From Thermoplasmata archaeon (lineage in GTDB: Archaea; Thermoplasmatota; Thermoplasmata; Sysuiplasmatales; Sysuiplasmataceae), in contig JAJZXY010000002.1 in assembly GCA_021806165.1 (NCBI GenBank), forward strand, positions 1 through 64,000: a stretch of DNA of 64,000 nucleotides, written 5' to 3'. The first letter of the stretch is position 1. Every line of letters begins with the position of its first letter. Below, in pieces: positions 1 through 64,000 of the stretch. A program made the position numbers and the translations under genes. The notes beneath the pieces were generated by a model. That model was not told the DNA's origin. It was given only the letters and a program-made list of their open reading frames with translations, and did no database searches.

Positions 1-173
1 TTCCTGCCGCCACACCGTTCGTACAGTGACGCATTTGCCTGCTGTTCAACTTCCATCTCCATTACGTTGTTCAGGAACCACTCAACGAGGGAAACCATTC
101 CCTCCCTGTTCTGTTCCAGAAACCCAATCATTATATCCTTCAGCTCTGTTGTTTCCATGCCTTGTGTTTTCAT
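1..173 (-). CDS. IS256-family (Mutator) transposase, N-terminal part only
   Basis: The reverse strand reads from an ATG at 173 to the window edge without a stop. The 57 visible residues include the sequence NVMEMEVEQQANASLYERCG, which matches the start of IS256-type transposases (a stretch like 'LMEAEV...ERYER', following an early amphipathic helix). The DDE catalytic core would lie outside the window. The bases after the start (roughly 174-245) probably form the left end of the element, with a terminus like GTGTACAGCG read on the reverse strand. Family assignment rests on this short N-terminus only. Confidence 0.6.
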   Translation of the reverse strand, partial: MKTQGMETTELKDIMIGFLEQNREGMVSLVEWFLNNVMEMEVEQQANASLYERCGGR

Positions 174-235
174 GTTTAACACTCCATATGTTTCGCAGGA
201 AGACACAAGGTCTAAATGAATTTACAGAAAACGCT

Positions 236-245
236 GTACACTACC
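236..245. mobile_element. Probable terminus of the IS256-like element
   Basis: Read on the reverse strand, GTGGTAGTGTACAGCG lies just where the neighbouring nuclease-like frame meets its stop. IS256-family ends often start with a GTGTAC-like sequence, so this is a plausible terminal inverted repeat. The other end is outside the window, so the boundary and any target duplication cannot be confirmed. Confidence 0.3.
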
Positions 246-813
246 ACTCTGCTCTGTTGCTTACCTCATCTAAGTACTCTTTGTTTTCCTCTATTCTTAT
301 CTTAATATCATTTTCAGGGTATTCCGCCCATTGTTGATCGAAAGAAAGCCGTGGGAGTTCCTTTTTTCCGCCCTTGCATGATATCACATATCCTTTTCCA
401 TTTGCAGGTACCAGCAGATCTAGCTCGAATCCGGTATTCCTCCCCAAGGTGCTGGCAATGCCCGGGTACTTACTTACCTTTATCTCAATTTTCCTTTGTG
501 GGGTGAATCCTATTCCCTGAACCTTTTCAGCGACATAGTTTTCAAATGCCACTTTGCCCATGAAATTTCCTATTTCTCCAGCGAGGTTATTTTGTTTCAT
601 CGCAGTTCTCAGGGGTTCATCAAACACACTTCCAAGGTTCAGTATCCAAGGCAGAACTAACAACTGCCCTCTTACCACAGGAACCATCGGAGAGGTACGA
701 AGAGACTTACCCTTTTCGAAAATAAGATGTTTAAATAGATTATCAGCTTCCTTGTTTTTAACGTTCTTTTGAAAGATTTTCCTGATTTCATTGGAAGGAT
801 ATATATGAATCAC
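241..813 (-). CDS. PD-(D/E)xK-like nuclease domain protein, possibly the C-terminal half of a broken gene
   Basis: A 190-residue protein read from a GTG. Residues about 120-150 show a strand-turn-strand signature, FELDLLV followed by YVISCKGG, with E130, D132 and K147 positioned like the acidic-acidic-lysine core of restriction-endonuclease-fold enzymes; the usual E-x-K is S-C-K here. A possible helical Glu is at 91. The stop lies at the suspected edge of the IS256-like element, so the native C-terminus may be lost. The frame is continuous with the upstream ORF (829-1467) except for one TAG, so both may be one gene. The patch is AT-rich, unlike the core genes. No family name can be given. Confidence 0.5.
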   Translation of the reverse strand: MIHIYPSNEIRKIFQKNVKNKEADNLFKHLIFEKGKSLRTSPMVPVVRGQLLVLPWILNLGSVFDEPLRTAMKQNNLAGEIGNFMGKVAFENYVAEKVQGIGFTPQRKIEIKVSKYPGIASTLGRNTGFELDLLVPANGKGYVISCKGGKKELPRLSFDQQWAEYPENDIKIRIEENKEYLDEVSNRAEW

Positions 814-828
814 GCCATTTTGGACAAC

Positions 829-1467
829 CTACCTCAGGAACTCTGATGCCCCTGCCAGATTATCTATCGAAAAGCCGTAAATTGATTTGAGAGAGGAGTT
901 AATTTTACTCCGTAAATGTCCGTCCGCAAACAGCTTCGAATATAGATTATCAAGGACACGTGTCCCTTCATCACTAGAGGAGACTTTGCTTACATAATCT
1001 TGGTAACTTGGCGTGTAGTTCTTTGTGCAGGGTTGGGCTGCGTCGTCTTGCGTTTGTATGCAACGCACGTTGACGTCTTGTTTTACGTGAATCCAGTTCC
1101 CTAGCTTTAAAAGCCGCTGAAAAGTACGCTCGAAGACATGATTTTCAAATATCTCTTTAACATCATCAACATTCATCTCTCTGAACGTTTTCAAGGGAAT
1201 CAAATCGGGCAATATCGTTTCTAGCGCTCCAATAAATGAGTTAGTACCACGCCACCATGTTGGATCTCTCTTTCTTATATCTGTAGCGGATTGACCGTTA
1301 CGTGATAGCCCTTCAAACGCGTCTAGATAGAAATTTGGGACAATGTAGAAAAATTCACTTTCTTTCCCAGAAATGAGGGTTGCAATTTCGCTACTTAATT
1401 TGCTTATCTTCTTATTGGCCTCTTCTTCAATATGAAGACGGTCAGTCAGCAATTCCTTGTCCACCAC
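829..1467 (-). CDS. Hypothetical protein, probably the N-terminal half of the nuclease-like gene
   Basis: A 212-residue protein starting at ATG 1467, with no recognised domain. It has an acidic helical N-terminus and a central part rich in W, F and D. It ends in ...ASEFLR at a TAG, and the same frame continues as VVQNG then into the nuclease-like ORF starting at 813. That continuity over 15 bases suggests a single ancestral gene of more than 400 codons interrupted by a nonsense mutation, though two translationally coupled genes remain possible. AT-rich composition suggests acquisition by transfer. Confidence 0.5.
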   Translation of the reverse strand: MVDKELLTDRLHIEEEANKKISKLSSEIATLISGKESEFFYIVPNFYLDAFEGLSRNGQSATDIRKRDPTWWRGTNSFIGALETILPDLIPLKTFREMNVDDVKEIFENHVFERTFQRLLKLGNWIHVKQDVNVRCIQTQDDAAQPCTKNYTPSYQDYVSKVSSSDEGTRVLDNLYSKLFADGHLRSKINSSLKSIYGFSIDNLAGASEFLR

Positions 1468-1531
1468 TGAAGCTCCCTCTACAGTAGAAGTGTGAATAAG
1501 ATATAATCCATTGCTTTGTCATTTGTAGTTT

Positions 1532-1792
1532 GTGGGGCCGTATTCGCTTAAAACTTTAATCAAATCCGACCCAGTCCAATACCTCAGGGACTACCATCTC
1601 CGCTCGAGGAAAGAGGGGCATCAAGGCTACTGGAAGGAGCACCTGTCGCTGCAGCGCAGACTGAGAATCTGCGGTCTTCACAATGTGCACATGTTCCTGA
1701 CACGCAACCTGCGCACAGTAATGGCAGTGGCGCTCAACAGGCTGCAGCACGGAGTGACGGAGCATCTTTCTTCTGTCGCCTATCTGAAATAG
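1532..1792 (+). pseudogene. Transposase remnant (C-terminal fragment)
   Basis: An 86-codon frame with no convincing start. Its second half, including EGHQGYWKEHL, NLRTVMAVALNRLQHG and VAYLK, resembles the C-terminal helices of DDE transposases, where a KxEG(F/H)xG(Y/A)WK-like element (third catalytic Glu region) is followed by a hydrophobic helix. Everything upstream that would carry the first two catalytic aspartates is absent. Base composition is closer to the host than to the AT-rich patch next to it. The exact IS family is not recognisable. Confidence 0.4.
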
Positions 1793-2092
1793 CGACAGGT
1801 GTGTGGCGCCATCACACATGAACAATATGGTGGAAGATGAACACATTTCCGATGGAAAAGGAGGGGACAGGGGATTGGATAGCTGTCTAATGAAAAAGTG
1901 ACTTCGTTAGAAAGACCCTCAGCCACGCGGGGACAAAAGTGGTAAGGTCGTCGTATGAAATCAGTTTGATCCTGGATGATGTTGAATTTGCCATTCAAAT
2001 GTGCCTGCCCAGAAGGACAAAGTACACTCGGGTGCAACTCATCCACACGTCAGCAAATATGCGGGTTCTGCAACCAAATCCCCCGGGCAGTG
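1793..2092. other. Gene-free stretch
   Basis: About 300 bases between the transposase remnant and the padR-like gene. Short overlapping frames on both strands have no codon bias or recognisable domains. I see no tRNA, repeat or clear promoter in it. It is probably remnant DNA of the mobile element region. Confidence 0.4.
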
Positions 2093-2428
2093 TTAGCGTC
2101 CCATCGCCGCAATCGTGTCAGTCAACTCGTCAATAACCTTCCTGACGGAGGCGAGCGGCTCCTGATGCCGCTTGAGGAATTCCCTTCCAGCAGCGGTTAT
2201 CCTGTAGACTGTGATTCTTCTTCCGTGACTCAACTTCTTTTCCTTCACGGTTATGAACTTCCGCCTGTTCAGGGAATTCAGTATAACGTATATCGTACCG
2301 GGGGGTACCGGCCTGCCCAGCTTCCCGGCAAGGTATGTCTCAAGCTGGTAACCGTAGGACGGCTCCGAAAGCAGCCTGCAGAGCACAAGCAGCGTCATCG
2401 TTCCGCTCAGTATTTTTTCCTTCCTCAT
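2093..2428 (-). CDS. PadR-family transcriptional regulator
   Basis: A 111-residue winged-helix protein. It has the PadR signature: a first helix ending SYGYQLETYL, then PVPPGTIYVILNSLNRRKFI (recognition helix, where the family has 'GTIYPLLxRLE'), a basic wing (KKLSHGRRITVYRIT) and the 'T.AGREFL' helix. The C-terminal dimerisation helix is short, as in the compact PadR-s2 class. It is transcribed divergently from the Fsr-like efflux gene, the usual arrangement of PadR repressors with drug pumps. A TATA box about 30 bases before the ATG makes the mRNA leaderless. PadR proteins usually repress both themselves and the neighbour; that is inferred here. Confidence 0.85.
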   Translation of the reverse strand: MRKEKILSGTMTLLVLCRLLSEPSYGYQLETYLAGKLGRPVPPGTIYVILNSLNRRKFITVKEKKLSHGRRITVYRITAAGREFLKRHQEPLASVRKVIDELTDTIAAMGR

Positions 2429-2454
2429 TTCCAGCTACCTGTATGCCCGGTAGA

Positions 2455-2462
2455 GTTATATA
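2455..2462 (-). promoter_or_regulatory. TATA box of the padR-like gene
   Basis: Reverse-strand TATATAAC sits 27-34 bases before the ATG at 2428, the spacing expected for a leaderless archaeal transcript. Flanking ATACAT (2460-2465) and ATGTAT (2496-2501) form a loose inverted pair that could be a regulator site for the divergent promoters. Confidence 0.5.
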
Positions 2463-2566
2463 CATATGGATATTAAGCTTATGGATGATAAGAACATGTA
2501 TGTCGGTAAATGCCTGTTAATGGTGGCATTCGCAACTGAGAGTGAGAGTGACAGGCCGGTGGGCAG

Positions 2567-3838
2567 ATGACTGCTGCAGACCAGCATGAAGGTGTCAAGA
2601 GCAGGAAGGCGCTTATATTCACCTCCCTCGGACATTTCACAAATGACGGCACCATATTCTTCATTCCACTGATAATAGACTTGCTGGCCGTGGCAGGCAG
2701 GGTCACGCCGCTCTTCATCACCCTTTCCCTGACCATCTTCTACGCATCCATGGCTCTCAGTGCCATACTGCTCGGCCCATTGATCGACCGCAGGAGCCTG
2801 CAGGTCAGGGGGATGGCGCTGGGGATTATGTCCCTTTCAGTCGGGCTTCTCCTGTTTTCGGTGGCCATTTACGGCGTTGCAATCTATTTCTTCCTGATTC
2901 TGTCCTCCGTTGTGACAGGGTTCGGTGCATCCTTCTACCATCCTACCGGCAGCTCCATCCTGCAGGCTGAGTACAGGGGGCCTAGGCTGGGCAGATATCT
3001 TGGCATCAACGGCTCTGCCGGAAGCCTCGGAAGGGCACTTTACCCGACGCTTCTTCTTCTCGTCTCCCTCCTTTTCGTCTCGCACTTTTACAGCGTCGCC
3101 TTCTTCGGCATTCTCGGCCTGATATTCTCGCTTGTAATCTTCCTGGGCATGCGCGGCTATAATCTGATCGCGCATGAGAACGCGCATGAAAACAGCGCCG
3201 CTTCCGCGCAGCCGGACGGCAAGGGCAAGACACCCTCCTCCAGCAGGGCGATCACTCCTGCAATAATACTGCTTGCAGCCATTTCAATGATGAGGGCATT
3301 TGCATTCTTCGGCATTATCACCTGGATACCAGAATACATATCATTCGAGCGGGGCATAGGAACAAGTCTGACACTCGGCACGACGCTCACCCTGATGTTC
3401 TCCGGGGGCATCATCGGGCAGCTATTCTTCGGCAAGCTCGTTGAGAACCATGACAAGAGGGCCGTGCTTGCCATCAGCACAATGCTGTCGGCTCTCCTCA
3501 TGTTTCTCTACCTTTCGACGGCGGGCGATGTGGCGCTTGCAATGCTGATCATGTTCGGATTCTTCAACTTCAGCGGCTTCCCGATTTTCATGTCCATGAT
3601 TTCAGACTACGTTCCAAAGAAGGGTTCAACCACGATGAGCAATGCAATCGTCTGGAATCTGGGCGGAACGGGCGGACAGGCTCTTGGCCCGCTGATTACA
3701 GGTGTAATCATCCAGGGTGCATACTCCAATCTGCCGATAGCATTCGAGATATTGCTGCTCTGTGCAATCGCAGCAGCGCTGATTTCGCTGAAGCTTCCAA
3801 GACCTGCTAAGATAAGCAAGGTGAAACTCTTCGGCTGA
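2567..3838 (+). CDS. MFS efflux transporter, fosmidomycin-resistance (Fsr) type
   Basis: A 423-residue protein with about 12 hydrophobic segments and a charged central loop around residues 205-222. The first helix carries GHFTNDGTIFFIPL, and helix 4-5 carries GFGASFYHPTGSSIL, both typical of the Fsr branch (family form 'H..ND' and 'G.G.S.FHP'). It probably exports small drugs or metabolites in exchange for protons across the cell membrane. It is divergent from the PadR regulator, with about 138 bases between the start codons. A purine-rich GGTGGG precedes the ATG. The natural substrate cannot be read from sequence. Confidence 0.85.
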   Translation: MTAADQHEGVKSRKALIFTSLGHFTNDGTIFFIPLIIDLLAVAGRVTPLFITLSLTIFYASMALSAILLGPLIDRRSLQVRGMALGIMSLSVGLLLFSVAIYGVAIYFFLILSSVVTGFGASFYHPTGSSILQAEYRGPRLGRYLGINGSAGSLGRALYPTLLLLVSLLFVSHFYSVAFFGILGLIFSLVIFLGMRGYNLIAHENAHENSAASAQPDGKGKTPSSSRAITPAIILLAAISMMRAFAFFGIITWIPEYISFERGIGTSLTLGTTLTLMFSGGIIGQLFFGKLVENHDKRAVLAISTMLSALLMFLYLSTAGDVALAMLIMFGFFNFSGFPIFMSMISDYVPKKGSTTMSNAIVWNLGGTGGQALGPLITGVIIQGAYSNLPIAFEILLLCAIAAALISLKLPRPAKISKVKLFG

Positions 3839-3918
3839 AACGGAAGCAGTGCTGGCGCCAGTGCCCTGGCCATGGAAGGTGCTTATTACCTGCACCTGCA
3901 TGACTGAACCTGTTTCCA

Positions 3919-5722
3919 ATGTCGTCGGCGGGATATGCTGAATGGTTCCAGAGGAGGATACTCTCCACCCAGCCAGGACTGTGGGTGGGCATCGGCGTCC
4001 TCGTGGGCGTATCGGCAGGCGTCGGCTCTCTCCTCCTTTACAACGGGATACTGATTGCGGGCCATTTCATGCTTTATGGAATCGCCGGGTTCACCCCGCC
4101 ACTGCCTGTAGGTGAGGGGGGAAGCTCGACCTACAGCATGGGGCAGGTCCGCAGGCTGCTCATTCCCGTGTCCACGACGCTGGGCGGATTCCTGTCGGGC
4201 TACATGGTCTACAAGCTCACCCCCGGGTCCGAGGGCCTGGGTATCAACGCTGCGGTTAACGCATTCCACAACCTTTCTGCAAGGATCAAGAACAGGACTC
4301 CGGCAGTGAAGCTTGCGGCAAGCGCCGTCAGCATAGGCTCCGGAGGCAGCGCAGGCAGAGATGGTCCGGTCGCACTGATATCCGCTGTATTCGGTTCATT
4401 CCTCGCAGACCACTTCAGGCTCGAGGACCATGACAGGAGAATAGTCATGGCCTCCGCCATCGGCGCAGGAATTGGCAGCATATTCATGGCACCCATAGGA
4501 GGGGCCATTCTCAGCACCGAGATACTCTACAGGCGCGATTTCGAGGTGGAAGCTCTGATTCCTGCAACCGTGGCATCCATCGTGGGTTATGCCATATTCG
4601 GGTACCAGTTCCATTATACTCCACTGTTCGCCTCATCGACCGCACTGTTTGCATTCACAAACCCTGCGTCTCTGATGCTGTACGCCACCGCGGGACTGCT
4701 TGCGGGACTCGGTGCCAAATTCTTCATCAGGACATTCGATTTGATTCATCTTGCATTCATGAGGCTGAAGGGTGTTCCCCCCCTACGTCAAACCTGCCAT
4801 AGGCGGGCTCCTGGTCGGCGCCATTGCAATTTACTACCCGCAGGTTCTCGGCCTCGGGTACGGCTGGGTTCAGCTCATCCTGTCGGGCAACATGCTTCTT
4901 CTACCCCTCGGGGTACTAATCATACTGTTCTTCGCCAAGATACTGGCCACATCCCTCACCATCGGCTCGGGCGGTGCCGGGGGGACCTTCGCACCCGGCA
5001 TCGTCACCGGGGCATTCATGGGAACCGCACTGGGTATAATTGCGCACCCCCTGTTCCCATATGTGTCTGTGGCGGAGGTCGCCGTTGTCACAATGCTCTC
5101 CTTCTTTGCAGCGGCATCAAAGACGCCCGTTTCCATGCTGATTATGGGAACTGAAATGGTGGGTGGTCTTGACATGTTTGTTCCGCTGACGGTGGGTATT
5201 ACGATCGCATTCTTCATCTGCGGAAACAGGCATGTGATATATGACGCACAGGTGCTCGACAGACTGCACTCGCCCGCGCACATGCTTGATTACAGGGACG
5301 ACATAATGGAGGGCATGAACGTTGCCGAGCTGATGAACCGCAGCCATCTTGAGCTCGACCCGGCCACGAAGGCCGAAGATGCATTCTACGCCCTCAGGGC
5401 AAGAAAACTGAAGGGTGCCGCCCTGTCATCGGACGGGAAGGTCTGCGGCTACATCACGATGGAATTGCTGCGGTCCAGCGCAGGGAGGGGAAAGACTGTG
5501 GGGGAGCTCAGCAAAGGCCATCCGCCTCTTGTCGACGAACGGACTTCCATAAAGGACGTCCTGAAGGTCCTCCCCTACGATCCGGAAATCGCTGTTGTCG
5601 TGACGGACCCGGACGGCAGCATAGAGGGCACCGTGGGATTTAACGAGATTGCGGACGCATACGAGAAGCGTTTCCGTGAATTCAAGATCATGGAAATGAG
5701 AAACGGGGCAAAACCCGCCTGA
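3919..5722 (+). CDS. CLC-family chloride channel/antiporter with C-terminal CBS pair (frameshifted)
   Basis: The two halves of a ~600-residue CLC protein lie in different frames. The first frame (from ATG 3919) runs to about 4780 and the second continues from there to 5722; the switch falls in a run of seven C (4777-4783). The joined protein has CLC signatures GSEGLGINAAV, SAGRDGPVAL and GSGGAGGTFAPG, then a CBS pair from about residue 470. The gating glutamate of GREGP is Asp here (GRDGP), which may alter proton coupling. Whether the shift is a sequencing error, real inactivation or programmed slippage cannot be told from one sequence; intact flanking codon usage favours error or a recent change. 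Confidence 0.8.
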
Positions 5723-5815
5723 CACGATGGCATTCGAGTCGGCCGGCTGCGGTCATGCTGGAGCGCATGCATGCAAGTTTAATCTACTTGGGGCGATACA
5801 GGGGCGGTAACAACT

Positions 5816-6373
5816 ATGCTGGCTCCGGAGGATTTGTGGAAAGCATGGAAGTCCAATTTCACATCTTGGCTGGACGGCCATTACAAGCTTTCATGGGAAA
5901 TGAGCTCGGAGGAATGGACGCGAGGTGTGATTGAACCGTACCTGCTTCACGTGGCGAGGGAGCAGATGAACCTGTGGATAAGGTTCGCCCAGGAGGGGAA
6001 GACGGGCGCCGTGATATATGATTCGGACGCCGAGGAAGCCCTATGCCATGTGGAACACCTCAACGACAGGGATGATGTCCGGGACAGCCTGCCTGCTCTC
6101 TTCAATTCAGGGCCGGGGCTGAAATGCGTCATCACATACGGTGATCCCAAGGGGGGAGAGCCGGATGTCAACAGGCGGGAGAACGCCGAGCTTGTGGAAG
6201 CATGGAATGAAAGCGCCATCCGCCCTGTCATACTCCGTCTTCTGTCAAGGAAGCCTGAACAGTCATGGCTCTTCATCATCGGCCTGGAATATGACTTCAG
6301 GCTGGAGAGCGACTGGACAGCATACCTCTACTCCTCAGACAGCGGCAAGGCAACAATATCGCAGCTTTCTTAA
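5816..6373 (+). CDS. Hypothetical protein
   Basis: A 185-residue soluble protein rich in W, E and D, with no signal peptide or membrane segment. I recognise no domain. Tryptophans cluster in the first 40 residues (DLWKAWKSN, TSWLDGHYKLSWEM), and residues about 150-175 look like a beta strand pair (SWLFIIGLEYDFRL, WTAYLYSS). A TTTAATC box at 5778-5784 lies about 32-38 bases before the ATG, so it has its own promoter. Coding statistics look like its neighbours. Confidence 0.65.
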   Translation: MLAPEDLWKAWKSNFTSWLDGHYKLSWEMSSEEWTRGVIEPYLLHVAREQMNLWIRFAQEGKTGAVIYDSDAEEALCHVEHLNDRDDVRDSLPALFNSGPGLKCVITYGDPKGGEPDVNRRENAELVEAWNESAIRPVILRLLSRKPEQSWLFIIGLEYDFRLESDWTAYLYSSDSGKATISQLS

Positions 6374-6456
6374 GGGCGGACCGCTGCCCACCGCCAGCTG
6401 TTCGGTGCCCCGCGGACAAAAAGATAAGAGTTCAGCAGCCATAAACCACTGATGCC

Positions 6457-9264
6457 ATGGCGCGAAAGGGGCTGTTTGCCGCACTGCTTGTGATTCTCCT
6501 GCTGGCAGGATTATTCACCTCCCAGTCATCAGGGGGTCCCTCTGCGGACGGGCCATCTTTGGAGGCGCGGGGCGCGTTACCCTTCCACGCTGCGGATGGA
6601 GGGCGGACGGGCACCCTCGCACCTGCTGCGCAGCCAAATTCGATCACCATCCCAAACGCCACACTTGGCGCCTCGGCCTACAATCCCGGCAACGGTCTGC
6701 TCTACGTGCTTGATGGTGCCAACTCGACCGCGGCTCTCGTGTCGCCCTCCGGTCAGGTAACATTTATATCGACAGGCGGCAGCGGTCCGTCTGCCATTGT
6801 TTTCGACCCGGTGGACAACTACACCTACATTTCCAATTCCTATTCGGATTCGGTGGCAGTCCTCGGCGTCTACGGCATACTTGCAGTCCTGCACGTGGGC
6901 ACGCATCCTGTGTCGATGGCGGTAGACACGTCAAGCGGGGAGGTGTATGTGCTCAATGGCGGTTCGGACAATATCTCGGTGATCGGCGGTTTATCTGTCA
7001 CATCCACGATTTCGCTCGGAGCCCAGGCTCCGCCGGCCGGCTACGCTTCCGCTGTCATGCAGAACGCGCATACGACCTCATCTTACATCACATATGACAG
7101 CGCAAATGGCTGCATCTATGCAGTTGACATCTTCAGGTATGTGACCGACGTGGTGAAGGGGAGCGCTGTTGTCGCTGTGGTCAGCACAGGCTCAGCCGGC
7201 GGATACTGGACAACAGGCACGGGCAGCTATCTCCCTGTTTCTGTGGTTGCCGACCCTATGAACGGGTATGTTTATGAAACGAACCCGATGGCGGGCAACC
7301 TGACCGTCGTGGGTAACAGCGGTATCATAGCCACACTCCATACGGCAGACTACTTGAACGGCCTTGCATACGACCCTGCACTGGGCCACGTGCTCCTCCT
7401 GCAGGCAAACGGTAGCATCGGTGTTGTTGACGGGCTGAGGATATCGGGCAACCTGAGCGCGGGACTGGAACCGGTGTCAGGCACGTTCGACACCGCTGCG
7501 GGCCGATTCTACATTGTCAACCGGGGAAGCTCCAACATCACGCTCCTGGCTCCAGCCAGCCTGAACACATATGCTGTGACCATCAGCGAAAGCGGTCTTC
7601 CGGCAGGCACACTGTGGTCTGCGGGGGTGGATGGCCTCACCGAAGCTGCAAACTCCACTTCATTCTCATTCGCGCTGGCAAACGGCACATATTCATACTC
7701 AATCCAGGAGGTCCAGGCAGCGGGCGGGGAAGCGTATCTGCCGGGCAGCTTCTCAGGCTCGCTCGCCATTGCCGGCGCACCGGTATTTCTCAACGTCACA
7801 TTTTCACTGCATCCTGCATACAACCACACCTTCAGGGAGAGCGGACTTCCTTCCGGCACATCCTGGTGGATAAACACCTCGACGGGCATTTCACGGGAGT
7901 CGCAGGGTTCGGCGCTCAATATCACAGTCCCCGGCGGCCTGTATACCTACGAAGCGCAGACGGGGAGCAGGTCATGGTATGCTCCGGCCGGCTCCTTTGA
8001 CGTCACGGGCGGCCAGAACGAAACAAATGTCACTTTCACACTCTTCGAGAACACGCTGGATGTTTCCATCTGGGACTACAATGTAAGCCAGTCCCCCTAC
8101 CCTTCCTCCATCCCGCTGCCTGTCTATCTCAATTTCTCAGACGGCCAGTCTTATGAGGCCGTGTGGAATGCTTCGTCTCCTCCGGCATTCCTTCAGGTAA
8201 TGCTGCCAAACGGAACTTACGGTTACTCCCTTTCAGCACTTTCTGGAAGGATTTCGGGAATTCTCAGCGGTATAACGTATGTCAACGAGGCCTTCGCCAG
8301 CGTGTTTTCGCTGCCTGGCGGCGCCAGCAGCATCGCTTCATATGAACCACCCGGCTCACACATAACTGCAACCGGACTTCTCAGCCAGACGCTTGTCCAC
8401 GCACTCTTCACCGAACACGGTCTGCCTGCGGGCAGCGCCTGGAACCTGACAATCCAGGGCAGTTTCGCCGGCATCCGATATAATTCATCGGTGGGATATG
8501 GCTTCGGTGAACCTGTCAGCACCCAGTACGGCGTTTACCTGTTCAACGGCACATACAGCTTCATGGCCAGATCGCAGGACCGGCATTTTCATGCTGTATA
8601 CGCAACTTTCACGGTGAACACAGCCGCGGGGCAGTCACCTGGCTCCGTCAGCACGCTGAACTTCTCTGTCACTTTCACCCCTGTGCTGTATCCCCTATCG
8701 GTGAGCGAGTCGGGCCTTCCCTCTGGATACAGCTGGAGTCTGAGGCTGGGCAACACTACATACACATCCACAGGCCAGTCCATTACGCTGTCCCTCCCCT
8801 ATGGCGACTACCAGTACAGCTTCAACAATTCGTCCCTCTACTATCCACAGACGCCTTCAGGCAGCATTGCAGTTGACGGACCTGCTGTCATCAGCGTCTC
8901 GTATTACGAGTTCGCTCAGATTATAGGGATTATAGGACAGCCGGCCATCCCCTCCAGTCTTCCCCTTACCTACGATGTTGCTGTAACGGTCAACGGCGCC
9001 GCAATACAGTATTCAGGCGGCTACTTCAACCTCTACGTGACCGCCGGCTACTACAATGTGACATTCTCCGCCCCGAGCGGTGTCGAGCATTTCAATCTCA
9101 CACTCGGTCCCGGTCAGACCGCTGTCCTCACATACCATCCGGCCCGGGGGGCACCATACCCCCACGCGTGGGGCCTTCTGCTGCCTGCTCTGCTCGCAGC
9201 CGCGGCCGCAGTGGAGGCGGTGCTTATCGCCGCCCTGGTGAGGAAGGGCAGGGTGAGGCTGTAG
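6457..9264 (+). CDS. Secreted, membrane-anchored surface protein with YVTN-type beta-propeller and ESGLPSG repeats
   Basis: A 935-residue exported protein. It has a signal peptide (MARKGLFAALLVILLLAGLF) and, at residues ~65-365, about seven repeats of the type 'YDPANGxVYVxNxxSxxVxVI', consistent with one seven-bladed propeller. Four modules follow, each opening with a sequence like ISESGLPAGTLW (near residues 375, 458, 650 and 748), a repeat common in Thermoplasmata and other archaeal surface proteins. There are many N-x-S/T sites for glycosylation. A final hydrophobic segment and RKGRVRL tail anchor it in the membrane, facing outward. It is likely part of the cell envelope, for adhesion or binding. 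A short AT-rich box before the ATG suggests a leaderless mRNA. Confidence 0.85.
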   Translation: MARKGLFAALLVILLLAGLFTSQSSGGPSADGPSLEARGALPFHAADGGRTGTLAPAAQPNSITIPNATLGASAYNPGNGLLYVLDGANSTAALVSPSGQVTFISTGGSGPSAIVFDPVDNYTYISNSYSDSVAVLGVYGILAVLHVGTHPVSMAVDTSSGEVYVLNGGSDNISVIGGLSVTSTISLGAQAPPAGYASAVMQNAHTTSSYITYDSANGCIYAVDIFRYVTDVVKGSAVVAVVSTGSAGGYWTTGTGSYLPVSVVADPMNGYVYETNPMAGNLTVVGNSGIIATLHTADYLNGLAYDPALGHVLLLQANGSIGVVDGLRISGNLSAGLEPVSGTFDTAAGRFYIVNRGSSNITLLAPASLNTYAVTISESGLPAGTLWSAGVDGLTEAANSTSFSFALANGTYSYSIQEVQAAGGEAYLPGSFSGSLAIAGAPVFLNVTFSLHPAYNHTFRESGLPSGTSWWINTSTGISRESQGSALNITVPGGLYTYEAQTGSRSWYAPAGSFDVTGGQNETNVTFTLFENTLDVSIWDYNVSQSPYPSSIPLPVYLNFSDGQSYEAVWNASSPPAFLQVMLPNGTYGYSLSALSGRISGILSGITYVNEAFASVFSLPGGASSIASYEPPGSHITATGLLSQTLVHALFTEHGLPAGSAWNLTIQGSFAGIRYNSSVGYGFGEPVSTQYGVYLFNGTYSFMARSQDRHFHAVYATFTVNTAAGQSPGSVSTLNFSVTFTPVLYPLSVSESGLPSGYSWSLRLGNTTYTSTGQSITLSLPYGDYQYSFNNSSLYYPQTPSGSIAVDGPAVISVSYYEFAQIIGIIGQPAIPSSLPLTYDVAVTVNGAAIQYSGGYFNLYVTAGYYNVTFSAPSGVEHFNLTLGPGQTAVLTYHPARGAPYPHAWGLLLPALLAAAAAVEAVLIAALVRKGRVRL

Positions 9265-9354
9265 CACCGACAGGACCTGCTTGATGCGACGGGCTACAAA
9301 ACGGATTTATATGGTGGGCGGGAGATAGGCAGAGAGGAATGGTGGCTACAGTCG

Positions 9355-9528
9355 ATGCTCTGCAAGAACTGTGAGAAGTGGTACGGGGCCGACGATGACG
9401 GTTTCGGCCCATGCAGTATAAAGAACAGCCGCGGCGACCGCCGCTACATTACATTCTCCTTCCACAGGTGCGATGAAATATACAGGGATGTGCCGGATGA
9501 AGCATCCTCCCCCCACGTGATTCCCTGA
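9355..9528 (+). CDS. Small Cys-rich, zinc-ribbon-like protein
   Basis: A 57-residue frame starting MLCKNCEKWYGADDDGFGPC, with a further Cys near residue 39 (FHRCDEIY). The C-x2-C plus two later cysteines suggest one zinc site. TTTATATG at 9305-9312 is a good TATA box, placing transcription start near 9335, and GGTGG at 9341-9345 may act as a ribosome site. Function is unknown; small zinc-ribbon proteins of this size are often nucleic-acid or protein partners. It sits alone between the surface protein and the translation cluster. Confidence 0.55.
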   Translation: MLCKNCEKWYGADDDGFGPCSIKNSRGDRRYITFSFHRCDEIYRDVPDEASSPHVIP

Positions 9529-9610
9529 CCTCAAGTGCTTTGCGGGCTGCCGCCGGGCGCGCACAACCTCCCCGGGAAAGTTTTAAGCCTGTTGGAATGG
9601 TATTCCTTGT

Positions 9611-9700
9611 CACACCAGCCCCCGTAGGCGATGGGGGATAGTCCTGCAGTTGTGGGCTGGTGTTGCCTGCTGGTCAGCAGGGCCTGGCTGTCTCCATCCT
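9611..9700 (+). ncRNA. Candidate structured non-coding RNA
   Basis: The stretch folds into two strong hairpins and has no coding frame. Bases 9612-9621 (ACACCAGCCC) pair perfectly with 9654-9663. Inside, GTAGG (9624-9628) can pair with CCTGC (9643-9647) around a purine-rich loop. A second hairpin, CCTGCT-ggtc-AGCAGG, spans 9666-9681. TTTTAAGC at 9581-9588 would put transcription start at about 9611, exactly at the first stem. It could be a free-standing small RNA or a leader element of the aIF1A operon, but that operon has its own TATA box at 9718, which favours a separate transcript. No known Rfam family is recognised. Confidence 0.4.
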
Positions 9701-9717
9701 TTATCACTTGCGCAATG

Positions 9718-9725
9718 TATATAAT
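9718..9725 (+). promoter_or_regulatory. TATA box of the aIF1A operon
   Basis: TATATAAT predicts transcription start near 9748. The short leader carries GGAG at 9762-9765, seven bases before a TTG start at 9773. Confidence 0.6.
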
Positions 9726-9772
9726 TGAGGGGTCGATACTATGGACCAGCACAACTTAAACGGAGATTCAAC

Positions 9773-10150
9773 TTGAGTATCAAGAGCAACAGAGAGAGGC
9801 AGGCGCGCTTCGAGAGCAGGCAGGAGTCAATAGTCGAAGGGGAAGAGGGAACAGACACATTCATGCGCGTTCCGCTGCCCAGGAGGAATACAGGAGAGAT
9901 GCTCGCGGTGGCTGATCAGCTGCTGGGCGGCTCCAGGATCCGGGTCCAGTGCGCAGACGGCAAGGCGCGCATGGGAAGGATACCGGGCAAGATAAAGAAG
10001 AAGATGTGGATAAGAGAAGGGGATCTGGTTATAGTCCGCCCGTGGGATTTCCAGGAGGACAAGGCAGACATACTCTACAGATACACAAAGACACAGTCAT
10101 CCTACCTCAGCAGGAGGAACATGATTCCGAAGGGAATCAATGTTTTCTGA
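9773..10150 (+). CDS. eif1A: Translation initiation factor aIF1A
   Basis: A 125-residue OB-fold protein. It helps recruit initiator tRNA and scan or accommodate mRNA on the 30S subunit. Family features are GEMLAVADQLLGGSRIRVQCADGK-like strands (split here by length), then RMGRIPGKIKKKMWIREGDLV and the VRPWDFQEDKADILYRY segment. The open frame extends upstream to 9725, but TTG 9773 follows a GGAG ribosome site and gives a normal-length protein, so I choose it. It is the first gene of the ribosome-biogenesis cluster, followed 24 bases later by the RIO1 kinase. Confidence 0.9.
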   Translation: MSIKSNRERQARFESRQESIVEGEEGTDTFMRVPLPRRNTGEMLAVADQLLGGSRIRVQCADGKARMGRIPGKIKKKMWIREGDLVIVRPWDFQEDKADILYRYTKTQSSYLSRRNMIPKGINVF

Positions 10151-10173
10151 AAGCATTTTCCGGACTGATTTGA

Positions 10174-10953
10174 TTGCCATCCAGAAGTGACGAGGAGAGA
10201 TACCTCAGGGTCCTGGAACCATACCAGAAGAGGCTGAAGGGCTCAGATGACAGGAAGGTGTTCGACCAGTTCTTCGACAGGAGGACGCTGATGAGCATCT
10301 ATGACATGATGAATGACGGCATACTCTCCACTGTCGACTTTCCTGTCGCCACTGGCAAGGAGGGCGGTGTGTTCAAGTGCACATCAGCAGACGGCTCCCC
10401 GCTGGCGCTGAAGATATACAGGATTTCAAACTCCACCTTCAGGGCGCTGGCCGCCTACATAGCAGGCGACGAGAGGTTCAGGGGCATAACAGGCAACTTT
10501 GCCAAGACAATAGGCATGTGGGTGCAGAGGGAATACGTGAATCTGGAGCGGTACCACAGCACCGGCCTGCCTGTGCCGGCTCCGATAGCGAGGCGGGAGA
10601 ATCTTCTGGCGATGGAATACCTGGGCGATGTGAATGGACCTTCGCCACTGCTCAAGGACTATCCTGTCTCCGGGGAAGAAGCGCGTACATTCTACTCAAT
10701 AGTTCTTGATTTCATGATAAGGGGATACGGAGAGGCGGGCCTGGTGCATTCGGACCTGAGCCAGTACAACATCATGGTCCACCGGGGCACACCCTATGTG
10801 ATAGACTGCAGCCAGGGTGTTACTGCCAGGCACCCCAACGCCATCGATTTCGTGAAAAGGGATTTGAACAATGTGAACAGATTCTTCAGGCTGAAAGGAG
10901 TTGCCGTAATGGATGCCGAAGAGCTGCTGCAGACCCTGAGGAGGGGCAGCTGA
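10174..10953 (+). CDS. rio1: RIO1-type serine/threonine protein kinase
   Basis: A 259-residue atypical kinase acting in late 30S subunit maturation. The nucleotide loop is TGKEGGVFKC (RIO1 has STGKEANVY), the ATP-binding lysine is K80 in LALKIYR, the catalytic Asp is D194 in VHSDLSQYNIM, and the metal-binding Asp is D211 in VIDCSQG. It starts at TTG 10174. It lies between aIF1A and the KH-domain protein and abuts the latter with essentially no gap, a conserved archaeal pairing (RIO1 with a Dim2/Pno1-like KH protein). Confidence 0.92.
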   Translation: MPSRSDEERYLRVLEPYQKRLKGSDDRKVFDQFFDRRTLMSIYDMMNDGILSTVDFPVATGKEGGVFKCTSADGSPLALKIYRISNSTFRALAAYIAGDERFRGITGNFAKTIGMWVQREYVNLERYHSTGLPVPAPIARRENLLAMEYLGDVNGPSPLLKDYPVSGEEARTFYSIVLDFMIRGYGEAGLVHSDLSQYNIMVHRGTPYVIDCSQGVTARHPNAIDFVKRDLNNVNRFFRLKGVAVMDAEELLQTLRRGS

Positions 10954-10954
10954 C

Positions 10955-11524
10955 ATGCAGTACCTGCGCGTTCCATCAGAGAGGATAGCAGTCCTGCTCG
11001 GAAGGGAGGGCAGGGTCAAAAGGAAGGTCGAACAGGAGACGGGGGTCACGATCTCGGTAGATTCGGCGGAGGGGGACGTTGAAGTCGACGGCAGTTCATG
11101 CCCCGACCCTGTCATGGAACTCAAGGTCACATCATTCGTCAACGCGATTGGCCGGGGCTTCTCCCCGGACCGCGCCCGCCGGCTTCTCCAGGAGGACAAT
11201 TTCCTGGAGACTATGCACATCTCAGACTACGTTGGAGGCAGGAAGAACAGGCTCCAGCGCATGAGGGGCAGGCTGATAGGGAAGTCTGGAAGGGCAAGGG
11301 AAACGATCGAGCAGCTCACTGAAACGTGGATTTCGGTGCTGGGAGATACAGTCGCCATTATAGGGGATCCGGTGGAGATAGAGCTCGCAAGGGCAGGCAT
11401 CGACATGCTCCTTCGCGGAAGCGAGCATTCGGCTGTATTTCATTTCCTTGAGCACAGGAGGAGGGAGCTCAAGCTGAAGGAGCTGATGTATTCTGAAGAA
11501 CCGGAGTGGCCTGAAGGAACGTGA
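10955..11524 (+). CDS. KH-domain RNA-binding protein (Pno1/Dim2-like)
   Basis: A 189-residue protein with two KH modules. The first (RVPSERIAVLLGREGRVKRK, residues ~5-24) and second (RLIGKSGRARETIEQLTETW, ~residues 106-125) carry the GxxG loops GREG and GKSG. Eukaryotic homologues bind the 3' end of pre-18S rRNA and recruit the dimethylase Dim1 (KsgA), which is encoded 2.5 kb downstream here. It follows RIO1 by one base. The C-terminus is a basic helix (HRRRELKLKELM). Confidence 0.88.
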   Translation: MQYLRVPSERIAVLLGREGRVKRKVEQETGVTISVDSAEGDVEVDGSSCPDPVMELKVTSFVNAIGRGFSPDRARRLLQEDNFLETMHISDYVGGRKNRLQRMRGRLIGKSGRARETIEQLTETWISVLGDTVAIIGDPVEIELARAGIDMLLRGSEHSAVFHFLEHRRRELKLKELMYSEEPEWPEGT

Positions 11525-11566
11525 GCCCATTGATGGCAGGGCAGCAGCCATGGGCGGGGTGATGGA

Positions 11567-12811
11567 ATGCATCAGCTGATTGAGCTCATAGGCGGCGATG
11601 CAGCTGGCGCTGTGGAAGCGCTTTCTGCCTTCAGTCTGTGCACCAGGTGCACTGGAAGGCTCTTCGCCAGGCGCCTCCACGGCATGGATAATGCGCTAAT
11701 AGGGTCGAGGGTGAAGGAGCTGTCGGGTCTGGCCGACCCGGGAGATGAGGAGTGCTACCTCTGCCATGGCCTTTTCAAGAAACTGGATGATCTGGCATCA
11801 ATACCACTGCAGGAGCTTTCCGGGTGGGAGTTTGAAACGCTCTGGGTCGGATCCAGGCTGGAATTCGGCACACGGCAGAGGGAGGAGGAGATACTTGCCT
11901 CACACCCATTCCCCGATGCCGAACCATTAAAGGTGGAGGTCAACAGGGAGCTGGGGAAGAGGCTCAGCGTCCTCACTGGCAGGGAGGGGCGTATGACAAA
12001 TCCGGACATGCTTGTTATAATCGACACGGCATTCCGCACCTTCGAGCTCGACCCGTCACCGCTGTTCATATATGGCAGGTACAGGAAGCTGGTCAGGGGA
12101 ATTCCACAGACTAGGTGGCCGTGCAGGAAGTGCCACGGCAGAGGCTGCTCCTACTGCGGCAACAGAGGCAAGATGTACGAGACCAGCGTGGAGGAGCTCA
12201 TTGCGCCACCACTGATGGAGGCGTCAGGCGCAACGGAGCACTTCTTCCATGGGATGGGGAGGGAGGATATTGATGCGGTGATGCTGGGAAGCGGACGCCC
12301 CTTCATAATGGAGCTGAGCAGGCCACGCAGGCGCAAATTCGGCCTTGCGGAGGTGCAGATGGGCATCAACAGGCTTAACGAGGGGCGAGTCGAGGTGGCC
12401 GACCTCAGGCCCTCTTCGAAGGAGGAGGTGCGTGAACTGAAGGCTGCCGCGCCCGTCAAGAAATACAGAATCACATTCAGGACCTTGAGCAAAATTAATA
12501 AACAACTACTTGGTGAGGTTGTTTCGAAGCTGAGCGGAGCAAAGCTCGCACAGAGGACACCAGTGCGCGTTTCCCACCGCCGTGCCGACATAGTGCGCGA
12601 GCGGACGGTTTACAGTTGCAGCCTGTCATCTTCCGAAGGGAATGTGATAACGCTGGAGATTGAGGCCGAGTCGGGCACGTATATAAAGGAGCTGGTCACG
12701 GGCGACGGCGGACGGACGGTCCCGAGCGTGGCAGGGCTGCTGGGTGCCGAGTGCGAGGTTGTTTCACTTGACGTTTCAGAAGTAAACACAGGAGCCGGTG
12801 AAAAATGGTGA
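11567..12811 (+). CDS. pus10: tRNA pseudouridine(54/55) synthase Pus10
   Basis: A 414-residue enzyme that makes pseudouridine at positions 54 and 55 of tRNA. An N-terminal zinc module (CTRCTGRLF and CYLCHGLF) is followed by a THUMP-like region and another Cys pair cluster (CRKCHGRGCSYCG, ~residues 187-199). The catalytic part has GREDIDAVMLGSGRPF, with the nucleophilic Asp near residue 236, and a C-terminal SGTYIKELVTGDGGRT motif. The last codons overlap the start of L21e, so the genes are co-transcribed and probably translationally coupled. This is the usual archaeal Pus10-L21e-RpoF neighbourhood. Confidence 0.93.
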   Translation: MHQLIELIGGDAAGAVEALSAFSLCTRCTGRLFARRLHGMDNALIGSRVKELSGLADPGDEECYLCHGLFKKLDDLASIPLQELSGWEFETLWVGSRLEFGTRQREEEILASHPFPDAEPLKVEVNRELGKRLSVLTGREGRMTNPDMLVIIDTAFRTFELDPSPLFIYGRYRKLVRGIPQTRWPCRKCHGRGCSYCGNRGKMYETSVEELIAPPLMEASGATEHFFHGMGREDIDAVMLGSGRPFIMELSRPRRRKFGLAEVQMGINRLNEGRVEVADLRPSSKEEVRELKAAAPVKKYRITFRTLSKINKQLLGEVVSKLSGAKLAQRTPVRVSHRRADIVRERTVYSCSLSSSEGNVITLEIEAESGTYIKELVTGDGGRTVPSVAGLLGAECEVVSLDVSEVNTGAGEKW

Positions 12812-13098
12812 AGGCGTCCAAGGGACTGAGGCGGAGGTCGAGGTACATAATGCGCAAGAGCCCCCGATCAAGGGGGAATCCGCCAGTCGCGAGGATAATA
12901 AGGAAATTCGAGATTGGGGAGAAGGTCAATATAAGGCTTGAGCCCAGCGAGCGCTCCGGTGCACCTCACCTGAGATTCCAGGGCAGGACAGGAGTGGTTG
13001 TCGGGGTGCAGGGCAGGGCCTACAAGGTCAGCGTAATGGACGGCGGGAAGGAGAAGATTATATTATCGAACGCCGTTCACTTACTGAAGGCAGAGTGA
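12805..13098 (+). CDS. rpl21e: Ribosomal protein L21e
   Basis: A 97-residue basic protein of the 50S subunit. It starts MVKASKGLRRRSRYIMRKSP and contains the SH3-like barrel segment HLRFQGRTGVVVGVQGRAYK. Length is normal for the family. It overlaps the 3' end of pus10 and the 5' end of rpoF, showing a tight operon. Confidence 0.95.
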   Translation: MVKASKGLRRRSRYIMRKSPRSRGNPPVARIIRKFEIGEKVNIRLEPSERSGAPHLRFQGRTGVVVGVQGRAYKVSVMDGGKEKIILSNAVHLLKAE

Positions 13099-13424
13099 CG
13101 CAAATGGCGACCGATCGTTTCGTGAGTCTGTCGGAGGTGAAGCAACTCTTGACAAAGGAGTCGAACCAGCGTGAGCTGTCCACGGAACAGAAAGTCGCAC
13201 TGGACCATGCCCAGAAATTCTCAAGCATGGGGGCAGACAGCGCAAAGAAGCTGCACAAGGCACTTGCCGCCCTCGGTTTTATCAGCGAGCAGAACATTGT
13301 GAAAATAATGGACCTGCTTCCTGTGACGCCGGAGGATGTGAGGCTTGTCTTTTCCAAGGAGCGCCTCACACCGGAGAAGAAGCAGATTGAACAGATCATA
13401 GAAATTGTTCAGAATTCCGTGTAG
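13095..13424 (+). CDS. rpoF: DNA-directed RNA polymerase subunit F (Rpb4)
   Basis: A ~107-109-residue helical protein that, with subunit E (Rpb7), forms the stalk of archaeal RNA polymerase. The C-terminal HRDC-like part (ALAALGFISEQNIVKIMDLL, then TPEDVRLVFSKER) is characteristic. The start is either GTG 13095, overlapping the L21e stop, or ATG 13104; both keep the conserved core. The stop is TAG inside the DUF655 gene start region. Confidence 0.9.
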   Translation: MTQMATDRFVSLSEVKQLLTKESNQRELSTEQKVALDHAQKFSSMGADSAKKLHKALAALGFISEQNIVKIMDLLPVTPEDVRLVFSKERLTPEKKQIEQIIEIVQNSV

Positions 13425-13986
13425 GCAGGTGGTCTCTCTGGAGGACTATGCCTACATACTGGATTATCTACCGCAGGGGTCACCCTCCGAACGCGGCTTC
13501 AAGCATGAGCCCGTGGCATTTGCCATAGGAGGAGAGGAGTTCAAGCTCTTCGAACTGATTCCCAGGCCCGGTGTCTCGATCTCCCCCGGTGACCGCGTCT
13601 ATATCGGGAAGGACATGGAGTTAAGACAGCACATACTCCATGTGAAGCGAAGGCTTTCATATGATGAACTGACCTCGAATGGCCAGTCGGAGCTGCCTCA
13701 TACGCTTGAAAGGGTGGTCATGGACAGCGAGCAGCGCTTCGTCAGATTCTTCAACGAGGCGCAGGCGATAACCACCAGGCTGCACACACTCGAACTTCTC
13801 CCTGGCCTGGGGAAGAAGAGCATGTGGGCCATAATAGACGAAAGGAGGAAGCAGAAGTTCACCAGCCTGGACGACGTCCAGAAGAGGGTGTCCACGGTCC
13901 ACCACCCGGCAAAGATTGTGGCGAAAAGGATAGTGGAGGAGCTGTCCAACCACGAGCAGAAGTACAGGCTGTTTGTGGCAAGATAG
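13405..13986 (+). CDS. DUF655 helix-hairpin-helix protein
   Basis: An archaeal conserved protein of about 190 residues. The N-terminal half is an OB-like domain (YAYILDYLPQG, then PGDRVYIGKD), and the C-terminal half has a helix-hairpin-helix, LELLPGLGKKSMWAIIDER. The open frame begins at TTG 13405 inside rpoF; GTG 13429 is an equally good start nearer the conserved EDYAYILDY. It is nearly always found between rpoF and ksgA in archaea, implying a role in RNA binding or ribosome maturation; that role is inferred from context. Confidence 0.85.
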   Translation: MFRIPCRQVVSLEDYAYILDYLPQGSPSERGFKHEPVAFAIGGEEFKLFELIPRPGVSISPGDRVYIGKDMELRQHILHVKRRLSYDELTSNGQSELPHTLERVVMDSEQRFVRFFNEAQAITTRLHTLELLPGLGKKSMWAIIDERRKQKFTSLDDVQKRVSTVHHPAKIVAKRIVEELSNHEQKYRLFVAR

Positions 13987-14000
13987 GCGCTGGTCGGGTA

Positions 14001-14804
14001 ATGGATGTAAGGAAGGTTAAGGAGACGCTTGCCGACATAGGCGTGTTTCCAGACAGGAAGTTGGGCCAGACATTTCTAGTGGACGAGGCCGTGGCTGTAA
14101 GGGAGGCTGAAGAGGCTGGAGTATCCTCGTCGGGCACAGTCCTTGAGATCGGCCCAGGTCTCGGCATACTGACCTCGGAACTGTGCAGGCGTTCGCGCAG
14201 GGTGGTCGCTGTCGAGAAGGACAGGAGGCTGGCGCAGTACCTCTATGAGGAGGTCGGCGCAGCCAACCTTGCCGTCATAGAGGGCGATGCTCTTGAAATA
14301 CAGCTCCCGGAGTATGACGCGGCTGCAGGAAACCTGCCCTATTCATCCTCCTCCCCTATTATATTCAGGCTCGCAGGAAATGGAATGAGGAGGGGGCTTT
14401 TCATGATACAGAAGGAGGTGGCGGCCAGGGCGGCCGCTGTGCCTTTTACAGCAGAATACTCGCGCATGAGCGCCTCACTGCAGCGCATGTACACAGTGGA
14501 ATACCTGTTCGAGGTGGGCCACTCCCACTTCTATCCTGTGCCAGATGTGGATTCGGCCGTCATAAGGCTATCGCGGAAAGACGGGGCTGCGGACTGGCCC
14601 GAATTTGACGCATGTATCACCGCCCTCTTTTCACAGCGCAGGAAGACAATACATTCGGTTCTGAGGAAATCCTCTTCCGCTTACGCTTCAGCCGGGACCA
14701 AGGCACCCTATTCGGACAGGAGGGTGGAGGAGCTGACAATTGCACAGATGGAGGAGCTTGTCAGATGGCTCGGGGATAATGGCATCCGCCTTTCGCTAAG
14801 CTGA
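14001..14804 (+). CDS. ksgA: 16S rRNA adenine dimethyltransferase KsgA/Dim1
   Basis: A 267-residue enzyme that dimethylates two adjacent adenines in helix 45 of 16S rRNA, using SAM, in late 30S assembly. The start is ATG 14001; upstream in-frame codons overlap DUF655 and do not look like KsgA. Seen: KLGQTFLVDEAV (N-terminal RNA-binding 'GQNFL' motif), SAM motif I VLEIGPGLGILT, motif IV NLPYSSSSP (family NLPYxISSP), and the C-terminal rRNA-binding region FSQRRKTIHSVL. It works in the same pathway as the upstream RIO1 and KH proteins. Confidence 0.94.
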   Translation: MDVRKVKETLADIGVFPDRKLGQTFLVDEAVAVREAEEAGVSSSGTVLEIGPGLGILTSELCRRSRRVVAVEKDRRLAQYLYEEVGAANLAVIEGDALEIQLPEYDAAAGNLPYSSSSPIIFRLAGNGMRRGLFMIQKEVAARAAAVPFTAEYSRMSASLQRMYTVEYLFEVGHSHFYPVPDVDSAVIRLSRKDGAADWPEFDACITALFSQRRKTIHSVLRKSSSAYASAGTKAPYSDRRVEELTIAQMEELVRWLGDNGIRLSLS

Positions 14805-14847
14805 TAAACAGGGCAGAGGATAGACCGCAGAGGACGGTGTTTCATCA

Positions 14848-16035
14848 GTGCAGATTGGCATAGTGGGCAAGCCCAACGTGGGAAAGAGCACGTTCTTTTC
14901 GGCAGCAACAATGGCAGGTGCGGAGATTGCGCCTTACCCGTTCACCACAATAAAGGCAAACAAGGGGATGGGCTACGTCCGCCGGGTGTGCCCTGAACGC
15001 TTCTTTGGCGTCAAGTGCAATCCGCGCAATGCAGCCTGCACCGACGGAACCAGGTACATACCTGTGGAACTGCTTGACGTAGCGGGCCTTGTGCCCGGTG
15101 CCTGGCAGGGTAAGGGGCTGGGCAACGCTTTCCTCGACGAGCTCAGGCAGGCAGATGCGCTGATACACGTTGTCGATGCAAGCGGCGGAACCGATGCCGA
15201 CGGCAACCAGGTTGCCCCTGGAAGCAGGGATCCGATGGAGGATGTCAGATTCCTGGAGAGGGAGATTTCCATGTGGATCAAGAGCATCCTGGACAGGAAC
15301 TTCCAGAAGACTGCCAAGAGAATACACCTTGAGGGTCTTAAGGTCGAGGCGGTAATACAGGAGAGGCTCAGCGGCCTGGGCGTTCAGGCGGGCGATGTGT
15401 CCGCCGCCCTACGCTCCACTGGCGTCGGGCAGGACCCCACGGAATGGACTGATGAACAGCTCTACTCGATATCGGATGCCATAAGGAGGATAAGCAAGCC
15501 CATGCTCATAGCCGCAAACAAGGCGGACATGGCCCCGGAAGAGAATCTGAGGAGGCTTGCGGAACTGTCCGGGTACGCAGTCATACCGTGCGCTGCAGAG
15601 TACGAACTTGCACTCAGGAAGGCATCCAGGGGCGGCCTTGTAGACTATCTCCCCGGCAGCAGGTCATTCACTCTTAAGGAGGGGACGCAGCTGAGCGAGA
15701 GGCAGTCTAAGGCGCTGGAGAAGATACGCTCCTATATAAAGGACCGCGGAACAGGTGTGCAGCAGGCGATAGAGGAGGCTGCCTTCAAACTTCTCGACCT
15801 TGTGGCCGTCTTCCCCGTTGAGGATGAACACAGGCTCACAAACCACCAGGGCGATGTGCTGCCCGACGCCCTTCTTGTCAGGAGGGGCAGCGGGCCGCGC
15901 GAGATGGCCTACAGGATTCACACCGAGATAGGTAACAAGTACATCACAGCCGTCAATGCGAAGACCAAGAAGCCGATAGGCCATGACTATGAGCTTCAGG
16001 ACGGCGATGTTGTGAAGATAGTGTCGAAGGCCTGA
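14848..16035 (+). CDS. ychF: YchF/OBG-type translation-associated GTPase/ATPase with TGS domain
   Basis: A 395-residue P-loop NTPase. The G1 loop is GKPNVGKST near the N-terminus, the G3 motif is DVAGLVPGA, the G4-like motif is NKAD in LIAANKADMAPE, and a TGS domain occupies the last ~80 residues (AVFPVEDEHRLTN to the C-terminus). Archaeal YchF relatives bind ribosomes; the nucleotide preference (ATP or GTP) cannot be set from sequence alone. It starts at GTG 14848, 43 bases after ksgA. Confidence 0.9.
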   Translation: MQIGIVGKPNVGKSTFFSAATMAGAEIAPYPFTTIKANKGMGYVRRVCPERFFGVKCNPRNAACTDGTRYIPVELLDVAGLVPGAWQGKGLGNAFLDELRQADALIHVVDASGGTDADGNQVAPGSRDPMEDVRFLEREISMWIKSILDRNFQKTAKRIHLEGLKVEAVIQERLSGLGVQAGDVSAALRSTGVGQDPTEWTDEQLYSISDAIRRISKPMLIAANKADMAPEENLRRLAELSGYAVIPCAAEYELALRKASRGGLVDYLPGSRSFTLKEGTQLSERQSKALEKIRSYIKDRGTGVQQAIEEAAFKLLDLVAVFPVEDEHRLTNHQGDVLPDALLVRRGSGPREMAYRIHTEIGNKYITAVNAKTKKPIGHDYELQDGDVVKIVSKA

Positions 16036-16068
16036 GCGGAGGTCAGACAGGCCACCCCTCGGAGATGA

Positions 16069-16075
16069 TTTAAAC
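16069..16075 (+). promoter_or_regulatory. TATA box of polB
   Basis: TTTAAAC lies 23-29 bases before the polB ATG, so the polymerase mRNA is probably leaderless and transcribed separately from ychF. Confidence 0.5.
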
Positions 16076-16097
16076 AGGTATCCCATCTTACAGAGCG

Positions 16098-18491
16098 ATG
16101 GAGAACCAGGATCACTGGGATGTGCGCCTGCTGACGTCGACATACAGGAAGGAGCAGGACGACAGTATCACGGTCGAACTTTATGGAAAGACGAGGGACG
16201 GCAGGTCTGCAGTCGTCAGGTACACGGGCAGCAGGCCGTACTTCCAGATAATCGGGGACGTCGGGAAGGCGCGCGCCGTGCTTGCATCCAGGGACGACGT
16301 GCTCTCTGTCGAGGAGAAGGTCTTCTTCCACAGGGGGGCCGAGTCAAAGGGGGCAAAGGTCACAGTCAAGTTTCCCTGGACCGTCCCTGAATTCAGGAAC
16401 CTGCTGAGGAACAGCGTGGAGGTTGCAGCCGCAGACATACCGTTCGCGCACCGGTTCGCATACGACAACGACCTCGCAGGATGCGTAGGGGTGGCGGGAA
16501 AGGAGGTCACGGGCCCGGAGAGATCGCGCTACAGCACTGATATAGTCATACAGGCCGACAGCTTCCTGCAGACGGAGGATTTCAAGCCCGACCTCAAGGT
16601 TCTCAGCTTTGACATAGAGTCGAGCATCAAGAATTCAAACATATGGTGCATCTGCTTCGCCTACAGGGAGGGGGGAGAGATGAAGCTGGAGCGCATGCAC
16701 GGCACAGAGAAGGAGATGCTCACCACATTCTTCAGGCGCATCAGGGAGATCGACCCCGATGTGATCACTGGATACAACATTGATGGATTTGACATTCCCA
16801 AGATCATGGAGCGGTGCCAGCAGAACGGCGTTGAATCGCGCCCGTGGGGAAGGGACGGTGAAAGCGTCAGGCAGGTGAAGAACAGGTTCTGGCGCTGCAA
16901 CGGGAGGATCATAGCGGATGCATGGTGGCACATGAAGAAGCAGTTCCACCCGAAGCAGGAGACGCTCAACGCTGTAGCGAAGGAGCTGCTCAACGAGGAG
17001 AAGCTGGATGTCGACAGGCTTCGGATAGACGAGGAGTGGGCAAGGGACAGCGGAAGGGTGATGGATTATTGTGAAAAGGACGCCGAGCTCGCCCTGCGCA
17101 TTCTTGAGAAAACCAGGGTGCTCACCAGGGGTATGGACATGGCCACCGTTGCCAGGCTTCCGGTCGACGATGCGCTCAACAGCGGCGCATCCCAGCTTGT
17201 GGATTCGCTGCTCATAAGGGCGGCTGACAGGGAGGGCGTTGCAACCCCGATGACTGGCCGCTCGACCGACCAGGAGGAGACCGCCATTGAAGGAGGGTAC
17301 GTGCACAGCATTTCCCCCGGACTCTACCACTGGGTGGGGGTGCTCGATTTCAAGAGCATGTACCCCTCGCTCATCATTGCGAAGAACATCTGTTTCACAA
17401 CGCTCAGCCCACGGGGCAGCGTGGTAAGCCCTTCCGGGGCCAGGTTTCTGCCTCCAGAGGAGAGGAAGGGCATTATACCCATGCTGCTCACGAGCCTCAT
17501 GGATGAGAGGGACAGCATCAAGCGGAGGATGAAGGGCAGTGCAAATGCCGAGGAGTACAACTACCTGGACGGTCTCCAGCAGGCTGTCAAGATTCTGATG
17601 AACTCATTCTACGGCGTTCTCGCATCCTCATTCTACAGGTTCACCAACTTTGCGATTGGCGGCAGCATAACCGCATTCGCCAGGGAGACGACAAAGGGTG
17701 TTATACAGCAGCTCGAGAACGAGGGTGTGACAGTTATCTATTCAGACACCGACTCGGTGTTTTTCAAGAGTCCTGCGGGTGATCTGCCCGGAACGATCGA
17801 GTTCGGCGAGAAGCTGAGCGAGCGCTTCTCCTCGCAGGGAGTGACACTTGAGTTCGAGGAGGTCTTCGAGCCACTCTTCTCCCACGGGAAGAAGAAGAGG
17901 TACGTCGGGAGGCTGGTCTGGCCGGAGGAGGGTCTAGTTGTGAGGGGTTATGAGATGCGCCGCACCGACTCGTTCGACTACCAGAGTGAAAGTCTCAGCC
18001 GTGTCTTCGAGGAGATACTCAACGGCAACACCGACGGCGCTCTTGCTCTCTCGAAGCAGCTTGTCAGCGATGTGCTCGCGGGCAAGGTTCCGAAGGAGAA
18101 GCTTGTCATTTCCAGATCGTGCAGGCCGTTCAGCGAATACAAGGACCAGAACACACAGGTCACGGTGCAGACTGCCAAGAAGCTAATGCAGATGGGAGAG
18201 GAGTTCATTCCCGGTATGAAGGTGTCATGGATTGTTGTCAACAGCAAGAAGACGCCACAGCAGGTCGAACCATTCATAGCAGGCAGGGAGTTCGAGTTCA
18301 CTCCTGACCACACGTATTATGCGCTCAGGGTGGCGCAGACGCTTTCAAGGGTAACTGAGGTTTTCGGCATAGATGAAAACAGCCTCGTGACTGGTTCAAG
18401 ACAGTCGACTCTGTTCGACCAGGTCAGGGAGGAGAAGGCTATCGTGGGAAGGAAGACGGATGCTAAGATGCGCCTTGAAGACTACCTGTGA
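16098..18491 (+). CDS. polB: Family B replicative DNA polymerase
   Basis: A 797-residue polymerase with 3'-5' proofreading. Exo I is SFDIESS (D172, E174), Exo II TGYNIDGFDIP, and Exo III YCEKDAELAL. Polymerase motif A is DFKSMYPSLI (~residue 416), motif B KILMNSFYGVL, motif C YSDTDSVFF (~residue 547), and the KKKRYVG element is present. All catalytic acids are there and there is no intein at the usual motif A or C sites. Length is normal for archaeal PolB. It follows the ribosome cluster but has its own promoter. Confidence 0.96.
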   Translation: MENQDHWDVRLLTSTYRKEQDDSITVELYGKTRDGRSAVVRYTGSRPYFQIIGDVGKARAVLASRDDVLSVEEKVFFHRGAESKGAKVTVKFPWTVPEFRNLLRNSVEVAAADIPFAHRFAYDNDLAGCVGVAGKEVTGPERSRYSTDIVIQADSFLQTEDFKPDLKVLSFDIESSIKNSNIWCICFAYREGGEMKLERMHGTEKEMLTTFFRRIREIDPDVITGYNIDGFDIPKIMERCQQNGVESRPWGRDGESVRQVKNRFWRCNGRIIADAWWHMKKQFHPKQETLNAVAKELLNEEKLDVDRLRIDEEWARDSGRVMDYCEKDAELALRILEKTRVLTRGMDMATVARLPVDDALNSGASQLVDSLLIRAADREGVATPMTGRSTDQEETAIEGGYVHSISPGLYHWVGVLDFKSMYPSLIIAKNICFTTLSPRGSVVSPSGARFLPPEERKGIIPMLLTSLMDERDSIKRRMKGSANAEEYNYLDGLQQAVKILMNSFYGVLASSFYRFTNFAIGGSITAFARETTKGVIQQLENEGVTVIYSDTDSVFFKSPAGDLPGTIEFGEKLSERFSSQGVTLEFEEVFEPLFSHGKKKRYVGRLVWPEEGLVVRGYEMRRTDSFDYQSESLSRVFEEILNGNTDGALALSKQLVSDVLAGKVPKEKLVISRSCRPFSEYKDQNTQVTVQTAKKLMQMGEEFIPGMKVSWIVVNSKKTPQQVEPFIAGREFEFTPDHTYYALRVAQTLSRVTEVFGIDENSLVTGSRQSTLFDQVREEKAIVGRKTDAKMRLEDYL

Positions 18492-18517
18492 AAAATGGAA
18501 AAGGTTTGATGCGGCCC

Positions 18518-19036
18518 TCACCTCCTGCGTCTGACCAGAACCACCGCAACGGCAGCGATGGCCGCCGGCCGTTCTCCTGCCATCCTGCATCCAGCAGCCT
18601 GATGTCCAGGCAGGCAGCACCTCTGTGCCAGTGATGCTGAACTACACGTCCAAGCTCTCCGCGGACTGGTCATAGGTCACCGTGACCGCATCCCGGTCGC
18701 CGGAATGCACAGGTGAGGGGCCATGCGAGTTGAAGTCCAGGAATGCAGCAGTATGCCACTGTCCGTCAATATCATACAGCCCCGCAATGCTGACCGTAAA
18801 ACCGATCCAGCTGCCATTTGCGGCGGTGTCGATTATGCGGACAGACGGCCTGTATTCCGTGAACCGGACTGTCACATTACCATTGCTAACGACTGGCCTG
18901 CTGTCCCCGGGGAGGCGTCGAAGGCAGGCATTCCCTCGTCGACAGCAGCCGGCAGTGCTTCTGCCACGGCAGGCAGAGCGGCCGGCATGATAAGGGCAAC
19001 CGCAAGTGCAGCGTGGCAGGTTCTGATTGCTCGCAT
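18518..19036 (-). pseudogene. Decayed secreted, membrane-anchored surface protein
   Basis: Pieces of an exported protein lie in three frames. A good ribosome site (GAGGTG) and ATG at 19036 start a signal peptide (MRAIRTCHAALAVALIMPAA) that runs to about 18900. The reading then continues in another frame as SRPVVSNGNVTVRF and a beta-rich domain ending at TAG 18642-18644. After that stop the same frame reads FSITGTEV, and a third frame gives a membrane anchor, ERPAAIAAVAVVLVRRRR, ending at 18518. At least one nonsense codon and two frameshifts separate the parts. The ancestral protein was about 170 residues. Confidence 0.6.
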
Positions 19037-19319
19037 ATGCTCCACCTCGCCTGAGAGCGCTCAACCTGTGAGTGTAAATGCGTTATTTGACACATGTCGA
19101 ATGGTCGGCGCATCCACCCCGGCTGGCTGGGTGCAAGAGGCATCCGGCATAAGGCAGTAAACATTACCGGGGCGATGTCACCCCGGCCAGGTATCAGGTC
19201 CCTTTTGCCTTTGGAAATGTGTGAATATTTCCGCTGAAAACAAAGATATTCCACCTGAGGCAGCACTTAAGCAACATTGTCCGTTTCATCACACATGGCG
19301 TTGAGGTATGGTGATATGA

Positions 19320-19694
19320 GTGCCCTCTAGTGACAGTCCAGGAAAGCATCCCTCACAGGATTATGACTGGCCGGATTCCCTGGATGCGCTCGTCGCTGTC
19401 CCAGATCATCACAAGCTTCTGCTTGAGAACGAGAAGACCAGGGTTCTGGACACGCTCATCAAGACTGGCGATCGCACACCGGTTCACACACTTCGCTGGC
19501 AAGCCGTACTCTACAACCTGAACTGGAGTCAGTTCATTCGCTACGACGAAGACAACATACTTGTTGACTCACGTAATGTTGCCTCTTACCAGAGTCCTTC
19601 CCCGGCTATCTGGACCGTTTCACTTACCCCACATTCTCTGCTGAATGTAGGGCAGCAGGATCTGCATGTAATCAGTTTCAAGATCAAAGACTGA
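19320..19694 (+). CDS. Cupin-like small cytoplasmic protein
   Basis: A 124-residue beta-barrel protein of a widespread family of unassigned function. The typical LDALVAVPDHHKLLLENEK and RVLDTLIKTGDRTPVHTLRW segments form the cupin core; most relatives have HTHRW, so one metal-ligand histidine is Leu here. The later SPSPAIWTVSLTPHSLLNVG matches the second barrel half. It starts at GTG 19320. No partner gene is adjacent. Confidence 0.7.
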   Translation: MPSSDSPGKHPSQDYDWPDSLDALVAVPDHHKLLLENEKTRVLDTLIKTGDRTPVHTLRWQAVLYNLNWSQFIRYDEDNILVDSRNVASYQSPSPAIWTVSLTPHSLLNVGQQDLHVISFKIKD

Positions 19695-20110
19695 ATAGTC
19701 AGGCTGTGGCCCCCCCACCTGCCGGGCGTTACACGCTGCATCTGACCGGTTGCCACGTTCGGACTGGATTCAGAAAGCAGTTGCTTTGTTCATGCCGGGT
19801 ATACACTTTGGCCCTTCGAAGCCATCCCATTTCCACATGCCCGTTTTAAAGTAAATCAAGACTTCGCAGTATGTCAGGCAAGGTGCAGTTAAAGTGTGCG
19901 CCCTGTCCGGAGCTGGGCCGGAACGGCTGTCCTCACCATCCCCAATCTGCTTAATGATGCCGGGCCCTCTGCAATTCAGGAGTGACCTGAGGTTCATCCA
20001 TCCGGCGCGTTGCGCACAGGCATAAGCAAGATTGATATGCACCTTCGCTGTAGAGGCAGGCAGGTCAGTTGTTTGTCAGGCAAAGTGAATTCAGCCGCCA
20101 CCAAAAGTAA
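19695..20110. other. Gene-free stretch before L15e
   Basis: About 415 bases with no convincing coding frame. A 90-codon reverse frame (19770-20042) lacks a recognisable domain and a ribosome site. Several GC-rich segments could fold, but I see no known RNA. With the pseudogene at 18.5 kb, this makes a 1.6 kb zone with little intact coding content. Confidence 0.4.
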
Positions 20111-20118
20111 TTTATAAT
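20111..20118 (+). promoter_or_regulatory. TATA box of the L15e gene
   Basis: TTTATAAT predicts transcription start near 20140. GGTG at 20161-20164 is placed six bases before the ATG at 20171 and decides that start over the in-frame TTG and GTG upstream. Confidence 0.55.
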
Positions 20119-20170
20119 AAGTGTAAATTGGAAAATGAATCCAACTGACTTTCATTAATTGGTGTGCCAG

Positions 20171-21085
20171 ATGAGTGATGAAGACGTAAAGGAAGCAAAG
20201 CCGAAGAGAAGGACGCGCTCTACCGCATCGAAGAAGAATGCCGATGAGGAGAAGGAAGAGGGAGCGGCAGAGGTGAAGGAAGAGCCCAGGACAACCAAGG
20301 ATGCAAAGAAGACGCGCACAGCCGGTGCGAAGAAGGCTACGACGCGCAGGAAGAAAGCATCCGCCGAAAAGGCAGAGCCCGAGGAACAGCCCGTCGCTGA
20401 GGCAGCTCCAGTGGAGAAGGAGGCTCTTCCCCCGCAGCAGCCTGCTGTTGCAGAAAGGATTGAGGCACTCCCGCTTGTCAAGCTGAAGTACAGGAAGGGG
20501 ACAAGCTCATATGCGCACATGCGCTCATTCAGGAAGAAGGCGTACAGCGAGGCACTTGGCAGGACCCAGTGGTCCAGACTCATAGAATGGAGGAAGCAGG
20601 GAACAATCACGCCTGTTGACAATCCCACCAGGCTCGACAGGGCACGTGCTCTCGGCTACAAGGCCAAACAGGGCGTAACCGTCGTCCGTGTAAGAGTGAG
20701 GCGTGGCGGACTCAGGAAGCGCAAAATCTCAAAGGGAAGGCGTGCCAGGCGCAAGGGGATACTCAAGATCACAATGAAGAAGAGCATCCAGAGAATTGCC
20801 GAGGAGAGGGTGCAGAAGCACTACCCCAACATGGAGGTTCTGAACTCCTACCAGGTTGGTCAGGACGGGCTGCACAAGTGGTATGAGGTCATCCTTGTGG
20901 ACCCGTACAACCCGTCGGTTCTCAGCGACAGGAAGCTCAACTGGATTTCTGATCCGGCCCATTCAAGCAGGGCCTACCGCGGCCTCACCGCCGCAGGCAA
21001 GCGCGGAAGAGGGCTCAGGTGGAAGGGCAAAGGGGCAGAGAAGGTCCGCCCCTCCATCCGTGCAAATGACAGGAAGGGCAAGTGA
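20171..21085 (+). CDS. rpl15e: Ribosomal protein L15e with long charged N-terminal extension
   Basis: A ~304-residue protein. The last ~195 residues are ordinary L15e of the 50S subunit (SSYAHMRSFRKKAYSEAL, then VRVRVRRGGLRKRKISKGRR and the KRGRGLRWKGKG tail). The first ~105 residues are a low-complexity extension of alternating K/R and E/A stretches (KPKRRTRSTASKKNADEEKE and similar), probably disordered. Archaeal L15e is normally about 190-195 residues. The extension is in frame, follows the GGTG site and shows no stop, so it appears translated. It resembles histone-tail or eukaryotic ribosomal-protein extensions and may bind RNA. Confidence 0.9.
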   Translation: MSDEDVKEAKPKRRTRSTASKKNADEEKEEGAAEVKEEPRTTKDAKKTRTAGAKKATTRRKKASAEKAEPEEQPVAEAAPVEKEALPPQQPAVAERIEALPLVKLKYRKGTSSYAHMRSFRKKAYSEALGRTQWSRLIEWRKQGTITPVDNPTRLDRARALGYKAKQGVTVVRVRVRRGGLRKRKISKGRRARRKGILKITMKKSIQRIAEERVQKHYPNMEVLNSYQVGQDGLHKWYEVILVDPYNPSVLSDRKLNWISDPAHSSRAYRGLTAAGKRGRGLRWKGKGAEKVRPSIRANDRKGK

Positions 21086-21086
21086 G

Positions 21087-21941
21087 TCATAGAAGCCTTG
21101 AATAGAGCCTTTCCAGCTCAGCGCCCGTAAGCCCTGTCAGGGGGAAGAAGAGCGCAAGCCCGGATTTGGGCCAGCTCCTGCCTGCTATCTCCGGCAGCGC
21201 AAGAGGATACGCAATTCCCCTGCATCCCAGTGCAATCGCTCTTTCAGTCATACCCCCCTCATGCGGGAGCGGGATCGTCTTGAGACCAGGGTACCACCTG
21301 AAAAGGGGCTCAACCGCACTTCTGTCGTCTGCTGCAACAATCACAGTGCACCCCCTCCGCATCATGAGCCAGGCGGCAAGTATATCGCGCTGCCCGTACA
21401 CCGGGCAGAGAATGCTGCCCTGTGTGCCCATTGGCAGCCCTCCCGGGCCAGTCTCAACCTCCGAGTAAATGTAGGCACCCCTTTCCCTTGCCTCTATGAA
21501 GATTTCGGCGTCAGGGCCGGTGAGGTCAACCCTGAGTCCGGGCATGGACTGGAGCACAGCTTCCCCGGCCCTCCCCGCAAGCTCCATGCTGGTATACTTC
21601 TGCTGGCCTGACCTTCTTGCCCGTATTGCAAACGATATCCCCTCCCGAAGCACACCCTTTGCAAATGCGACGACTGACCGGAGCAGTTCATCAAGTGCAG
21701 CCGGGGCTTCCACAGCCTCGCTGAATGAAACAATGCCGAAGGTGTGGGAGGCAACCTCCCTCCCTGCGGCAGCATCGTCTGTCATGACGAATATCCTTCC
21801 CCTGTCCCATGAAACAATGCACTCCCTCCCGACGCTCAGGAAGTGGTTCTCAATATTCTCAATCAGGGACTGCTGGAATCGCCTTCTCACCTTCTCCGAC
21901 TTGAGCCCCATCTCCGCGTACCTGAGGAGGAACAGCGCCAT
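21087..21941 (-). CDS. THUMP-domain ThiI-like protein with lost PP-loop motif
   Basis: A ~284-residue protein with the ThiI order: NFLD-like N-terminus (MALFLLRYAEMGLKSEKVRR), THUMP domain (residues ~60-165, with SFAIRARRSGQQKYTSMELA) and the start of an adenylation domain. Where ThiI has the ATP-binding loop SGGxDSP before AAWLMMKRG, this protein has LCPVYGQRDILAAWLMMRRG, so the glycines and serine are gone. It is also shorter than ThiI and lacks a rhodanese domain. It may bind tRNA without thiolating it. ATG 21941 lies 20-28 bases after a TTTATTTA box. It converges on L15e, ending one base from it. Confidence 0.75.
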   Translation of the reverse strand: MALFLLRYAEMGLKSEKVRRRFQQSLIENIENHFLSVGRECIVSWDRGRIFVMTDDAAAGREVASHTFGIVSFSEAVEAPAALDELLRSVVAFAKGVLREGISFAIRARRSGQQKYTSMELAGRAGEAVLQSMPGLRVDLTGPDAEIFIEARERGAYIYSEVETGPGGLPMGTQGSILCPVYGQRDILAAWLMMRRGCTVIVAADDRSAVEPLFRWYPGLKTIPLPHEGGMTERAIALGCRGIAYPLALPEIAGRSWPKSGLALFFPLTGLTGAELERLYSRLL

Positions 21942-22069
21942 CAGGCTTTCAAGGCGATGCTGTAAATAAAGGATGCACATCGCCACTCCCGCCCGTGCCT
22001 CGCAAACCGGCTGTGAGGAAGCGATAAATAGAGCATGAGGATATCAGCAGCCTTCAAGGGGATGGGACC

Positions 22070-23425
22070 CTGCGCTCAAACACTGCAACCGGCACCGGCT
22101 GGTTCTACAGTTTCTTTCTTGCAAACATAACGAACGGCGGTACTTCACCACTAATACCGCTCTTTCTGGTGGCAGCTTTTTCTGGCACGCTCACTCAGGT
22201 GGGCCTGATTACGGCAGCGACATCTATGGCATCAATTCCCGCATTCATAGTGTGGGGGAACCTGTCCGATCACCTTCACAGAAGGAAGCTCTTCATAATA
22301 GAGGGATTTGCGGGCCTGGCAGTATCCATGGGAATGATGTGGCTCAGCGTCGACTTTGCAATGTTCCTCCTTGCCAACTTCCTGCTTGGCCTGCTCTATG
22401 CTGCAAGCGCACCTGCCGGAACCGCGCTCCTGATTGAGCAGACGTCCAGGGAGCAGTGGGCAGAATACCTTGGCCGCTTCAGCAAGATGGACGGTGCGGG
22501 CTATCTCATCGGGCTGACTGCCGGGGCGGCATGGTTTACCTTCTTTGCATCAACTGCCGAAAGCATGCGCATGTTCTTCGTCCTTGCAACAGCGTTCGCT
22601 GTCTCCAGCGCTGTGGTAGCACTGCTGCTCGTCAACGACTCAAGGAGCAGGAAGGGGAGCGCACATCTGAGGCCACACTCATCCCACTGGAACGAGGCGG
22701 CGGGCATTCCGCTGCACTTTTCAGAGAGGGCCAAGTACATCCCCTCCAGGATAGGTGCAGTGATCAGGCTCGCCGGCCCAAGCGCATCGGAGAGGAAGGA
22801 GATAGGCAGGAACCTGTGGACATACTACTGCGTTACTGCACTGTTCTCCACGGGTTTCACCGCCTTCTACGTTGTTTTTCCCAATTATCTTTCCACAAAT
22901 CTGGGGACAAGGTTCGGAATCGGGGAGTCATTCATATTCCTCATCTACATAGGCAGTTCGCTAACCTCGACCCTCACATACGGGAAGGTGTCGGCAATGG
23001 CAAGGAGAAACGGGGAAGGGAGGCTCCAGGCCGCTGCCGCATCCGCGAGGGTGATGATCATTCCAACGTTCTTCCTAGCCGCTGTTTCGCTCAGAACATC
23101 TGGCGAAGTGCTTGCAGCAATGCTCCTCCTCAATGCGCTCATGGGATTCTGCTGGGCAATAATAAGCGTCACGGGGCAGTCCATGGTGGCATCAATGGCA
23201 GGGCCCCATGTCAGGGGGGAGGCCATCGGCATTTACAATTCAGCCACGGGCGCAGGCGCAATCGCAGGTGCGATGATCGGAGGGGTGGTGTCGCAGTTTG
23301 CCGGCTATTTCAACGATTTCATTGTTTCATCGGCTCTTGTTGCCTCGGGGGTCCTTCTTCTCCTCGTTACCGGTGTTGCCAGCAAGGCCGGGATCCCTCG
23401 CAGTACAGGCTCGCCTGCGAAATAG
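22070..23425 (+). CDS. MFS transporter (start codon unclear)
   Basis: About 450 residues with 12 hydrophobic segments, carrying the MFS loop GNLSDHLHRRKLF between helices 2 and 3. Computed starts give GTG 22169, but the same frame reads WFYSFFLANITNGGTSPLIP upstream, clearly helix 1. From the TAA at 22025 there is no ATG, GTG or TTG before that helix; CTG 22070 is the nearest near-cognate codon, while ATG 22035 and ATG 22062 are in another frame. Either translation starts at a rare codon or a one-base indel near 22065 disturbs the start. The substrate is unknown. Confidence 0.75.
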   Translation: MRSNTATGTGWFYSFFLANITNGGTSPLIPLFLVAAFSGTLTQVGLITAATSMASIPAFIVWGNLSDHLHRRKLFIIEGFAGLAVSMGMMWLSVDFAMFLLANFLLGLLYAASAPAGTALLIEQTSREQWAEYLGRFSKMDGAGYLIGLTAGAAWFTFFASTAESMRMFFVLATAFAVSSAVVALLLVNDSRSRKGSAHLRPHSSHWNEAAGIPLHFSERAKYIPSRIGAVIRLAGPSASERKEIGRNLWTYYCVTALFSTGFTAFYVVFPNYLSTNLGTRFGIGESFIFLIYIGSSLTSTLTYGKVSAMARRNGEGRLQAAAASARVMIIPTFFLAAVSLRTSGEVLAAMLLLNALMGFCWAIISVTGQSMVASMAGPHVRGEAIGIYNSATGAGAIAGAMIGGVVSQFAGYFNDFIVSSALVASGVLLLLVTGVASKAGIPRSTGSPAK

Positions 23426-23431
23426 GCATGG

Positions 23432-24670
23432 CTACTGCAGCAGTGAAAGGAGCTGATCTACCTCTGCCCTCAACGCATCCATTCCGGTGCCACCCTCCAC
23501 GCCGACTCCGGAGAGTATGTCTGACAGTTCATCCTCACCGTTCTCCAGCTGCCCTTTCAGGCGTTCAAACTCGCGCCTGCGTTCGGATGCCCTGCGTCCA
23601 ATCTCCTCCCGTATGGCCCTGAGCCTTGAGGCGCCTGAAACCAGTTTCAGCTCCTCCTCCCTTCTCTCGACCTCACTCTCGCGCTCGCGCGCAAGCTCCT
23701 GCAGGTGTCTTATGGCGTTGTAGTCTCCAATTGCTTCAGGGTCGCTCATGAGAATCCGAAGCGCTTCCACCACATCATCAGAATCGAACTTCATCAGTGG
23801 ATGCCCGTCCTGCATCCTCCCCCTGAACTTGGCAAAGTTGTCAATTGCCACGCTCACCTCCCATGCAGTCAGCTCTTCGGAGTCGAACTTGACATACGGG
23901 CCTGTAATCTCGCGTATGGTCGGTAGCAGGGTGATAAGCAGGTTAAGGTGCCTCCCGGAGGATGCCAGGAAGTTCTTGAATCTCTCCTTCCTGGTCGCCA
24001 GCTCCTCCTCCGCCGCAGCAAGCATGCTCTTGGATGCCTCCAGTTCTGAACCTTTTGCTGAAATTTCCGCGGCATGAGCTTCCGTCGCCTCCCTGTCCAT
24101 GTCCATTGTCCCTTCAGGAGCGGGAAGGCTCCTCCTCACCCTCTCCTGCTCCAGCCTCAGCGCCTCGTTCTTCCTCATCAGGGAGAGGGCTGTCTCGAGC
24201 GACTCGTCTATCTCCTCCAGTCTCTCTATCGCCCTTTCAGCCTTCTTGGGGAGCTTTGCCGAAGCGAATATCGCCTCGTCAAGGTCCGTCACAGCCTCCT
24301 CCAGCCTCTCCAGAGATGCCGCAAGCTGCTTCTTCCTGTCGGCAGGACCGTCATACCTGTCCAGGCCCTTTCTCAGCCTTTCCGGAAGCTTGGCAGGCTT
24401 GACATGCAGCATATCCCTGAGGGGTGAGATGCCCATCGATCTGAGATATGCCTTCGACTCCTTCCATTCTGTCGGTGAAAAGTCAGAAAGGAGCAGTTTG
24501 TAGAACTGCTGCATTATCATGATCGAGCGCTTCTGAATCGCCCTCACATCGACAGCGGGCTCGTTGCCGCCGCGGACACGGTCGAGCGTCCTGCCTATCC
24601 TTCCAGACAATTCCTCGACTTCCTGCACTGCCGGCCACCTGGAACCGGCCTCGGAGGCTGACCCTTCCAT
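23432..24670 (-). CDS. Coiled-coil protein of unknown function
   Basis: A 412-residue acidic, helical protein without signal or membrane segments. Heptad-rich stretches occupy residues ~110-245 and ~315-400 (for example ERAIERLEEIDESLETALSL, REIGRRASERRREFERL in part). Between them is a small globular-looking part (KFDSEELTAWEVSVAIDNFA, residues ~275-310). No nucleotide-binding loop is present, so it is not an SMC or Rad50 relative, though it may act as a scaffold. It ends seven bases from the MFS gene stop on the other strand. Confidence 0.65.
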   Translation of the reverse strand: MEGSASEAGSRWPAVQEVEELSGRIGRTLDRVRGGNEPAVDVRAIQKRSIMIMQQFYKLLLSDFSPTEWKESKAYLRSMGISPLRDMLHVKPAKLPERLRKGLDRYDGPADRKKQLAASLERLEEAVTDLDEAIFASAKLPKKAERAIERLEEIDESLETALSLMRKNEALRLEQERVRRSLPAPEGTMDMDREATEAHAAEISAKGSELEASKSMLAAAEEELATRKERFKNFLASSGRHLNLLITLLPTIREITGPYVKFDSEELTAWEVSVAIDNFAKFRGRMQDGHPLMKFDSDDVVEALRILMSDPEAIGDYNAIRHLQELARERESEVERREEELKLVSGASRLRAIREEIGRRASERRREFERLKGQLENGEDELSDILSGVGVEGGTGMDALRAEVDQLLSLLQ

Positions 24671-24728
24671 CCTGATACACTAAAGGGACACAATATTTCA
24701 AATTTGTATTGATGCAGGCGCGCCTTGG

Positions 24729-25970
24729 ATGGTCACCGCCAGAAAAGATAGATATCTCCAACTTCCCTCTCGGTCCGGGGTGTATGATTTGTCAACCGTT
24801 GCCGTTGTCGGCGGGGGAGGGCTGGTCAGCCAGTGTGCTTCATACGATCTGGCCATGGATGGCGGTGTTGAGAGCATAATCGTCGCGGACCTTGATATTT
24901 CAAAGGCCAGGAAGGTGGCATCCCTTGCCAATGCCCTGTCCGGGAAGCGAAAAGCAAGGGCGGTGCAGGTGGATGTCAGGAAGGTAAAGGAGGCTTCGCG
25001 GGCAGTGGCCGGCTCGGATGTCCTCATCAATGGCGTGCAGTATGATTTCAATGAGAAGGTCATGGATATGGCACTGCTCGCAGGTTCCCACTACCTTGAT
25101 TTCGGCGGTCTCTACTGGATGACAAAGAGGCAGCTGTCAAGAAGCAGTGAATTCAGGTCTGCGGGGCTTCTTGCCGTGGCAGGAATGGGTGCCGAGCCCG
25201 GACTTAGCGGCATAATCGCGAACGAACTGTGCGACAGGATGGATTCTGTGGAGACCATCAAGGTTAGGGATGCATGGCGCGACTACACGAAAAACGTGCC
25301 GCCATTCTTTGTCACATGGTCGATACAGACACTGATGGACGAGTACACCATGGAGGGAGAGGTCCTGCAGGACGGAAAAATCAGGAAGTATGCTCCGCTC
25401 GCGCTTTCAGAGGAGTACGATTTTCCTGAACCGGTGGGCAGTACTCAGGTTTATTCCACAAGGCACAGCGAGATCGCCACCTTCCCCTCTTCATTCAGGA
25501 AGAAGGGTGTAAGAAATGTCAACTGGATGGAGGGAGGACCGGGATTCATCGAGCAGAAGACGCTCGCCGATGCAGGCTTCGGGGACCAGAAGCGGCTGCG
25601 GGTGGGCGGCTCGCTCGTTTCACCGAGGAATTTTCTTGCGGCACTCCTGCGCAGCAAGGGTCTGCTGGGCTACCCCGAGGGATGCAGACCCGACAGCTAC
25701 GAATGCCTGGCTGTGGAGGTCACGGGCAAAAGGGGAGGGAAGGCTGTCAGTGAAAGGAGGACATGCATATTCCCATCCAAGCCCGAGTGGGGACTGGGCG
25801 CGGCCGAGTATTCAGTAGGAATCCCGGGTGCGGTCGCGGCGAGGCTCATTGCGGACGGGAAGGTGAAAAGCAGGGGTGTCAGGCCGCCTGAGCTTGTTTT
25901 CAAGGCAGAGGACTTTTATCCTGAGCTGAGGAAGCGGGGATTCATACTTTCTGATGTGGAGGAGAGGTAG
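24729..25970 (+). CDS. Saccharopine dehydrogenase-family oxidoreductase
   Basis: A ~413-residue Rossmann protein. The dinucleotide loop VAVVGGGGLVSQ is followed by an adenosine-ribose acidic strand IIVADLDISKA, then VDVRKVKEASRAV and NGVQYDFNEKVMDMALLAGSHY-like segments typical of saccharopine dehydrogenase/homospermidine synthase-like enzymes. It probably reduces or oxidises a C-N linked substrate with NAD(P). The start may be ATG 24729 or GTG 24780; the latter begins right before the Rossmann strand. No lysine-pathway genes are adjacent, so the substrate is open. Confidence 0.75.
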   Translation: MVTARKDRYLQLPSRSGVYDLSTVAVVGGGGLVSQCASYDLAMDGGVESIIVADLDISKARKVASLANALSGKRKARAVQVDVRKVKEASRAVAGSDVLINGVQYDFNEKVMDMALLAGSHYLDFGGLYWMTKRQLSRSSEFRSAGLLAVAGMGAEPGLSGIIANELCDRMDSVETIKVRDAWRDYTKNVPPFFVTWSIQTLMDEYTMEGEVLQDGKIRKYAPLALSEEYDFPEPVGSTQVYSTRHSEIATFPSSFRKKGVRNVNWMEGGPGFIEQKTLADAGFGDQKRLRVGGSLVSPRNFLAALLRSKGLLGYPEGCRPDSYECLAVEVTGKRGGKAVSERRTCIFPSKPEWGLGAAEYSVGIPGAVAARLIADGKVKSRGVRPPELVFKAEDFYPELRKRGFILSDVEER

Positions 25971-26050
25971 ATCGCGATTTACGGCCACTCACTTCACGCC
26001 GCCTGTTCGGTCAGCTGGCGCCATCCACCAAACCAGCAGACGAGAGCAGA

Positions 26051-26058
26051 TTATTTAT
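26051..26058 (+). promoter_or_regulatory. TATA box of tRNA-Leu(CAG)
   Basis: TTATTTAT lies 30-37 bases before the 5' end of the mature tRNA, as expected for an archaeal tRNA promoter with a very short leader. Confidence 0.5.
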
Positions 26059-26087
26059 CAGGGTACGGTTTAGGCACAGATCCAGGA

Positions 26088-26175
26088 GCAGGGATAACCA
26101 AGCCTGGTCAACGGTGCCAGATTCAGGGTCTGGTTGCGTAGGCATTCGGGGGTTCGAATCCTCCTCCCTGCACCA
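26088..26175 (+). tRNA. tRNA-Leu (anticodon CAG)
   Basis: A type II tRNA with a long variable arm. The acceptor stem is GCAGGGA/TCCCTGC, the discriminator base is A26172, and CCA is encoded at 26173-26175. The anticodon stem CCAGA/TCTGG encloses loop TTCAGGG with anticodon CAG at 26124-26126, reading CUG. The T arm carries GGTTCGAATCC. No intron is present. Confidence 0.95.
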
Positions 26176-26180
26176 GCTGC

Positions 26181-26257
26181 CGTGCCTTGGCGGCACGAGC
26201 ATGGCTCCTCTCTGCAGCAGTCACATGTCAGCCTACCTAAGATGAAACTGTTTTTTT
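26181..26257 (+). terminator. Possible terminator after tRNA-Leu(CAG)
   Basis: Hairpin CGTGCC-ttggc-GGCACG (26181-26197) follows the tRNA, and a run of seven T (26251-26257) lies 75-80 bases after it. Oligo-T tracts stop archaeal RNA polymerase; the hairpin may be incidental. Confidence 0.35.
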
Positions 26258-26316
26258 CATGAGCGGGTAAACAGGTGTATGCCGATAGAGATTTTCCGGG
26301 CGTTCTCTTCAGGCGG

Positions 26317-26523
26317 CTAGATGGATTTTGCAGTATGCCTGCGTTTCCTGCCGATACGCCTTCGTACGAGTGTAATCATTATGCTCAGTTCAGCCACGCT
26401 TGATACGTAAGTGGCAGTGAGCATGAAGAAATTCATATGGACTATGCTTTGCGCAAATGGCATCATTGCACTGTCAAAAAGGTAGAACACGGACATTACT
26501 GCAGTTAACCATAGGTAACTCAT
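26317..26523 (-). CDS. Small two-helix membrane protein
   Basis: A 68-residue frame starting MSYLWLTAVMSVFYLFDSAM, with a second hydrophobic stretch (NFFMLTATYVSSVAELSIMI) and a basic tail (RRRIGRKRRH) that would face the cytoplasm. ATG 26523 is preceded by GAGGGGAA at a usable distance, which is why I prefer it to the earlier in-frame start at 26619. It is divergent from the DHA2 pump and could be unrelated. It has no recognised family. Confidence 0.45.
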   Translation of the reverse strand: MSYLWLTAVMSVFYLFDSAMMPFAQSIVHMNFFMLTATYVSSVAELSIMITLVRRRIGRKRRHTAKSI

Positions 26524-26658
26524 CGACTCATTCCCCTCGCAGCGGGCGCCGAGTCCACGCCCGTCACGGTATAAGCCGGCGTCCGAATAATACTTTTCTA
26601 GACTCTGGTGCAAACACACTGCGCTGCTGCCTGCACTGCCCTTTTTCCATTAATTAAG

Positions 26659-26692
26659 TAGTTATATCATATGAATGTCAAGTGATTAACTA
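26659..26692. promoter_or_regulatory. Promoter and possible MarR operator of the efflux operon
   Basis: TTATATCA at 26662-26669 lies 26-33 bases before ATG 26695, giving a leaderless mRNA. TAGTTA (26659-26664) and TAACTA (26687-26692) are inverted arms that flank the TATA box and the predicted transcription start. MarR sites often contain TAGTT/AACTA half-sites, so autoregulation by the downstream MarR protein is plausible. Confidence 0.45.
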
Positions 26693-26694
26693 AA

Positions 26695-28491
26695 ATGGTC
26701 CAGTATAAGTGGGTGGCACTCTCCAATACTACGCTGGGGGTGATGATGGCTATGATAAACAGCACCATCATACTCATCTCCCTTCCAGCGATCTTCAAGG
26801 GCATTGGAATCAACCCGCTGACCTCTTTCCAGTACCTCCTTTGGATACTGTTCGGCTACAACATAGTGACGGCAACGCTCCTTGTCACATTCGGGCGACT
26901 TTCAGACATATTCGGAAGGGTAAAGCTCTACAATCTCGGTTTTCTCGTCTTCACGCTGGGGTCCATCGCCCTCTGGCTTACCCCTGGAACAGGGGACAGC
27001 GCGGCCGATTACATCATTCTGTTCAGGTTCGTGCAGGGGATAGGGGGTGCGTTCCTCTTTTCCAACAGCGCGGCAATACTTACGGATGCATTCCCCCATA
27101 CAGAGCGAGGCAAGGCAATGGGAATCAACCAGATTGCAGCCCTTGCAGGCTCACTCCTGGGGCTTATACTTGGAGGCATTCTCGCAACAATCGACTGGCG
27201 TTTCGTCTTCCTCGTCAGCGTTCCGTTTGGAATTTTCGGCACGGCGTGGTCCTATTTCAGGCTGAAGGAGGTTGTCAGGCCGGAACGTGAGCAGAAGATG
27301 GATGTCTGGGGAAACTCCACATTCGCAGGCGGATTGACCCTGCTGCTCGTGGGGACAACGTATGGGCTGCTCCCCTATGGGGGCTCGGCCATGGGGTGGG
27401 GAAGTCCATGGGTTGTGGTGGCCGTCATTCTGGGGATCGCCCTCATAATTGCATTTCCACTGGTTGAACTGCGCGTCGCCCAGCCGATGTTCAACCTTTC
27501 GCTCTTCAGGCGCAGGATATTCGCAGCTGCCAATTTCGCAGGTCTTCTGGCCTCCGTTGCCAGGGGAGGTATGATGATCATGCTGATCATACTCCTGCAG
27601 GGTGTATGGCTGCCCCTGCACGGCTACAGTTATGCCTCCACACCCTTCTGGGCGGGAGTCTACATGACACCAATGATGATAGGCTTCATCGTAATGGGGC
27701 CCCTCAGCGGCTGGCTCTCGGACAGGTATGGTGCAAGGGGACTTTCAACTGGGGGTATGGCAGTCGTAACTCTCTCCTTCCTCCTGCTGTTATTCATCCC
27801 GTATGATTTCAACTATGTCCAGTTCGCACTCCTGCTCTTCCTGCAGGGCTCAGGGCTGGGTATGTTTGCAGCACCCAACACCGCCTCCATAATGAATTCA
27901 GTCCCTCCGGAGCAGCGCGGGGCAGCTTCGGGAATGCGGGCAACAATTCAGAATACGGGCCAGACGATGAGCATTGCACTTTTCTTCATCATCATAATAA
28001 GCTCCCTCTCATCAAGCCTCCCCGCCTCACTTTCAGGGGCTCTTACAGCAGCCGGCGCTCCATCACAGCTTGTTTCAACATTAAGCTCACTTCCGCCTAC
28101 AGGCGCCCTCTTCTCCGCATTTCTCGGTTACAACCCAATCAAATCAGTACTTGCACAGTACCCTGCGCTTACATCCTCCCTGTCGGCATCCACCTACTCC
28201 ATTCTCACCGGAAAGCAGTGGTTCCCGGGGGTGATTGCAAGCCCCTTCATGAGCGCTCTCCGCGAGGCGTTTGTGACTGGTGCAGTGCTATCCGTTGTGG
28301 CGGCAGTGGTGTCGATGCTGAGGGGGCGTGTGTACATATATGATATTGAGGGAGAGGGGGAAACGCTTCAGGAAGCAGGAATCGGTGCAGACCGGATTCC
28401 CCCATCCCAGCAGTCGCGGGCTGCAGACAGCCGGGGGAGAACATCAAGCAGGCCGGTCGGCGAGGTTGAGAAAGATGATCGTGGGGAATGA
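26695..28491 (+). CDS. DHA2-type (EmrB/QacA-like) multidrug MFS transporter
   Basis: A 598-residue protein with about 14 hydrophobic segments, the 14-helix drug:H+ antiporter type. Motif A is [13 protein letters not shown] and motif C-like residues occur in helix 5 ([16 protein letters not shown]). A large extracytoplasmic insert lies near residues 440-520, rich in S, L and P, and a ~60-residue hydrophilic tail follows the last helix. It is co-transcribed with the MarR gene, overlapping it by 17 bases. It probably exports toxic lipophilic compounds. Confidence 0.88.
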
Positions 28492-28915
28492 CCGTGTGGC
28501 CGTCTGGCTGCAGTTTGCAGACGTTGTAAGGCTTATCAGGAGGGAACTGGGCAAGAGCATGAAGGAGTATGATGTGTCATTAACAGAATTCAGGATACTT
28601 TCAGCTCTTGACAAGAAGGGCCCGATGACCATGGCCAGGATTGCCGATGAACTGCTCATAACAAGGGCCGGGACGACGCTCCTCACCGACAGCCTTGAGA
28701 AGAAGCGGCTGGTCAACAGGGTAAGGCTGGAAGGAGACAGGCGGCTGGTGCATATCAGACTGACCAGGAAGGGAAGAGCTGTGGCTGCGGCCGCCCTGAA
28801 GGGACAGATGCTTCTTCTTGAGGAGATGCTCAGGGCATTGAATGATGGCGATATGGCTGCCCTCAAAGGCATAACCGCAAAGCTCCGGTCGTCTCTGGAC
28901 AATATGCAGCACTGA
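28475..28915 (+). CDS. MarR-family transcriptional regulator
   Basis: A 146-residue winged-helix protein. The start is ATG 28475, inside the pump's last codons; earlier in-frame codons do not resemble MarR. Seen: [20 protein letters not shown] (helices 1-2), [20 protein letters not shown] (recognition helix) and wing [20 protein letters not shown], the classic 'EGDRR...LT.KG' signature. It most likely represses the pump operon and is released by a phenolic or drug ligand; no ligand can be inferred. Confidence 0.9.
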
Positions 28916-28948
28916 GCCCATAACCAGGGGTGCACAGGGAGTTCAGGG

Positions 28949-29033
28949 TGCGGAGGACCGGATTTGAACCGGCGAACCCCTGCGAGACAAGACCCTCAAT
29001 CTTGCGCCGTTGACCATGCTTGGCTACCTCCGC
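28949..29033 (-). tRNA. tRNA-Leu (anticodon GAG)
   Basis: Type II tRNA on the reverse strand. Acceptor GCGGAGG (29033-29027) pairs with CCTCCGC (28956-28950), and the discriminator A is at 28949. The anticodon loop TTGAGGG within stem CAAGA/TCTTG gives GAG, reading CUC and CUU. A long variable arm is present. CCA is not encoded, unlike the CAG tRNA-Leu 2.8 kb away. Confidence 0.95.
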
Positions 29034-29060
29034 ATGTGCTGAAAGGCGAACTCATTGCAC

Positions 29061-29068
29061 ATATTAAT
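29061..29068 (-). promoter_or_regulatory. TATA box of tRNA-Leu(GAG)
   Basis: ATTAATAT on the reverse strand lies 28-35 bases before the mature 5' end at 29033. Confidence 0.45.
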
Positions 29069-29090
29069 CTTTGCCCGGGGTACAGGCTGA

Positions 29091-30038
29091 TCACTGCCTG
29101 CGAGAAACAGGCGTCAGGTGTTTAAGCATGTCATCAACCATCGCTGTCAGCGTGTATGACGGTGCAAATCCCCACTCTTCAGCGGCTGCGCTGGTATCCA
29201 GCGATCTCGGCCATGTGTCTGCTATGAGCTGCCTCTCGTCCGGAGTGTAGGTTACCCTGAATTCAGGTCTCAACCTTCTTATCTCCTGCTCAAGTTCAGA
29301 AGGGGAGAAGCTGAACGCCATGACGTTGAAGCATGTCCTGTGTTTGAGGCGGTCCTCCGGCGCCTCAAGCATCTTCATGATGGAGTCGATGGCATCCGGC
29401 ATGTACATCATGGGAAGCCTGCAGTCCTCCTTAAGGAAGCAGCTGTAACCCCTCCCTTCGGCAGCGGCCCTGAGCATTTCTATGGAATAGTCGGTGGTTC
29501 CCCCTCCAGGAGGGGCTCTGTAACTCACTATCCCAGGCAGCCTCATGCCTCGAACATCGAGTTCATATTTTGCAGAGTAGTACTCCCCGAGCTGCTCGCA
29601 CAGAAGCTTGGTTATCCCGTACATGGTTGAAGGCCGGGTGATTGTCTCCACAGGAACATTCTCCCTGGGTGTACCGGCCCCGAAGACGCCGATTGTGCTG
29701 GGAAAGAAGAGCAGACCGACGTCTGCTGAAACGGAGGCGTCCAGTATGTTTCTCATCCCGTTGACATTCACGTTGAACGCCAGGGCCGGTTCCTTTTCCC
29801 CCCTGGCCGAAAGTATTGCGGCGAGGTGAATTACAGTGCTGACCTTTTCCTTCTTGATGAAGGAGAAGACGGCGTCCCTGTCAGTAACATCAAGTGATGC
29901 AGTGCGGCAGTCATTCCTGACTGGGGACTGAATATCCGTGGCTATCACATTGGAACTGCCGAACCTGGATATCAGCGCTCCGGTCAGCTCGCTTCCTATC
30001 TGCCCGCTCGAGCCTGTAACCAGTATCTTTCCGCCCAT
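29091..30038 (-). CDS. tdh: L-threonine 3-dehydrogenase, SDR type
   Basis: A ~315-residue extended short-chain dehydrogenase. It oxidises L-threonine with NAD to 2-amino-3-ketobutyrate, the substrate of the divergent Kbl enzyme. Seen: the Rossmann loop ILVTGSSGQIGSEL, VIHLAAILSARGE, and catalytic Y-x3-K in MYGITKLLCEQ. FNVMAFSFSP and YTPDERQLIADTWPRS match the archaeal UDP-glucose-epimerase-like threonine dehydrogenases. The open frame starts at 30059; ATG 30038 is right before the Rossmann strand, and 30050 is also possible. The shared promoter lies about 40-60 bases upstream. Confidence 0.85.
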   Translation of the reverse strand: MGGKILVTGSSGQIGSELTGALISRFGSSNVIATDIQSPVRNDCRTASLDVTDRDAVFSFIKKEKVSTVIHLAAILSARGEKEPALAFNVNVNGMRNILDASVSADVGLLFFPSTIGVFGAGTPRENVPVETITRPSTMYGITKLLCEQLGEYYSAKYELDVRGMRLPGIVSYRAPPGGGTTDYSIEMLRAAAEGRGYSCFLKEDCRLPMMYMPDAIDSIMKMLEAPEDRLKHRTCFNVMAFSFSPSELEQEIRRLRPEFRVTYTPDERQLIADTWPRSLDTSAAAEEWGFAPSYTLTAMVDDMLKHLTPVSRRQ

Positions 30039-30091
30039 TTCAAGCACCATGATGAACAACCGCGAACTGCTGATTTCGAGAAACCGGGAAG

Positions 30092-30100
30092 TTATTTAAG
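30092..30100. promoter_or_regulatory. Shared bidirectional TATA element for tdh and kbl
   Basis: TTATTTAAG is TATA-like on the forward strand, and its reverse, CTTAAATAA, is TATA-like on the other. It is the only such box in the 69-90 bases between the divergent genes. It lies 28-36 bases before the kbl ATG and 33-54 before the candidate tdh starts. Confidence 0.55.
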
Positions 30101-30127
30101 TATGCTACTGAGTCATGGCTGATTACG

Positions 30128-31309
30128 ATGGCCAAACTGGACTGGATAGGCGAGGAGATCCAGGAACTCAGAGGCTCCGGCCGGTACATACCGATACGGT
30201 CCCTCCAGAGCTCCCAGGGGGCATGGGTGAAGATTGACGGCAGAAGGGTCCTGAACCTCTGCAGCAACAATTATCTTGGTTATGCCAACCACCCTGAGGT
30301 AAGGAAGGCAGCCATAGAAGCCATCAACGAGTTTGGCGTCGGAGCCGGGGCGGTGAGGAGCATCGCTGGAACGAGCGCTGTCCACGACAGGCTGGAAAGG
30401 AAGGTATCAAGCTTCAAGCACATGGAGGGCTGCCTCTCCTTCCAGGGGGGGCTTCTCGCCAATTCTGGCACTCTACCTGTTCTAGTCGGCAGGGAGGATA
30501 TCGTGTTCAGCGAGGAGCTGAACCACGCTAGCATTATAGACGGTGTGCGCCTGAGTTCTGCGAAGCGCGTGGTTTACAGGCATCTTGACATGGCGAGCCT
30601 CAGGGAACAGTTGAAGGAGCACAGGTCAGAGGGGAGGAGGGCCCTTATAGTCACGGACGGCGTTTTCAGCATGGACGGTGACATTGCGCCACTGCCCGAG
30701 ATAGCCGAACTTGGAAGCGAATTTGACGCCATGGTGTATGTGGACGACGCTCACGGAGAAGGCGTCCTCGGCGACCACGGCCGCGGCATTGTCGACCATT
30801 TTCACCTTGCGGGAAAGGTTGATGTCGAGATGGGAACTTTCTCAAAGGCAATAGGCAGCATGGGGGGTTTCGTTGCAGGCCCCTCCGCCCTCATAGACCT
30901 GCTGAAGCAGAGGTCAAGGCCATTCCTGTTCAGCAGCGCCCTCAATCCGGGGGACGCTGCAGCTGTGCTCAAGTCAATTGAGCTCATGGAGAAAGATGAC
31001 GGGCCGATACGGAAGCTGTGGGACAATGCAGCAGCGCTGAAGGGAGGGCTCCAGGCAGCTGGTTTCGATACGGGCAGCAGCAAGACACCAATCACCCCTG
31101 TAATGACAGAGGATGAGAAGAAGACTGTCGAGCTCAGCAGGGTGCTGTATGAAGATGAGGGAATACTTGCATCGCCAATTGTCTTCCCGACAGTCCCGAG
31201 GGGGACTGCGAGAATACGGCTCATGCCATCCGCTGTCCATTCCGCAGAGGACATTGCCCATGCCGTGGATGCATTCAGGAGGGCCGGTTCGAAACTCGGT
31301 CTGGCCTGA
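30128..31309 (+). CDS. kbl: Glycine C-acetyltransferase (2-amino-3-ketobutyrate CoA ligase)
   Basis: A 393-residue PLP enzyme of the alpha-oxoamine synthase family. It splits 2-amino-3-ketobutyrate with CoA into glycine and acetyl-CoA. The PLP lysine is in GTFSKAIGSMGG, the cofactor Asp in YVDDAHGEGVLG, and the family segment LCSNNYLGYANHPEV is near the N-terminus. Length is normal. Other family members (BioF, HemA) are excluded mainly by the divergent threonine dehydrogenase partner. The start is 28 bases from the shared TATA box. Confidence 0.9.
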   Translation: MAKLDWIGEEIQELRGSGRYIPIRSLQSSQGAWVKIDGRRVLNLCSNNYLGYANHPEVRKAAIEAINEFGVGAGAVRSIAGTSAVHDRLERKVSSFKHMEGCLSFQGGLLANSGTLPVLVGREDIVFSEELNHASIIDGVRLSSAKRVVYRHLDMASLREQLKEHRSEGRRALIVTDGVFSMDGDIAPLPEIAELGSEFDAMVYVDDAHGEGVLGDHGRGIVDHFHLAGKVDVEMGTFSKAIGSMGGFVAGPSALIDLLKQRSRPFLFSSALNPGDAAAVLKSIELMEKDDGPIRKLWDNAAALKGGLQAAGFDTGSSKTPITPVMTEDEKKTVELSRVLYEDEGILASPIVFPTVPRGTARIRLMPSAVHSAEDIAHAVDAFRRAGSKLGLA

Positions 31310-31371
31310 ACGGCATCCCAGTCCAGCATCCCAGTCCAGCATTCCCTCCTCGTGGAATGGGCTCAGGTAAG

Positions 31372-31379
31372 TATTTAAT
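31372..31379 (+). promoter_or_regulatory. TATA box of the RNase P RNA gene
   Basis: TATTTAAT lies 22-29 bases before the first base of the P1 stem at 31401. Confidence 0.55.
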
Positions 31380-31400
31380 TGTCAGCCCGAATAGCTGAAA

Positions 31401-31700
31401 TGCCAGGAGAAGGAGGGCAGCTGACGGTAGCCGCATCTCGCGGCAGCTGAGGAAAGTCCCCTCTCCAGAGAAAGGTGGTCCGTTTAAACGCGGAGGGGCG
31501 AGAGCCCCGGCAAGGGCGCAGAAACGACACAGCCGGAGCCAAGGATGATTCGCTGGCGATGACATTCCTCCGGATATGATGAAACGGCGACACCCCACCG
31601 GAGCAAGTCCAAACAGCCGGTATTTCTCAAATCTGGCAGGTAGGACGCATTAGTCGAATGCTGCCTGAAACAGAAAGGGGCTTACTACCTTCACCTGGCA
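31401..31700 (+). ncRNA. rnpB: RNase P RNA
   Basis: A ~300-nucleotide catalytic RNA that matures tRNA 5' ends. The 5' end TGCCAGGAGAAGG (31401-31413) pairs with CCTTCACCTGGCA (31688-31700) as stem P1, with one A/A mismatch. Conserved region I is GAGGAAAGTCC (31448-31458). Conserved region V is ACAGAAAGGGGCTTA (31670-31684), which pairs with region I to form P4. The order and spacing fit archaeal type A. Overlapping reverse-strand frames here are not genes. Confidence 0.95.
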
Positions 31701-31798
31701 ACATTCATTGAAGCACACTGTAAGGTTCTGCGCTCCACTGTGTTGCGACTGGAACGCTCTGCAGAATGGCTAATAGGTGTTAATCCATACAAACGGCA

Positions 31799-32461
31799 GT
31801 GAAATCATCAGGAACAGCAATCCTGTGTGACTTTGACGGCACTGTTTCCGTCGGCTACATTCCAAACATGATGCTGGAGAAGTACACGGGCACTGGCTGG
31901 GCACGTCTCGACGCCGAGTACGCCGAAGGAAGGATTGGTTACAGGGAATACTTGGAGAGGCGGGACTCAGCTTTCTCAACGGTGAATGCAACGGAGGAGG
32001 AGATATGGTCCGACCTTGAGGGCAACATCTCCCTCAGATCTGGATTCGGCGCCCTTGTTGAATATTGCAGGGGGCGCATACAGCTCTCCATAGTCAGCCT
32101 CGGTCTTGACTTCGTGATAAGACGGATACTGCAGGAAAACGGATGGGCCCGGGCAGTCACATCATTCTCCCCCGCAGCTTCATTCAACGGCAGTGGAATT
32201 GCGATAATATATCCGCAGCTCACTCATGCGGGCTCCAGGAACGTGAAGGATGATGCAGTCAGGAGGTGCAGGGAGATGAATATGAATGTGGTGTTCATAG
32301 GCGACGGCGCACCCGATTTCGAGGCGTCGGAAGATGTCGATCTGAGGTTTGCTGTGGAAAACTCCACTTTCTCAAGGATGTGCCGCACAGGGGGTGTGGA
32401 GGTGCACGAATTCACAGATTTCAGGCAGGTGGTGGACAGGCTGCGCCTGCTGGTGTTGTGA
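31799..32461 (+). CDS. HAD-superfamily phosphatase (phosphoserine phosphatase/MtnX-like)
   Basis: A 220-residue HAD hydrolase. Motif I is LCDFDGTVS (nucleophile D11, acid/base D13), motif II is the Ser in LSIVSLGLDF, motif III the Lys of SRNVKDDAV, and motif IV FIGDGAPDFEAS. A four-helix cap (residues ~20-85) is typical of the SerB/MtnX group. It may make serine from phosphoserine, which would fit the nearby glycine and threonine genes, but the substrate is not certain. It starts at GTG 31799, after rnpB. Confidence 0.8.
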   Translation: MKSSGTAILCDFDGTVSVGYIPNMMLEKYTGTGWARLDAEYAEGRIGYREYLERRDSAFSTVNATEEEIWSDLEGNISLRSGFGALVEYCRGRIQLSIVSLGLDFVIRRILQENGWARAVTSFSPAASFNGSGIAIIYPQLTHAGSRNVKDDAVRRCREMNMNVVFIGDGAPDFEASEDVDLRFAVENSTFSRMCRTGGVEVHEFTDFRQVVDRLRLLVL

Positions 32462-32558
32462 GGCACAGGCTATGCCTTCCACCTTCTGACGTGCGGAAAT
32501 GTTAATATGCCGGATATTAATGGGCGGTTGAATATAATTCCGGGAGAAAGGTTCATAC

Positions 32559-32690
32559 ATGGAGAAGTGTTCAGTTTGCAAGAAGAATATGGGATCGCCC
32601 CTGAAGCTCTACGTCCATCTTGTGGAAAAACACGGCAAGAGTGAGGAGGAGGCCAGGCTCGCAGCGTGGCCCAAAGGGGCAGTGCTCTGA
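32559..32690 (+). CDS. 43-residue zinc-finger-like protein
   Basis: A small frame below normal gene-calling length. It reads MEKCSVCKKNMGSPLKLYVH, then LVEKHGKSEEEARL. C4 and C7 with H20 and H25 form a C2H2-type zinc site (C-x2-C...H-x4-H). GGGAGAAAGG (32542-32551) is a ribosome site, and ATTAATG/TATTAAT motifs around 32505-32520 provide TATA-like sequence. It ends eight bases from the threonine dehydratase stop on the other strand. Short archaeal C2H2 proteins like this are often DNA-binding, which is inference. Confidence 0.6.
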   Translation: MEKCSVCKKNMGSPLKLYVHLVEKHGKSEEEARLAAWPKGAVL

Positions 32691-32697
32691 ACAGCTG

Positions 32698-33921
32698 TCA
32701 TACCACCCTTATATTGAGCCCCATTCTCCTGAAGGCATCCAGCAGCTTGTCCAGGTGCTGGCTGTCCTCCACCTCTATCAGCACATTGGGGTGGAACCTG
32801 TTAAGCGAGCCCTCGGAGAGCATCGGGTTGTCCTGAAGGCTCAGCACAGTCGCACCGCCCTCAGCGATAAGATTCAGCGCATCTTTCATCGCTCCGGGCC
32901 TGTCGGGCAGGTCCAGCTGCACCATCGCGATTCTCCTGTGCATTATGAGGCCGCGCATGATCACCTTTCTGACAAGGTTCAAATCGACATTTCCTCCGGA
33001 TACGACCAGGCCCACCTTCTTTCCCGACAGGTTGACCTTACCGGAAAGCAGCAGGGCCAGAGGGGCGGCACCAGCGCCTTCCACCAGCTGTTTGGATCGT
33101 TCAAGCAGCAGGAACATGGCCTCTGTTATCTCATCCTCTGTGACAGTGTAGACTGCATCAACAAGCGACCTGACAATCCTGAAAGCTATCTCACCCGGCT
33201 GCTTTATGGCTATCCCGTCGGCAATTGTCTCACTCGCCTCGGCGCGCACGACCTTCCCCTGCCTTATTGATTCGGCGAACGAGGGCATGGCAGCGGCCTG
33301 GACGCCTATAATCCTCGTGGAAGGGGAGAGCGTCTTCATTGCCACCGCGATGCCGGAGATGAGGCCGCCCCCTCCGACTGGACATATGAGGTAATCCAGC
33401 TCCTGTTCATCGAATATCTCCATCCCTATTGTGCCCTGCCCCGCGATAACAAGAGGGTCGTTGTAGCCATGGATGAATGTCATGCTCCTCTCCTTCTGTA
33501 TCTCCACAGCTCTGGCCAGTGCATCATCAAAAAGCTGGCCGTGCAGTATGACATCCGCGCCGTAATTCTTGGTAGCCGCGACCTTGGCAAGAGAGGCATG
33601 CTGCGGCATTACTACAACGCTGCCGATCCTGTTGAGGGATGCTGAGAGGGCCACCCCCTGAGCATGGTTTCCCGCAGAGGCGGTGATTACGCCGTGCGAC
33701 TTCTGGTCAGAGGTCAGGCTGCTGATCTTGTTGTATGACCCTCTCATCTTGAATGAACCGGTGCGCTGGAGGTTCTCAAGCTTCATGTGCACCGAGCAGC
33801 CGAACATGCGTGAAAATGATGATGAATGTTCGAACGGCGTCCTGATCACCGCTCCGCCTATGACCCTGGATGCTGCCTCGACATCCTCGTAGCCCACACC
33901 CAGCGACTCCTCGCTCTTCAT
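32698..33921 (-). CDS. ilvA: Threonine dehydratase (deaminase) with ACT domain
   Basis: A ~407-residue PLP enzyme turning threonine into 2-oxobutyrate and ammonia. The PLP lysine is in QRTGSFKMRGSYNK, the phosphate loop is VGGGGLISGI, and the Asn loop is SAGNHAQGVA. An ACT domain fills the last ~75 residues (MVQLDLPDRPGAMKDALNLI). The open frame starts at 33939, but ATG 33921 lies about 31 bases after a TTTAAAAG box and gives a leaderless start. With tdh and kbl this makes a threonine-degradation neighbourhood, although the branch feeding isoleucine is also possible. Confidence 0.9.
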   Translation of the reverse strand: MKSEESLGVGYEDVEAASRVIGGAVIRTPFEHSSSFSRMFGCSVHMKLENLQRTGSFKMRGSYNKISSLTSDQKSHGVITASAGNHAQGVALSASLNRIGSVVVMPQHASLAKVAATKNYGADVILHGQLFDDALARAVEIQKERSMTFIHGYNDPLVIAGQGTIGMEIFDEQELDYLICPVGGGGLISGIAVAMKTLSPSTRIIGVQAAAMPSFAESIRQGKVVRAEASETIADGIAIKQPGEIAFRIVRSLVDAVYTVTEDEITEAMFLLLERSKQLVEGAGAAPLALLLSGKVNLSGKKVGLVVSGGNVDLNLVRKVIMRGLIMHRRIAMVQLDLPDRPGAMKDALNLIAEGGATVLSLQDNPMLSEGSLNRFHPNVLIEVEDSQHLDKLLDAFRRMGLNIRVV

Positions 33922-34129
33922 TTGCCGAAGTAAGCGCATACTACTCTTTTAAAGGTGATTGAATTCGGCAGGCGCTGTTCTATTGCTGGGTGGTGCAAAA
34001 GGGCTCCATGCTGTCAAAACAATTATTAATGGGCTGTTTTTTGTTTGACGATGTACTGCCGGTCGGCCGGCAGAGACGCAAGCGCCAGACGCAGAGTGTC
34101 ATGGTGCCCCGGATGGTGTCGCCACGAAG

Positions 34130-35092
34130 GTGGAAAATTATCTTGTAGGCCTTCAGCCCAGGACCGAGGAGCTGATAAGGGGGACGAGGGATTGGGACAG
34201 GAAGAGGATTGGTGACGAGGAGCTGGAGGAGCTGCGAAATGCGGCTGCATCCAGGGATTTTTCCCTGCAGCTGAAGCTCGAGTACACATACATTTCAGAC
34301 CCGATGTTCTACTGGCAGGACCTGATCAGGCCCTTCGTGGATTCGCTGGAGGGGCTTGACAGCGGTCCCCAGCTGACCAGATGGTTTGACAACAACACAT
34401 TCTACCGCAAACCGAAGATCAACGCATATCCCAACATACTCCAGAGGAAGCTGCTGAAATACTATTTTGAAAGGCTGTGGGACCTTGGCAGCAGGGCAAA
34501 AGTCATCCTCCCCGCCCCGTACGGCCTCTATACAGCTTCGGATGACAGGTATTTCCCGGACAAGCGTTCAGGAGTGCTCTCCTTTGCACAGGAGATGGAG
34601 CGTGTTGCCCTGCTCCTTGAGGAGAAGGGCGTCGGCCAGATAGAGTTCGTGGAGCCCTTTCTGTTCTTCAAGCATCCAGACCAGGCTGATGTCGAACTTG
34701 CCATAGATGCATTCAACCTCACCACTCAGAGGCTCAAGTGCGAGGTGATGCTCCATTTCCCGTTCGGCAACCTGGCGGGCCATTTCAGGGAGGTTCTGGA
34801 CTTCAGCGCTTCGGTCATAGGCATTGATTTCTTCTCAACCTCCCTGTCGGATGTCACCGACTTCGACACGAAGAAGGGTATTGGCATTGGATGCCTGGAC
34901 GGCAGGAACAGCCTCGTGGAGGAGAGTTCGTGGGTGGTTTCATTTGCCAGATCGGTGGTCGAGAAGCTCGGCGATATTGAGCGCATCGCCATTATACCGA
35001 ACTGCGACCTCGAATTCCTTCCAAGGGTTATAGCAGAGGAGAAAATGAAGACAATGGCCGAAGCACGGAGGAGGCTCGAAAGCAATGAATAA
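34130..35092 (+). CDS. MetE-like TIM-barrel protein with incomplete zinc site
   Basis: A 320-residue protein similar to the catalytic barrel of cobalamin-independent methionine synthase. Segment KVILPAPYGLYTASD matches the MetE 'GP.T' strand, and the C-terminal IAIIPNCDLEFLPR matches the GPDCGLxxR strand carrying the last Cys ligand. In place of H-x-C it has MLHFPFGN, keeping His but losing Cys, and the following Glu strand is Asp (GIDFFS). It starts at GTG 34130 and overlaps the true metE-like gene by eight bases. It may be a methyl-carrier-binding or regulatory subunit of the second enzyme. Confidence 0.75.
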   Translation: MENYLVGLQPRTEELIRGTRDWDRKRIGDEELEELRNAAASRDFSLQLKLEYTYISDPMFYWQDLIRPFVDSLEGLDSGPQLTRWFDNNTFYRKPKINAYPNILQRKLLKYYFERLWDLGSRAKVILPAPYGLYTASDDRYFPDKRSGVLSFAQEMERVALLLEEKGVGQIEFVEPFLFFKHPDQADVELAIDAFNLTTQRLKCEVMLHFPFGNLAGHFREVLDFSASVIGIDFFSTSLSDVTDFDTKKGIGIGCLDGRNSLVEESSWVVSFARSVVEKLGDIERIAIIPNCDLEFLPRVIAEEKMKTMAEARRRLESNE

Positions 35093-36245
35093 GCTCTTTC
35101 CGACTCAGGAGATCGGCAGCATAGGCAAGCCCAACTGGCGCGTGCTCGGCTACAGGGGCGTGCCCATCACGGACGAGGACTTCAGCGAGGCCAGATACTG
35201 GGGAAAGAAGCTGAAGGTTGAGGGGTATGAGAAGCTCCTGGAACTGCTGAAATCAGACGACTCCCACGAGGTGAGGGAGGGGATAAGGGAATGGTCGGCA
35301 GTATATGCAATAAGGCTCCAGGAGGCAGCCGGACTTGACATCGTGTTCGACGGGGAGCAGTGGAGGACAGAGATGTACGAGGCGCTCGTGAAGGAGGTGA
35401 ACGGCTTCCGCTTCATCGGCCACGTGCGCTCCTGGGACAACAAGTACTACAGGAAGGCATCGGTGGTCGAGGAGATAAAATGGCTGAAGCCGGTATACCT
35501 CGATGAATACCTCTTCACCAGCGCCCATACAGACAGGGTCGTGAAACTTCCATTCACCGGGCCGTACACGGTCACAGACTGGTCATTCAACGAGCATTAC
35601 CAGAGACTCCTAAGCGAAACAGTCAAGGATCCGAGGGAGCTCAGGAAAAGGGCATACAGGGATCTTCTCTTCGAGGTTTCGAGGAAGCTGATCAGGCCGG
35701 AGATCGAGTCGCTTGTCGCCAGCGGGGTCAGATGGATCCAGATTGACGAACCTGCGCTCAGCACACAGCCCGGCAAGGAGCAGGTTTCCGACTTCGTGCA
35801 GGCCATCAACGAGGCGACATCGGGTTTCGACTGCAAATTCTCCCTCCACGTGTGCTACTCCTCCGACTATGAAGCTCTATTCCCCGAGCTTCTTGAGGCC
35901 AGGGGGATAAGCCAGTATGCCCTCGAATTCGCCAACAGGGACAGCAACAGGACAGGCGAAGCTAAACGCTCCGGCTACGGGGTGGTGAAGCTTCTGGGCG
36001 AACTTGCGGCCGGCAAGGAGGTTGGTCTCGGAGTCACGGATGTGCACAACGACAGCGTGGAATCCCCCTCCCTTGTCAGGGACAGGGTCCTGCATGCAGC
36101 AAGGCTCATCGGCGACCCTTCACTGATCTATGTGAATCCAGACTGCGGTTTGAGGACTAGAAGCTGGAAGGTCACGTTCAACAAGCTTGTCAACATGAGC
36201 CGCGGAGCAGAACTGGCAAGGGAGGAATACAACCAGTCAGCCTGA
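35085..36245 (+). CDS. metE: Methionine synthase, core MetE-type
   Basis: A 386-residue methyltransferase making methionine from homocysteine. Zinc ligands are His and Cys in SLHVCYSSD, Glu in ALEFANRD and Cys in VNPDCGLRTRSW, all intact. The VRWIQIDEPALS strand (Asp and Glu for homocysteine) is also present. It lacks the N-terminal half of bacterial MetE, as other 'core-MetE' archaeal proteins do; those use corrinoid or other methyl donors rather than methyltetrahydropteroylpolyglutamate. The donor here is unknown. It forms an operon with the preceding MetE-like gene. Confidence 0.88.
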   Translation: MNKLFPTQEIGSIGKPNWRVLGYRGVPITDEDFSEARYWGKKLKVEGYEKLLELLKSDDSHEVREGIREWSAVYAIRLQEAAGLDIVFDGEQWRTEMYEALVKEVNGFRFIGHVRSWDNKYYRKASVVEEIKWLKPVYLDEYLFTSAHTDRVVKLPFTGPYTVTDWSFNEHYQRLLSETVKDPRELRKRAYRDLLFEVSRKLIRPEIESLVASGVRWIQIDEPALSTQPGKEQVSDFVQAINEATSGFDCKFSLHVCYSSDYEALFPELLEARGISQYALEFANRDSNRTGEAKRSGYGVVKLLGELAAGKEVGLGVTDVHNDSVESPSLVRDRVLHAARLIGDPSLIYVNPDCGLRTRSWKVTFNKLVNMSRGAELAREEYNQSA

Positions 36246-36770
36246 TCTGCCTGAGCTCAGCCCGACAGCGGCAGCGAGCTCTGAGTGCTCCTCCTCGCTT
36301 ATCCACTCCACCCTGAGGTATTCCACCAGTTCACTGTCGGCCATGCCAATCCTCCTTCCCTCGCTCACGGCAACAGCGTATGCCTCTATCTCTGTCGGCC
36401 GCCTGACATAGCTGACGCTCCTGTCGTAGAGGTTGCGTCCGTCCCGCAGCTGGAACATGTGTATGAGCTCATGAAGAAAATCGAGATAGACAATCCTGGG
36501 GTCTGAATCCCTTATGTGAGACAGGCAGGCCACCAGCCTCCCGCCCTTGTCGTCGACATACATGTAGAATTCCCTGCTTGCATCGACAAGCACCCGCGTC
36601 CCGCTTACAAAAGTGCTGTCAAGCCCCCTATCCTGAAGCAGCTTCCCGACCTCCGCAACGCTGTGAAGGTTGGGACATATTTCGCCAAGAGCGTATTCAC
36701 CCGGCGTTATGTCGCGCCTTATGTCGTGCCACGGCCCTTTCTGTCCTGAAGAGCCGGCCTTCCAGGCCAT
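36237..36770 (-). CDS. Zincin-like protein with HExxH motif
   Basis: A 177-residue protein with DFLHELIHMFQLRDG (HELIH, near residue 100) followed ~24 residues later by PTEIEAYAVAVS, whose Glu could be the third zinc ligand as in gluzincins. The N-terminal half is a mixed alpha/beta domain without known name. There is no signal peptide, so it acts inside the cell. It could be a small peptidase of the ImmA/SprT type. Its 3' end overlaps the metE stop by nine bases on the opposite strand. Confidence 0.65.
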   Translation of the reverse strand: MAWKAGSSGQKGPWHDIRRDITPGEYALGEICPNLHSVAEVGKLLQDRGLDSTFVSGTRVLVDASREFYMYVDDKGGRLVACLSHIRDSDPRIVYLDFLHELIHMFQLRDGRNLYDRSVSYVRRPTEIEAYAVAVSEGRRIGMADSELVEYLRVEWISEEEHSELAAAVGLSSGRSG

Positions 36771-36817
36771 GTTTTGGGATTAGAGGGGGCAGGTTATTAA
36801 GTCTTGGTCCGCCGCGG

Positions 36818-37240
36818 CTACCGCAGGAGTCTGGTAAGTCTCTTCCCGATGTCCTCCAGCTCCTGCGCGTACGGCGATATCTTCTCCCTGCCAAGGTCTT
36901 CGAAGTAGGAGATGTAGTTCTTCATCTCTGCAACCATCTGATCAACCGTTGTTGGGCCGCTCATCCTCGGCCAGAACTGGGTGTCCGACTCTTTCTCCCC
37001 CTTTTCTGTCAGGTGATACTTTCCATCCTCCCCCTTTTCAATGAGCTCCTCCTTGGTGAGTGAGTCAAGCAGCGGGTAAATAGAGCCTGGGGAGGGGCGC
37101 CAGAATCCAAAGCTCATCTTCTCCACGTCGTCCATGAGCTCAACACCATTCTTGGGAGACTGGCCGAGCGATCCGAGCACAATCTTTCTTAGACCCCTGT
37201 GGGGTCCCCTTGCGAAGTTTGCGAACTGCCACATTTCCAT
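36818..37240 (-). CDS. PadR-family transcriptional regulator
   Basis: A 140-residue winged-helix protein. The open frame starts at 37351, but ATG 37240 (MEMWQFANFARG) fits a TATA box 24-31 bases upstream and the family N-terminus. Seen: LRKIVLGSLGQSPKNGVELM, then GFWRPSPGSIYPLLDSL, the PadR recognition helix, and wing GEDGKYHLTEKGE. A C-terminal coiled dimer helix follows. A 12-bp palindrome, TTCGATATCGAA, lies between TATA and ATG and probably mediates autorepression. It is divergent from the SDR gene, a likely target. Confidence 0.88.
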   Translation of the reverse strand: MEMWQFANFARGPHRGLRKIVLGSLGQSPKNGVELMDDVEKMSFGFWRPSPGSIYPLLDSLTKEELIEKGEDGKYHLTEKGEKESDTQFWPRMSGPTTVDQMVAEMKNYISYFEDLGREKISPYAQELEDIGKRLTRLLR

Positions 37241-37262
37241 CGATATCGGATTCGATATCGAA
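37241..37262. promoter_or_regulatory. Palindromic operator of the padR gene
   Basis: CGATATCG (37241-37248) and TTCGATATCGAA (37251-37262) are two copies of a GATATC-centred palindrome, 12 bases apart centre to centre. They fill the space between the reverse TATA box (37264-37271) and the ATG at 37240, where a bound repressor would block initiation. Confidence 0.65.
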
Positions 37263-37263
37263 T

Positions 37264-37271
37264 AGATAAAG
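37264..37271 (-). promoter_or_regulatory. TATA box of the padR gene
   Basis: CTTTATCT on the reverse strand lies 24-31 bases before the ATG at 37240, giving a leaderless transcript. Confidence 0.5.
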
Positions 37272-37351
37272 CTTTCCTGCATATGCCGCCGGCGTGGACT
37301 GGAAGCGTGTTTACGGAGCACCTCTGTTTCCGAGGGAGCGACGTAAACCAA

Positions 37352-37359
37352 TTATATTG
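37352..37359 (+). promoter_or_regulatory. TATA box of the SDR gene
   Basis: TTATATTG lies 31-38 bases before ATG 37390 and about 90 bases from the padR operator. Confidence 0.45.
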
Positions 37360-37389
37360 AATGCTTTCATCCCTTAACGAGGTTCGCAA

Positions 37390-38286
37390 ATGACAGGTCA
37401 TCCTGCAGGCCCGCCTATGGCCGAGTGCTCGCTTCCGCAGATGTTCGGCAACAAGATGGTACAGGAGCCGGATCTTGTGCTTGTGGCCGGAGCCGAAGGC
37501 GTTCTTGGTGGCTCGCTGTTCTATGACCTTCTCCGGGCCGAATTCAACATACGCTGTCTCGTCAGGCTCGAGGACGAACAGAAGATAGACAGGAAGCCCG
37601 GTGTGGAATTCTTCTTCTGCGATCCGCTCAGCGGTGACATCCCCGAAGCAGCGTTCGAGGGGGTCAAGTATGTTGTCAACATAGCATCGCCGCTCAACAG
37701 CGGAAGCCTTCCAAGGGATGGTGCGGAGCAGCTTGAGAGGCTCAATAACATACTCATAACAAGGTCAAGGTCGAAGGGCATACTGAGATACGTGGTGCTC
37801 AGCTCCATCAGCGTAACTGGAGAAGATGGGCTAAAGGAAAGCTGGCCGGGCATCAACTGGCACCTGGAGTTTTCAGTCATGAACAGCGGAATACCTTTCA
37901 GCATTTTCAGGTCCGGAATACTGGTGGGCGATTCCAACGTGCAGGCCCTCACAGACATAGCCTCCGGCGGCGGCTTCTCCCTGTTCGGGCGCAGGAACGG
38001 CCGGCTGTACGCTACACCTGTGAGACTCCTGACGGAGGCGATTGCAAGGGCATTGAAAACGGAGGAGGCGACTGGTAAGACATACAGCGTTGTTCTAGAA
38101 AACCCCGTCGGCAGAAGGGAGCTTCTCTCCTTTGCCGAATCCCAGCAGCGCGCAAGGAAGGGCGGTCTCTGGGAATCTGATGTGCAGGTTGAACTTGCCT
38201 CCGCAGCTGGCTCCGACAAGACACATTCGGTCGCCGAACTGGATCTGCACCCCGCCGAGTATGACCGAAGGGCCCGCGCTGTCTGA
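37390..38286 (+). CDS. Atypical SDR/NmrA-like NAD(P)-binding protein
   Basis: A ~298-residue Rossmann protein. The loop is LVLVAGAEGVLGGSLFYDLL (family TGATGxxG, altered), followed by IRCLVRLEDEQ, a basic residue pattern preferring NADP, and VVNIASP. RYVVLSSISVTGEDG holds the strand where SDRs have the catalytic Ser; no Y-x3-K is visible, as in NmrA-type sensors. The C-terminus (ENPVGRRELLSFAESQ) fits substrate-binding lobes of this group. The likely start is ATG 37390 or a later one at 37417 or 37456. It may be a redox sensor or flavin-linked reductase. Confidence 0.7.
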   Translation: MTGHPAGPPMAECSLPQMFGNKMVQEPDLVLVAGAEGVLGGSLFYDLLRAEFNIRCLVRLEDEQKIDRKPGVEFFFCDPLSGDIPEAAFEGVKYVVNIASPLNSGSLPRDGAEQLERLNNILITRSRSKGILRYVVLSSISVTGEDGLKESWPGINWHLEFSVMNSGIPFSIFRSGILVGDSNVQALTDIASGGGFSLFGRRNGRLYATPVRLLTEAIARALKTEEATGKTYSVVLENPVGRRELLSFAESQQRARKGGLWESDVQVELASAAGSDKTHSVAELDLHPAEYDRRARAV

Positions 38287-38295
38287 GCCCTGTGC

Positions 38296-38937
38296 TCATC
38301 TGGTGCATAGTGCGAATGCGGATTCTACAGACTGCATGATTCCTGAAGAAAGCTTCTGCCTTGAAAGGTCCATGCTCCATGTGTGCCTTGTGTTGGTTGA
38401 CCTCACAGACTCATTCAGCAGTGACTGGTGTATGGGTTTCATTCCATTCGTATCGAACTCACCCTCAAGCAGTGTTATGACCAGGCGCGCATCTTCCGAC
38501 TTCCTCAGGCGCCCCACCTTTAGCAGCGCGCCTTCGGCAGCCTCAAGAGTTCCCAGTGCCGACTCCAGCGCCGCCCCAAAGCTCCCGAATGAACTTTTTG
38601 ACTTTGTGGACAGCCTGACCTTCGGGTCGCGGTAAAGTGAACTCTCCTCCTCGAAGACTGGCATGAGGTTCTCAACCTTGATTTCCACTCCTCGAGGCTT
38701 CTCCTTCGTATCGATTGTCAGCTCCTTCAGGAGCCTCCTTCCGATCTTCCTTGCCCTGCTGTCCCACCTTCCGCTCCTGTTGTAGAATGCGCTCAGCACC
38801 ATATCCCCCTGTACCCTGTAGATGGGGTCGAACTTGCCTGAATAATACAGCGCATCGTAGATTTCAAGGGGCAGATCGGCAGTGTCCGATGCCCTAACGT
38901 ACAGCGAAACTTCCAGCTGAGTGTTATACCTGGCCAT
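38296..38937 (-). CDS. Hypothetical protein
   Basis: A 213-residue soluble protein of no recognised family. The N-terminal part (LEVSLYVRASDTADLPLEIY) looks like a beta strand followed by helix; the middle is charged (RKIGRRLLKELTIDTKEKPR), and residues ~115-150 form alternating helices (GAALESALGTLEAAEGALL). TTATTAC lies ~30 bases before the ATG. It converges with the SDR gene, ending nine bases away. Confidence 0.6.
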   Translation of the reverse strand: MARYNTQLEVSLYVRASDTADLPLEIYDALYYSGKFDPIYRVQGDMVLSAFYNRSGRWDSRARKIGRRLLKELTIDTKEKPRGVEIKVENLMPVFEEESSLYRDPKVRLSTKSKSSFGSFGAALESALGTLEAAEGALLKVGRLRKSEDARLVITLLEGEFDTNGMKPIHQSLLNESVRSTNTRHTWSMDLSRQKLSSGIMQSVESAFALCTR

Positions 38938-38982
38938 CCTGCAGTTGCTATATACTGCACCGTAATAATCATTTCATATGGA

Positions 38983-40080
38983 ATGTGCTTCAGCCGGGCA
39001 GGGGGCATGCAGGTAACAGAAGGAGGCGCCCGACGGGCGGGCAAGGCGGGCAGGGATTTCTTCGACAGGCACATATCACCCTTCTCCGGGAAGTTGAGGG
39101 AGGATGTCCTGCTTGGCCCGAAATACGGCGCTGACTTCGGTGTCGTGTCTCTCGGCGGCGGAAGGGTGATGGCAGTCAGCACCGATCCGATATGGGTAGA
39201 CCGCATATACGGCCTGAAGCGCGCTGCATGGTTTGCCTTTCACACAATCACAGGTGATGTGGCTGTGAGCGGCCTGAGGCCCACGCACATTGCGGTGGAC
39301 TGGAATCTGCCGCATTCCACGAAGCCATCCGAGGCTGCTCAGATGCTTTCAGTTTTTCATGCAGAGGCGGAGAAGCTTGGGATGTCCATCATTGCCGGCC
39401 ACACCGGTCACTACGAAGGCGCCTCCTTCCCTGCTGTCGGTGGTGCGACAGCATTCGCCGTAGGAAGGGGAGAGGATGTCAGGCTGCCGGGTTCGGCCAG
39501 GCCGGGTGATGAGGTGTTGATGACCAAAGGGGCGGCCATTGAAACGGCGGTTGCAGTCTGCTACCGTCACCCCCGCGCCGCACGTACCTTAATTGGGCGG
39601 AGTGCAGCTTCGGCCGTCAGGTCGATGTTCGGCTCCCTGTCGGTGGTGGATGACGCACTTGTCGCTTCATCCCTGCGCTCTGTCAGCTCCATGCACGACG
39701 TTAGTGAGAGGGGCCTCGCGGCTGCCCTGAATGAAATGGCGGAGCTTTGCGGACACGATATTGTCATGGATGGAACATCACCAGTCGTACCGGTGCCCGT
39801 GAAAAGGCTCTGCTCCGCCCTTTCCCTTGACCCGCTTTCATGCAGCAGCAGCGGAAGTCTTCTGGTCACGGTCAGAAGTGGCTCATCGGACGCCCTTATC
39901 CGCACACTCTCCTCGAAGGGTATTGAAGCCTGGAGGATAGGCAGAATCGGGAAGGGCGACGGTGGAGTTTTCATAACAGGCGCCGGTAAACGGAAGCGGC
40001 TTGATGAGCCGCGTTCCGACGGTCTTGTGAAGGGACTGGAGGCAGCCGCGAAGCTTGAAATGGAAATGGACGCGGCTTAG
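38983..40080 (+). CDS. AIR synthase-related (PurM/HypE-fold) protein
   Basis: A ~357-365-residue protein of the PurM superfamily. The acidic ATP-site strand ADFGVVSLGGGRVMAVSTDP, the HTITGDVAVSGLRPTHI segment and the GATAFAVGRGEDV strand fit the HypE/AIRS-related group. HypE's terminal Cys is absent, and no other hydrogenase maturation genes lie nearby, so it is not HypE. The start could be ATG 38983 or 39007. The substrate is unknown; it probably binds ATP and transfers a phosphate. Confidence 0.75.
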   Translation: MCFSRAGGMQVTEGGARRAGKAGRDFFDRHISPFSGKLREDVLLGPKYGADFGVVSLGGGRVMAVSTDPIWVDRIYGLKRAAWFAFHTITGDVAVSGLRPTHIAVDWNLPHSTKPSEAAQMLSVFHAEAEKLGMSIIAGHTGHYEGASFPAVGGATAFAVGRGEDVRLPGSARPGDEVLMTKGAAIETAVAVCYRHPRAARTLIGRSAASAVRSMFGSLSVVDDALVASSLRSVSSMHDVSERGLAAALNEMAELCGHDIVMDGTSPVVPVPVKRLCSALSLDPLSCSSSGSLLVTVRSGSSDALIRTLSSKGIEAWRIGRIGKGDGGVFITGAGKRKRLDEPRSDGLVKGLEAAAKLEMEMDAA

Positions 40081-40170
40081 GTCAGGGAGACCGCTTCCCT
40101 GCTTTCAGGGGATTGAATGCATCCGGGCAAAGACTTATAACGAGCACCTGTTACACACTTGCTCCAAGGG

Positions 40171-41445
40171 ATGCTTCCGATGCGCAACGGCTCAGTGATC
40201 GCACTACGTTCATTCATCATTTCCATCGGTGTCACTGCAGCCTCCACCTTCGTGGGTGTTTACGGGGTAATTCTGGGCGCTAACGCAGCTGACATGGGAT
40301 GGCTGCAGTCCCTCGCCAATTCACTTTCAAACGGCGGACAGCTTCTGTGGGGGAGAATAAGCGACAAGCTAGGAAGGAGGGTTCCTTTCATACTTCTTGC
40401 CAGTGCGGTTCTGGCTGTGCTCTGGTTTGCAATGTCCACCGTGCAGACACCGCTCGAGCTGATTGCCGTCTACGCCCTGATATCGCTAATGGGGGCAATG
40501 ATAACGGTCAACTGGTTCTCCCTGATAGCCGATGTAACCGACTCGAGCAACAGGGGACATTTTCTTGCGGCAATCAACAATGTAGGCTCGATTGGAACCC
40601 TGGTTTCAGTGGGAGCGATGGTCTTCCTGCTCCACGGAAGCAGCAGGGGGGAGCTTGAAATACCATTCATAGCGGCATCCGCATCATATGTCGTCAGCGC
40701 AGTCCTTGTCTCAAGACTACATGAAAAGGAGCACCGGACAAAGATTACAAGCGGACTGCGCAAGACACTTTCGGAGGTAAGGCAGCACAGGATCTTCTAC
40801 AGATATTTCGTTGCCATGAACGTCCAGGGGTATTTCTGGTCCATGGCCTGGCCCCTCTTCCCGATTACAATTGTTTCAATAATGCACTTCGACCTCTCTT
40901 CGGTGGCAGTGCTTACGGTGGCAACGCTGATGGCGACGATTGCCGGTCAGTATGCATTCGGGAAGGTGGTGGACAGGGTCGACAGGGCGCCACTGATATT
41001 CTACAACAGGATGCTGCTTGCAGCCATCCCGCTCATGTACGCCGTCTTCAACACATTCTCCCTCTTTCTTGTCATGGAGGTTTACAGCGGCGTGCTTGGT
41101 GCCATACAGAGCGTTGTGATGAACTCATACCTGATGGACATAGTGCCGCCTGAAAGCAGGGCCGAGTACATATCAATAATCAACGGGTTCAACGGGGCGG
41201 TCTATTTTCTGGGAGCCCTGTCCGGCGGCTACCTGCTCGAACTCCTTCTCAGCTCATTCAGCCTGAGGACCGGTCTGCTGATTGCATACATGGTGATCAT
41301 GGGTGGACGGTTTGTCTCTTCATTCATGTTCCGGGGGCTAGAGGAGCCGGAGAGGCGTGAAAGGGGACACCTGTCGCTGATGAACATACTCTTCCGCACG
41401 AAATACCCCGGCCTTCCTTCCGGTTCAACAGTCAAGCCAAGGTAA
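40171..41445 (+). CDS. MFS transporter
   Basis: A ~425-residue protein with 12 hydrophobic segments. Motif A is GRISDKLGRRVPFIL between helices 2 and 3. CTTATAAC at 40132-40140 puts transcription start near 40162, so ATG 40171 or ATG 40180 is better than the TTG at 40159. Helix 4-5 carries NNVGSIGTLVSVGAM. It is close in style to sugar or drug MFS proteins of Thermoplasmata; the substrate is not recognisable. Confidence 0.8.
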   Translation: MLPMRNGSVIALRSFIISIGVTAASTFVGVYGVILGANAADMGWLQSLANSLSNGGQLLWGRISDKLGRRVPFILLASAVLAVLWFAMSTVQTPLELIAVYALISLMGAMITVNWFSLIADVTDSSNRGHFLAAINNVGSIGTLVSVGAMVFLLHGSSRGELEIPFIAASASYVVSAVLVSRLHEKEHRTKITSGLRKTLSEVRQHRIFYRYFVAMNVQGYFWSMAWPLFPITIVSIMHFDLSSVAVLTVATLMATIAGQYAFGKVVDRVDRAPLIFYNRMLLAAIPLMYAVFNTFSLFLVMEVYSGVLGAIQSVVMNSYLMDIVPPESRAEYISIINGFNGAVYFLGALSGGYLLELLLSSFSLRTGLLIAYMVIMGGRFVSSFMFRGLEEPERRERGHLSLMNILFRTKYPGLPSGSTVKPR

Positions 41446-41525
41446 TCCTCCCAGACTCCAGGCACCTGTGAACAGGGGTGCCGGCACGACCTGGCTGCGA
41501 TGACGGCGAAATAGCCGGCGTGGAT

Positions 41526-43214
41526 ATGAGAAAACGATATCTACGCTGCACATCCTTTACACCCAGGGTGTTCTTCTTGGAAAATATACGGGGAGTAAGT
41601 CTTACAATCGGGAACCTTCTGTCCGATGCTGTATCAAGGCATCCCGGGAGTGAGGTGGTATACAGGGATGAAAGGTACAGCTTTGCTGAATTCGGCAAAC
41701 GTGTAAGGCGCATTGCCTCGGCCCTTATCGAGAAGGTGGGCGTGAAGGAGGGCGATGTGGTTGCAGTACTGGACTGGGACAGCATGCGCTATATGGAGGC
41801 ATATTACGCGGTGCCGATGACAGGGGCAGTCCTGCACACGGTGAACATCCGCTATCCACCCGAGATCATATACTACACCATGGCACATGCGGAGGACAAG
41901 TATGTGATCGTCCGTGACACCTTCCTGCCCATGCTTGAAAAGTATGCCGAAATGTTCGAATTTGTCAAGGGATGGATCATATGCAGCGACGACGCAAAGG
42001 AGGTCAGCACAAAGCTGAACCCCCACTATTTGTACAGTGAGCTTCTGGAGGGCCATGAAGCCCAGCTGCCCGAGACAGGCGAGGACAGGATGGCAACAGT
42101 CTTCTATACATCGGGGACGACAGGCATGCCAAAGGGCGTTTCATTCACTCACAGGCAGATTGTGCTGCATGCCATGGCTATAGACATAGCGGGGAGAATG
42201 GAACCTCTGCGCAACTGGGCCGGGGACACCGTCATGCCAATGGTGCCGATGTTCCATGTCCATTCATGGGGGCTTCCCTACAGCACCCTCTTTTCAGGTA
42301 TGAAATACATCCTTCCGGGGAGGTATGAATACCCTGCGCTGCTAGAGACCATTGACAGGGAGAAGGTGACGTTCACCGCATCCGTGCCATCCATACTCTA
42401 TATGCTGCTCTCTGCACCGAACCTGAAGGAGCATGCCTCCTCCCTGAAGGGCCTGAAGATGCTTATAGGCGGAGCTTCCCTGCCGAGGGGCCTGGCAACA
42501 AAGGCGAGGTCGCTGGGCATGACGCTGGTCGGCGCCTACGGCCTTTCGGAAACCTGCCCTGCGCTGACCATCGCAGGCTACACCGAATCCGTCATGGCGC
42601 TCCCGGAGGAGAGCAGGCAGGAGTTCCTGCTCAAGGCGGGGGTGCCGTTTCCGTTCGTCATGCTGCGCGTAGTCGATTCAAACCACAACGACGTCCCGGA
42701 AGACGGCAAGACCGCGGGGGAGGTAATTGTGAGAACACCATGGTGCACAAGCGGCTACTACAAGGACCCGGAGAAGACGGACGAACTCTGGGAAGGGGGA
42801 TGGCTCCACACAGGGGATCTTGCTGTCAGGGATGAACATGGCTATATCCAGATAGTCGACAGGGAGAAGGACGCAGTCAAGTCAGGGGGCGAGTTCATTC
42901 CAAGCCTTCTGCTTGAGAGCGCCATCAGCGAATGCAGGGGTGTGGGCGAGGTGGCTGTGGTCGGCCTGCCGGACGAAAAGTGGGGTGAAAGGCCGTTCGC
43001 TGTCATGACGCGGTCAGATGCGGTGACAGAAGCTCAGATCACTGAACACCTGAGGCAGTACGTCGCAACGGGCCGCATTCAGGACTGGTGGATACCTGAC
43101 GGATACAGCTTCGTCGAAAGCATACCCAAGACAAGCACTGGGAAGGCGGACAAGAAGGCGATAAGGAAGACGCTCCTTGCAGGCTCAGGCGATGCGGTCC
43201 GAGCATCAGATTGA
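41526..43214 (+). CDS. Fatty-acyl-CoA synthetase (AMP-forming)
   Basis: A ~562-residue adenylate-forming enzyme activating a fatty or branched acid to acyl-CoA. Core motifs are YTSGTTGMPKGV (P-loop), AYGLSETCP (A5), GWLHTGDLA (A7), DREKDAVKSGGEFIPS (A8) and catalytic Lys in PKTSTGKADKKA (A10). Start ATG 41526 gives the usual N-terminus; the open frame runs further up to 41478. It converges on the beta-oxidation operon, overlapping its last gene by nine bases, and would supply that pathway. Confidence 0.9.
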   Translation: MRKRYLRCTSFTPRVFFLENIRGVSLTIGNLLSDAVSRHPGSEVVYRDERYSFAEFGKRVRRIASALIEKVGVKEGDVVAVLDWDSMRYMEAYYAVPMTGAVLHTVNIRYPPEIIYYTMAHAEDKYVIVRDTFLPMLEKYAEMFEFVKGWIICSDDAKEVSTKLNPHYLYSELLEGHEAQLPETGEDRMATVFYTSGTTGMPKGVSFTHRQIVLHAMAIDIAGRMEPLRNWAGDTVMPMVPMFHVHSWGLPYSTLFSGMKYILPGRYEYPALLETIDREKVTFTASVPSILYMLLSAPNLKEHASSLKGLKMLIGGASLPRGLATKARSLGMTLVGAYGLSETCPALTIAGYTESVMALPEESRQEFLLKAGVPFPFVMLRVVDSNHNDVPEDGKTAGEVIVRTPWCTSGYYKDPEKTDELWEGGWLHTGDLAVRDEHGYIQIVDREKDAVKSGGEFIPSLLLESAISECRGVGEVAVVGLPDEKWGERPFAVMTRSDAVTEAQITEHLRQYVATGRIQDWWIPDGYSFVESIPKTSTGKADKKAIRKTLLAGSGDAVRASD

Positions 43215-44276
43215 GGCGCTTCCTTCTCCAAGCATGAGTCCTGAGAGCAGTTTCAGGTCATCATTCCTGTTTCCGCCAAGCGCCTCAAGCGCCATCGCAT
43301 CCCTGTAGTATTTCTCGACGCCGTAGTCGCTGAAGTAGCCGTTCCCTCCGTGCACCTGCATTGACAGCCTTGATGCCCTAACCGCAGCATCCGTCAGCAG
43401 CAGCTTTGCCGCCAGCCCCTCACGCGCATCGCCCGCTGCGCTCCCGTAGAGATATGCCTTCATTGATTCGAGTTCGGCCTGCATCATTGAAAGAGCATGC
43501 GCAACAGGCTGGTATTTCCTGAGCTCTGACCCGAACGTCTTTCTTTCCGCCGCGTACCGCACTGCCCTTGAAAGCGCCCCCTCCGCTATGCCAAGGGCCG
43601 TTGCCGCAATTGCCCTTGATGCCGAATTGAGGGTCGAGGCTATGCTCCATCCTCCCTTCCTGCCACCAATACGGGTGTAATGCGCGGGGGGTGTTTCAAA
43701 CTCCATGCTGCAGAATCCCACCCCCCTCATGCCCAGACGCGGGTATGAATCCTTCCTGCTGCCGCCGCCGCGGACAAGAAGCAGTCCTCCGTCCTGCGAT
43801 TCCGAGATGAAGAAAGCGGCTGACGGGTGGACCACGTAACGGCAGCTTCCGACAAGGTGGCCGCCTGCAAGTTTCAATCCGCCGGCCCGTGCATTTGACA
43901 GGAGCTCACCGAACAGCAGCGTTCCGCTTCCCGTGCCGTCCGCCACGCTTCTCACAGCAGCCTCCGCCTCTTCGCTTCCCCTGAAACCGAGGAGGGGTGA
44001 GATCACAAGCGAGTTCTGCAGCATTATGTAGAATGCCACCGAGGGGGAGGAGGAGGCAAGCGTTTCGAGCAGCGCCATGTATGGTGCAGGCCCGAGCGAT
44101 GCACCCCCCAGATCCTCCGGAGCAACGGCGCCGAGGTACCCCCTTTCAGCGGCCTTTGCGAGCAGCTCTCCCGGTATTCCCGACTCCTCGATAAGTGCGG
44201 CTGCAGGCGCAACATCCTTTTCGGCGAACTCGCGCGCGAAATTGAGCACGAGCTCGGTTTCCTCGTCCATCCTCAT
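43206..44276 (-). CDS. Divergent acyl-CoA dehydrogenase-like protein lacking the catalytic Glu motif
   Basis: A 356-residue member of the acyl-CoA dehydrogenase fold (helical N domain, beta middle domain, C-terminal four-helix bundle with RKTFGSELRKYQPVAHALS and MQVHGGNGYFSDYGVEKYYRDA). At the end, where active enzymes read ...IYEGTSEIQ with catalytic Glu, it has ALEALGGNRNDDLKLL. The middle-domain FAD motif 'TEPxAGSD' is also missing (GELLSNARAGGLKLA instead). It overlaps the intact dehydrogenase by four bases (ATGA), suggesting the two form one heteromeric enzyme. Confidence 0.8.
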   Translation of the reverse strand: MRMDEETELVLNFAREFAEKDVAPAAALIEESGIPGELLAKAAERGYLGAVAPEDLGGASLGPAPYMALLETLASSSPSVAFYIMLQNSLVISPLLGFRGSEEAEAAVRSVADGTGSGTLLFGELLSNARAGGLKLAGGHLVGSCRYVVHPSAAFFISESQDGGLLLVRGGGSRKDSYPRLGMRGVGFCSMEFETPPAHYTRIGGRKGGWSIASTLNSASRAIAATALGIAEGALSRAVRYAAERKTFGSELRKYQPVAHALSMMQAELESMKAYLYGSAAGDAREGLAAKLLLTDAAVRASRLSMQVHGGNGYFSDYGVEKYYRDAMALEALGGNRNDDLKLLSGLMLGEGSASI

Positions 44277-45403
44277 TTTCCCTCACCCTTCTCCTTGAGC
44301 ATCCTGGCGACAATCAGCTTCTCCACTTCGCTGGTCCCCTCCCATATCTCCATGATCTTCGCATCCCTGTAGAAGCGCTCCATGTCAGTGGTTACCCCGT
44401 CAGCCCCCATGAATTCAAGAATCCTTGTAACAGCATATGTGGCTGTTTCGGCCGCATAGTACTTTGCCATGCTTGTTGCCACGGGGTCGGGGGTGAATTT
44501 GAACAGATAGGAGGCTGCCCTGTAGGTCAGCAGCCTAGCTGCATCTATCCTGCTCGCCACCTCCGCCACAAGGAACTGGGCCGCCTCCCCGTCTGCAGCA
44601 GCGCTCCCTGATGCCCTGAGCGCTGCGAGGTATGAAGTGAGCCTGTCGAGAGCACCCTGTGCTATGCCCAGAGCCTGTGCCGCGACATATATGCGTGATA
44701 TGTTGAAGAATGTCATGACGTAGTAGAATGCCTTCCCCTCCTCACCGATAACATTCTCAGCAGGTATGCGCACATTGCTGAATGTGAGCTCGGCCGTGTT
44801 TGTCGCCCTCATCCCCAGCTTTCCCTTCAGCTGCGTGGCCCTGAACCCCTCCATTGCCGACTCAACGACCACCATCGTCAGCCCCCTGTGCCTCTTTTCG
44901 GGAGGGGGTGGCGACGATCGCGCCAGGAGGTAGAAATGGTCCGCAATTCCACCATTTGTGATGAATATCTTCTGCCCGTTCAGGAGGTAGCTGCCGTCCT
45001 CGTTCCTGGTCAGGGCAGCGCTTATGCCCGCTACATCGCTGCCTGCGCCCGAATCTGTTACGGCGAATCCGCTCATCTTCTCACCGTGCATGACGGGCTC
45101 CAGATACTTCTTCTTCTGGAAGTCGCTGCCGAAGAGCATCAGTATCTCGCTCCCGAAAGCAGGGACAATGGCCGACAGGCCCAGACCCGGGTCGACCCTG
45201 CAGAACTCCTCCATGGCCACGAGCATTCCCCACGGGTTTCCCATGTCGAGGAAGCCTTCCCTGAATGCCTTCCTCCTGATTTCATCCGGGTACTTCTCCC
45301 CCTCGTCGTGCTCCGCCGCTGCGGCGGCGGTGAATTCCCTTGCCGCGAATTCCGCGGCCTTTTTCTTCATGGCCACCACATCCTCAGGAAGATCAAAATC
45401 CAT
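44273..45403 (-). CDS. Acyl-CoA dehydrogenase
   Basis: A 376-residue FAD enzyme that makes trans-2-enoyl-CoA. FAD site AVTDSGAGSDVAGISAAL, substrate loop FITNGGIADHFYLLAR, and the C-terminal IMEIWEGTSEVEKLIVARML with catalytic Glu are intact. It is encoded between thiolase (no gap) and the divergent dehydrogenase (four-base overlap). Electrons would pass to an electron-transfer flavoprotein not encoded here. Confidence 0.92.
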   Translation of the reverse strand: MDFDLPEDVVAMKKKAAEFAAREFTAAAAAEHDEGEKYPDEIRRKAFREGFLDMGNPWGMLVAMEEFCRVDPGLGLSAIVPAFGSEILMLFGSDFQKKKYLEPVMHGEKMSGFAVTDSGAGSDVAGISAALTRNEDGSYLLNGQKIFITNGGIADHFYLLARSSPPPPEKRHRGLTMVVVESAMEGFRATQLKGKLGMRATNTAELTFSNVRIPAENVIGEEGKAFYYVMTFFNISRIYVAAQALGIAQGALDRLTSYLAALRASGSAAADGEAAQFLVAEVASRIDAARLLTYRAASYLFKFTPDPVATSMAKYYAAETATYAVTRILEFMGADGVTTDMERFYRDAKIMEIWEGTSEVEKLIVARMLKEKGEGK

Positions 45404-46600
45404 TCAGCTCACCCTCTCCAGCAGTATTGAAAAACCCTGCCCGCCGCCGACGCAGAGCGTGGCAACGCCCCTCTCCTTTCCCTTCTCGTTCAGCTCCCTG
45501 GCGAGCGTTCCTGTAATCCTGGCACCGCTTGCACCCAGAGGGTGCCCTATTGCAACGCTGCCACCATGAATATTGACCCTGTCCTCCTCTATGCCGAGCT
45601 CGCGCATGGCGTAGAGACCGACGATGGAAAATGCCTCGTTGATCTCCCATAGATCGACATCCCCGACGCCAATCCCCGCCCTTGCAAGCGCCTTCTCGGA
45701 GGCTGGCACCGGTCCCTTGCCCATCAGGCTCGGCTCGACGCCCGCCCACCCCATGCTTGCAATTCTTGCCAGTGGCCTGAGTCCGCTCTCCCGGAGCTTC
45801 CTGCCCGACATGAGCATCACAACCGACGCTCCTGCATTCAGAGGTGCTGAATTGCCCGCTGTTATCAGCCCATCCTGCTTGAAGACAGGAGGAAGCGCCC
45901 GGAGCTGTTCAATTGTGGAATCCCCTCTTATGCTCTGGTCCCTGTCTATCACAGCGCTCCCGCCTTCACCCTCAACCTCCACAGGCATGATCTCCCCGTT
46001 GAACCAGCCCTCCTCAAGCGAACGGGAGGCAAGCTCATGGCTGCGGAGTGCGAACTTGTCCATCTCCTCCCTTGTGATTCCGCTCACGCCTGCCAGATTC
46101 TCTGCCGTCAGCCCCATCGAATAACCGGCGCTCATCTGGTATTTCATGTATTCTGGCCTCACAAGCAGCTTCATGTTTGGTGCAATGTGGCCGTTGTTGC
46201 TCATGGGCACATGCGTCATGTGTTCGAATCCGCCTGCCAGAACTATGTCGGAGTATCCGTCCCGTATCTCCAGCGCGCCCATCATTATTGCATTCATTGA
46301 CGATGAACAGGCCCTGTCGATGGCTGCGGCCGGAACCTCGACAGGCAGGCCTGCAAGCAGCACCGGGTGCCTTCCCCCGTAGAGCCAGTTTTCATCAACC
46401 TGAAGTGCGCATCCTGTAATAACATCGCCAATCTCAGCCGGCCTGATGCCGCTTCTCCCGACAACCTTCCTTATGAGAAGTGCAAGCAAATCATCCATTC
46501 GCAGTGAGTTGAACACGTCCTTCTCCGGCCGGGATGGCCTGGAGCGTGAAAAGGCGCTCCTCAGATAATCGACCAGGTAGACATCTTCCACAACGCTCAC
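45404..46600 (-). CDS. Acetyl-CoA acetyltransferase (thiolase)
   Basis: A 398-residue thiolase doing the last step of beta-oxidation. The nucleophilic Cys is in AIDRACSSSMNAIM, the His in SVAIGHPLGASGARI, and the second Cys in TLCVGGGQGFS, all normal. It overlaps the HAD-ECH fusion by four bases and abuts the dehydrogenase, so translation is coupled. Unlike many archaeal thiolases, it has no adjacent DUF35/OB-fold partner gene. Confidence 0.92.
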   Translation of the reverse strand: MSVVEDVYLVDYLRSAFSRSRPSRPEKDVFNSLRMDDLLALLIRKVVGRSGIRPAEIGDVITGCALQVDENWLYGGRHPVLLAGLPVEVPAAAIDRACSSSMNAIMMGALEIRDGYSDIVLAGGFEHMTHVPMSNNGHIAPNMKLLVRPEYMKYQMSAGYSMGLTAENLAGVSGITREEMDKFALRSHELASRSLEEGWFNGEIMPVEVEGEGGSAVIDRDQSIRGDSTIEQLRALPPVFKQDGLITAGNSAPLNAGASVVMLMSGRKLRESGLRPLARIASMGWAGVEPSLMGKGPVPASEKALARAGIGVGDVDLWEINEAFSIVGLYAMRELGIEEDRVNIHGGSVAIGHPLGASGARITGTLARELNEKGKERGVATLCVGGGQGFSILLERVS

Positions 46601-48564
46601 TTCCCCTTGAATTCCGCCTTCCTCTTCTGCAGGAACGCGCCTATGCCCTCCCTGAGATCCTCTGTGCCGTAGAGCACGCCCGCAGCGAACGCCTCCATCT
46701 CAAGCCCGATGTCCGAGCTACCCTCTGCAGCCTTGCGCACAAGCCTCTTGGCAAGCGTAGACGCCACGGGGGCGGCGTTTGCCGCCAGCTCCCTGGCAAA
46801 CCCCATTGCCTCCCTGTCCACATCCTTGACAATCCTGTATGTGATGCCATAATCCAGCGCAGCCGCCGCATCAATCCTTTCGGCCGTCAGTATGAGGGCG
46901 AGGGCCCTCGACCCCCCTATGGCCCTGGTGAGCAGCTGCGTACCTCCCCATGCAGGTATGAGCCCCCTGGTAACTTCCGGGAATGCGAGGACCGCATTTT
47001 CCGATGAGAGGCGTATGTCGCATGATAGCGCAAGCTCAAGCGCGCCGCCGAGCACATACCCCTTCAGCGCGGCGATGGTGATCTTGGGCATTTCTGACAG
47101 CTTCCTGAGCGTCCTCTCCCCCCTCCTGGCATACTCTATGAACTCCGGCCCGCCGGGTATGAAGGTGGTCATCTCCGCTCCGGACGAAAAGTTCTCCCCG
47201 GCACCTGTTATAACAACGACCCTGATGTCCTTACTGTCCCAGTAATGCTCAATGACTGCATCCAGTTCGGAAAGAAGCCCCGGGCTTATCATGTTGTACT
47301 TCGGCCTGTTCAGAGTGATGTGCAGTATGCTTCCATCCTCCTCGACAAGCAGCGCTGCGCCACCCTCCTTCACCTTCGCTGCAGGAGCCTCCTTCGCCTC
47401 CTTTTCACCCGTGACTCTCCCATCGGCAGCCTCCCTCAGCCTTCCCTCCGCGATGGATCTGGCCGGAGCGAATATTGGCATGGAGTACTCGGCGGCTAGC
47501 CGTTCCAGCGCCTCCTTTACCTCCCTGTTCGTCAGGCTCTTGGCCACGGAGATCGGCCCGAAGGGCCTGTTCATTCCAAGCCTGACAGCCGTGTCTATCT
47601 CGTCAGGTGAGGCAACGCCCTCCTCTATCAGCTTCACAGCCTCGTTTATTTCCACAGCGAATATGTCAAGCAGCCTTACCCTGTCGGTTGCCCTGGAACT
47701 GTCAATCCTGGGCCTGCCTGCTCTCCAGTCATAAAAGCCGCTGCCGGTCTTCTTCCCGAGCCTCTTCTCATCGACCATCCTCCCGAATACCTTAACTCTG
47801 CCATAGTCGGGCGATAGCTCCCTGGCGAAGTAGTCCAGCGAATCCTTGACAATGTCTATGCCGACGAAATCCAGGAGTTCATATGGTCCCATGGGAAGCC
47901 CCTGCTGCCGGCCGAATGCGTCTATCTCCTCAGGCGAGGCAACGCCGCTGTCCTGCAGGAGGCCGAAAAGAAGCAGATCGGCCGCATTTATCCTGTTGAC
48001 AATGAACCCGGGCCTGTCCCTCCTCACCACAACTGGCGTCTTCCCCAGCTCCAGCAGAGCGCTGCTTGCAGCCTCCACCGCCTCATCACCTGTTTCAGCG
48101 CCCCTTACTATCTCAACTAGCTTCATCACAACCGCCGGGTTGAAGAAGTGCATTCCAAGCACCCTGGACGGATTGCTGACGCCTTTCGCCAGATCTCCTA
48201 TCCTGATGTTGGATGTGTTGCTGCCTATGATTGCATTCTTCGGTGCAGATGCGGCCGCCTTCTCAAGCACTTCCCTCTTCAGTTTCGGTATCTCCGGGAC
48301 TGCCTCAATCACCATGTCAGCGCTGTGCACAGACTCGGCTATGTCGGTGAAGGGGTGTATCCTGTCAAGGACGCTCTTCATCTCCCCCTCATGCATGCTC
48401 CCCTTCCTGACAAGCCTGTCAAGACTCTCCCTGATTCTCGACAGTCCCTTCTCCACCGCCCCGGCATCGACGTCCATGAGGTTTACATTGTAACCCCCGA
48501 TGGCGAATACCTCTGCAATTCCATGCCCCATCTCCCCTGCGCCAATGACTGTAACATTTTTCAT
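46597..48564 (-). CDS. 3-hydroxyacyl-CoA dehydrogenase/enoyl-CoA hydratase fusion
   Basis: A 655-residue bifunctional enzyme. An N-terminal NAD domain (VTVIGAGEMGHGIAEVFAIG) with HFFNPAVVMKLVEIVRG occupies residues 1-285; a second dehydrogenase C-terminal domain follows to ~385; then an enoyl-CoA hydratase domain (~405-655) with both catalytic glutamates, in GYVLGGALELALSCDI and FPEVTRGLIPAWGG. The dehydrogenase-hydratase order is reversed relative to bacterial FadB and is the common archaeal form. It overlaps thiolase by four bases. Confidence 0.92.
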   Translation of the reverse strand: MKNVTVIGAGEMGHGIAEVFAIGGYNVNLMDVDAGAVEKGLSRIRESLDRLVRKGSMHEGEMKSVLDRIHPFTDIAESVHSADMVIEAVPEIPKLKREVLEKAAASAPKNAIIGSNTSNIRIGDLAKGVSNPSRVLGMHFFNPAVVMKLVEIVRGAETGDEAVEAASSALLELGKTPVVVRRDRPGFIVNRINAADLLLFGLLQDSGVASPEEIDAFGRQQGLPMGPYELLDFVGIDIVKDSLDYFARELSPDYGRVKVFGRMVDEKRLGKKTGSGFYDWRAGRPRIDSSRATDRVRLLDIFAVEINEAVKLIEEGVASPDEIDTAVRLGMNRPFGPISVAKSLTNREVKEALERLAAEYSMPIFAPARSIAEGRLREAADGRVTGEKEAKEAPAAKVKEGGAALLVEEDGSILHITLNRPKYNMISPGLLSELDAVIEHYWDSKDIRVVVITGAGENFSSGAEMTTFIPGGPEFIEYARRGERTLRKLSEMPKITIAALKGYVLGGALELALSCDIRLSSENAVLAFPEVTRGLIPAWGGTQLLTRAIGGSRALALILTAERIDAAAALDYGITYRIVKDVDREAMGFARELAANAAPVASTLAKRLVRKAAEGSSDIGLEMEAFAAGVLYGTEDLREGIGAFLQKRKAEFKGK

Positions 48565-48584
48565 ATCTCCACCGCCGCGGGCAG

Positions 48585-48920
48585 CTACTGTCTCGCCTTT
48601 TCAAGCGCCGACACAAGCTTCTGTGCCGCCATTATGTTTCCAGAAAGCTTCAGCTTTCCTGTAATGAAAGCCTGTACGCCATTCATCTTTCCTGCCAGAA
48701 TGCCGTCCATTACATCCCCGCTTGCAGTGAGAGTCACGGTCGGCGATTCGGAGCTCCCCCTTTCAAGCCGCATGGAGCCGTCCTCCCTGATCTGCAGGGC
48801 AAACTTCCCCCCGTCCACGTCGAACTGGACGACCCTGCTGTCGCCCTTCAGCTGTTCCCTCAGCTTTTCAGACTGATTGGCCCTCTTCACAATGTCATCC
48901 AGTACTTCGTAGGTAGGCAT
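48585..48920 (-). CDS. SCP2 sterol carrier-like protein
   Basis: A 111-residue SCP2-fold protein with a hydrophobic lipid or acyl pocket. Seen: FALQIREDGSMRLERG, TVTLTASGDVMDGILAGKMN and the C-terminal AFITGKLKLSGNIMAAQKL, the usual SCP2 ending. It lies 20 bases upstream of the HAD-ECH fusion gene in the operon. SCP2 domains bind fatty acyl-CoA or sterols and may feed substrate to the oxidation enzymes; sterols themselves are not expected in this archaeon. Confidence 0.85.
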   Translation of the reverse strand: MPTYEVLDDIVKRANQSEKLREQLKGDSRVVQFDVDGGKFALQIREDGSMRLERGSSESPTVTLTASGDVMDGILAGKMNGVQAFITGKLKLSGNIMAAQKLVSALEKARQ

Positions 48921-48941
48921 AGTTGTTAAGCTGAATACGCT

Positions 48942-50450
48942 CTATAAAGGCTTGCCGTGTTCCCTGTCGGGGAGAACCAGCCCGTATGCGACATCATCAA
49001 GAGAACCGGCGGAGTCACCCACAAAGATGTGGCGTGTCTGGGTGAACTCCATGAGCCCCTCAATTCCAAGCTCCCTTCCAATGCCGCTTTCCTTGAACCC
49101 GCCCCTCGGTGCTGCGGAAGAGAGCATGTGGTAGTCATTCACCCACACGGTTCCAGCCTGGACCCTGCCGGCAACTCGCATCGCTCTTCCCATGTCCGAT
49201 GTCCACACACCGGCGGCCAGACCGTAACTTGTGTCATTTGCAATGCCGACCGCCTCCTCCTCCCCGCTGAATTCGGTGCATGTCAGGACTGGCCCGAATA
49301 TCTCTTCCCTGGCGACTGACATGTCGCGAGTCACCCCTGTCAGTATGGTGGGGGGATAGTAGAATCCGCCTTCAGGCACGGAGCCTGCAATATCCTTCCT
49401 GTAGTATATCTCGGCGCCCTTGGATGCGCCTTCGTCGACCATACCGCCGATCTTGTGAAGCTGGTCCCGGGTGGTGATCGCGCTTATGTCTGTGTCCATT
49501 TCCATGGGGTTGCCCGCCTTCATCCTTTCCGCGGCCATGACGAGTCTTTCAATGAATGCTTCACCGATGCTTTCTTCCACCAGCAGCCTGCTCCCGGACT
49601 CGCACAGCTGCCCTGAATTGAGGAATATGCCGAACATCACCCCCCTTACAGCCCTGTCAAGGTTGGCGTCGGCAAACACTATGTTGGGAGACTTCCCGCC
49701 CAACTCCATTGTAACCTTCTTGATGGTCCCGGACGCCTGCTCCTGGACCTTCTTTCCAGTGGAGGTTGAGCCTGTGAAGCTGAGCATGTTAACCCTCCTG
49801 TCCCCCGATAGCGCCCTTCCTGCCGTGTCGCCCGTACCAGTCACCACGTTGAGCACTCCCGGGGGCAGCCCCGCACGCTCAGCCTCCCTCGCAAGCTCAA
49901 GCGCCGTCAGCGGAGTATGCTGCGACGGCTTGAGTACGACAGTGTTGCCTGCCAGAAGCGCCGGAACAGTTTTCCAGACCGCCATGAGAAATGGAACATT
50001 CCATGGCGCAATCGCCGCCACAACGCCCATGGGAGCATGCTGCACTATGCCCCTGGTCCCCGGATACTCAGGATGATTCCTCCTCCCGGACATCCTGACA
50101 TTCAGGCCGGCATAGTAGCGTATGCATTCCACCGCGAGCGGAATGTCCATCAGAGCGCTCTGCCTGATGACCTTACCGGTGCACATGGACTCCAGAAGCG
50201 AGAACTCCTCCGACCTCTCCTCAATCATCGATGCGAGCCTTGAGAGCACCCTCCTTCTCTGGCTGAGCGATGTACTGGACCAGCCGGGGAATGCACCTTC
50301 AGCCGCCTCCACCGCCTCCGCGCACTTGTCTGCGGAAGCATGAACAACAGCCGCGACAGACGAACCGTCCGCGGGGCAGGTCAGTTCCTTCCTCTCCCCT
50401 TCCAGGTCCCAGGCACCGCCTACATAGTTTCCATAAATCTTCTGTTCCAA
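48942..50450 (-). CDS. Aldehyde dehydrogenase
   Basis: A 502-residue NAD(P) aldehyde dehydrogenase. Catalytic Cys is in NSGQLCESGSRLL, catalytic Glu in VTMELGGKSPN, the Rossmann loop is FTGSTSTGKKV, and the C-terminal oligomer segment is APRGGFKESGIGRELG. It resembles betaine/4-aminobutyraldehyde-type ALDHs, but the substrate is not set by sequence. Its place between two SCP2-type genes suggests oxidation of a fatty or isoprenoid aldehyde to the acid that the synthetase activates. Confidence 0.9.
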   Translation of the reverse strand: MEQKIYGNYVGGAWDLEGERKELTCPADGSSVAAVVHASADKCAEAVEAAEGAFPGWSSTSLSQRRRVLSRLASMIEERSEEFSLLESMCTGKVIRQSALMDIPLAVECIRYYAGLNVRMSGRRNHPEYPGTRGIVQHAPMGVVAAIAPWNVPFLMAVWKTVPALLAGNTVVLKPSQHTPLTALELAREAERAGLPPGVLNVVTGTGDTAGRALSGDRRVNMLSFTGSTSTGKKVQEQASGTIKKVTMELGGKSPNIVFADANLDRAVRGVMFGIFLNSGQLCESGSRLLVEESIGEAFIERLVMAAERMKAGNPMEMDTDISAITTRDQLHKIGGMVDEGASKGAEIYYRKDIAGSVPEGGFYYPPTILTGVTRDMSVAREEIFGPVLTCTEFSGEEEAVGIANDTSYGLAAGVWTSDMGRAMRVAGRVQAGTVWVNDYHMLSSAAPRGGFKESGIGRELGIEGLMEFTQTRHIFVGDSAGSLDDVAYGLVLPDREHGKPL

Positions 50451-50472
50451 GGTAAGACAGTCCTCCAGCAGC

Positions 50473-50877
50473 TCAGAACTCCGTATCCACCAGTTTCGCC
50501 GTGTTCACCATCTCCTTCGCCGCCCTGCTGTAACGCAGGACCTTCATGACAGGTCCCTTGAGCCTGAACTTCCCTGTAAGAAGGCCCTGTATGGGTTCTA
50601 TCTCGCCTCCAATCAGTCTTCTCCAGTTTCCGAACGGGCCGCTGTAGACGAACTCGGAGTCGGGAACATCATCCCCCTCGACGAACACCTCATATCCCCA
50701 GCAGGAGCCGTGATGGAGGTCCAGATAGATGTACCAGCTGGCGGCCAGCGTCTGGTCCTTCTCCACGCAGAGTGTGATGTCTCCCTCCCATCCCATCCCT
50801 GCATCCCTGTATCCTGTATTGGCGTTGAGCTGCCTTACGTATTCGTCAGCCCATTCCCTGCTTGGGAATCTAGGCAT
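50473..50877 (-). CDS. SCP2-like lipid-binding protein
   Basis: A 134-residue protein with an SCP2-type layout: WADEYVRQLNAN helix, then WYIYLDLHHGSCWGYEV strand and EPIQGLLTGKFRLKGPVMKV, the family ending before a final helix. It is more distant from SCP2 than the 48.6-kb copy. It is 22 bases upstream of the aldehyde dehydrogenase, so the operon carries two lipid carriers. Confidence 0.75.
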   Translation of the reverse strand: MPRFPSREWADEYVRQLNANTGYRDAGMGWEGDITLCVEKDQTLAASWYIYLDLHHGSCWGYEVFVEGDDVPDSEFVYSGPFGNWRRLIGGEIEPIQGLLTGKFRLKGPVMKVLRYSRAAKEMVNTAKLVDTEF

Positions 50878-50971
50878 GCATCATAATGGGATGGAGCGTA
50901 TAAACAGTTTCTCGGCAGGAGAATGGATGAGGACCCGGGCTCACGCTGCAGGCCGGAGGCAGAGGGTGCGG

Positions 50972-52069
50972 TCAATTCATGCCCTCAATCGTTCCCCTGA
51001 TGGCGGCTATGGCTGCTGCAGCATCGTTCTGGTTCACCCATCCCATGTGCCCTATCCTTATGTACTTCCCCTTGAGCACCGGATGGACGCCTGAGGCGAA
51101 CTCCACGCCACGCCCGATGCATCCGCTGAGGAATGCGTTCATGTCCAGCCCGTTCAGCATCACGCCCGTTACCGTGTTGCTCCTGAGTCCGGGGGAGGCC
51201 ACGATCCCGAGGCCCATGCCCTCCACGGAATCAGCGATCCTGGAGGCGACTGCCCTGTGCCTCTCTATCCTGTTCTCCAGTCCCTCCTCGCCCGACATCC
51301 TGAATGCCTCCCTTAGGCTCAGGACGGTTGATATCGGGGGAGTTGCAAAGTATCCACCCCTGCCCTCAAGCATCCCCTCCATGACAGGCTGCCAGTTGTG
51401 AAGGTCAAGGAAATAGCCCGAAACACCCTCTCCCTTCACGCCTGCGAGCAAATTCCTCCTGACTGCAAGCAGCCCCAGCCCAGGCGGTGCCCCGATTGCC
51501 TTCTGGCTGGCTGTCAGCACCACGTCGGCGCCCCAGCGGACGGCCTCCACGTTCTCCCCTCCCACGCTGGCAACCCCGTCAACGACTGTCAGCTCCGATA
51601 TTTGCCTGGCTGCTTCGATGAGTTCGGCCACGGGTGCACGGACCCCCGTGCTTGTTTCCACATGCGTCATCACCGTCATCCTGTACTTTGCCCCGCCGGA
51701 CTTCGATGCAATCTCTTCCGGCGTCACGGTGAGTCCAGGCGTGGCCTTCAGGCTGTCAACCTCAACAGGATAGCGCTCGAATATGCGCATCCACCTGTCC
51801 CCGAAAAGGCCGTTGCTCACGACAAGCACCCGATCCCCCCTCCTGAGGAAGGTTGTTACACTCTCCATTGCAGCCGTGCCGCTCCCCGGGATGATAAAAG
51901 GAAGATAGCTGTCATCGCCACCCATCACCTCCAGGACGCCGTGGAGGCTCTCCTTCATTGCCAGTACGAACTCATCTGTGGCGAAGCCCACGTTCTCGGC
52001 CACGCCTGCCAGCATGACCCGGTAGTTTCCCACGGAAGGACCCATGTGCATGAGAATTCTTCGCACCAT
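50972..52069 (-). CDS. Class V aminotransferase (alanine-glyoxylate/serine-pyruvate type)
   Basis: A 365-residue PLP enzyme. The PLP lysine is in VLTASQKAIGAPPGLGLLA, the cofactor Asp in LTVVDGVASVGGENV, and the N-terminal FIIPGSGTAAMESVTTF loop binds phosphate. Archaeal homologues interconvert alanine or serine with glyoxylate or pyruvate. It is the farthest upstream gene on this strand, separated from the SCP2-like gene by about 95 bases, so it may be in a different transcript. Confidence 0.85.
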   Translation of the reverse strand: MVRRILMHMGPSVGNYRVMLAGVAENVGFATDEFVLAMKESLHGVLEVMGGDDSYLPFIIPGSGTAAMESVTTFLRRGDRVLVVSNGLFGDRWMRIFERYPVEVDSLKATPGLTVTPEEIASKSGGAKYRMTVMTHVETSTGVRAPVAELIEAARQISELTVVDGVASVGGENVEAVRWGADVVLTASQKAIGAPPGLGLLAVRRNLLAGVKGEGVSGYFLDLHNWQPVMEGMLEGRGGYFATPPISTVLSLREAFRMSGEEGLENRIERHRAVASRIADSVEGMGLGIVASPGLRSNTVTGVMLNGLDMNAFLSGCIGRGVEFASGVHPVLKGKYIRIGHMGWVNQNDAAAAIAAIRGTIEGMN

Positions 52070-52185
52070 GTCGGCACTCTAACTGCTCAGCCGATTTATC
52101 TCTTGTGAATGAGCCGGGTGTGAATGGTATGATCTGAAACAAAAGAAGAAACAATTATAAGCAGTCTGCATAAATATCAAGCAGG

Positions 52186-53277
52186 ATGGCCTCAGCCAAC
52201 GGATCGCAGCTACTGGTGCACATCGTCACGGAGTACGAGGAGAAGCACAGGCAGGATATGGACAGCCTCGCTGCCGTACCCGGTTTCAGGGCGGATGCAG
52301 TCTCCCCCCTCTCATTCGTGCTCTCCCTGCATTCCCTCGGCTTCGGTTCAGTGGCTGTCCTTGAGCTTCCATTTGTTCAGGAGAATGAGCGTGAATTACT
52401 GGATCTCCTCACATCCTCCGCCGTACCGGCGGTCATCGTCACGGACGAACCGCTCCGCTACCTGGGATACACGGGGAAGGGCACCGTCCAGATTGTCATG
52501 CGTGAACCTGGATACACCAATCATCTCCCGGGAGCAGTAAGGGCGGCGCATGAGGCTGCTGCGCTCATAGTCGAGAGGAATACGCTTGAGAAGAGGCTGC
52601 AGGAGTATGCCCAGTATCTGGAGACAATAAACAAGATCATGGAGCATGACATAGGCGACATGAACCAGGCGATACTCACCTTCTCGGAACTGCTCAGGGG
52701 TTCGGCATCGCCCGCGAACAGGAATATTATAGACAACATACTGAGCCAGTCCAAGACCCTCGGGAATCTCATCAACTCATTCTCCAGGCTCGCACAGCTT
52801 GCACGTGGCAACGTGGAGGAGATGACGGTCAAGCCTCAGGAGCTTGCTGCATCCGCGACCGAAGGAATTTGCAAGTACAGGAGCGAAAGCGGCAGGGACT
52901 TCACATCTGAAATAAGCATCAGGGAGGGAATCCTGGTAATGGCAGATGCACATTTGTCCGATCTATTCCAGCACAGCGCATCGCTAGTCGCGGGGATGAA
53001 TCCTTCGTGCGACCGTTACACTGTGAGCACAAGGGACGGCCTCTCGCTTAACAGCTCTGTTGCCGTCCTGATGGCACCGGAGGGTCTGCCGGGCAACCTG
53101 ATGCCCAAGTCAATGGCCCACGTGGAGGACATGGACGCCCTCCTGAGGGGCAATGCGGACCTCATGGCAGTCATCATGCTGAGCAGGCGCTACGGGGGCA
53201 GCGCGTCAATCAGCCAGGCGGATTTCGGCGGGAAGGGATGCAGCTTTCTAACAATTCTGCTGCCTTCAGCCACCTGA
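52186..53277 (+). CDS. Degenerate histidine-kinase-like protein with pseudo-receiver
   Basis: A 363-residue soluble protein. Residues ~40-125 resemble a receiver domain without its phospho-Asp (VAVLELPFVQENERELLDLL). A helical HisKA-like segment at ~130-180 has NKIMEHDIGDMNQAILTFSE with a candidate phospho-His, H154. The C-terminal region matches a GHKL ATPase only weakly; no clear N or G boxes are seen (only FGGKGCSFLTILLP). It may be a scaffold or a weakly active sensor. ATTATAAG at 52154-52161 precedes it. No response regulator is adjacent. Confidence 0.65.
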   Translation: MASANGSQLLVHIVTEYEEKHRQDMDSLAAVPGFRADAVSPLSFVLSLHSLGFGSVAVLELPFVQENERELLDLLTSSAVPAVIVTDEPLRYLGYTGKGTVQIVMREPGYTNHLPGAVRAAHEAAALIVERNTLEKRLQEYAQYLETINKIMEHDIGDMNQAILTFSELLRGSASPANRNIIDNILSQSKTLGNLINSFSRLAQLARGNVEEMTVKPQELAASATEGICKYRSESGRDFTSEISIREGILVMADAHLSDLFQHSASLVAGMNPSCDRYTVSTRDGLSLNSSVAVLMAPEGLPGNLMPKSMAHVEDMDALLRGNADLMAVIMLSRRYGGSASISQADFGGKGCSFLTILLPSAT

Positions 53278-53284
53278 AATGGGT

Positions 53285-54214
53285 TCAGGCATCCGCTTCC
53301 TCAAGGTACTTCTGGGCATCAAGGGCTGAAACGCATCCCCAGCCTGCAGCAGTTATGGCCTGCCTGTATCTGTGGTCGTGAACATCCCCTGACGCAAACA
53401 CGCCCTCAATCTCTGTCCTGCTGCCGCCTGAGAGCTTGATGTACCCCTTCTCATCGAGTGGAAGCTGCCCCCTGAATATCTCGGTGTTGGGCTTGTGCCC
53501 TATCGCAACGAAGACCCCCTTAACCCCAAGTGTGCTCTTCTCCCCGCTCTTCAGGTTCTTTATGACAACGCCCTCGACATTCTTCTCCCCCACAATCTCC
53601 TCGACGACAGAGTCCCAGATGAATGATATCTTGCTGTTCTCCTTCGCCTTCCTTGCCATTATGGGGGAGGCCCTCAGTTCATCCCTCCTGTGTATTACAG
53701 TAACATGCGAGGCAAACCTTGTCAGGAAGAGCGCCTCTTCCATCGCAGAGTCGCCGCCTCCCACTACAGCTATGGGCATATTCCTGAAGAAGGCACCGTC
53801 GCAGGTTGCGCATCCGGAGACGCCCCTCCCCATCAGCTTCTTCTCAGACTCTATCCCCAGCCACATGGCGCTTGCACCAGTGGCCACAATAACGGACTTG
53901 GTGAGGAACTTCCTATCGCCAACATTGACCTCAAGGGGCCGCCTGCCGAAGTCGACCGACGTCACATCATCATCGAGGAAGTCAGTACCGAAGCGTGTGG
54001 CCTGCTCCCTCATCTTCACCATGAGGTCCGGTCCCAGTATGCTCTCCGGGAAACCGGGAAAATTCTCAACTTCGCTTGTGATCATGAGCTGTCCGCCCGG
54101 CGTCCTGCCAGCAACCACAAGAGGCTCAAGCATAGCCCTTGACGCGTAAATTGCGGCCGTCAGGCCGGCCGGCCCGGACCCTATTATAATCAGATTCCTG
54201 ACTTTTTCCTGCAT
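53285..54214 (-). CDS. trxB: Thioredoxin reductase
   Basis: A 309-residue FAD/NADPH flavoprotein. FAD loop LIIIGSGPAGLTAAIYASRA, the redox disulfide in GCATCDGAFF (~residues 134-137), NADPH loop IAVVGGGDSAMEEALFLTRF and the FAD-ribityl GVFASGDVHDHRYRQAITAA are all normal. It reduces thioredoxin or a similar protein. A TTTAAG box 24-29 bases upstream makes it leaderless. Confidence 0.95.
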   Translation of the reverse strand: MQEKVRNLIIIGSGPAGLTAAIYASRAMLEPLVVAGRTPGGQLMITSEVENFPGFPESILGPDLMVKMREQATRFGTDFLDDDVTSVDFGRRPLEVNVGDRKFLTKSVIVATGASAMWLGIESEKKLMGRGVSGCATCDGAFFRNMPIAVVGGGDSAMEEALFLTRFASHVTVIHRRDELRASPIMARKAKENSKISFIWDSVVEEIVGEKNVEGVVIKNLKSGEKSTLGVKGVFVAIGHKPNTEIFRGQLPLDEKGYIKLSGGSRTEIEGVFASGDVHDHRYRQAITAAGWGCVSALDAQKYLEEADA

Positions 54215-54237
54215 CGGGATTACTAACTGCAGGTAAT

Positions 54238-54243
54238 CTTAAA
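54238..54243 (-). promoter_or_regulatory. TATA box of trxB
   Basis: TTTAAG on the reverse strand, 24-29 bases before ATG 54214. Confidence 0.45.
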
Positions 54244-54250
54244 TCTTTTT

Positions 54251-54277
54251 GCCGCCCGCCCTCTCAGGGGGGGCGGC
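54251..54277. other. GC-rich hairpin between HTH gene and trxB
   Basis: GCCGCCC (54251-54257) pairs with GGGCGGC (54271-54277). It lies after the stop of the HTH gene and just before the trxB TATA box. It may separate the transcripts, but the bases following it on the transcribed strand are A-rich, not T-rich, so it is not a canonical terminator. Confidence 0.35.
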
Positions 54278-54290
54278 ATTCAGACGGAAT

Positions 54291-54626
54291 TCAGAACTCC
54301 GCCTTGGCCATCCCGTTCTGATGGTTCAGCGCGCGCCTCTTGGGGACCTGGTATTTCATTATCCTGTCCATGGGGCACTCCGTGAACTCCGCCAGAGTCA
54401 TGAGCCGCTCATATGTGAATGGCTGGGCACCCGTCAGCAGCTGCCTGACGCTCCAGCCGGGGTGGACGCGCGATCTGTAGCCGAGTATCCTTCCAAGCTG
54501 GTTGATGCTCCCTGCCTTGGTGATGGCCTTATTCAGGAGTTCAGTCCTGAAGTCCGCGGAGAGCCAGATCTTGCCGTCTCCCATCCAGGTGGATGTTTTT
54601 CTACCCGCATACTCCTCTCCGTTCAT
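54291..54626 (-). CDS. Small helix-turn-helix-like protein
   Basis: A 111-residue protein. Residues ~38-75 (GSINQLGRILGYRSRVHPGW, then SVRQLLTGAQPFTYERLMTL) resemble the lambda-repressor-type HTH found in archaeal regulators and at the start of some homing endonucleases, where a DNA-reading helix follows 'LG.I.GYS'. No LAGLIDADG motif is attached. It may be a DNA-binding regulator. It lies upstream of trxB on the same strand. Confidence 0.6.
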   Translation of the reverse strand: MNGEEYAGRKTSTWMGDGKIWLSADFRTELLNKAITKAGSINQLGRILGYRSRVHPGWSVRQLLTGAQPFTYERLMTLAEFTECPMDRIMKYQVPKRRALNHQNGMAKAEF

Positions 54627-54762
54627 CCCGTGGGAGAACCGGCTTGCATTATAATCCCATTTTGGTTCAAGTGTTGAACGGGACGGGGCGGGAGGGGCAT
54701 ATGACCTTTTTTGTCATCCCGGTTCAGCAACTTCAAAGTACATTGGTGTATGTTGCGGTTGC

Positions 54763-55815
54763 ATGGCAGGGCAGACTATGAAGGCTGTCAGATTCCACAG
54801 CCATGGCGGAGCGGACGTGCTTAGGTTCGAGGACGCACCCGTCCCCGAACCGGGAGACGGGCAGGTCCTGCTCAGGGTAATGGGGACTTCCGTAAACCAT
54901 CTCGACATTACGCTGCGTGACGGCTCAGCGGGAGTCAGGGTCAAGATGCCGCACACAGGCGGTTGCGACGCGGTAGGCACAGTCGTTTACGGGGAGGGGA
55001 AAGAGGGGCAATTTGGCGAAGGGGATTTGGTTGTCGTCAATCCGTCTCTTTCCTGCGGCCTGTGTCAGGAATGCAAAAGGGGAGAGGCTTCGCTTTGCGG
55101 CTCATTCGCAATACTCGGGGAGCATACGGACGGCGCGTTTGCGGAATATGTGGCGGTGCCTGAGAGAAATCTCAAGCGTGTGCCCTCCGGCTTTCCGCTT
55201 GTCAAGGCCGCGGCCGCTCCGCTTGTCTACCTTACAGCATGGCATGCCCTGGTGAAGCGGGCACGCATCCGCTTCGGGGAGAGGGTCCTTGTAACGGGCG
55301 GAAGCGGAGGCGTCTCGACTGCAGGGATACAGATTGCAAAGCTCTTCGATGCAGAGGTTGTCGCAACAACAAGGAGCGAGTCCAAGGCCGAAGCGCTCAG
55401 GAGACTGGGCGCGGACGATGTAATTGTCACCGGTGCCGGGGGGTGGGGGAAGCGCTATCTGGAGCAGAGGAAGATGGACGGCTTCGACATTGTTCTCGAC
55501 TCTGTCGGTGCTGCACTCTGGGGAGATTCCGTCCGAAGCTTGAGGAAGGGAGGCAGGCTTGTGAACTACGGCAGAACATCTGGCGGGTCGGTGGACGCAG
55601 AGCTTGGCCACCTCTTCTGGAAGCAGCTCCAGATTACCGGTTCGACCATGGGAGACCCTTCGGATTTCGAAACAGTCATGAACCTTGTATTCAGCAGGCG
55701 CCTGGACCCGGTGGTTGACGGCGTCTTCTCCCTCAGGGATGCCGCGAGGGCCCAGGAAAGGGTGGCATCCGCCTCCCAGCTTGGAAAGGTCGTGATGCTG
55801 GCGGGGGAAGCCTGA
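54763..55815 (+). CDS. Zinc-type medium-chain alcohol dehydrogenase/quinone reductase
   Basis: A 350-residue MDR enzyme. The structural zinc loop CGLCQECKRGEASLC is present, the catalytic zinc region is GGCDAVGTVV (the first ligand is Cys in HTGGCDAVG), and the NAD(P) loop is VLVTGGSGGVSTAGIQIAKL. It could reduce aldehydes, ketones or quinones. The start may be ATG 54763 or ATG 54778, 15 bases later. It has no close co-oriented partner upstream. Confidence 0.82.
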   Translation: MAGQTMKAVRFHSHGGADVLRFEDAPVPEPGDGQVLLRVMGTSVNHLDITLRDGSAGVRVKMPHTGGCDAVGTVVYGEGKEGQFGEGDLVVVNPSLSCGLCQECKRGEASLCGSFAILGEHTDGAFAEYVAVPERNLKRVPSGFPLVKAAAAPLVYLTAWHALVKRARIRFGERVLVTGGSGGVSTAGIQIAKLFDAEVVATTRSESKAEALRRLGADDVIVTGAGGWGKRYLEQRKMDGFDIVLDSVGAALWGDSVRSLRKGGRLVNYGRTSGGSVDAELGHLFWKQLQITGSTMGDPSDFETVMNLVFSRRLDPVVDGVFSLRDAARAQERVASASQLGKVVMLAGEA

Positions 55816-55846
55816 TGAGCATGGCGACCGATGGCGGGCTGTGAAG

Positions 55847-55856
55847 ACTTAAATAC
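55847..55856 (+). promoter_or_regulatory. TATA box of the IscA-type gene
   Basis: ACTTAAATAC lies ~35-44 bases before ATG 55891, leaving room for the short leader with a GAGGT ribosome site (55879-55883). Confidence 0.45.
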
Positions 55857-55890
55857 AAAAATAGACAGTAATAGAAGAGAGGTCAAAGGG

Positions 55891-56220
55891 ATGTTCGACA
55901 TTATATTCACAGAAAAGGCAATCGACAAGGTAAAGACGCTTATCCCCGCGGGTGAGCAGAAGCAGGCGCTGAGGCTTTATGTCGCAGGCGGCGGCTGCGG
56001 CGGATTCAAGTACGGCATGAATTTCGAAACGAAGGTTGACGCACTGAATGATTTCCAGATTGAGAAGGGTGGCGTAAAGGTCGTTGTCGACAGGGAAAGT
56101 GCCACGTACCTCGAGGGAACGGAAATAGACTACGTGGACAGCCTTCAGGGCTCAGGCTTCACCTTCAGCAATCCCAACGCGCGCACCACCTGCAGCTGCG
56201 GCCAGTCTTTCACCGCCTGA
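55891..56220 (+). CDS. HesB/IscA/ErpA-type iron-sulfur carrier
   Basis: A 109-residue A-type carrier that passes Fe-S clusters to target proteins. The three cysteines are in AGGGCGGFKYGM and the terminal TTCSCGQSF. ATG 55891 is chosen because of the GAGGT site; the open frame begins at 55831 inside the end of the dehydrogenase region. Length is normal for the family. Confidence 0.92.
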   Translation: MFDIIFTEKAIDKVKTLIPAGEQKQALRLYVAGGGCGGFKYGMNFETKVDALNDFQIEKGGVKVVVDRESATYLEGTEIDYVDSLQGSGFTFSNPNARTTCSCGQSFTA

Positions 56221-56652
56221 TCAGGGATTGAGGCCGAGTCTGCCAAAGAGCAGCTTCTTCCCCTCCTCCAGCTTGTCCACTCCAATCACAAACTCGACGC
56301 TCCCGCCTTTCCTGTTTATGATGTAGGCCGAGGTGACTCCAACCGAGGCCCGCTTCATTTTCCTCAGCAGCTTTGCAAGCGCGCCTGGCTTGTCGTCTAC
56401 AGTAACAGTGAGTATTTCATCTTCTGTATACTCATACTTAAGCTGCTTCAGGAGCTGCCTGCAGGTCGCCTCGTCCGAGGTTATGAGCCTGACATGCACC
56501 CTCCTTTCACCATCGGTGCTCATTGCGAGGGTAAGTATGTTCACACCGCTGGAGCCAAGTGACTCGGCGAGTTCGGCAAGGCCGCCGCCCCTGGAGTCCA
56601 TGAGGACCGCGAATTCCTTCGTTGTCTCCCCTGCGGTTATAGGTGTACTCAA
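56221..56652 (-). CDS. Tandem ACT-domain protein
   Basis: A 143-residue protein of two ACT modules (FAVLMDSRGGGLAELAESLG and VTVDDKPGALAKLLRKMKRA). Such ACT-only proteins bind amino acids and modulate partners. It abuts the M48 protease gene (six-base gap) and converges with the IscA gene, the two stop codons lying side by side. The ligand is unknown. Confidence 0.75.
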   Translation of the reverse strand: MSTPITAGETTKEFAVLMDSRGGGLAELAESLGSSGVNILTLAMSTDGERRVHVRLITSDEATCRQLLKQLKYEYTEDEILTVTVDDKPGALAKLLRKMKRASVGVTSAYIINRKGGSVEFVIGVDKLEEGKKLLFGRLGLNP

Positions 56653-56658
56653 GATATT

Positions 56659-57816
56659 TCAAACTTGGTCTTGTTTGTGGCCGGACCACCTCTCCCCGTC
56701 GGCTATGCGGTCAGCCGTGGGAGGATGAGATGCGAACAGTATCTTCCTGAGTCCCCTGACTGAATCGTCCATCATGTTGATGTCGCACAGCCTCTTCTCG
56801 CCGGATATGAATGCAACCGGATCACCCGTCAGCCCGAGTGCGAACAGGTCCGCCCTCCTCTCCACCCTCCTGGAATGCATGTTGAGCAGAGGCGACAGAG
56901 CGAACTGGAAGGCGCCGGCGGCAAGCAGGAGCCAAAGCAGCATCGACGGGTCATGCACTGAGTAGACTGCACCTGAGTCAAGCAGCGGCCTGAGCACGAG
57001 GCTCATGATAAATGCGGTGGAGAGGGCGGTTCCCACGCCTATGGCCGCAGCAGCTGCCGTGTCCCGCCTGACATAGTGGCCGAGTTCGTGGGCAAGTATC
57101 GACTCAACCTCAGGAGGTGCAAACTTCTCAAGCAGGTTGTCGAACAGCACAATCTTCCTTCCCCTTCCCAGCCCGGTCACGAATGCATTCGCATTCCCTG
57201 ACCTTGAACTCTCGTTCATTGTGAAGACCTCCATCCTTTCGAGTCCGAGCCGCGAAAGGACCTTTCTCACCCTCTCCTTCATCTCCCCTTCATGCATCGG
57301 CCTGATCCTGTAGAAGAAGCGTGCAAACAGAAGCGGAAAGAGTCTGGAATATGCCGCCCCTGCGAATATGAATGCGGCGGCAGCCTCCAGCCACCAGTAT
57401 ACTCCGCCGCTGCTAATGAGGTAGAGGAGGAAGAGAGCTGCCGGGATGGAGAAGGCAGAGGAGAGGAGAAGGCCCCTGAACTGGTCCCACAGCCATGCTG
57501 TCCATCCCTGGGTAGATACACCATACTCCTTCCTCAGCCTGTAGCGCCAGTAGGAGGATGCAATGCCGAGCAGGAAGAAGAACAGGACTGCCGAAAGTGT
57601 GAACAGCGCGGCGGAGGCCTGCCACGGCAGTCCCCTGAGCAGCAGAGCATAGCGCTCGGCAATGCCGAGGGCGAGCAGTATGACGAGAACAAGCGTCTCG
57701 AGTGCAGTAGACAGAATGGCTGCCCGGTAGGACCTGCCTGAAAGCTCCCTCGCCCTCACCCGCGTCCGGGCGTCAAACTCGTACGGGTAGGCAACCGGCT
57801 GATCGTTCTCAGTCAT
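56659..57816 (-). CDS. M48-family membrane metalloprotease (Ste24/HtpX-like)
   Basis: A 385-residue membrane protease with several hydrophobic segments in the first ~170 residues. The zinc motif is ILAHELGHYVRRDT (HELGH) and the later Glu ligand is in RRVERRADLFALGLTG. Seven or so helices and RVKGLGRGRKIVLFDNLLEK-like strand order fit Ste24/HtpX; here the segment reads VTGLGRGRKIVLFDNLLEKF. It degrades misfolded membrane proteins or cleaves prenylated peptides in relatives. It precedes the ACT gene. Confidence 0.88.
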   Translation of the reverse strand: MTENDQPVAYPYEFDARTRVRARELSGRSYRAAILSTALETLVLVILLALGIAERYALLLRGLPWQASAALFTLSAVLFFFLLGIASSYWRYRLRKEYGVSTQGWTAWLWDQFRGLLLSSAFSIPAALFLLYLISSGGVYWWLEAAAAFIFAGAAYSRLFPLLFARFFYRIRPMHEGEMKERVRKVLSRLGLERMEVFTMNESSRSGNANAFVTGLGRGRKIVLFDNLLEKFAPPEVESILAHELGHYVRRDTAAAAAIGVGTALSTAFIMSLVLRPLLDSGAVYSVHDPSMLLWLLLAAGAFQFALSPLLNMHSRRVERRADLFALGLTGDPVAFISGEKRLCDINMMDDSVRGLRKILFASHPPTADRIADGERWSGHKQDQV

Positions 57817-57854
57817 TATCTCCCTCCGCTGCCCCGGGCAGCTCCTGGCTGTCT

Positions 57855-58373
57855 CTAGGCTGTGTCTGCGGCAGCGGGCGCATGCCTGCTGTTCCTCTCC
57901 CTCCCGCCCTTTTCTGTAAAGTGGGAGAGGTTGAGCACAACCGAATCCTTGACCGTCGACAGCGCTATTATTGTCTTTGTCCTGCTGAAATGGCCGGACT
58001 TCGAAAGACGGAGTATGATGTCCTCCAGCGTTGTCATGTTCTTCGTCCTGATCTTTATTATGAGATCCTCATCGCCTGCCAGGTGGAAGCACTCCTGTAT
58101 GTCGGCCAGGCTGTTTATGAGCTCCACAACCTTCGGGTCCCCGAGCGACCCTCCAGTCTTGAAGTAAAGCATGATGAATGCGGTGATGTCAAGGTTGACC
58201 TTTCTGGGGTCAACAAGGGTCGTGAAACCAGATATCACGTTCTGCCTCAGCATGGCCTGGATCCTCTCATGAACGGTGGGGGCAGCAAGGCCAACCTTCT
58301 CGCCAATCTCCTTCAGCGGCATTCTGGCGTCCTTCTGGAGGAGCTCCAGGATTGCAATATCTTTTTCGTCCAT
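57855..58373 (-). CDS. Lrp/AsnC-family transcriptional regulator
   Basis: A 172-residue protein. HTH MDEKDIAILELLQKDARMPL with LAAPTVHERIQAMLRQNVIS is the Lrp signature, followed by a RAM effector domain (DITAFIMLYFKTGGSL, GDEDLIIKIRTKNM). The last ~20 residues are a basic, Ala-rich tail not typical of the family. It lies upstream of the M48 gene on the same strand with a short gap and could regulate it or amino acid genes elsewhere. Confidence 0.9.
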   Translation of the reverse strand: MDEKDIAILELLQKDARMPLKEIGEKVGLAAPTVHERIQAMLRQNVISGFTTLVDPRKVNLDITAFIMLYFKTGGSLGDPKVVELINSLADIQECFHLAGDEDLIIKIRTKNMTTLEDIILRLSKSGHFSRTKTIIALSTVKDSVVLNLSHFTEKGGRERNSRHAPAAADTA

Positions 58374-58639
58374 TTCCCCGTTGTATTGCCCTTTGTTCGG
58401 TTAAAACTTTTGATTAACACCGCCGAATCGGCCTGCAGAGGTCTGCAGCCCAAGGAGAGGTGGGAGCTGGGGGGAGTGCAAAAATCTGACGTGGCCCAAG
58501 CAGGCCAGCATGCCTGGGCGGCAGGGGGTCAGACAGTGCGTGTCTAGCCGTGCTTTCAGTAGGCAGATTTCATTCAATAAGATTATATACTAAATAATAT
58601 TCAATTAGATTCAGAAACAAACTAATGAAGTGATGTAAT

Positions 58640-58804
58640 ATGTGGCAGTTTGACATAATATCTTCGGCAAATACATCTGCAAGGTCTGGTCAGGACTACC
58701 TCAACATGATTGCCATCGAGGAGAGCAAGACGCTCAACGGACGCGGCCACGGAAACAGGTTCGTCCACCTCCTCAAGAGGGTAGTCTTCCATACGAGGGC
58801 CTGA
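58640..58804 (+). CDS. Small hypothetical protein
   Basis: A 54-codon frame, MWQFDIISSANTSARSGQDY onward, ending in a basic tail (HLLKRVVFHTRA). ATTATATACTAAAT-like sequence at ~58580-58595 gives a TATA box, and GTGAT (58630-58634) precedes the ATG at 58640. It is too short for most gene callers. No domain is recognised, and codon use is near host level. It may be a small peptide gene or chance. Confidence 0.35.
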   Translation: MWQFDIISSANTSARSGQDYLNMIAIEESKTLNGRGHGNRFVHLLKRVVFHTRA

Positions 58805-58894
58805 ACAGAGTGCAGGATGCACAAAACCATTTGAACAAACACCTTCCCAAAATGTTTTCTTGATGTTCTTCCCTCCACCACCCGGTGTTATGCA

Positions 58895-59290
58895 ATGTCA
58901 GAACCAGTTTTCAGCAAATCCGCACCTGCTGCAATAGGCCCTTATTCCCAGGCCATTCTTGACGGCCGCACCGTCTACTGCTCCGGCCAGCTCGGGCTTG
59001 ACCCGGCGACAGGTGCATTGGTTTCCGGTGATGCAGGGTCGCAGGCAGAGCAGTGCCTGAAAAACCTCTCCTCGGTCCTGGCCTCGGCGGGAATGGGACT
59101 GGGCAATGTGGTGAAGACAACGATATTCCTCGCAGATATGTCCGACTTCGAGCGCGTAAACTCAGTGTATGCCGCTGCCTTCGGTCAGTGGAAGCCGGCA
59201 AGATCCACGGTGCAGGTCGCCGCACTGCCGAAGGGGGCAAGGGTGGAAATCGAGGCTATCGCCTCCTCAGCGCCAGCCTCGGTGAATTAG
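58895..59290 (+). CDS. ridA: RidA/YjgF-family imine deaminase
   Basis: A 131-residue trimeric enzyme that hydrolyses reactive enamines/imines made by PLP enzymes such as threonine dehydratase. Seen: AAIGPYSQAILDGRTVYCSGQLGLD, with conserved Tyr and Gly, and the catalytic Arg in ARSTVQVAALPKGARVEIEA. (Longest single run quoted here is in two parts: GPYSQAILDG, VYCSGQLGL.) Length is normal. It fits the threonine dehydratase found at 33 kb. Confidence 0.92.
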   Translation: MSEPVFSKSAPAAIGPYSQAILDGRTVYCSGQLGLDPATGALVSGDAGSQAEQCLKNLSSVLASAGMGLGNVVKTTIFLADMSDFERVNSVYAAAFGQWKPARSTVQVAALPKGARVEIEAIASSAPASVN

Positions 59291-59339
59291 CAGCCTCCCC
59301 GAACAAAATATATTATAATTCCTTTCTTATTTATCATCA

Positions 59340-60170
59340 ATGGCGCGGACTGTCAGGGAGGAGGCACCGCTTCGGCGCCCGATAGTGACGCTGCTTACCG
59401 ACTTCGGCTTTGCTGGGGGCTACGTGGGCTCAATGAAGGGCGTTATCCTGGGCAGGGCCGATGCCGAACTTGTCGACATAACTCACGACGTCCCTCCCCA
59501 GTCGGTGCAGGCTGGTGCATTCATACTCAGGAGCGTTATTCCATATTTTCCGAAGGGGACGGTACACACAGTCGTCATCGACCCCGGCGTAGGGACTCCG
59601 AGGAAGCCAATAGCAATCAGATCCGGCGGCTTCTTCTTTGTCGGGCCGGACAACGGTGTGCTAATCCCGGCCGCAAAGTCATGCGGGAGGCCGGAGGTGA
59701 GGGAGATAAACACCGGCACGATCCAGAAGGAGAAGATTTCAAACACGTTCCATGGAAGGGATGTTTTTGCGCCTGCAGCCGCCTATCTGGCTTCTGGCTC
59801 GCCCTTCGAGAAGATAGGCGCCACCCTGCGCACCTACCATGACATGAGCTTCGGTGAGATGCGCAAGGTGCCCCTGGGGCTTGTCGGCATGAGCGTCTAT
59901 GCAGACGGTTTCGGCAACATCATCACAAACATACGTTCGGAGGATTTCACGAAACTGTTCAGGGTAGGAGACAAGCTCTCGGTGAGCACTGACAGTGTCA
60001 GGCAGGTGGTAGAGTTCGGGAAGACATACTCCGATGTCTCAGAGGGCAGCCCGGTAGCCCTGGTCGGCTCACACGGCAACGTTGAGCTTGCGGTTTCCAG
60101 GGGAAGCGCAGAGCAGCTGTTCAACTGCAGTTTCGGGACTGAAATTGTATTCAAGAAGCTCAAGTTCTGA
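59340..60170 (+). CDS. SAM hydrolase/hydroxide adenosyltransferase (DUF62)
   Basis: A 276-residue enzyme converting S-adenosylmethionine to adenosine and methionine with hydroxide. Seen: LLTDFGFAGGYVGSMKGVIL, VDITHDVPPQSVQAGAFIL, VVIDPGVGTPRKPIAI and VGPDNGVLIPA, all family hallmarks of the D-R-H side-chain triad. A C-terminal beta-barrel follows. TATATTATAA at ~59310 gives the promoter. Role is in SAM turnover. Confidence 0.9.
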   Translation: MARTVREEAPLRRPIVTLLTDFGFAGGYVGSMKGVILGRADAELVDITHDVPPQSVQAGAFILRSVIPYFPKGTVHTVVIDPGVGTPRKPIAIRSGGFFFVGPDNGVLIPAAKSCGRPEVREINTGTIQKEKISNTFHGRDVFAPAAAYLASGSPFEKIGATLRTYHDMSFGEMRKVPLGLVGMSVYADGFGNIITNIRSEDFTKLFRVGDKLSVSTDSVRQVVEFGKTYSDVSEGSPVALVGSHGNVELAVSRGSAEQLFNCSFGTEIVFKKLKF

Positions 60171-60171
60171 G

Positions 60172-60186
60172 TCAGACTATGTCTGA
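60172..60186 (+). terminator. Short hairpin after the SAM hydrolase
   Basis: TCAGAC-tat-GTCTGA is a perfect six-base-pair hairpin one base after the stop codon. It may stop or stabilise the transcript; no T tract follows. Confidence 0.35.
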
Positions 60187-60267
60187 ATATCAAATTGATT
60201 ATATTACTGAATCAATATGTGAATCATATTATGATAACAATACTGAATATAGTACTGCATTCAGACA
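60180..60267. repeat. AT-rich inverted-repeat element, MITE-like
   Basis: TGTCTGAAT (60180-60188) and ATTCAGACA (60259-60267) are perfect 9-bp inverted ends of an 88-base segment that is far richer in A/T than its surroundings. Inside are TACTGAAT direct repeats (60205-60212 and 60241-60248) and a TTGATT/AATCAA hairpin. It may be a tiny non-autonomous mobile element or a regulatory structure. No target duplication is clear. Confidence 0.35.
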
Positions 60268-60487
60268 ATTATCCAGTCACATTACAAAGCAAGTTCAGAT
60301 AGCCATATATACGGATCGTCTCATCACCTGAATTTCACCAAGCAGCTATGGGGTGCAAGGACAACTCTCAATGGGTTTTCCTAACTCAATTTCATGGAAT
60401 CGGATTACGTCCTTTGCTCTGTGATGTATAAATAAAACGGGTTACCGTTTTCCGGGAAAGCGGGAAAAAGGTTAATGACTGGAGGCT
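60268..60487. other. Upstream region of the ribonucleotide reductase gene
   Basis: This region has no gene. It holds the promoter near 60427. Before that it is unstructured, with TATATATAC-like AT stretches around 60308. Confidence 0.4.
60427..60434 (+). promoter_or_regulatory. TATA box of nrdJ
   Basis: TATAAATA predicts transcription start near 60457. GGAGG at 60481-60485 lies 11 bases before ATG 60497 and 2 bases before GTG 60488, so the ATG is preferred. Confidence 0.6.
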
Positions 60488-60496
60488 GTGCTAACA

Positions 60497-63400
60497 ATGG
60501 ATACCGAGAAAGTGATGGGTGGTGAGTCGGAGAGGCAGAAATATGCCGGTGACAAAATGGGCAGGGTGGACGATGGTATGATGGATCCTGCCAAAGGTGT
60601 CCAGGCTGGTGTGAAGCACATGAAGTTCGAAAGACGGTTCACCGCGCCGGGCGAGGACCCATTCTCCACTGTCAAGTGGGCCGTCAGGAGCTCGAAGATC
60701 ACCGAGCCGGACGGTACGGTTGTTTTCAGCATGGAGAACATCGAGGCGCCGGAGGGGTGGAGCCAGCTTGCCGTTGACATTGCAGCATCAAAGTACTTCA
60801 GGAAGGCGGGTGTTCCTGGGTCAGGCTCTGAGAGCAGCGTGAGGCAGCTTGTCTACAGGGTTGCACACACAATCAGGAGCGCCGGGGAGTCATACGGCTA
60901 TTTCTCATCAAAGAGTGCTGAAAACTTCGAGGCGGAACTGAGTTTCATGCTCGTCCACCAGCTGGCCGCGTTCAACTCGCCTGTATGGTTCAACGTCGGT
61001 CTGGCCCAGGAATACGGGATCAGAGGCAGCGGCGGAAACTGGGCATGGGATGCGGCCTCCGGAAAGGTGGTCCAGACTGAAGATTCATACACAAGGCCAC
61101 AGTGTTCCGCATGCTTCATTCAGTCGGTGGATGACGACCTCATGTCCATTTTCGACCTGATAAAAAATGAGGCACGCCTCTTCAAGTACGGCTCCGGGAC
61201 AGGCACCAATTTCTCAAAGATCAGGTCATCAGATGAGAAGCTCTCTGGCGGGGGCACATCCTCTGGCCTGATGTCATTCCTCAGGGTTCTAGATGCCGGG
61301 GCAGGCGCAACAAAGTCGGGCGGAACCACCAGGCGCGCGGCCAAGATGGTTGTCCTTGACGCAGACCACCCGGAGATCATGCAGTTCATCAACTGGAAGG
61401 TGAAGGAGGAGGAGAAGGTGAGGGCCCTGATAAAGGAGGGATACCCCGCCGACTTCAACGGCGAAGCATACCTGACAGTTTCCGGGCAGAACTCCAACAA
61501 CTCGGTAAGGGTCACCGATGAATTCATGAACGCTTTCCTCGCGGACGGTGAATGGAAGACCACATTCAGGACGACCGGCCAGGTGGCCCACACATACGGC
61601 GCCAGGGAGGTCATGGACTCGATCAGCAGGGCTGCATGGGCTTCGGCGGACCCGGGGCTCCAGTTTGACACGACGGTCAACAGGTGGCACACCTGTCCGA
61701 ACTCCGGGCGCATAAATGCGTCCAACCCCTGTTCAGAGTACATGTTCCTGGACGACACCGCCTGCAACCTTGCCTCGCTAAACCTTGTGAGGTTTGTCGA
61801 CGAGTCGGGACGGTTTGACGTCGAGGGATTCAGGCACACAATACGCGTCTTCACCACCGCTATGGACATCATTGTCGACATGGCATCCTACCCCACCGGC
61901 AGGATAGCTGCCAACAGCCATGTCTACAGGACCCTCGGCCTCGGTTTTGCAAACCTCGGGACCACGGCCATGCTGCTCGGCTTCCCCTATGACAGCGAGG
62001 AGGCCAGGGCATTTGCGTCCGCCGTATCCGCGATAATCACAGGCCACTGCTACAGGACATCGGCCGAGATTGCATCCATAATGGGCCCGTTCGCCGAATT
62101 CGACAGGAACAGGGAGCCCATGCTGAACGTCATACGCATGCACAGGGATGCGCTTTATCGGGTCGACAGCAGATTTGTCGACCAGGCACTGCTCAAGGCG
62201 GCAATGGACGACTGGAACGAATGCATCAAGCTGGGGGAGAAATACGGCTACAGGAATGCGCAGGCCTCCAACGTGGCGCCTACCGGGACCATCGGGCTGC
62301 TCATGGACTGCGATACGACAGGAATAGAGCCTGACTTCGCAATCGTGAAGTGGAAGAAGCTTGCGGGCGGCGGTTATTTCAGGATAGTAAACAAGTCCGT
62401 GGAGATCGCACTCAGGAGACTGGGGTATGATGAGGAGAGGGTGGAAAGGATAATCACGACCCTGGTCGGACATGGCACGCTTGCCGGAGCGCCGTTCATA
62501 AATGCAGAGGGTCTGAGGGGACGGGGCATGCCCGAATCCTCCATAAGAGAGGCGGAGGAGTATGTGGGAAGGACACACTCGCTTGACGAGCGCACCCCGA
62601 ACCTTTCAGAGAAGGAGCTTATCGCCCTCGGCTTCGACAGGGAACAGATAATGGCTGCAAGGGATTATGTCAATGGCGTCCAGGCCATGGAACTCGTGGG
62701 AGAGCTGAAGAAGGAGCACCTCCCGATATTCGACTGCGCCAACAGGAGCGGGAGGGGGACAAGGTACATCGCACCCATGGGGCACGTGAAAATGATGGCT
62801 GCCGTCCAGCCCTTCATGTCAGGCGCTATATCCAAGACTGTCAACCTCCCGGGCCACGTGGAGTGGAAGGACGTTGAGCAGGTGTATGTCGACGCATGGA
62901 AGATGGGGCTGAAGGCAATCGCCATCTACAGGGACGGGTCAAAGGCTTCACAGCCGCTCAGCTCATCAGCTGCAGAGGAGAAGAAGGAGAGTGAACTTAA
63001 GCGCGGCGTCAGGCAGGAGCTTCCCAAGATGAGGGGAGGCTTCACGCTGGAATCCACCATCTCCGGGCACAAGATATTCCTCAGGACAGGGGAGTACGAT
63101 ACGGGCAAGCTCGGCGAGATTTTCGTGGATATGTACAAGGAGGGTTCATCGTACAGGAGCATACTCAACGGCTTCGCGATTGCAGTTTCCATCGGACTGC
63201 AGTACGGCGTTCCGCTGGAGAAGTATGTGAATTCATTCACATTCACAAGGTTCGAGCCGCAGGGAATAACCGACCACCCCAACATCAGGAGCTGCACATC
63301 CGTCCTGGACTTCATCTTCAGGGTCCTTGGCATGGAGTACCTTGGCAGGACAGACTTCGTCCAGGTAAAGAGGTCAGTCGATGACGGCAGGCACGCGGAT

Positions 63401-63607
63401 GAGGGAAGGCCAGCATTCATTCACCCCGCCACGAGGTCGCTCGACGACTACTCGGGAGGTATCGAACTGGAGAGCCCAGATCCCATGGACAGGAGCCTCA
63501 TGTTCGACCAGGACGCGCCGCTGTGCTCAGTGTGCGGGCATGTGACAGTCCGCAACGGGAGCTGCTACAAGTGCCTGAACTGCGGCAGCACTACTGGCTG
63601 CTCCTGA
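60497..63607 (+). CDS. nrdJ: Adenosylcobalamin-dependent (class II) ribonucleotide reductase
   Basis: A ~1036-residue enzyme reducing ribonucleotides to deoxyribonucleotides with a B12 radical, with or without oxygen. Hallmarks are GTGTNFSKIRSS, SGGTTRRAAKMVVLD, NPCSEYMFLDDTACNLASLN, VAPTGTIGLLMDCDTTGIEP and a C-terminal Cys-rich module (CSVCGHVTVRNGSCYKCLNC). The last module holds the redox cysteines or a zinc. No intein is present. It needs imported or made B12, so cobalamin is expected in this organism. Its 3' end overlaps larE by 17 bases on the other strand. Confidence 0.95.
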   Translation: MDTEKVMGGESERQKYAGDKMGRVDDGMMDPAKGVQAGVKHMKFERRFTAPGEDPFSTVKWAVRSSKITEPDGTVVFSMENIEAPEGWSQLAVDIAASKYFRKAGVPGSGSESSVRQLVYRVAHTIRSAGESYGYFSSKSAENFEAELSFMLVHQLAAFNSPVWFNVGLAQEYGIRGSGGNWAWDAASGKVVQTEDSYTRPQCSACFIQSVDDDLMSIFDLIKNEARLFKYGSGTGTNFSKIRSSDEKLSGGGTSSGLMSFLRVLDAGAGATKSGGTTRRAAKMVVLDADHPEIMQFINWKVKEEEKVRALIKEGYPADFNGEAYLTVSGQNSNNSVRVTDEFMNAFLADGEWKTTFRTTGQVAHTYGAREVMDSISRAAWASADPGLQFDTTVNRWHTCPNSGRINASNPCSEYMFLDDTACNLASLNLVRFVDESGRFDVEGFRHTIRVFTTAMDIIVDMASYPTGRIAANSHVYRTLGLGFANLGTTAMLLGFPYDSEEARAFASAVSAIITGHCYRTSAEIASIMGPFAEFDRNREPMLNVIRMHRDALYRVDSRFVDQALLKAAMDDWNECIKLGEKYGYRNAQASNVAPTGTIGLLMDCDTTGIEPDFAIVKWKKLAGGGYFRIVNKSVEIALRRLGYDEERVERIITTLVGHGTLAGAPFINAEGLRGRGMPESSIREAEEYVGRTHSLDERTPNLSEKELIALGFDREQIMAARDYVNGVQAMELVGELKKEHLPIFDCANRSGRGTRYIAPMGHVKMMAAVQPFMSGAISKTVNLPGHVEWKDVEQVYVDAWKMGLKAIAIYRDGSKASQPLSSSAAEEKKESELKRGVRQELPKMRGGFTLESTISGHKIFLRTGEYDTGKLGEIFVDMYKEGSSYRSILNGFAIAVSIGLQYGVPLEKYVNSFTFTRFEPQGITDHPNIRSCTSVLDFIFRVLGMEYLGRTDFVQVKRSVDDGRHADEGRPAFIHPATRSLDDYSGGIELESPDPMDRSLMFDQDAPLCSVCGHVTVRNGSCYKCLNCGSTTGCS

Positions 63608-64000
63608 GCTTCAGGTTCATGCTTCCGCTCCTGAATCCGTCGAGGTCAAGCGTCACGTAGAGGAAGCCTATCTCCATGAATCTTTTCACAATCTCCCTCC
63701 TCCTGGACTCGTCCATGAGGAGCGGAATGCTCCCCGCATCCACCTCAATCCTGGCGATGCCGCCATGGACGCGAACCCGCACATCCCTGGCGCCCATCGA
63801 GTGAAGCAGCTCCTCGCCATCCTCAACCATCCTCAGCGTCCTTTCGTCTATCCTCTGACCGTATTCCACGCGGGAGGAGAGGCATGAGTTCGAGGGCCTG
63901 TCATGTGAGGAAAGGCTGAGCATCCTTGCGAGCCGGCGCACATCCTCCTTCCCTATCCCGCATTCACGCAGAGGGAATATGATGCCACTCTCCTCCGCCG
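63591..64000 (-). CDS. larE: LarE-type sacrificial sulfur transferase, C-terminal part
   Basis: The reverse frame is open to the window edge; ~136 residues are visible. RPSNSCLSSRVEYGQRIDER contains the sacrificial-sulfur Cys region of LarE (KPSxxCLASR in relatives), and the end, FLYVTLDLDGFRSGSMN, matches the family C-terminus. LarE donates its own cysteine sulfur to the nickel-pincer cofactor of lactate racemase-type enzymes. The N-terminal PP-loop would lie outside. LarB and LarC partners are not in the window, so a different sulfur target is possible. Confidence 0.85.
   Translation of the reverse strand, partial: AEESGIIFPLRECGIGKEDVRRLARMLSLSSHDRPSNSCLSSRVEYGQRIDERTLRMVEDGEELLHSMGARDVRVRVHGGIARIEVDAGSIPLLMDESRRREIVKRFMEIGFLYVTLDLDGFRSGSMNLKLRSSQ

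Follow-up and report, generated by a model that had tools for sequence, protein, structure and literature searches.

Two adjacent, overlapping genes in a 64,000-nucleotide window of archaeal DNA, which lies within a 1.88-Mb MAG whose relatives are Thermoplasmata, very probably encode an obligate heteromeric acyl-CoA dehydrogenase (ACAD), presumably alpha2-beta2, that would form one composite FAD-binding and active site per pair of subunits and serve fatty acyl-CoA beta-oxidation. Both genes are on the minus strand, as are all features given below unless stated otherwise. The first-transcribed (44273..45403, 376 aa) encodes the putative catalytic subunit, alpha, and matches the N, M and C ACAD domains of Pfam; the second (43206..44276, 356 aa) encodes the putative non-catalytic subunit, beta, in which the N and C domains were matched and no Pfam match to Acyl-CoA_dh_M, the FAD-binding middle domain, was found. 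AlphaFold models of the two monomers, built from 4-sequence alignments and of moderate confidence (pLDDT 65 and 67), both match ACAD folds, and together with the domain content this places the chains in the ACAD superfamily. The initial annotation had described an ATGA overlap between the genes, with the EGTSE glutamate and the AGSD motif in the first and neither in the second; we recovered the same picture, with the start/stop overlap at 44273..44276 in the ORF coordinates, and with TDSGAGSDVAG and IWEGTSEVEKL present in alpha and both absent from beta.

The division of functional residues between the two chains goes further than this. We mapped nine FAD-binding and catalytic positions via 4L1F to human SCAD, with roles taken from the literature (PMC13027082). 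In alpha, the cis flavin motif TDSGAGSD (residues 116-123; 45035..45058) corresponds to SCAD S155, G160 and S161, and WEGTSE (residues 354-359; 44327..44344) contains the catalytic Glu355 and the FAD-contact Glu359 (SCAD E392 and E396), while EFMGADGV (residues 330-337; 44393..44416) is a degenerate QxxGGxGY. In beta, the trans FAD-binding motifs are kept, RKTFG (residues 245-249; 43530..43544) corresponding to SCAD R297 and QVHGGNGY (residues 307-314; 43335..43358) to Q365 and G369, and Gly334 (43275..43277) aligns with the catalytic glutamate.

Scored at 68 orthologous loci, this cis/trans split is nearly perfect. Alpha keeps E392 (68/68), G160 and S161 (67/67), T187 as Thr or Ser (67/67) and E396 as Glu or Asp (68/68), and loses R297 (retained at 4/68, with the Phe of RxxF at 0/68), Q365 (0/68) and G369 (0/68). 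Beta keeps R297, the RxxF Phe and G369 at all 68 loci, and Q365 as Gln or Asn, also at 68/68, but has lost E392 (0/68) along with the remaining cis positions of the nine. In SCAD, R297, Q365 and G369 are contributed by the adjacent monomer, and the Q365H substitution blocks tetramer formation (PMC13027082). The loss of the glutamate and cis residues from beta had been seen before; the reciprocal loss of trans residues from alpha had been overlooked. In homomeric enzymes of the SCAD/MCAD type the glutamate and the cis and trans FAD residues share one chain, whereas here they are divided between alpha and beta at 68 of 68 loci. As a control we used 27 ordinary Thermoplasmata ACADs collected without any motif pattern, and all groups fall in one chain in 26 of them; matches from a contig scan had been chosen by their trans-motif pattern and were therefore left out of this control.

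Each chain of an ordinary ACAD homodimer takes on the cis as well as the trans job. With the jobs divided over two chains, a single FAD and a single active site are expected for each alpha-beta pair, and either chain by itself should be inactive; since each protein has lost the half-site that the other kept, the two should work only as a pair. We infer the assembly of the two subunits, its FAD stoichiometry, its substrate and its electron acceptor as follows. Alpha would bind the acyl-CoA and, of the FAD, the isoalloxazine and ribityl portion, and would supply Glu355. Beta would be catalytically dead, its Arg245 (RKTFG) and Gln307/Gly311 (QVHGGNGY) crossing the dimer interface to grip the ADP portion of the FAD bound in alpha. 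Fatty acyl-CoA beta-oxidation would begin with this enzyme and continue with the hydratase/dehydrogenase fusion and the thiolase of the same operon; the electrons taken up by the dehydrogenase would go to ETF, the genes for which are present in the same genome.

The pairing is not a matter of chance, since all 68 inspected loci, spread over five families of the class, show the pair with its motif split, and both genes are under purifying selection. At every one of these loci alpha is the gene immediately upstream of beta, with the -4 overlap at 17 of the 68 and all gaps between -73 and +5. Each gene occurs in 84 of 400 genomes, 83 of them shared; the exceptions are contig ends, and only there is beta found away from alpha. 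A scan of public contigs with the beta alignment yielded at least three further archaeal pairs, in named genomes, among listed matches otherwise taken up by ordinary bacterial ACADs; plasmid matches supplied actinobacterial reference pairs. Beta evolves faster than alpha, at about 2-5 times its rate in most of the close pairs; its omega of about 0.05-0.10 in close pairs rules out a pseudogene. The proposal in the initial annotation of a heteromeric enzyme with one active site per pair thus gains strong sequence-level support from the reciprocal loss of FAD residues, the 68/68 adjacency, the 83-genome co-occurrence and the ordinary-ACAD control.

The pair is part of a complete beta-oxidation operon. 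Directly upstream of alpha, here and at 65 of the 68 loci, is a thiolase (acetyl-CoA C-acetyltransferase; 45404..46600; NF005033 above cut-off), preceded by a 3-hydroxyacyl-CoA dehydrogenase/enoyl-CoA hydratase fusion (46597..48564; Pfam), an SCP2 protein (48585..48920), an aldehyde dehydrogenase (48942..50450; PF00171), a second, SCP2-like protein (50473..50877) and a class-V aminotransferase (50972..52069; PF00266). The two SCP2-type carriers previously reported for the operon are both there, one clear (PF02036, E 1.8e-16) and one weak to marginal (PF02036, E 1.2e-4, 22.8 bits against a cut-off of 21.3). On the plus strand, a long-chain-fatty-acid-CoA ligase (41478..43214; NF004837 above cut-off) converges on beta with a 9-base 3' overlap, and such a ligase is close to the pair at many loci. 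The gene order at the class-V aminotransferase is the same in a congener.

Split ACADs have so far been known mainly from steroid-degrading bacteria. In Mycobacterium tuberculosis, ChsE4-ChsE5 (FadE26-FadE27; PDB 4X28) and ChsE1-ChsE2 (FadE28-FadE29) are active only as alpha2-beta2 assemblies (PMC8399759), and their subunits share the FAD, the isoalloxazine being bound by alpha and the ADP part by beta (PMC11153573). The archaeal pair resembles these in its adjacent genes, in a glutamate confined to alpha and in the same sharing of FAD, flavin part to alpha and ADP part to beta, although the archaeal sharing is read from sequence alone. Tcur3481-Tcur3483, the bile-acid ACAD of Thermomonospora curvata (PDB 6WY8/6WY9), and IpdE1-IpdE2 are heterotetramers with the same split, and Tcur3481 aligns with archaeal beta residues 29-355 (E 1.7e-15); they differ in their steroid substrates and in the position of the catalytic glutamate in alpha. 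The archaeal pair is further set apart from the two ChsE enzymes by its best family models, its domain, Archaea, and its location in a fatty-acid operon rather than a steroid cluster.

That the pair belongs by descent to these steroid FadE/pimC-pimD heteromeric ACADs, acquired from bacteria, is nevertheless unlikely. The shared division of labour would fit such descent, as would a tree in which a weak branch (72) has both beta groups to the same side, and an AU test that leaves a joint alpha clade unrejected (p 0.43). However, the tree gives the archaeal alpha a supported sister group (SH-aLRT 99) of ordinary one-chain ACADs from Syntrophaceae/Deltaproteobacteria (L207:6182-7324, L212:6208-7305), and the catalytic glutamate is positioned differently from that of FadE26 and Tcur3483. 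The archaeal alpha has it at the canonical WEGT site, where FadE26 has GGGTNE; FadE26 and Tcur3483 both lack a glutamate there and carry one in helix G. At that helix-G site alpha has Ser or Thr at 68/68 loci, and a search of helix G in alpha and beta for an alternative catalytic glutamate gave no conserved column across the 68 loci. Actinobacterial pairs score best with pimC, IpdE2 and pimD models and the archaeal pairs with AcrC/cyclohexanecarbonyl-CoA dehydrogenase models (archaeal beta reaches only 2.3e-8 with the IpdE2 model), and no steroid ACAD chain is among the best 50 fold matches. By sequence and by fold alike, both archaeal chains are instead matched best by homotetrameric butyryl/short-chain ACADs (4L1F, human SCAD, MmgC 5LNX), which share the fold and the canonical glutamate but carry on one chain the cis and trans halves that the archaeal pair spreads over two genes. 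Alpha also groups with butyryl-CoA-type ACADs, both by family models and in the tree. Its Syntrophaceae/Deltaproteobacteria sisters share with it a Glu that replaces the trans Gln yet, unlike alpha, retain RTAFG and GGYGY, and therefore look like the unsplit ancestor type.

The AU tests are compatible with both a shared and a separate origin of heteromeric ACADs, so we do not claim convergence as established. We put at about even the chance that the obligate heteromeric architecture evolved once more in Thermoplasmata-type archaea, including the cultured Thermoplasma and Ferroplasma, from a one-chain enzyme of the butyryl-CoA type by reciprocal cis/trans loss, and that it serves general fatty-acid beta-oxidation and not steroids. 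The likeness to actinobacterial sterol FadE pairs drawn in the initial annotation holds for the division of labour, but probably does not extend to descent, given the glutamate position and the family scores, or to substrate, where the SCP2 genes had been its sole basis.

An ordinary fatty acyl-CoA is a likelier substrate than a bulky isoprenoid or steroid acyl-CoA. It is true that side chains and rings of steroids are what the known heteromeric ACADs act on (PMC8399759), that the operon holds two SCP2 genes which might act as carriers, that its aldehyde dehydrogenase could make an isoprenoid acid, that a methylmalonyl-CoA mutase (MCM) is present and that alpha uniformly lacks 10 residues in its N-terminal domain, a deletion that could open the pocket. 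Yet the module conserved across Thermoplasmataceae-like genomes is a generic one for beta-oxidation, the ligase and the thiolase both score with general fatty-acid models, the ACADs nearest to alpha are of butyryl-CoA type, and SCP2 is not specific to bulky substrates. The only CoA_transf_3 protein of the genome lies closer to succinate-HMG/formyl CoA-transferases than it does to AMACR, and the lack of an AMACR-like protein among the genome's CoA_transf_3 weighs lightly against an isoprenoid route. That the pair is specialised for bulky acyl-CoA of an isoprenoid or steroid-like kind, as first suggested, thus finds no support and seems improbable.

We consider it very unlikely that alpha assembles into an ordinary homotetramer, beta being either a separate regulator or a paralogue in decay. 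The faster evolution of beta would suit a decaying gene, and two genomes depart from strict pairing, one (G201) carrying an additional alpha-like gene that has no beta next to it and another (G074) with a frame-disrupted beta; therefore alpha might sometimes use a distant beta or act alone. Alpha, however, lacks the trans FAD residues that a homodimer needs, and beta keeps exactly those residues at 68/68 loci under purifying selection. ACAD-fold enzymes without the canonical glutamate do exist, for example HsaA and DszC, but that beta is likewise an independent flavoenzyme using another base, in the manner of the ACAD-fold monooxygenases, is scarcely credible for a chain that has neither the cis flavin-binding residues, an Acyl-CoA_dh_M match nor a conserved helix-G Glu column, and that is apart from alpha at contig ends only.

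Alpha2-beta2 acyl-CoA dehydrogenases have been regarded as a hallmark of steroid catabolism, and in the literature searched, with most subscription papers outside its scope, we found no prior report of a heteromeric ACAD from archaea or Thermoplasma. A conserved family in archaea that divides the labour in this way, yet stands on another ACAD branch and in a plain beta-oxidation operon, would overturn this view and would offer a clean natural case of the passage from homodimer to obligate heterodimer. The pairing of alpha and beta would also explain why some archaeal 'acyl-CoA dehydrogenases' might seem inactive if expressed singly, and would tell which two genes need to be co-expressed to test fatty-acid oxidation in these archaea.

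The two adjacent acyl-CoA dehydrogenase (ACAD) homologues of the window lie on the minus strand at 44273-45403 (alpha; 376 aa, transcribed first) and 43206-44276 (beta; 356 aa), and, as the initial annotation had it, the end of alpha and the start of beta share an ATGA. Alpha contains all three Pfam ACAD domains; in beta the N- and C-terminal domains are present, and the Pfam scan did not detect the FAD-binding middle domain. The operon runs, 5' to 3', class-V aminotransferase, a weak SCP2, aldehyde dehydrogenase, SCP2, a 3-hydroxyacyl-CoA dehydrogenase/enoyl-CoA hydratase fusion, thiolase, alpha and beta, with a convergent long-chain-fatty-acid-CoA ligase gene overlapping the 3' end of beta by 9 bases. 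Beside the ligase, on the plus strand, are a selenophosphate-synthase/AIR-synthase-like gene (38983-40080; labelled by eye) and an MFS transporter gene (40159-41445); in congeners (L044, L045), AIR-synthase-like and MFS genes hold the same position next to the module. The source genome, an archaeal MAG of 1.88 Mb from the class Thermoplasmata, also carries ETF genes.

The FAD of ordinary ACADs spans the dimer interface. In human SCAD it is bound in cis, on the chain bearing the catalytic base E392, by S155, G160, S161, T187 and E396, among others, while R297, Q365 and G369 are supplied in trans by the adjacent monomer; the Q365H change blocks tetramer formation (PMC13027082). With these residues located by our own mapping onto the 4L1F alignment (subtracting 29 from the SCAD number), we found T116, G121, S122, T149, E355 and E359 at the cis and catalytic sites of window alpha, and L262, E330 and A334 at its trans sites. 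In beta the trans sites are occupied by R245, Q307 and G311, whereas the Glu position is G334 and cis positions read N128, V149 and N338. The catalytic Glu (E355) and cis FAD motif (G121, S122) thus belong to the first gene only, as had been proposed, and the two chains split the FAD and catalytic residues between them, a half of the picture that had been missed.

The same division recurs across the loci. Alpha keeps E392 and E396 (as E/D) in 68/68, and G160 with S161, as well as T187 (as T/S), in 67/67; R297 occurs in 4/68, all four lacking the Phe of RxxF, and Q365 (Glu in 63) and G369 in 0/68. In beta, R297, the Phe of RxxF, Q365 (as Q/N) and G369 are found in 68/68, E392 in 0/68, S161 (as S/T) in 8/68 and T187 (as S) in 1/68. 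As a control gathered without a motif filter, we took 27 ordinary Thermoplasmata ACADs, of which 26 hold all residue groups within one chain. The remaining one (G000:C33:69118-70185, in the window's own genome; L036, L052) has an odd C terminus (VWHGALSYT, AEGALNIMR) and lies ~5 kb from ETF genes on the same contig.

A beta profile searched against 400 Thermoplasmata genomes left a clear gap between beta-like proteins (at least 231 bits, and a single copy with a disrupted frame) and ordinary ACADs (at most 217). Beta was found in 84 genomes of five families and alpha in 84, with 83 common to both; the contig of the sole alpha-only genome (G003) stops within alpha, and that of the sole beta-only genome (G290) begins within it. 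Alpha lies directly upstream of beta, on the same strand, at all 68 beta loci inspected (gap -73 to +5, most often -4), with a thiolase gene upstream of alpha at 65. At least three more pairs occur in named public genomes, namely Euryarchaeota archaeon CPBay_Spr30G08_79 (L153) and Thermoplasmata MAGs (L154, L159). Purifying selection acts on both genes and is ~2-5x more relaxed in beta in most close pairs. One genome has a second full pair (L041, G046:C3, 9301-11464) besides that on C42; duplication can thus copy the module as a whole. Elsewhere, a second alpha-like gene (L144, G201:C23, 5382-6515; 422 bits) has lost its trans residues and adjoins no beta; it may share the beta at C36, or be something else. 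In a complete Thermoplasma-like genome (L145, G074:C1, 6750-7759), beta is split over two frames (159 and 169 aa) beside an intact alpha, through either sequencing error or real loss, which look alike here.

On the simplest reading, by which we infer how the chains assemble, their FAD content and their activity, alpha and beta would form an obligate dimer, probably alpha2-beta2, in which each pair would have one FAD and one active site; alpha would do the chemistry, and beta would secure the cofactor by its ADP end and maintain the fold. The same arrangement is described for ChsE4-ChsE5 and ChsE1-ChsE2 of Mycobacterium tuberculosis, where alpha binds the isoalloxazine and substrate and has the Glu, and beta contacts the ADP-ribose (PMC11153573); their activity requires the heterotetramer (PMC8399759). 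AlphaFold models of the archaeal chains, monomers of moderate confidence, show only that neither has lost the ACAD fold, the closest matches being short- and medium-chain enzymes. The heteromeric architecture with one active site per pair proposed by the initial annotation is strongly supported at the sequence level, and extended, by the 68/68 residue split and adjacency and the one-chain control. Our literature search, incomplete in coverage, did not turn up any previous account of a heteromeric ACAD in an archaeon.

The bulky isoprenoid or steroid substrate also suggested for the pair is a possibility for which the SCP2 genes of the operon are the only positive evidence, and we do not find it supported. 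The conserved partners form a complete ordinary beta-oxidation set, and the only CoA_transf_3 protein of the genome, which also has a methylmalonyl-CoA mutase, is not AMACR-like. We put an ordinary fatty acyl-CoA substrate first. Thermoplasmatales genomes from acid mine drainage have been judged able to break down fatty acids, with proteomic support, the role of each ACAD being unclear (PMC3750248).

In its working, as predicted from sequence, the archaeal pair resembles the steroid alpha2-beta2 ACADs, and to that extent the likeness drawn to actinobacterial FadE pairs stands; common descent is not decided by the tree or AU tests. At the canonical Glu site, FadE26 and Tcur3483 (Thermomonospora curvata) have GGGTNE or AGGVNE/GGGVNE, with a Glu in helix G (NHER), whereas archaeal alpha has the canonical Glu, with Ser/Thr at the helix-G site in 68/68. 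The top family models also differ: acryloyl-CoA reductase and cyclohexanecarbonyl-CoA dehydrogenase for the archaeal chains, pimC, IpdE2 and pimD for the actinobacterial pairs. Alpha has a uniform 10-residue deletion in the N-terminal domain (67/67 full-length). At two Deltaproteobacterial/Syntrophaceae loci (L207, 4995-7324, and L212), a pair of complete-looking ACAD genes lies side by side, and one member of the pair is the closest outside relative of archaeal alpha; the L212 copy has an apparent frame break near its C terminus. The ACAD tree has four clean clades, and one-chain ACADs of Syntrophaceae/Deltaproteobacteria are sister to archaeal alpha (support 99). In these, the trans Gln site is already occupied by Glu, plausibly a step towards the split. 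AU tests rejected neither a joint alpha clade (0.43) nor a sister relation of alpha and beta (0.50), and support for joining the two beta groups is weak (72); a second, archaeal origin of the heteromeric ACAD is thus plausible, if unproved.
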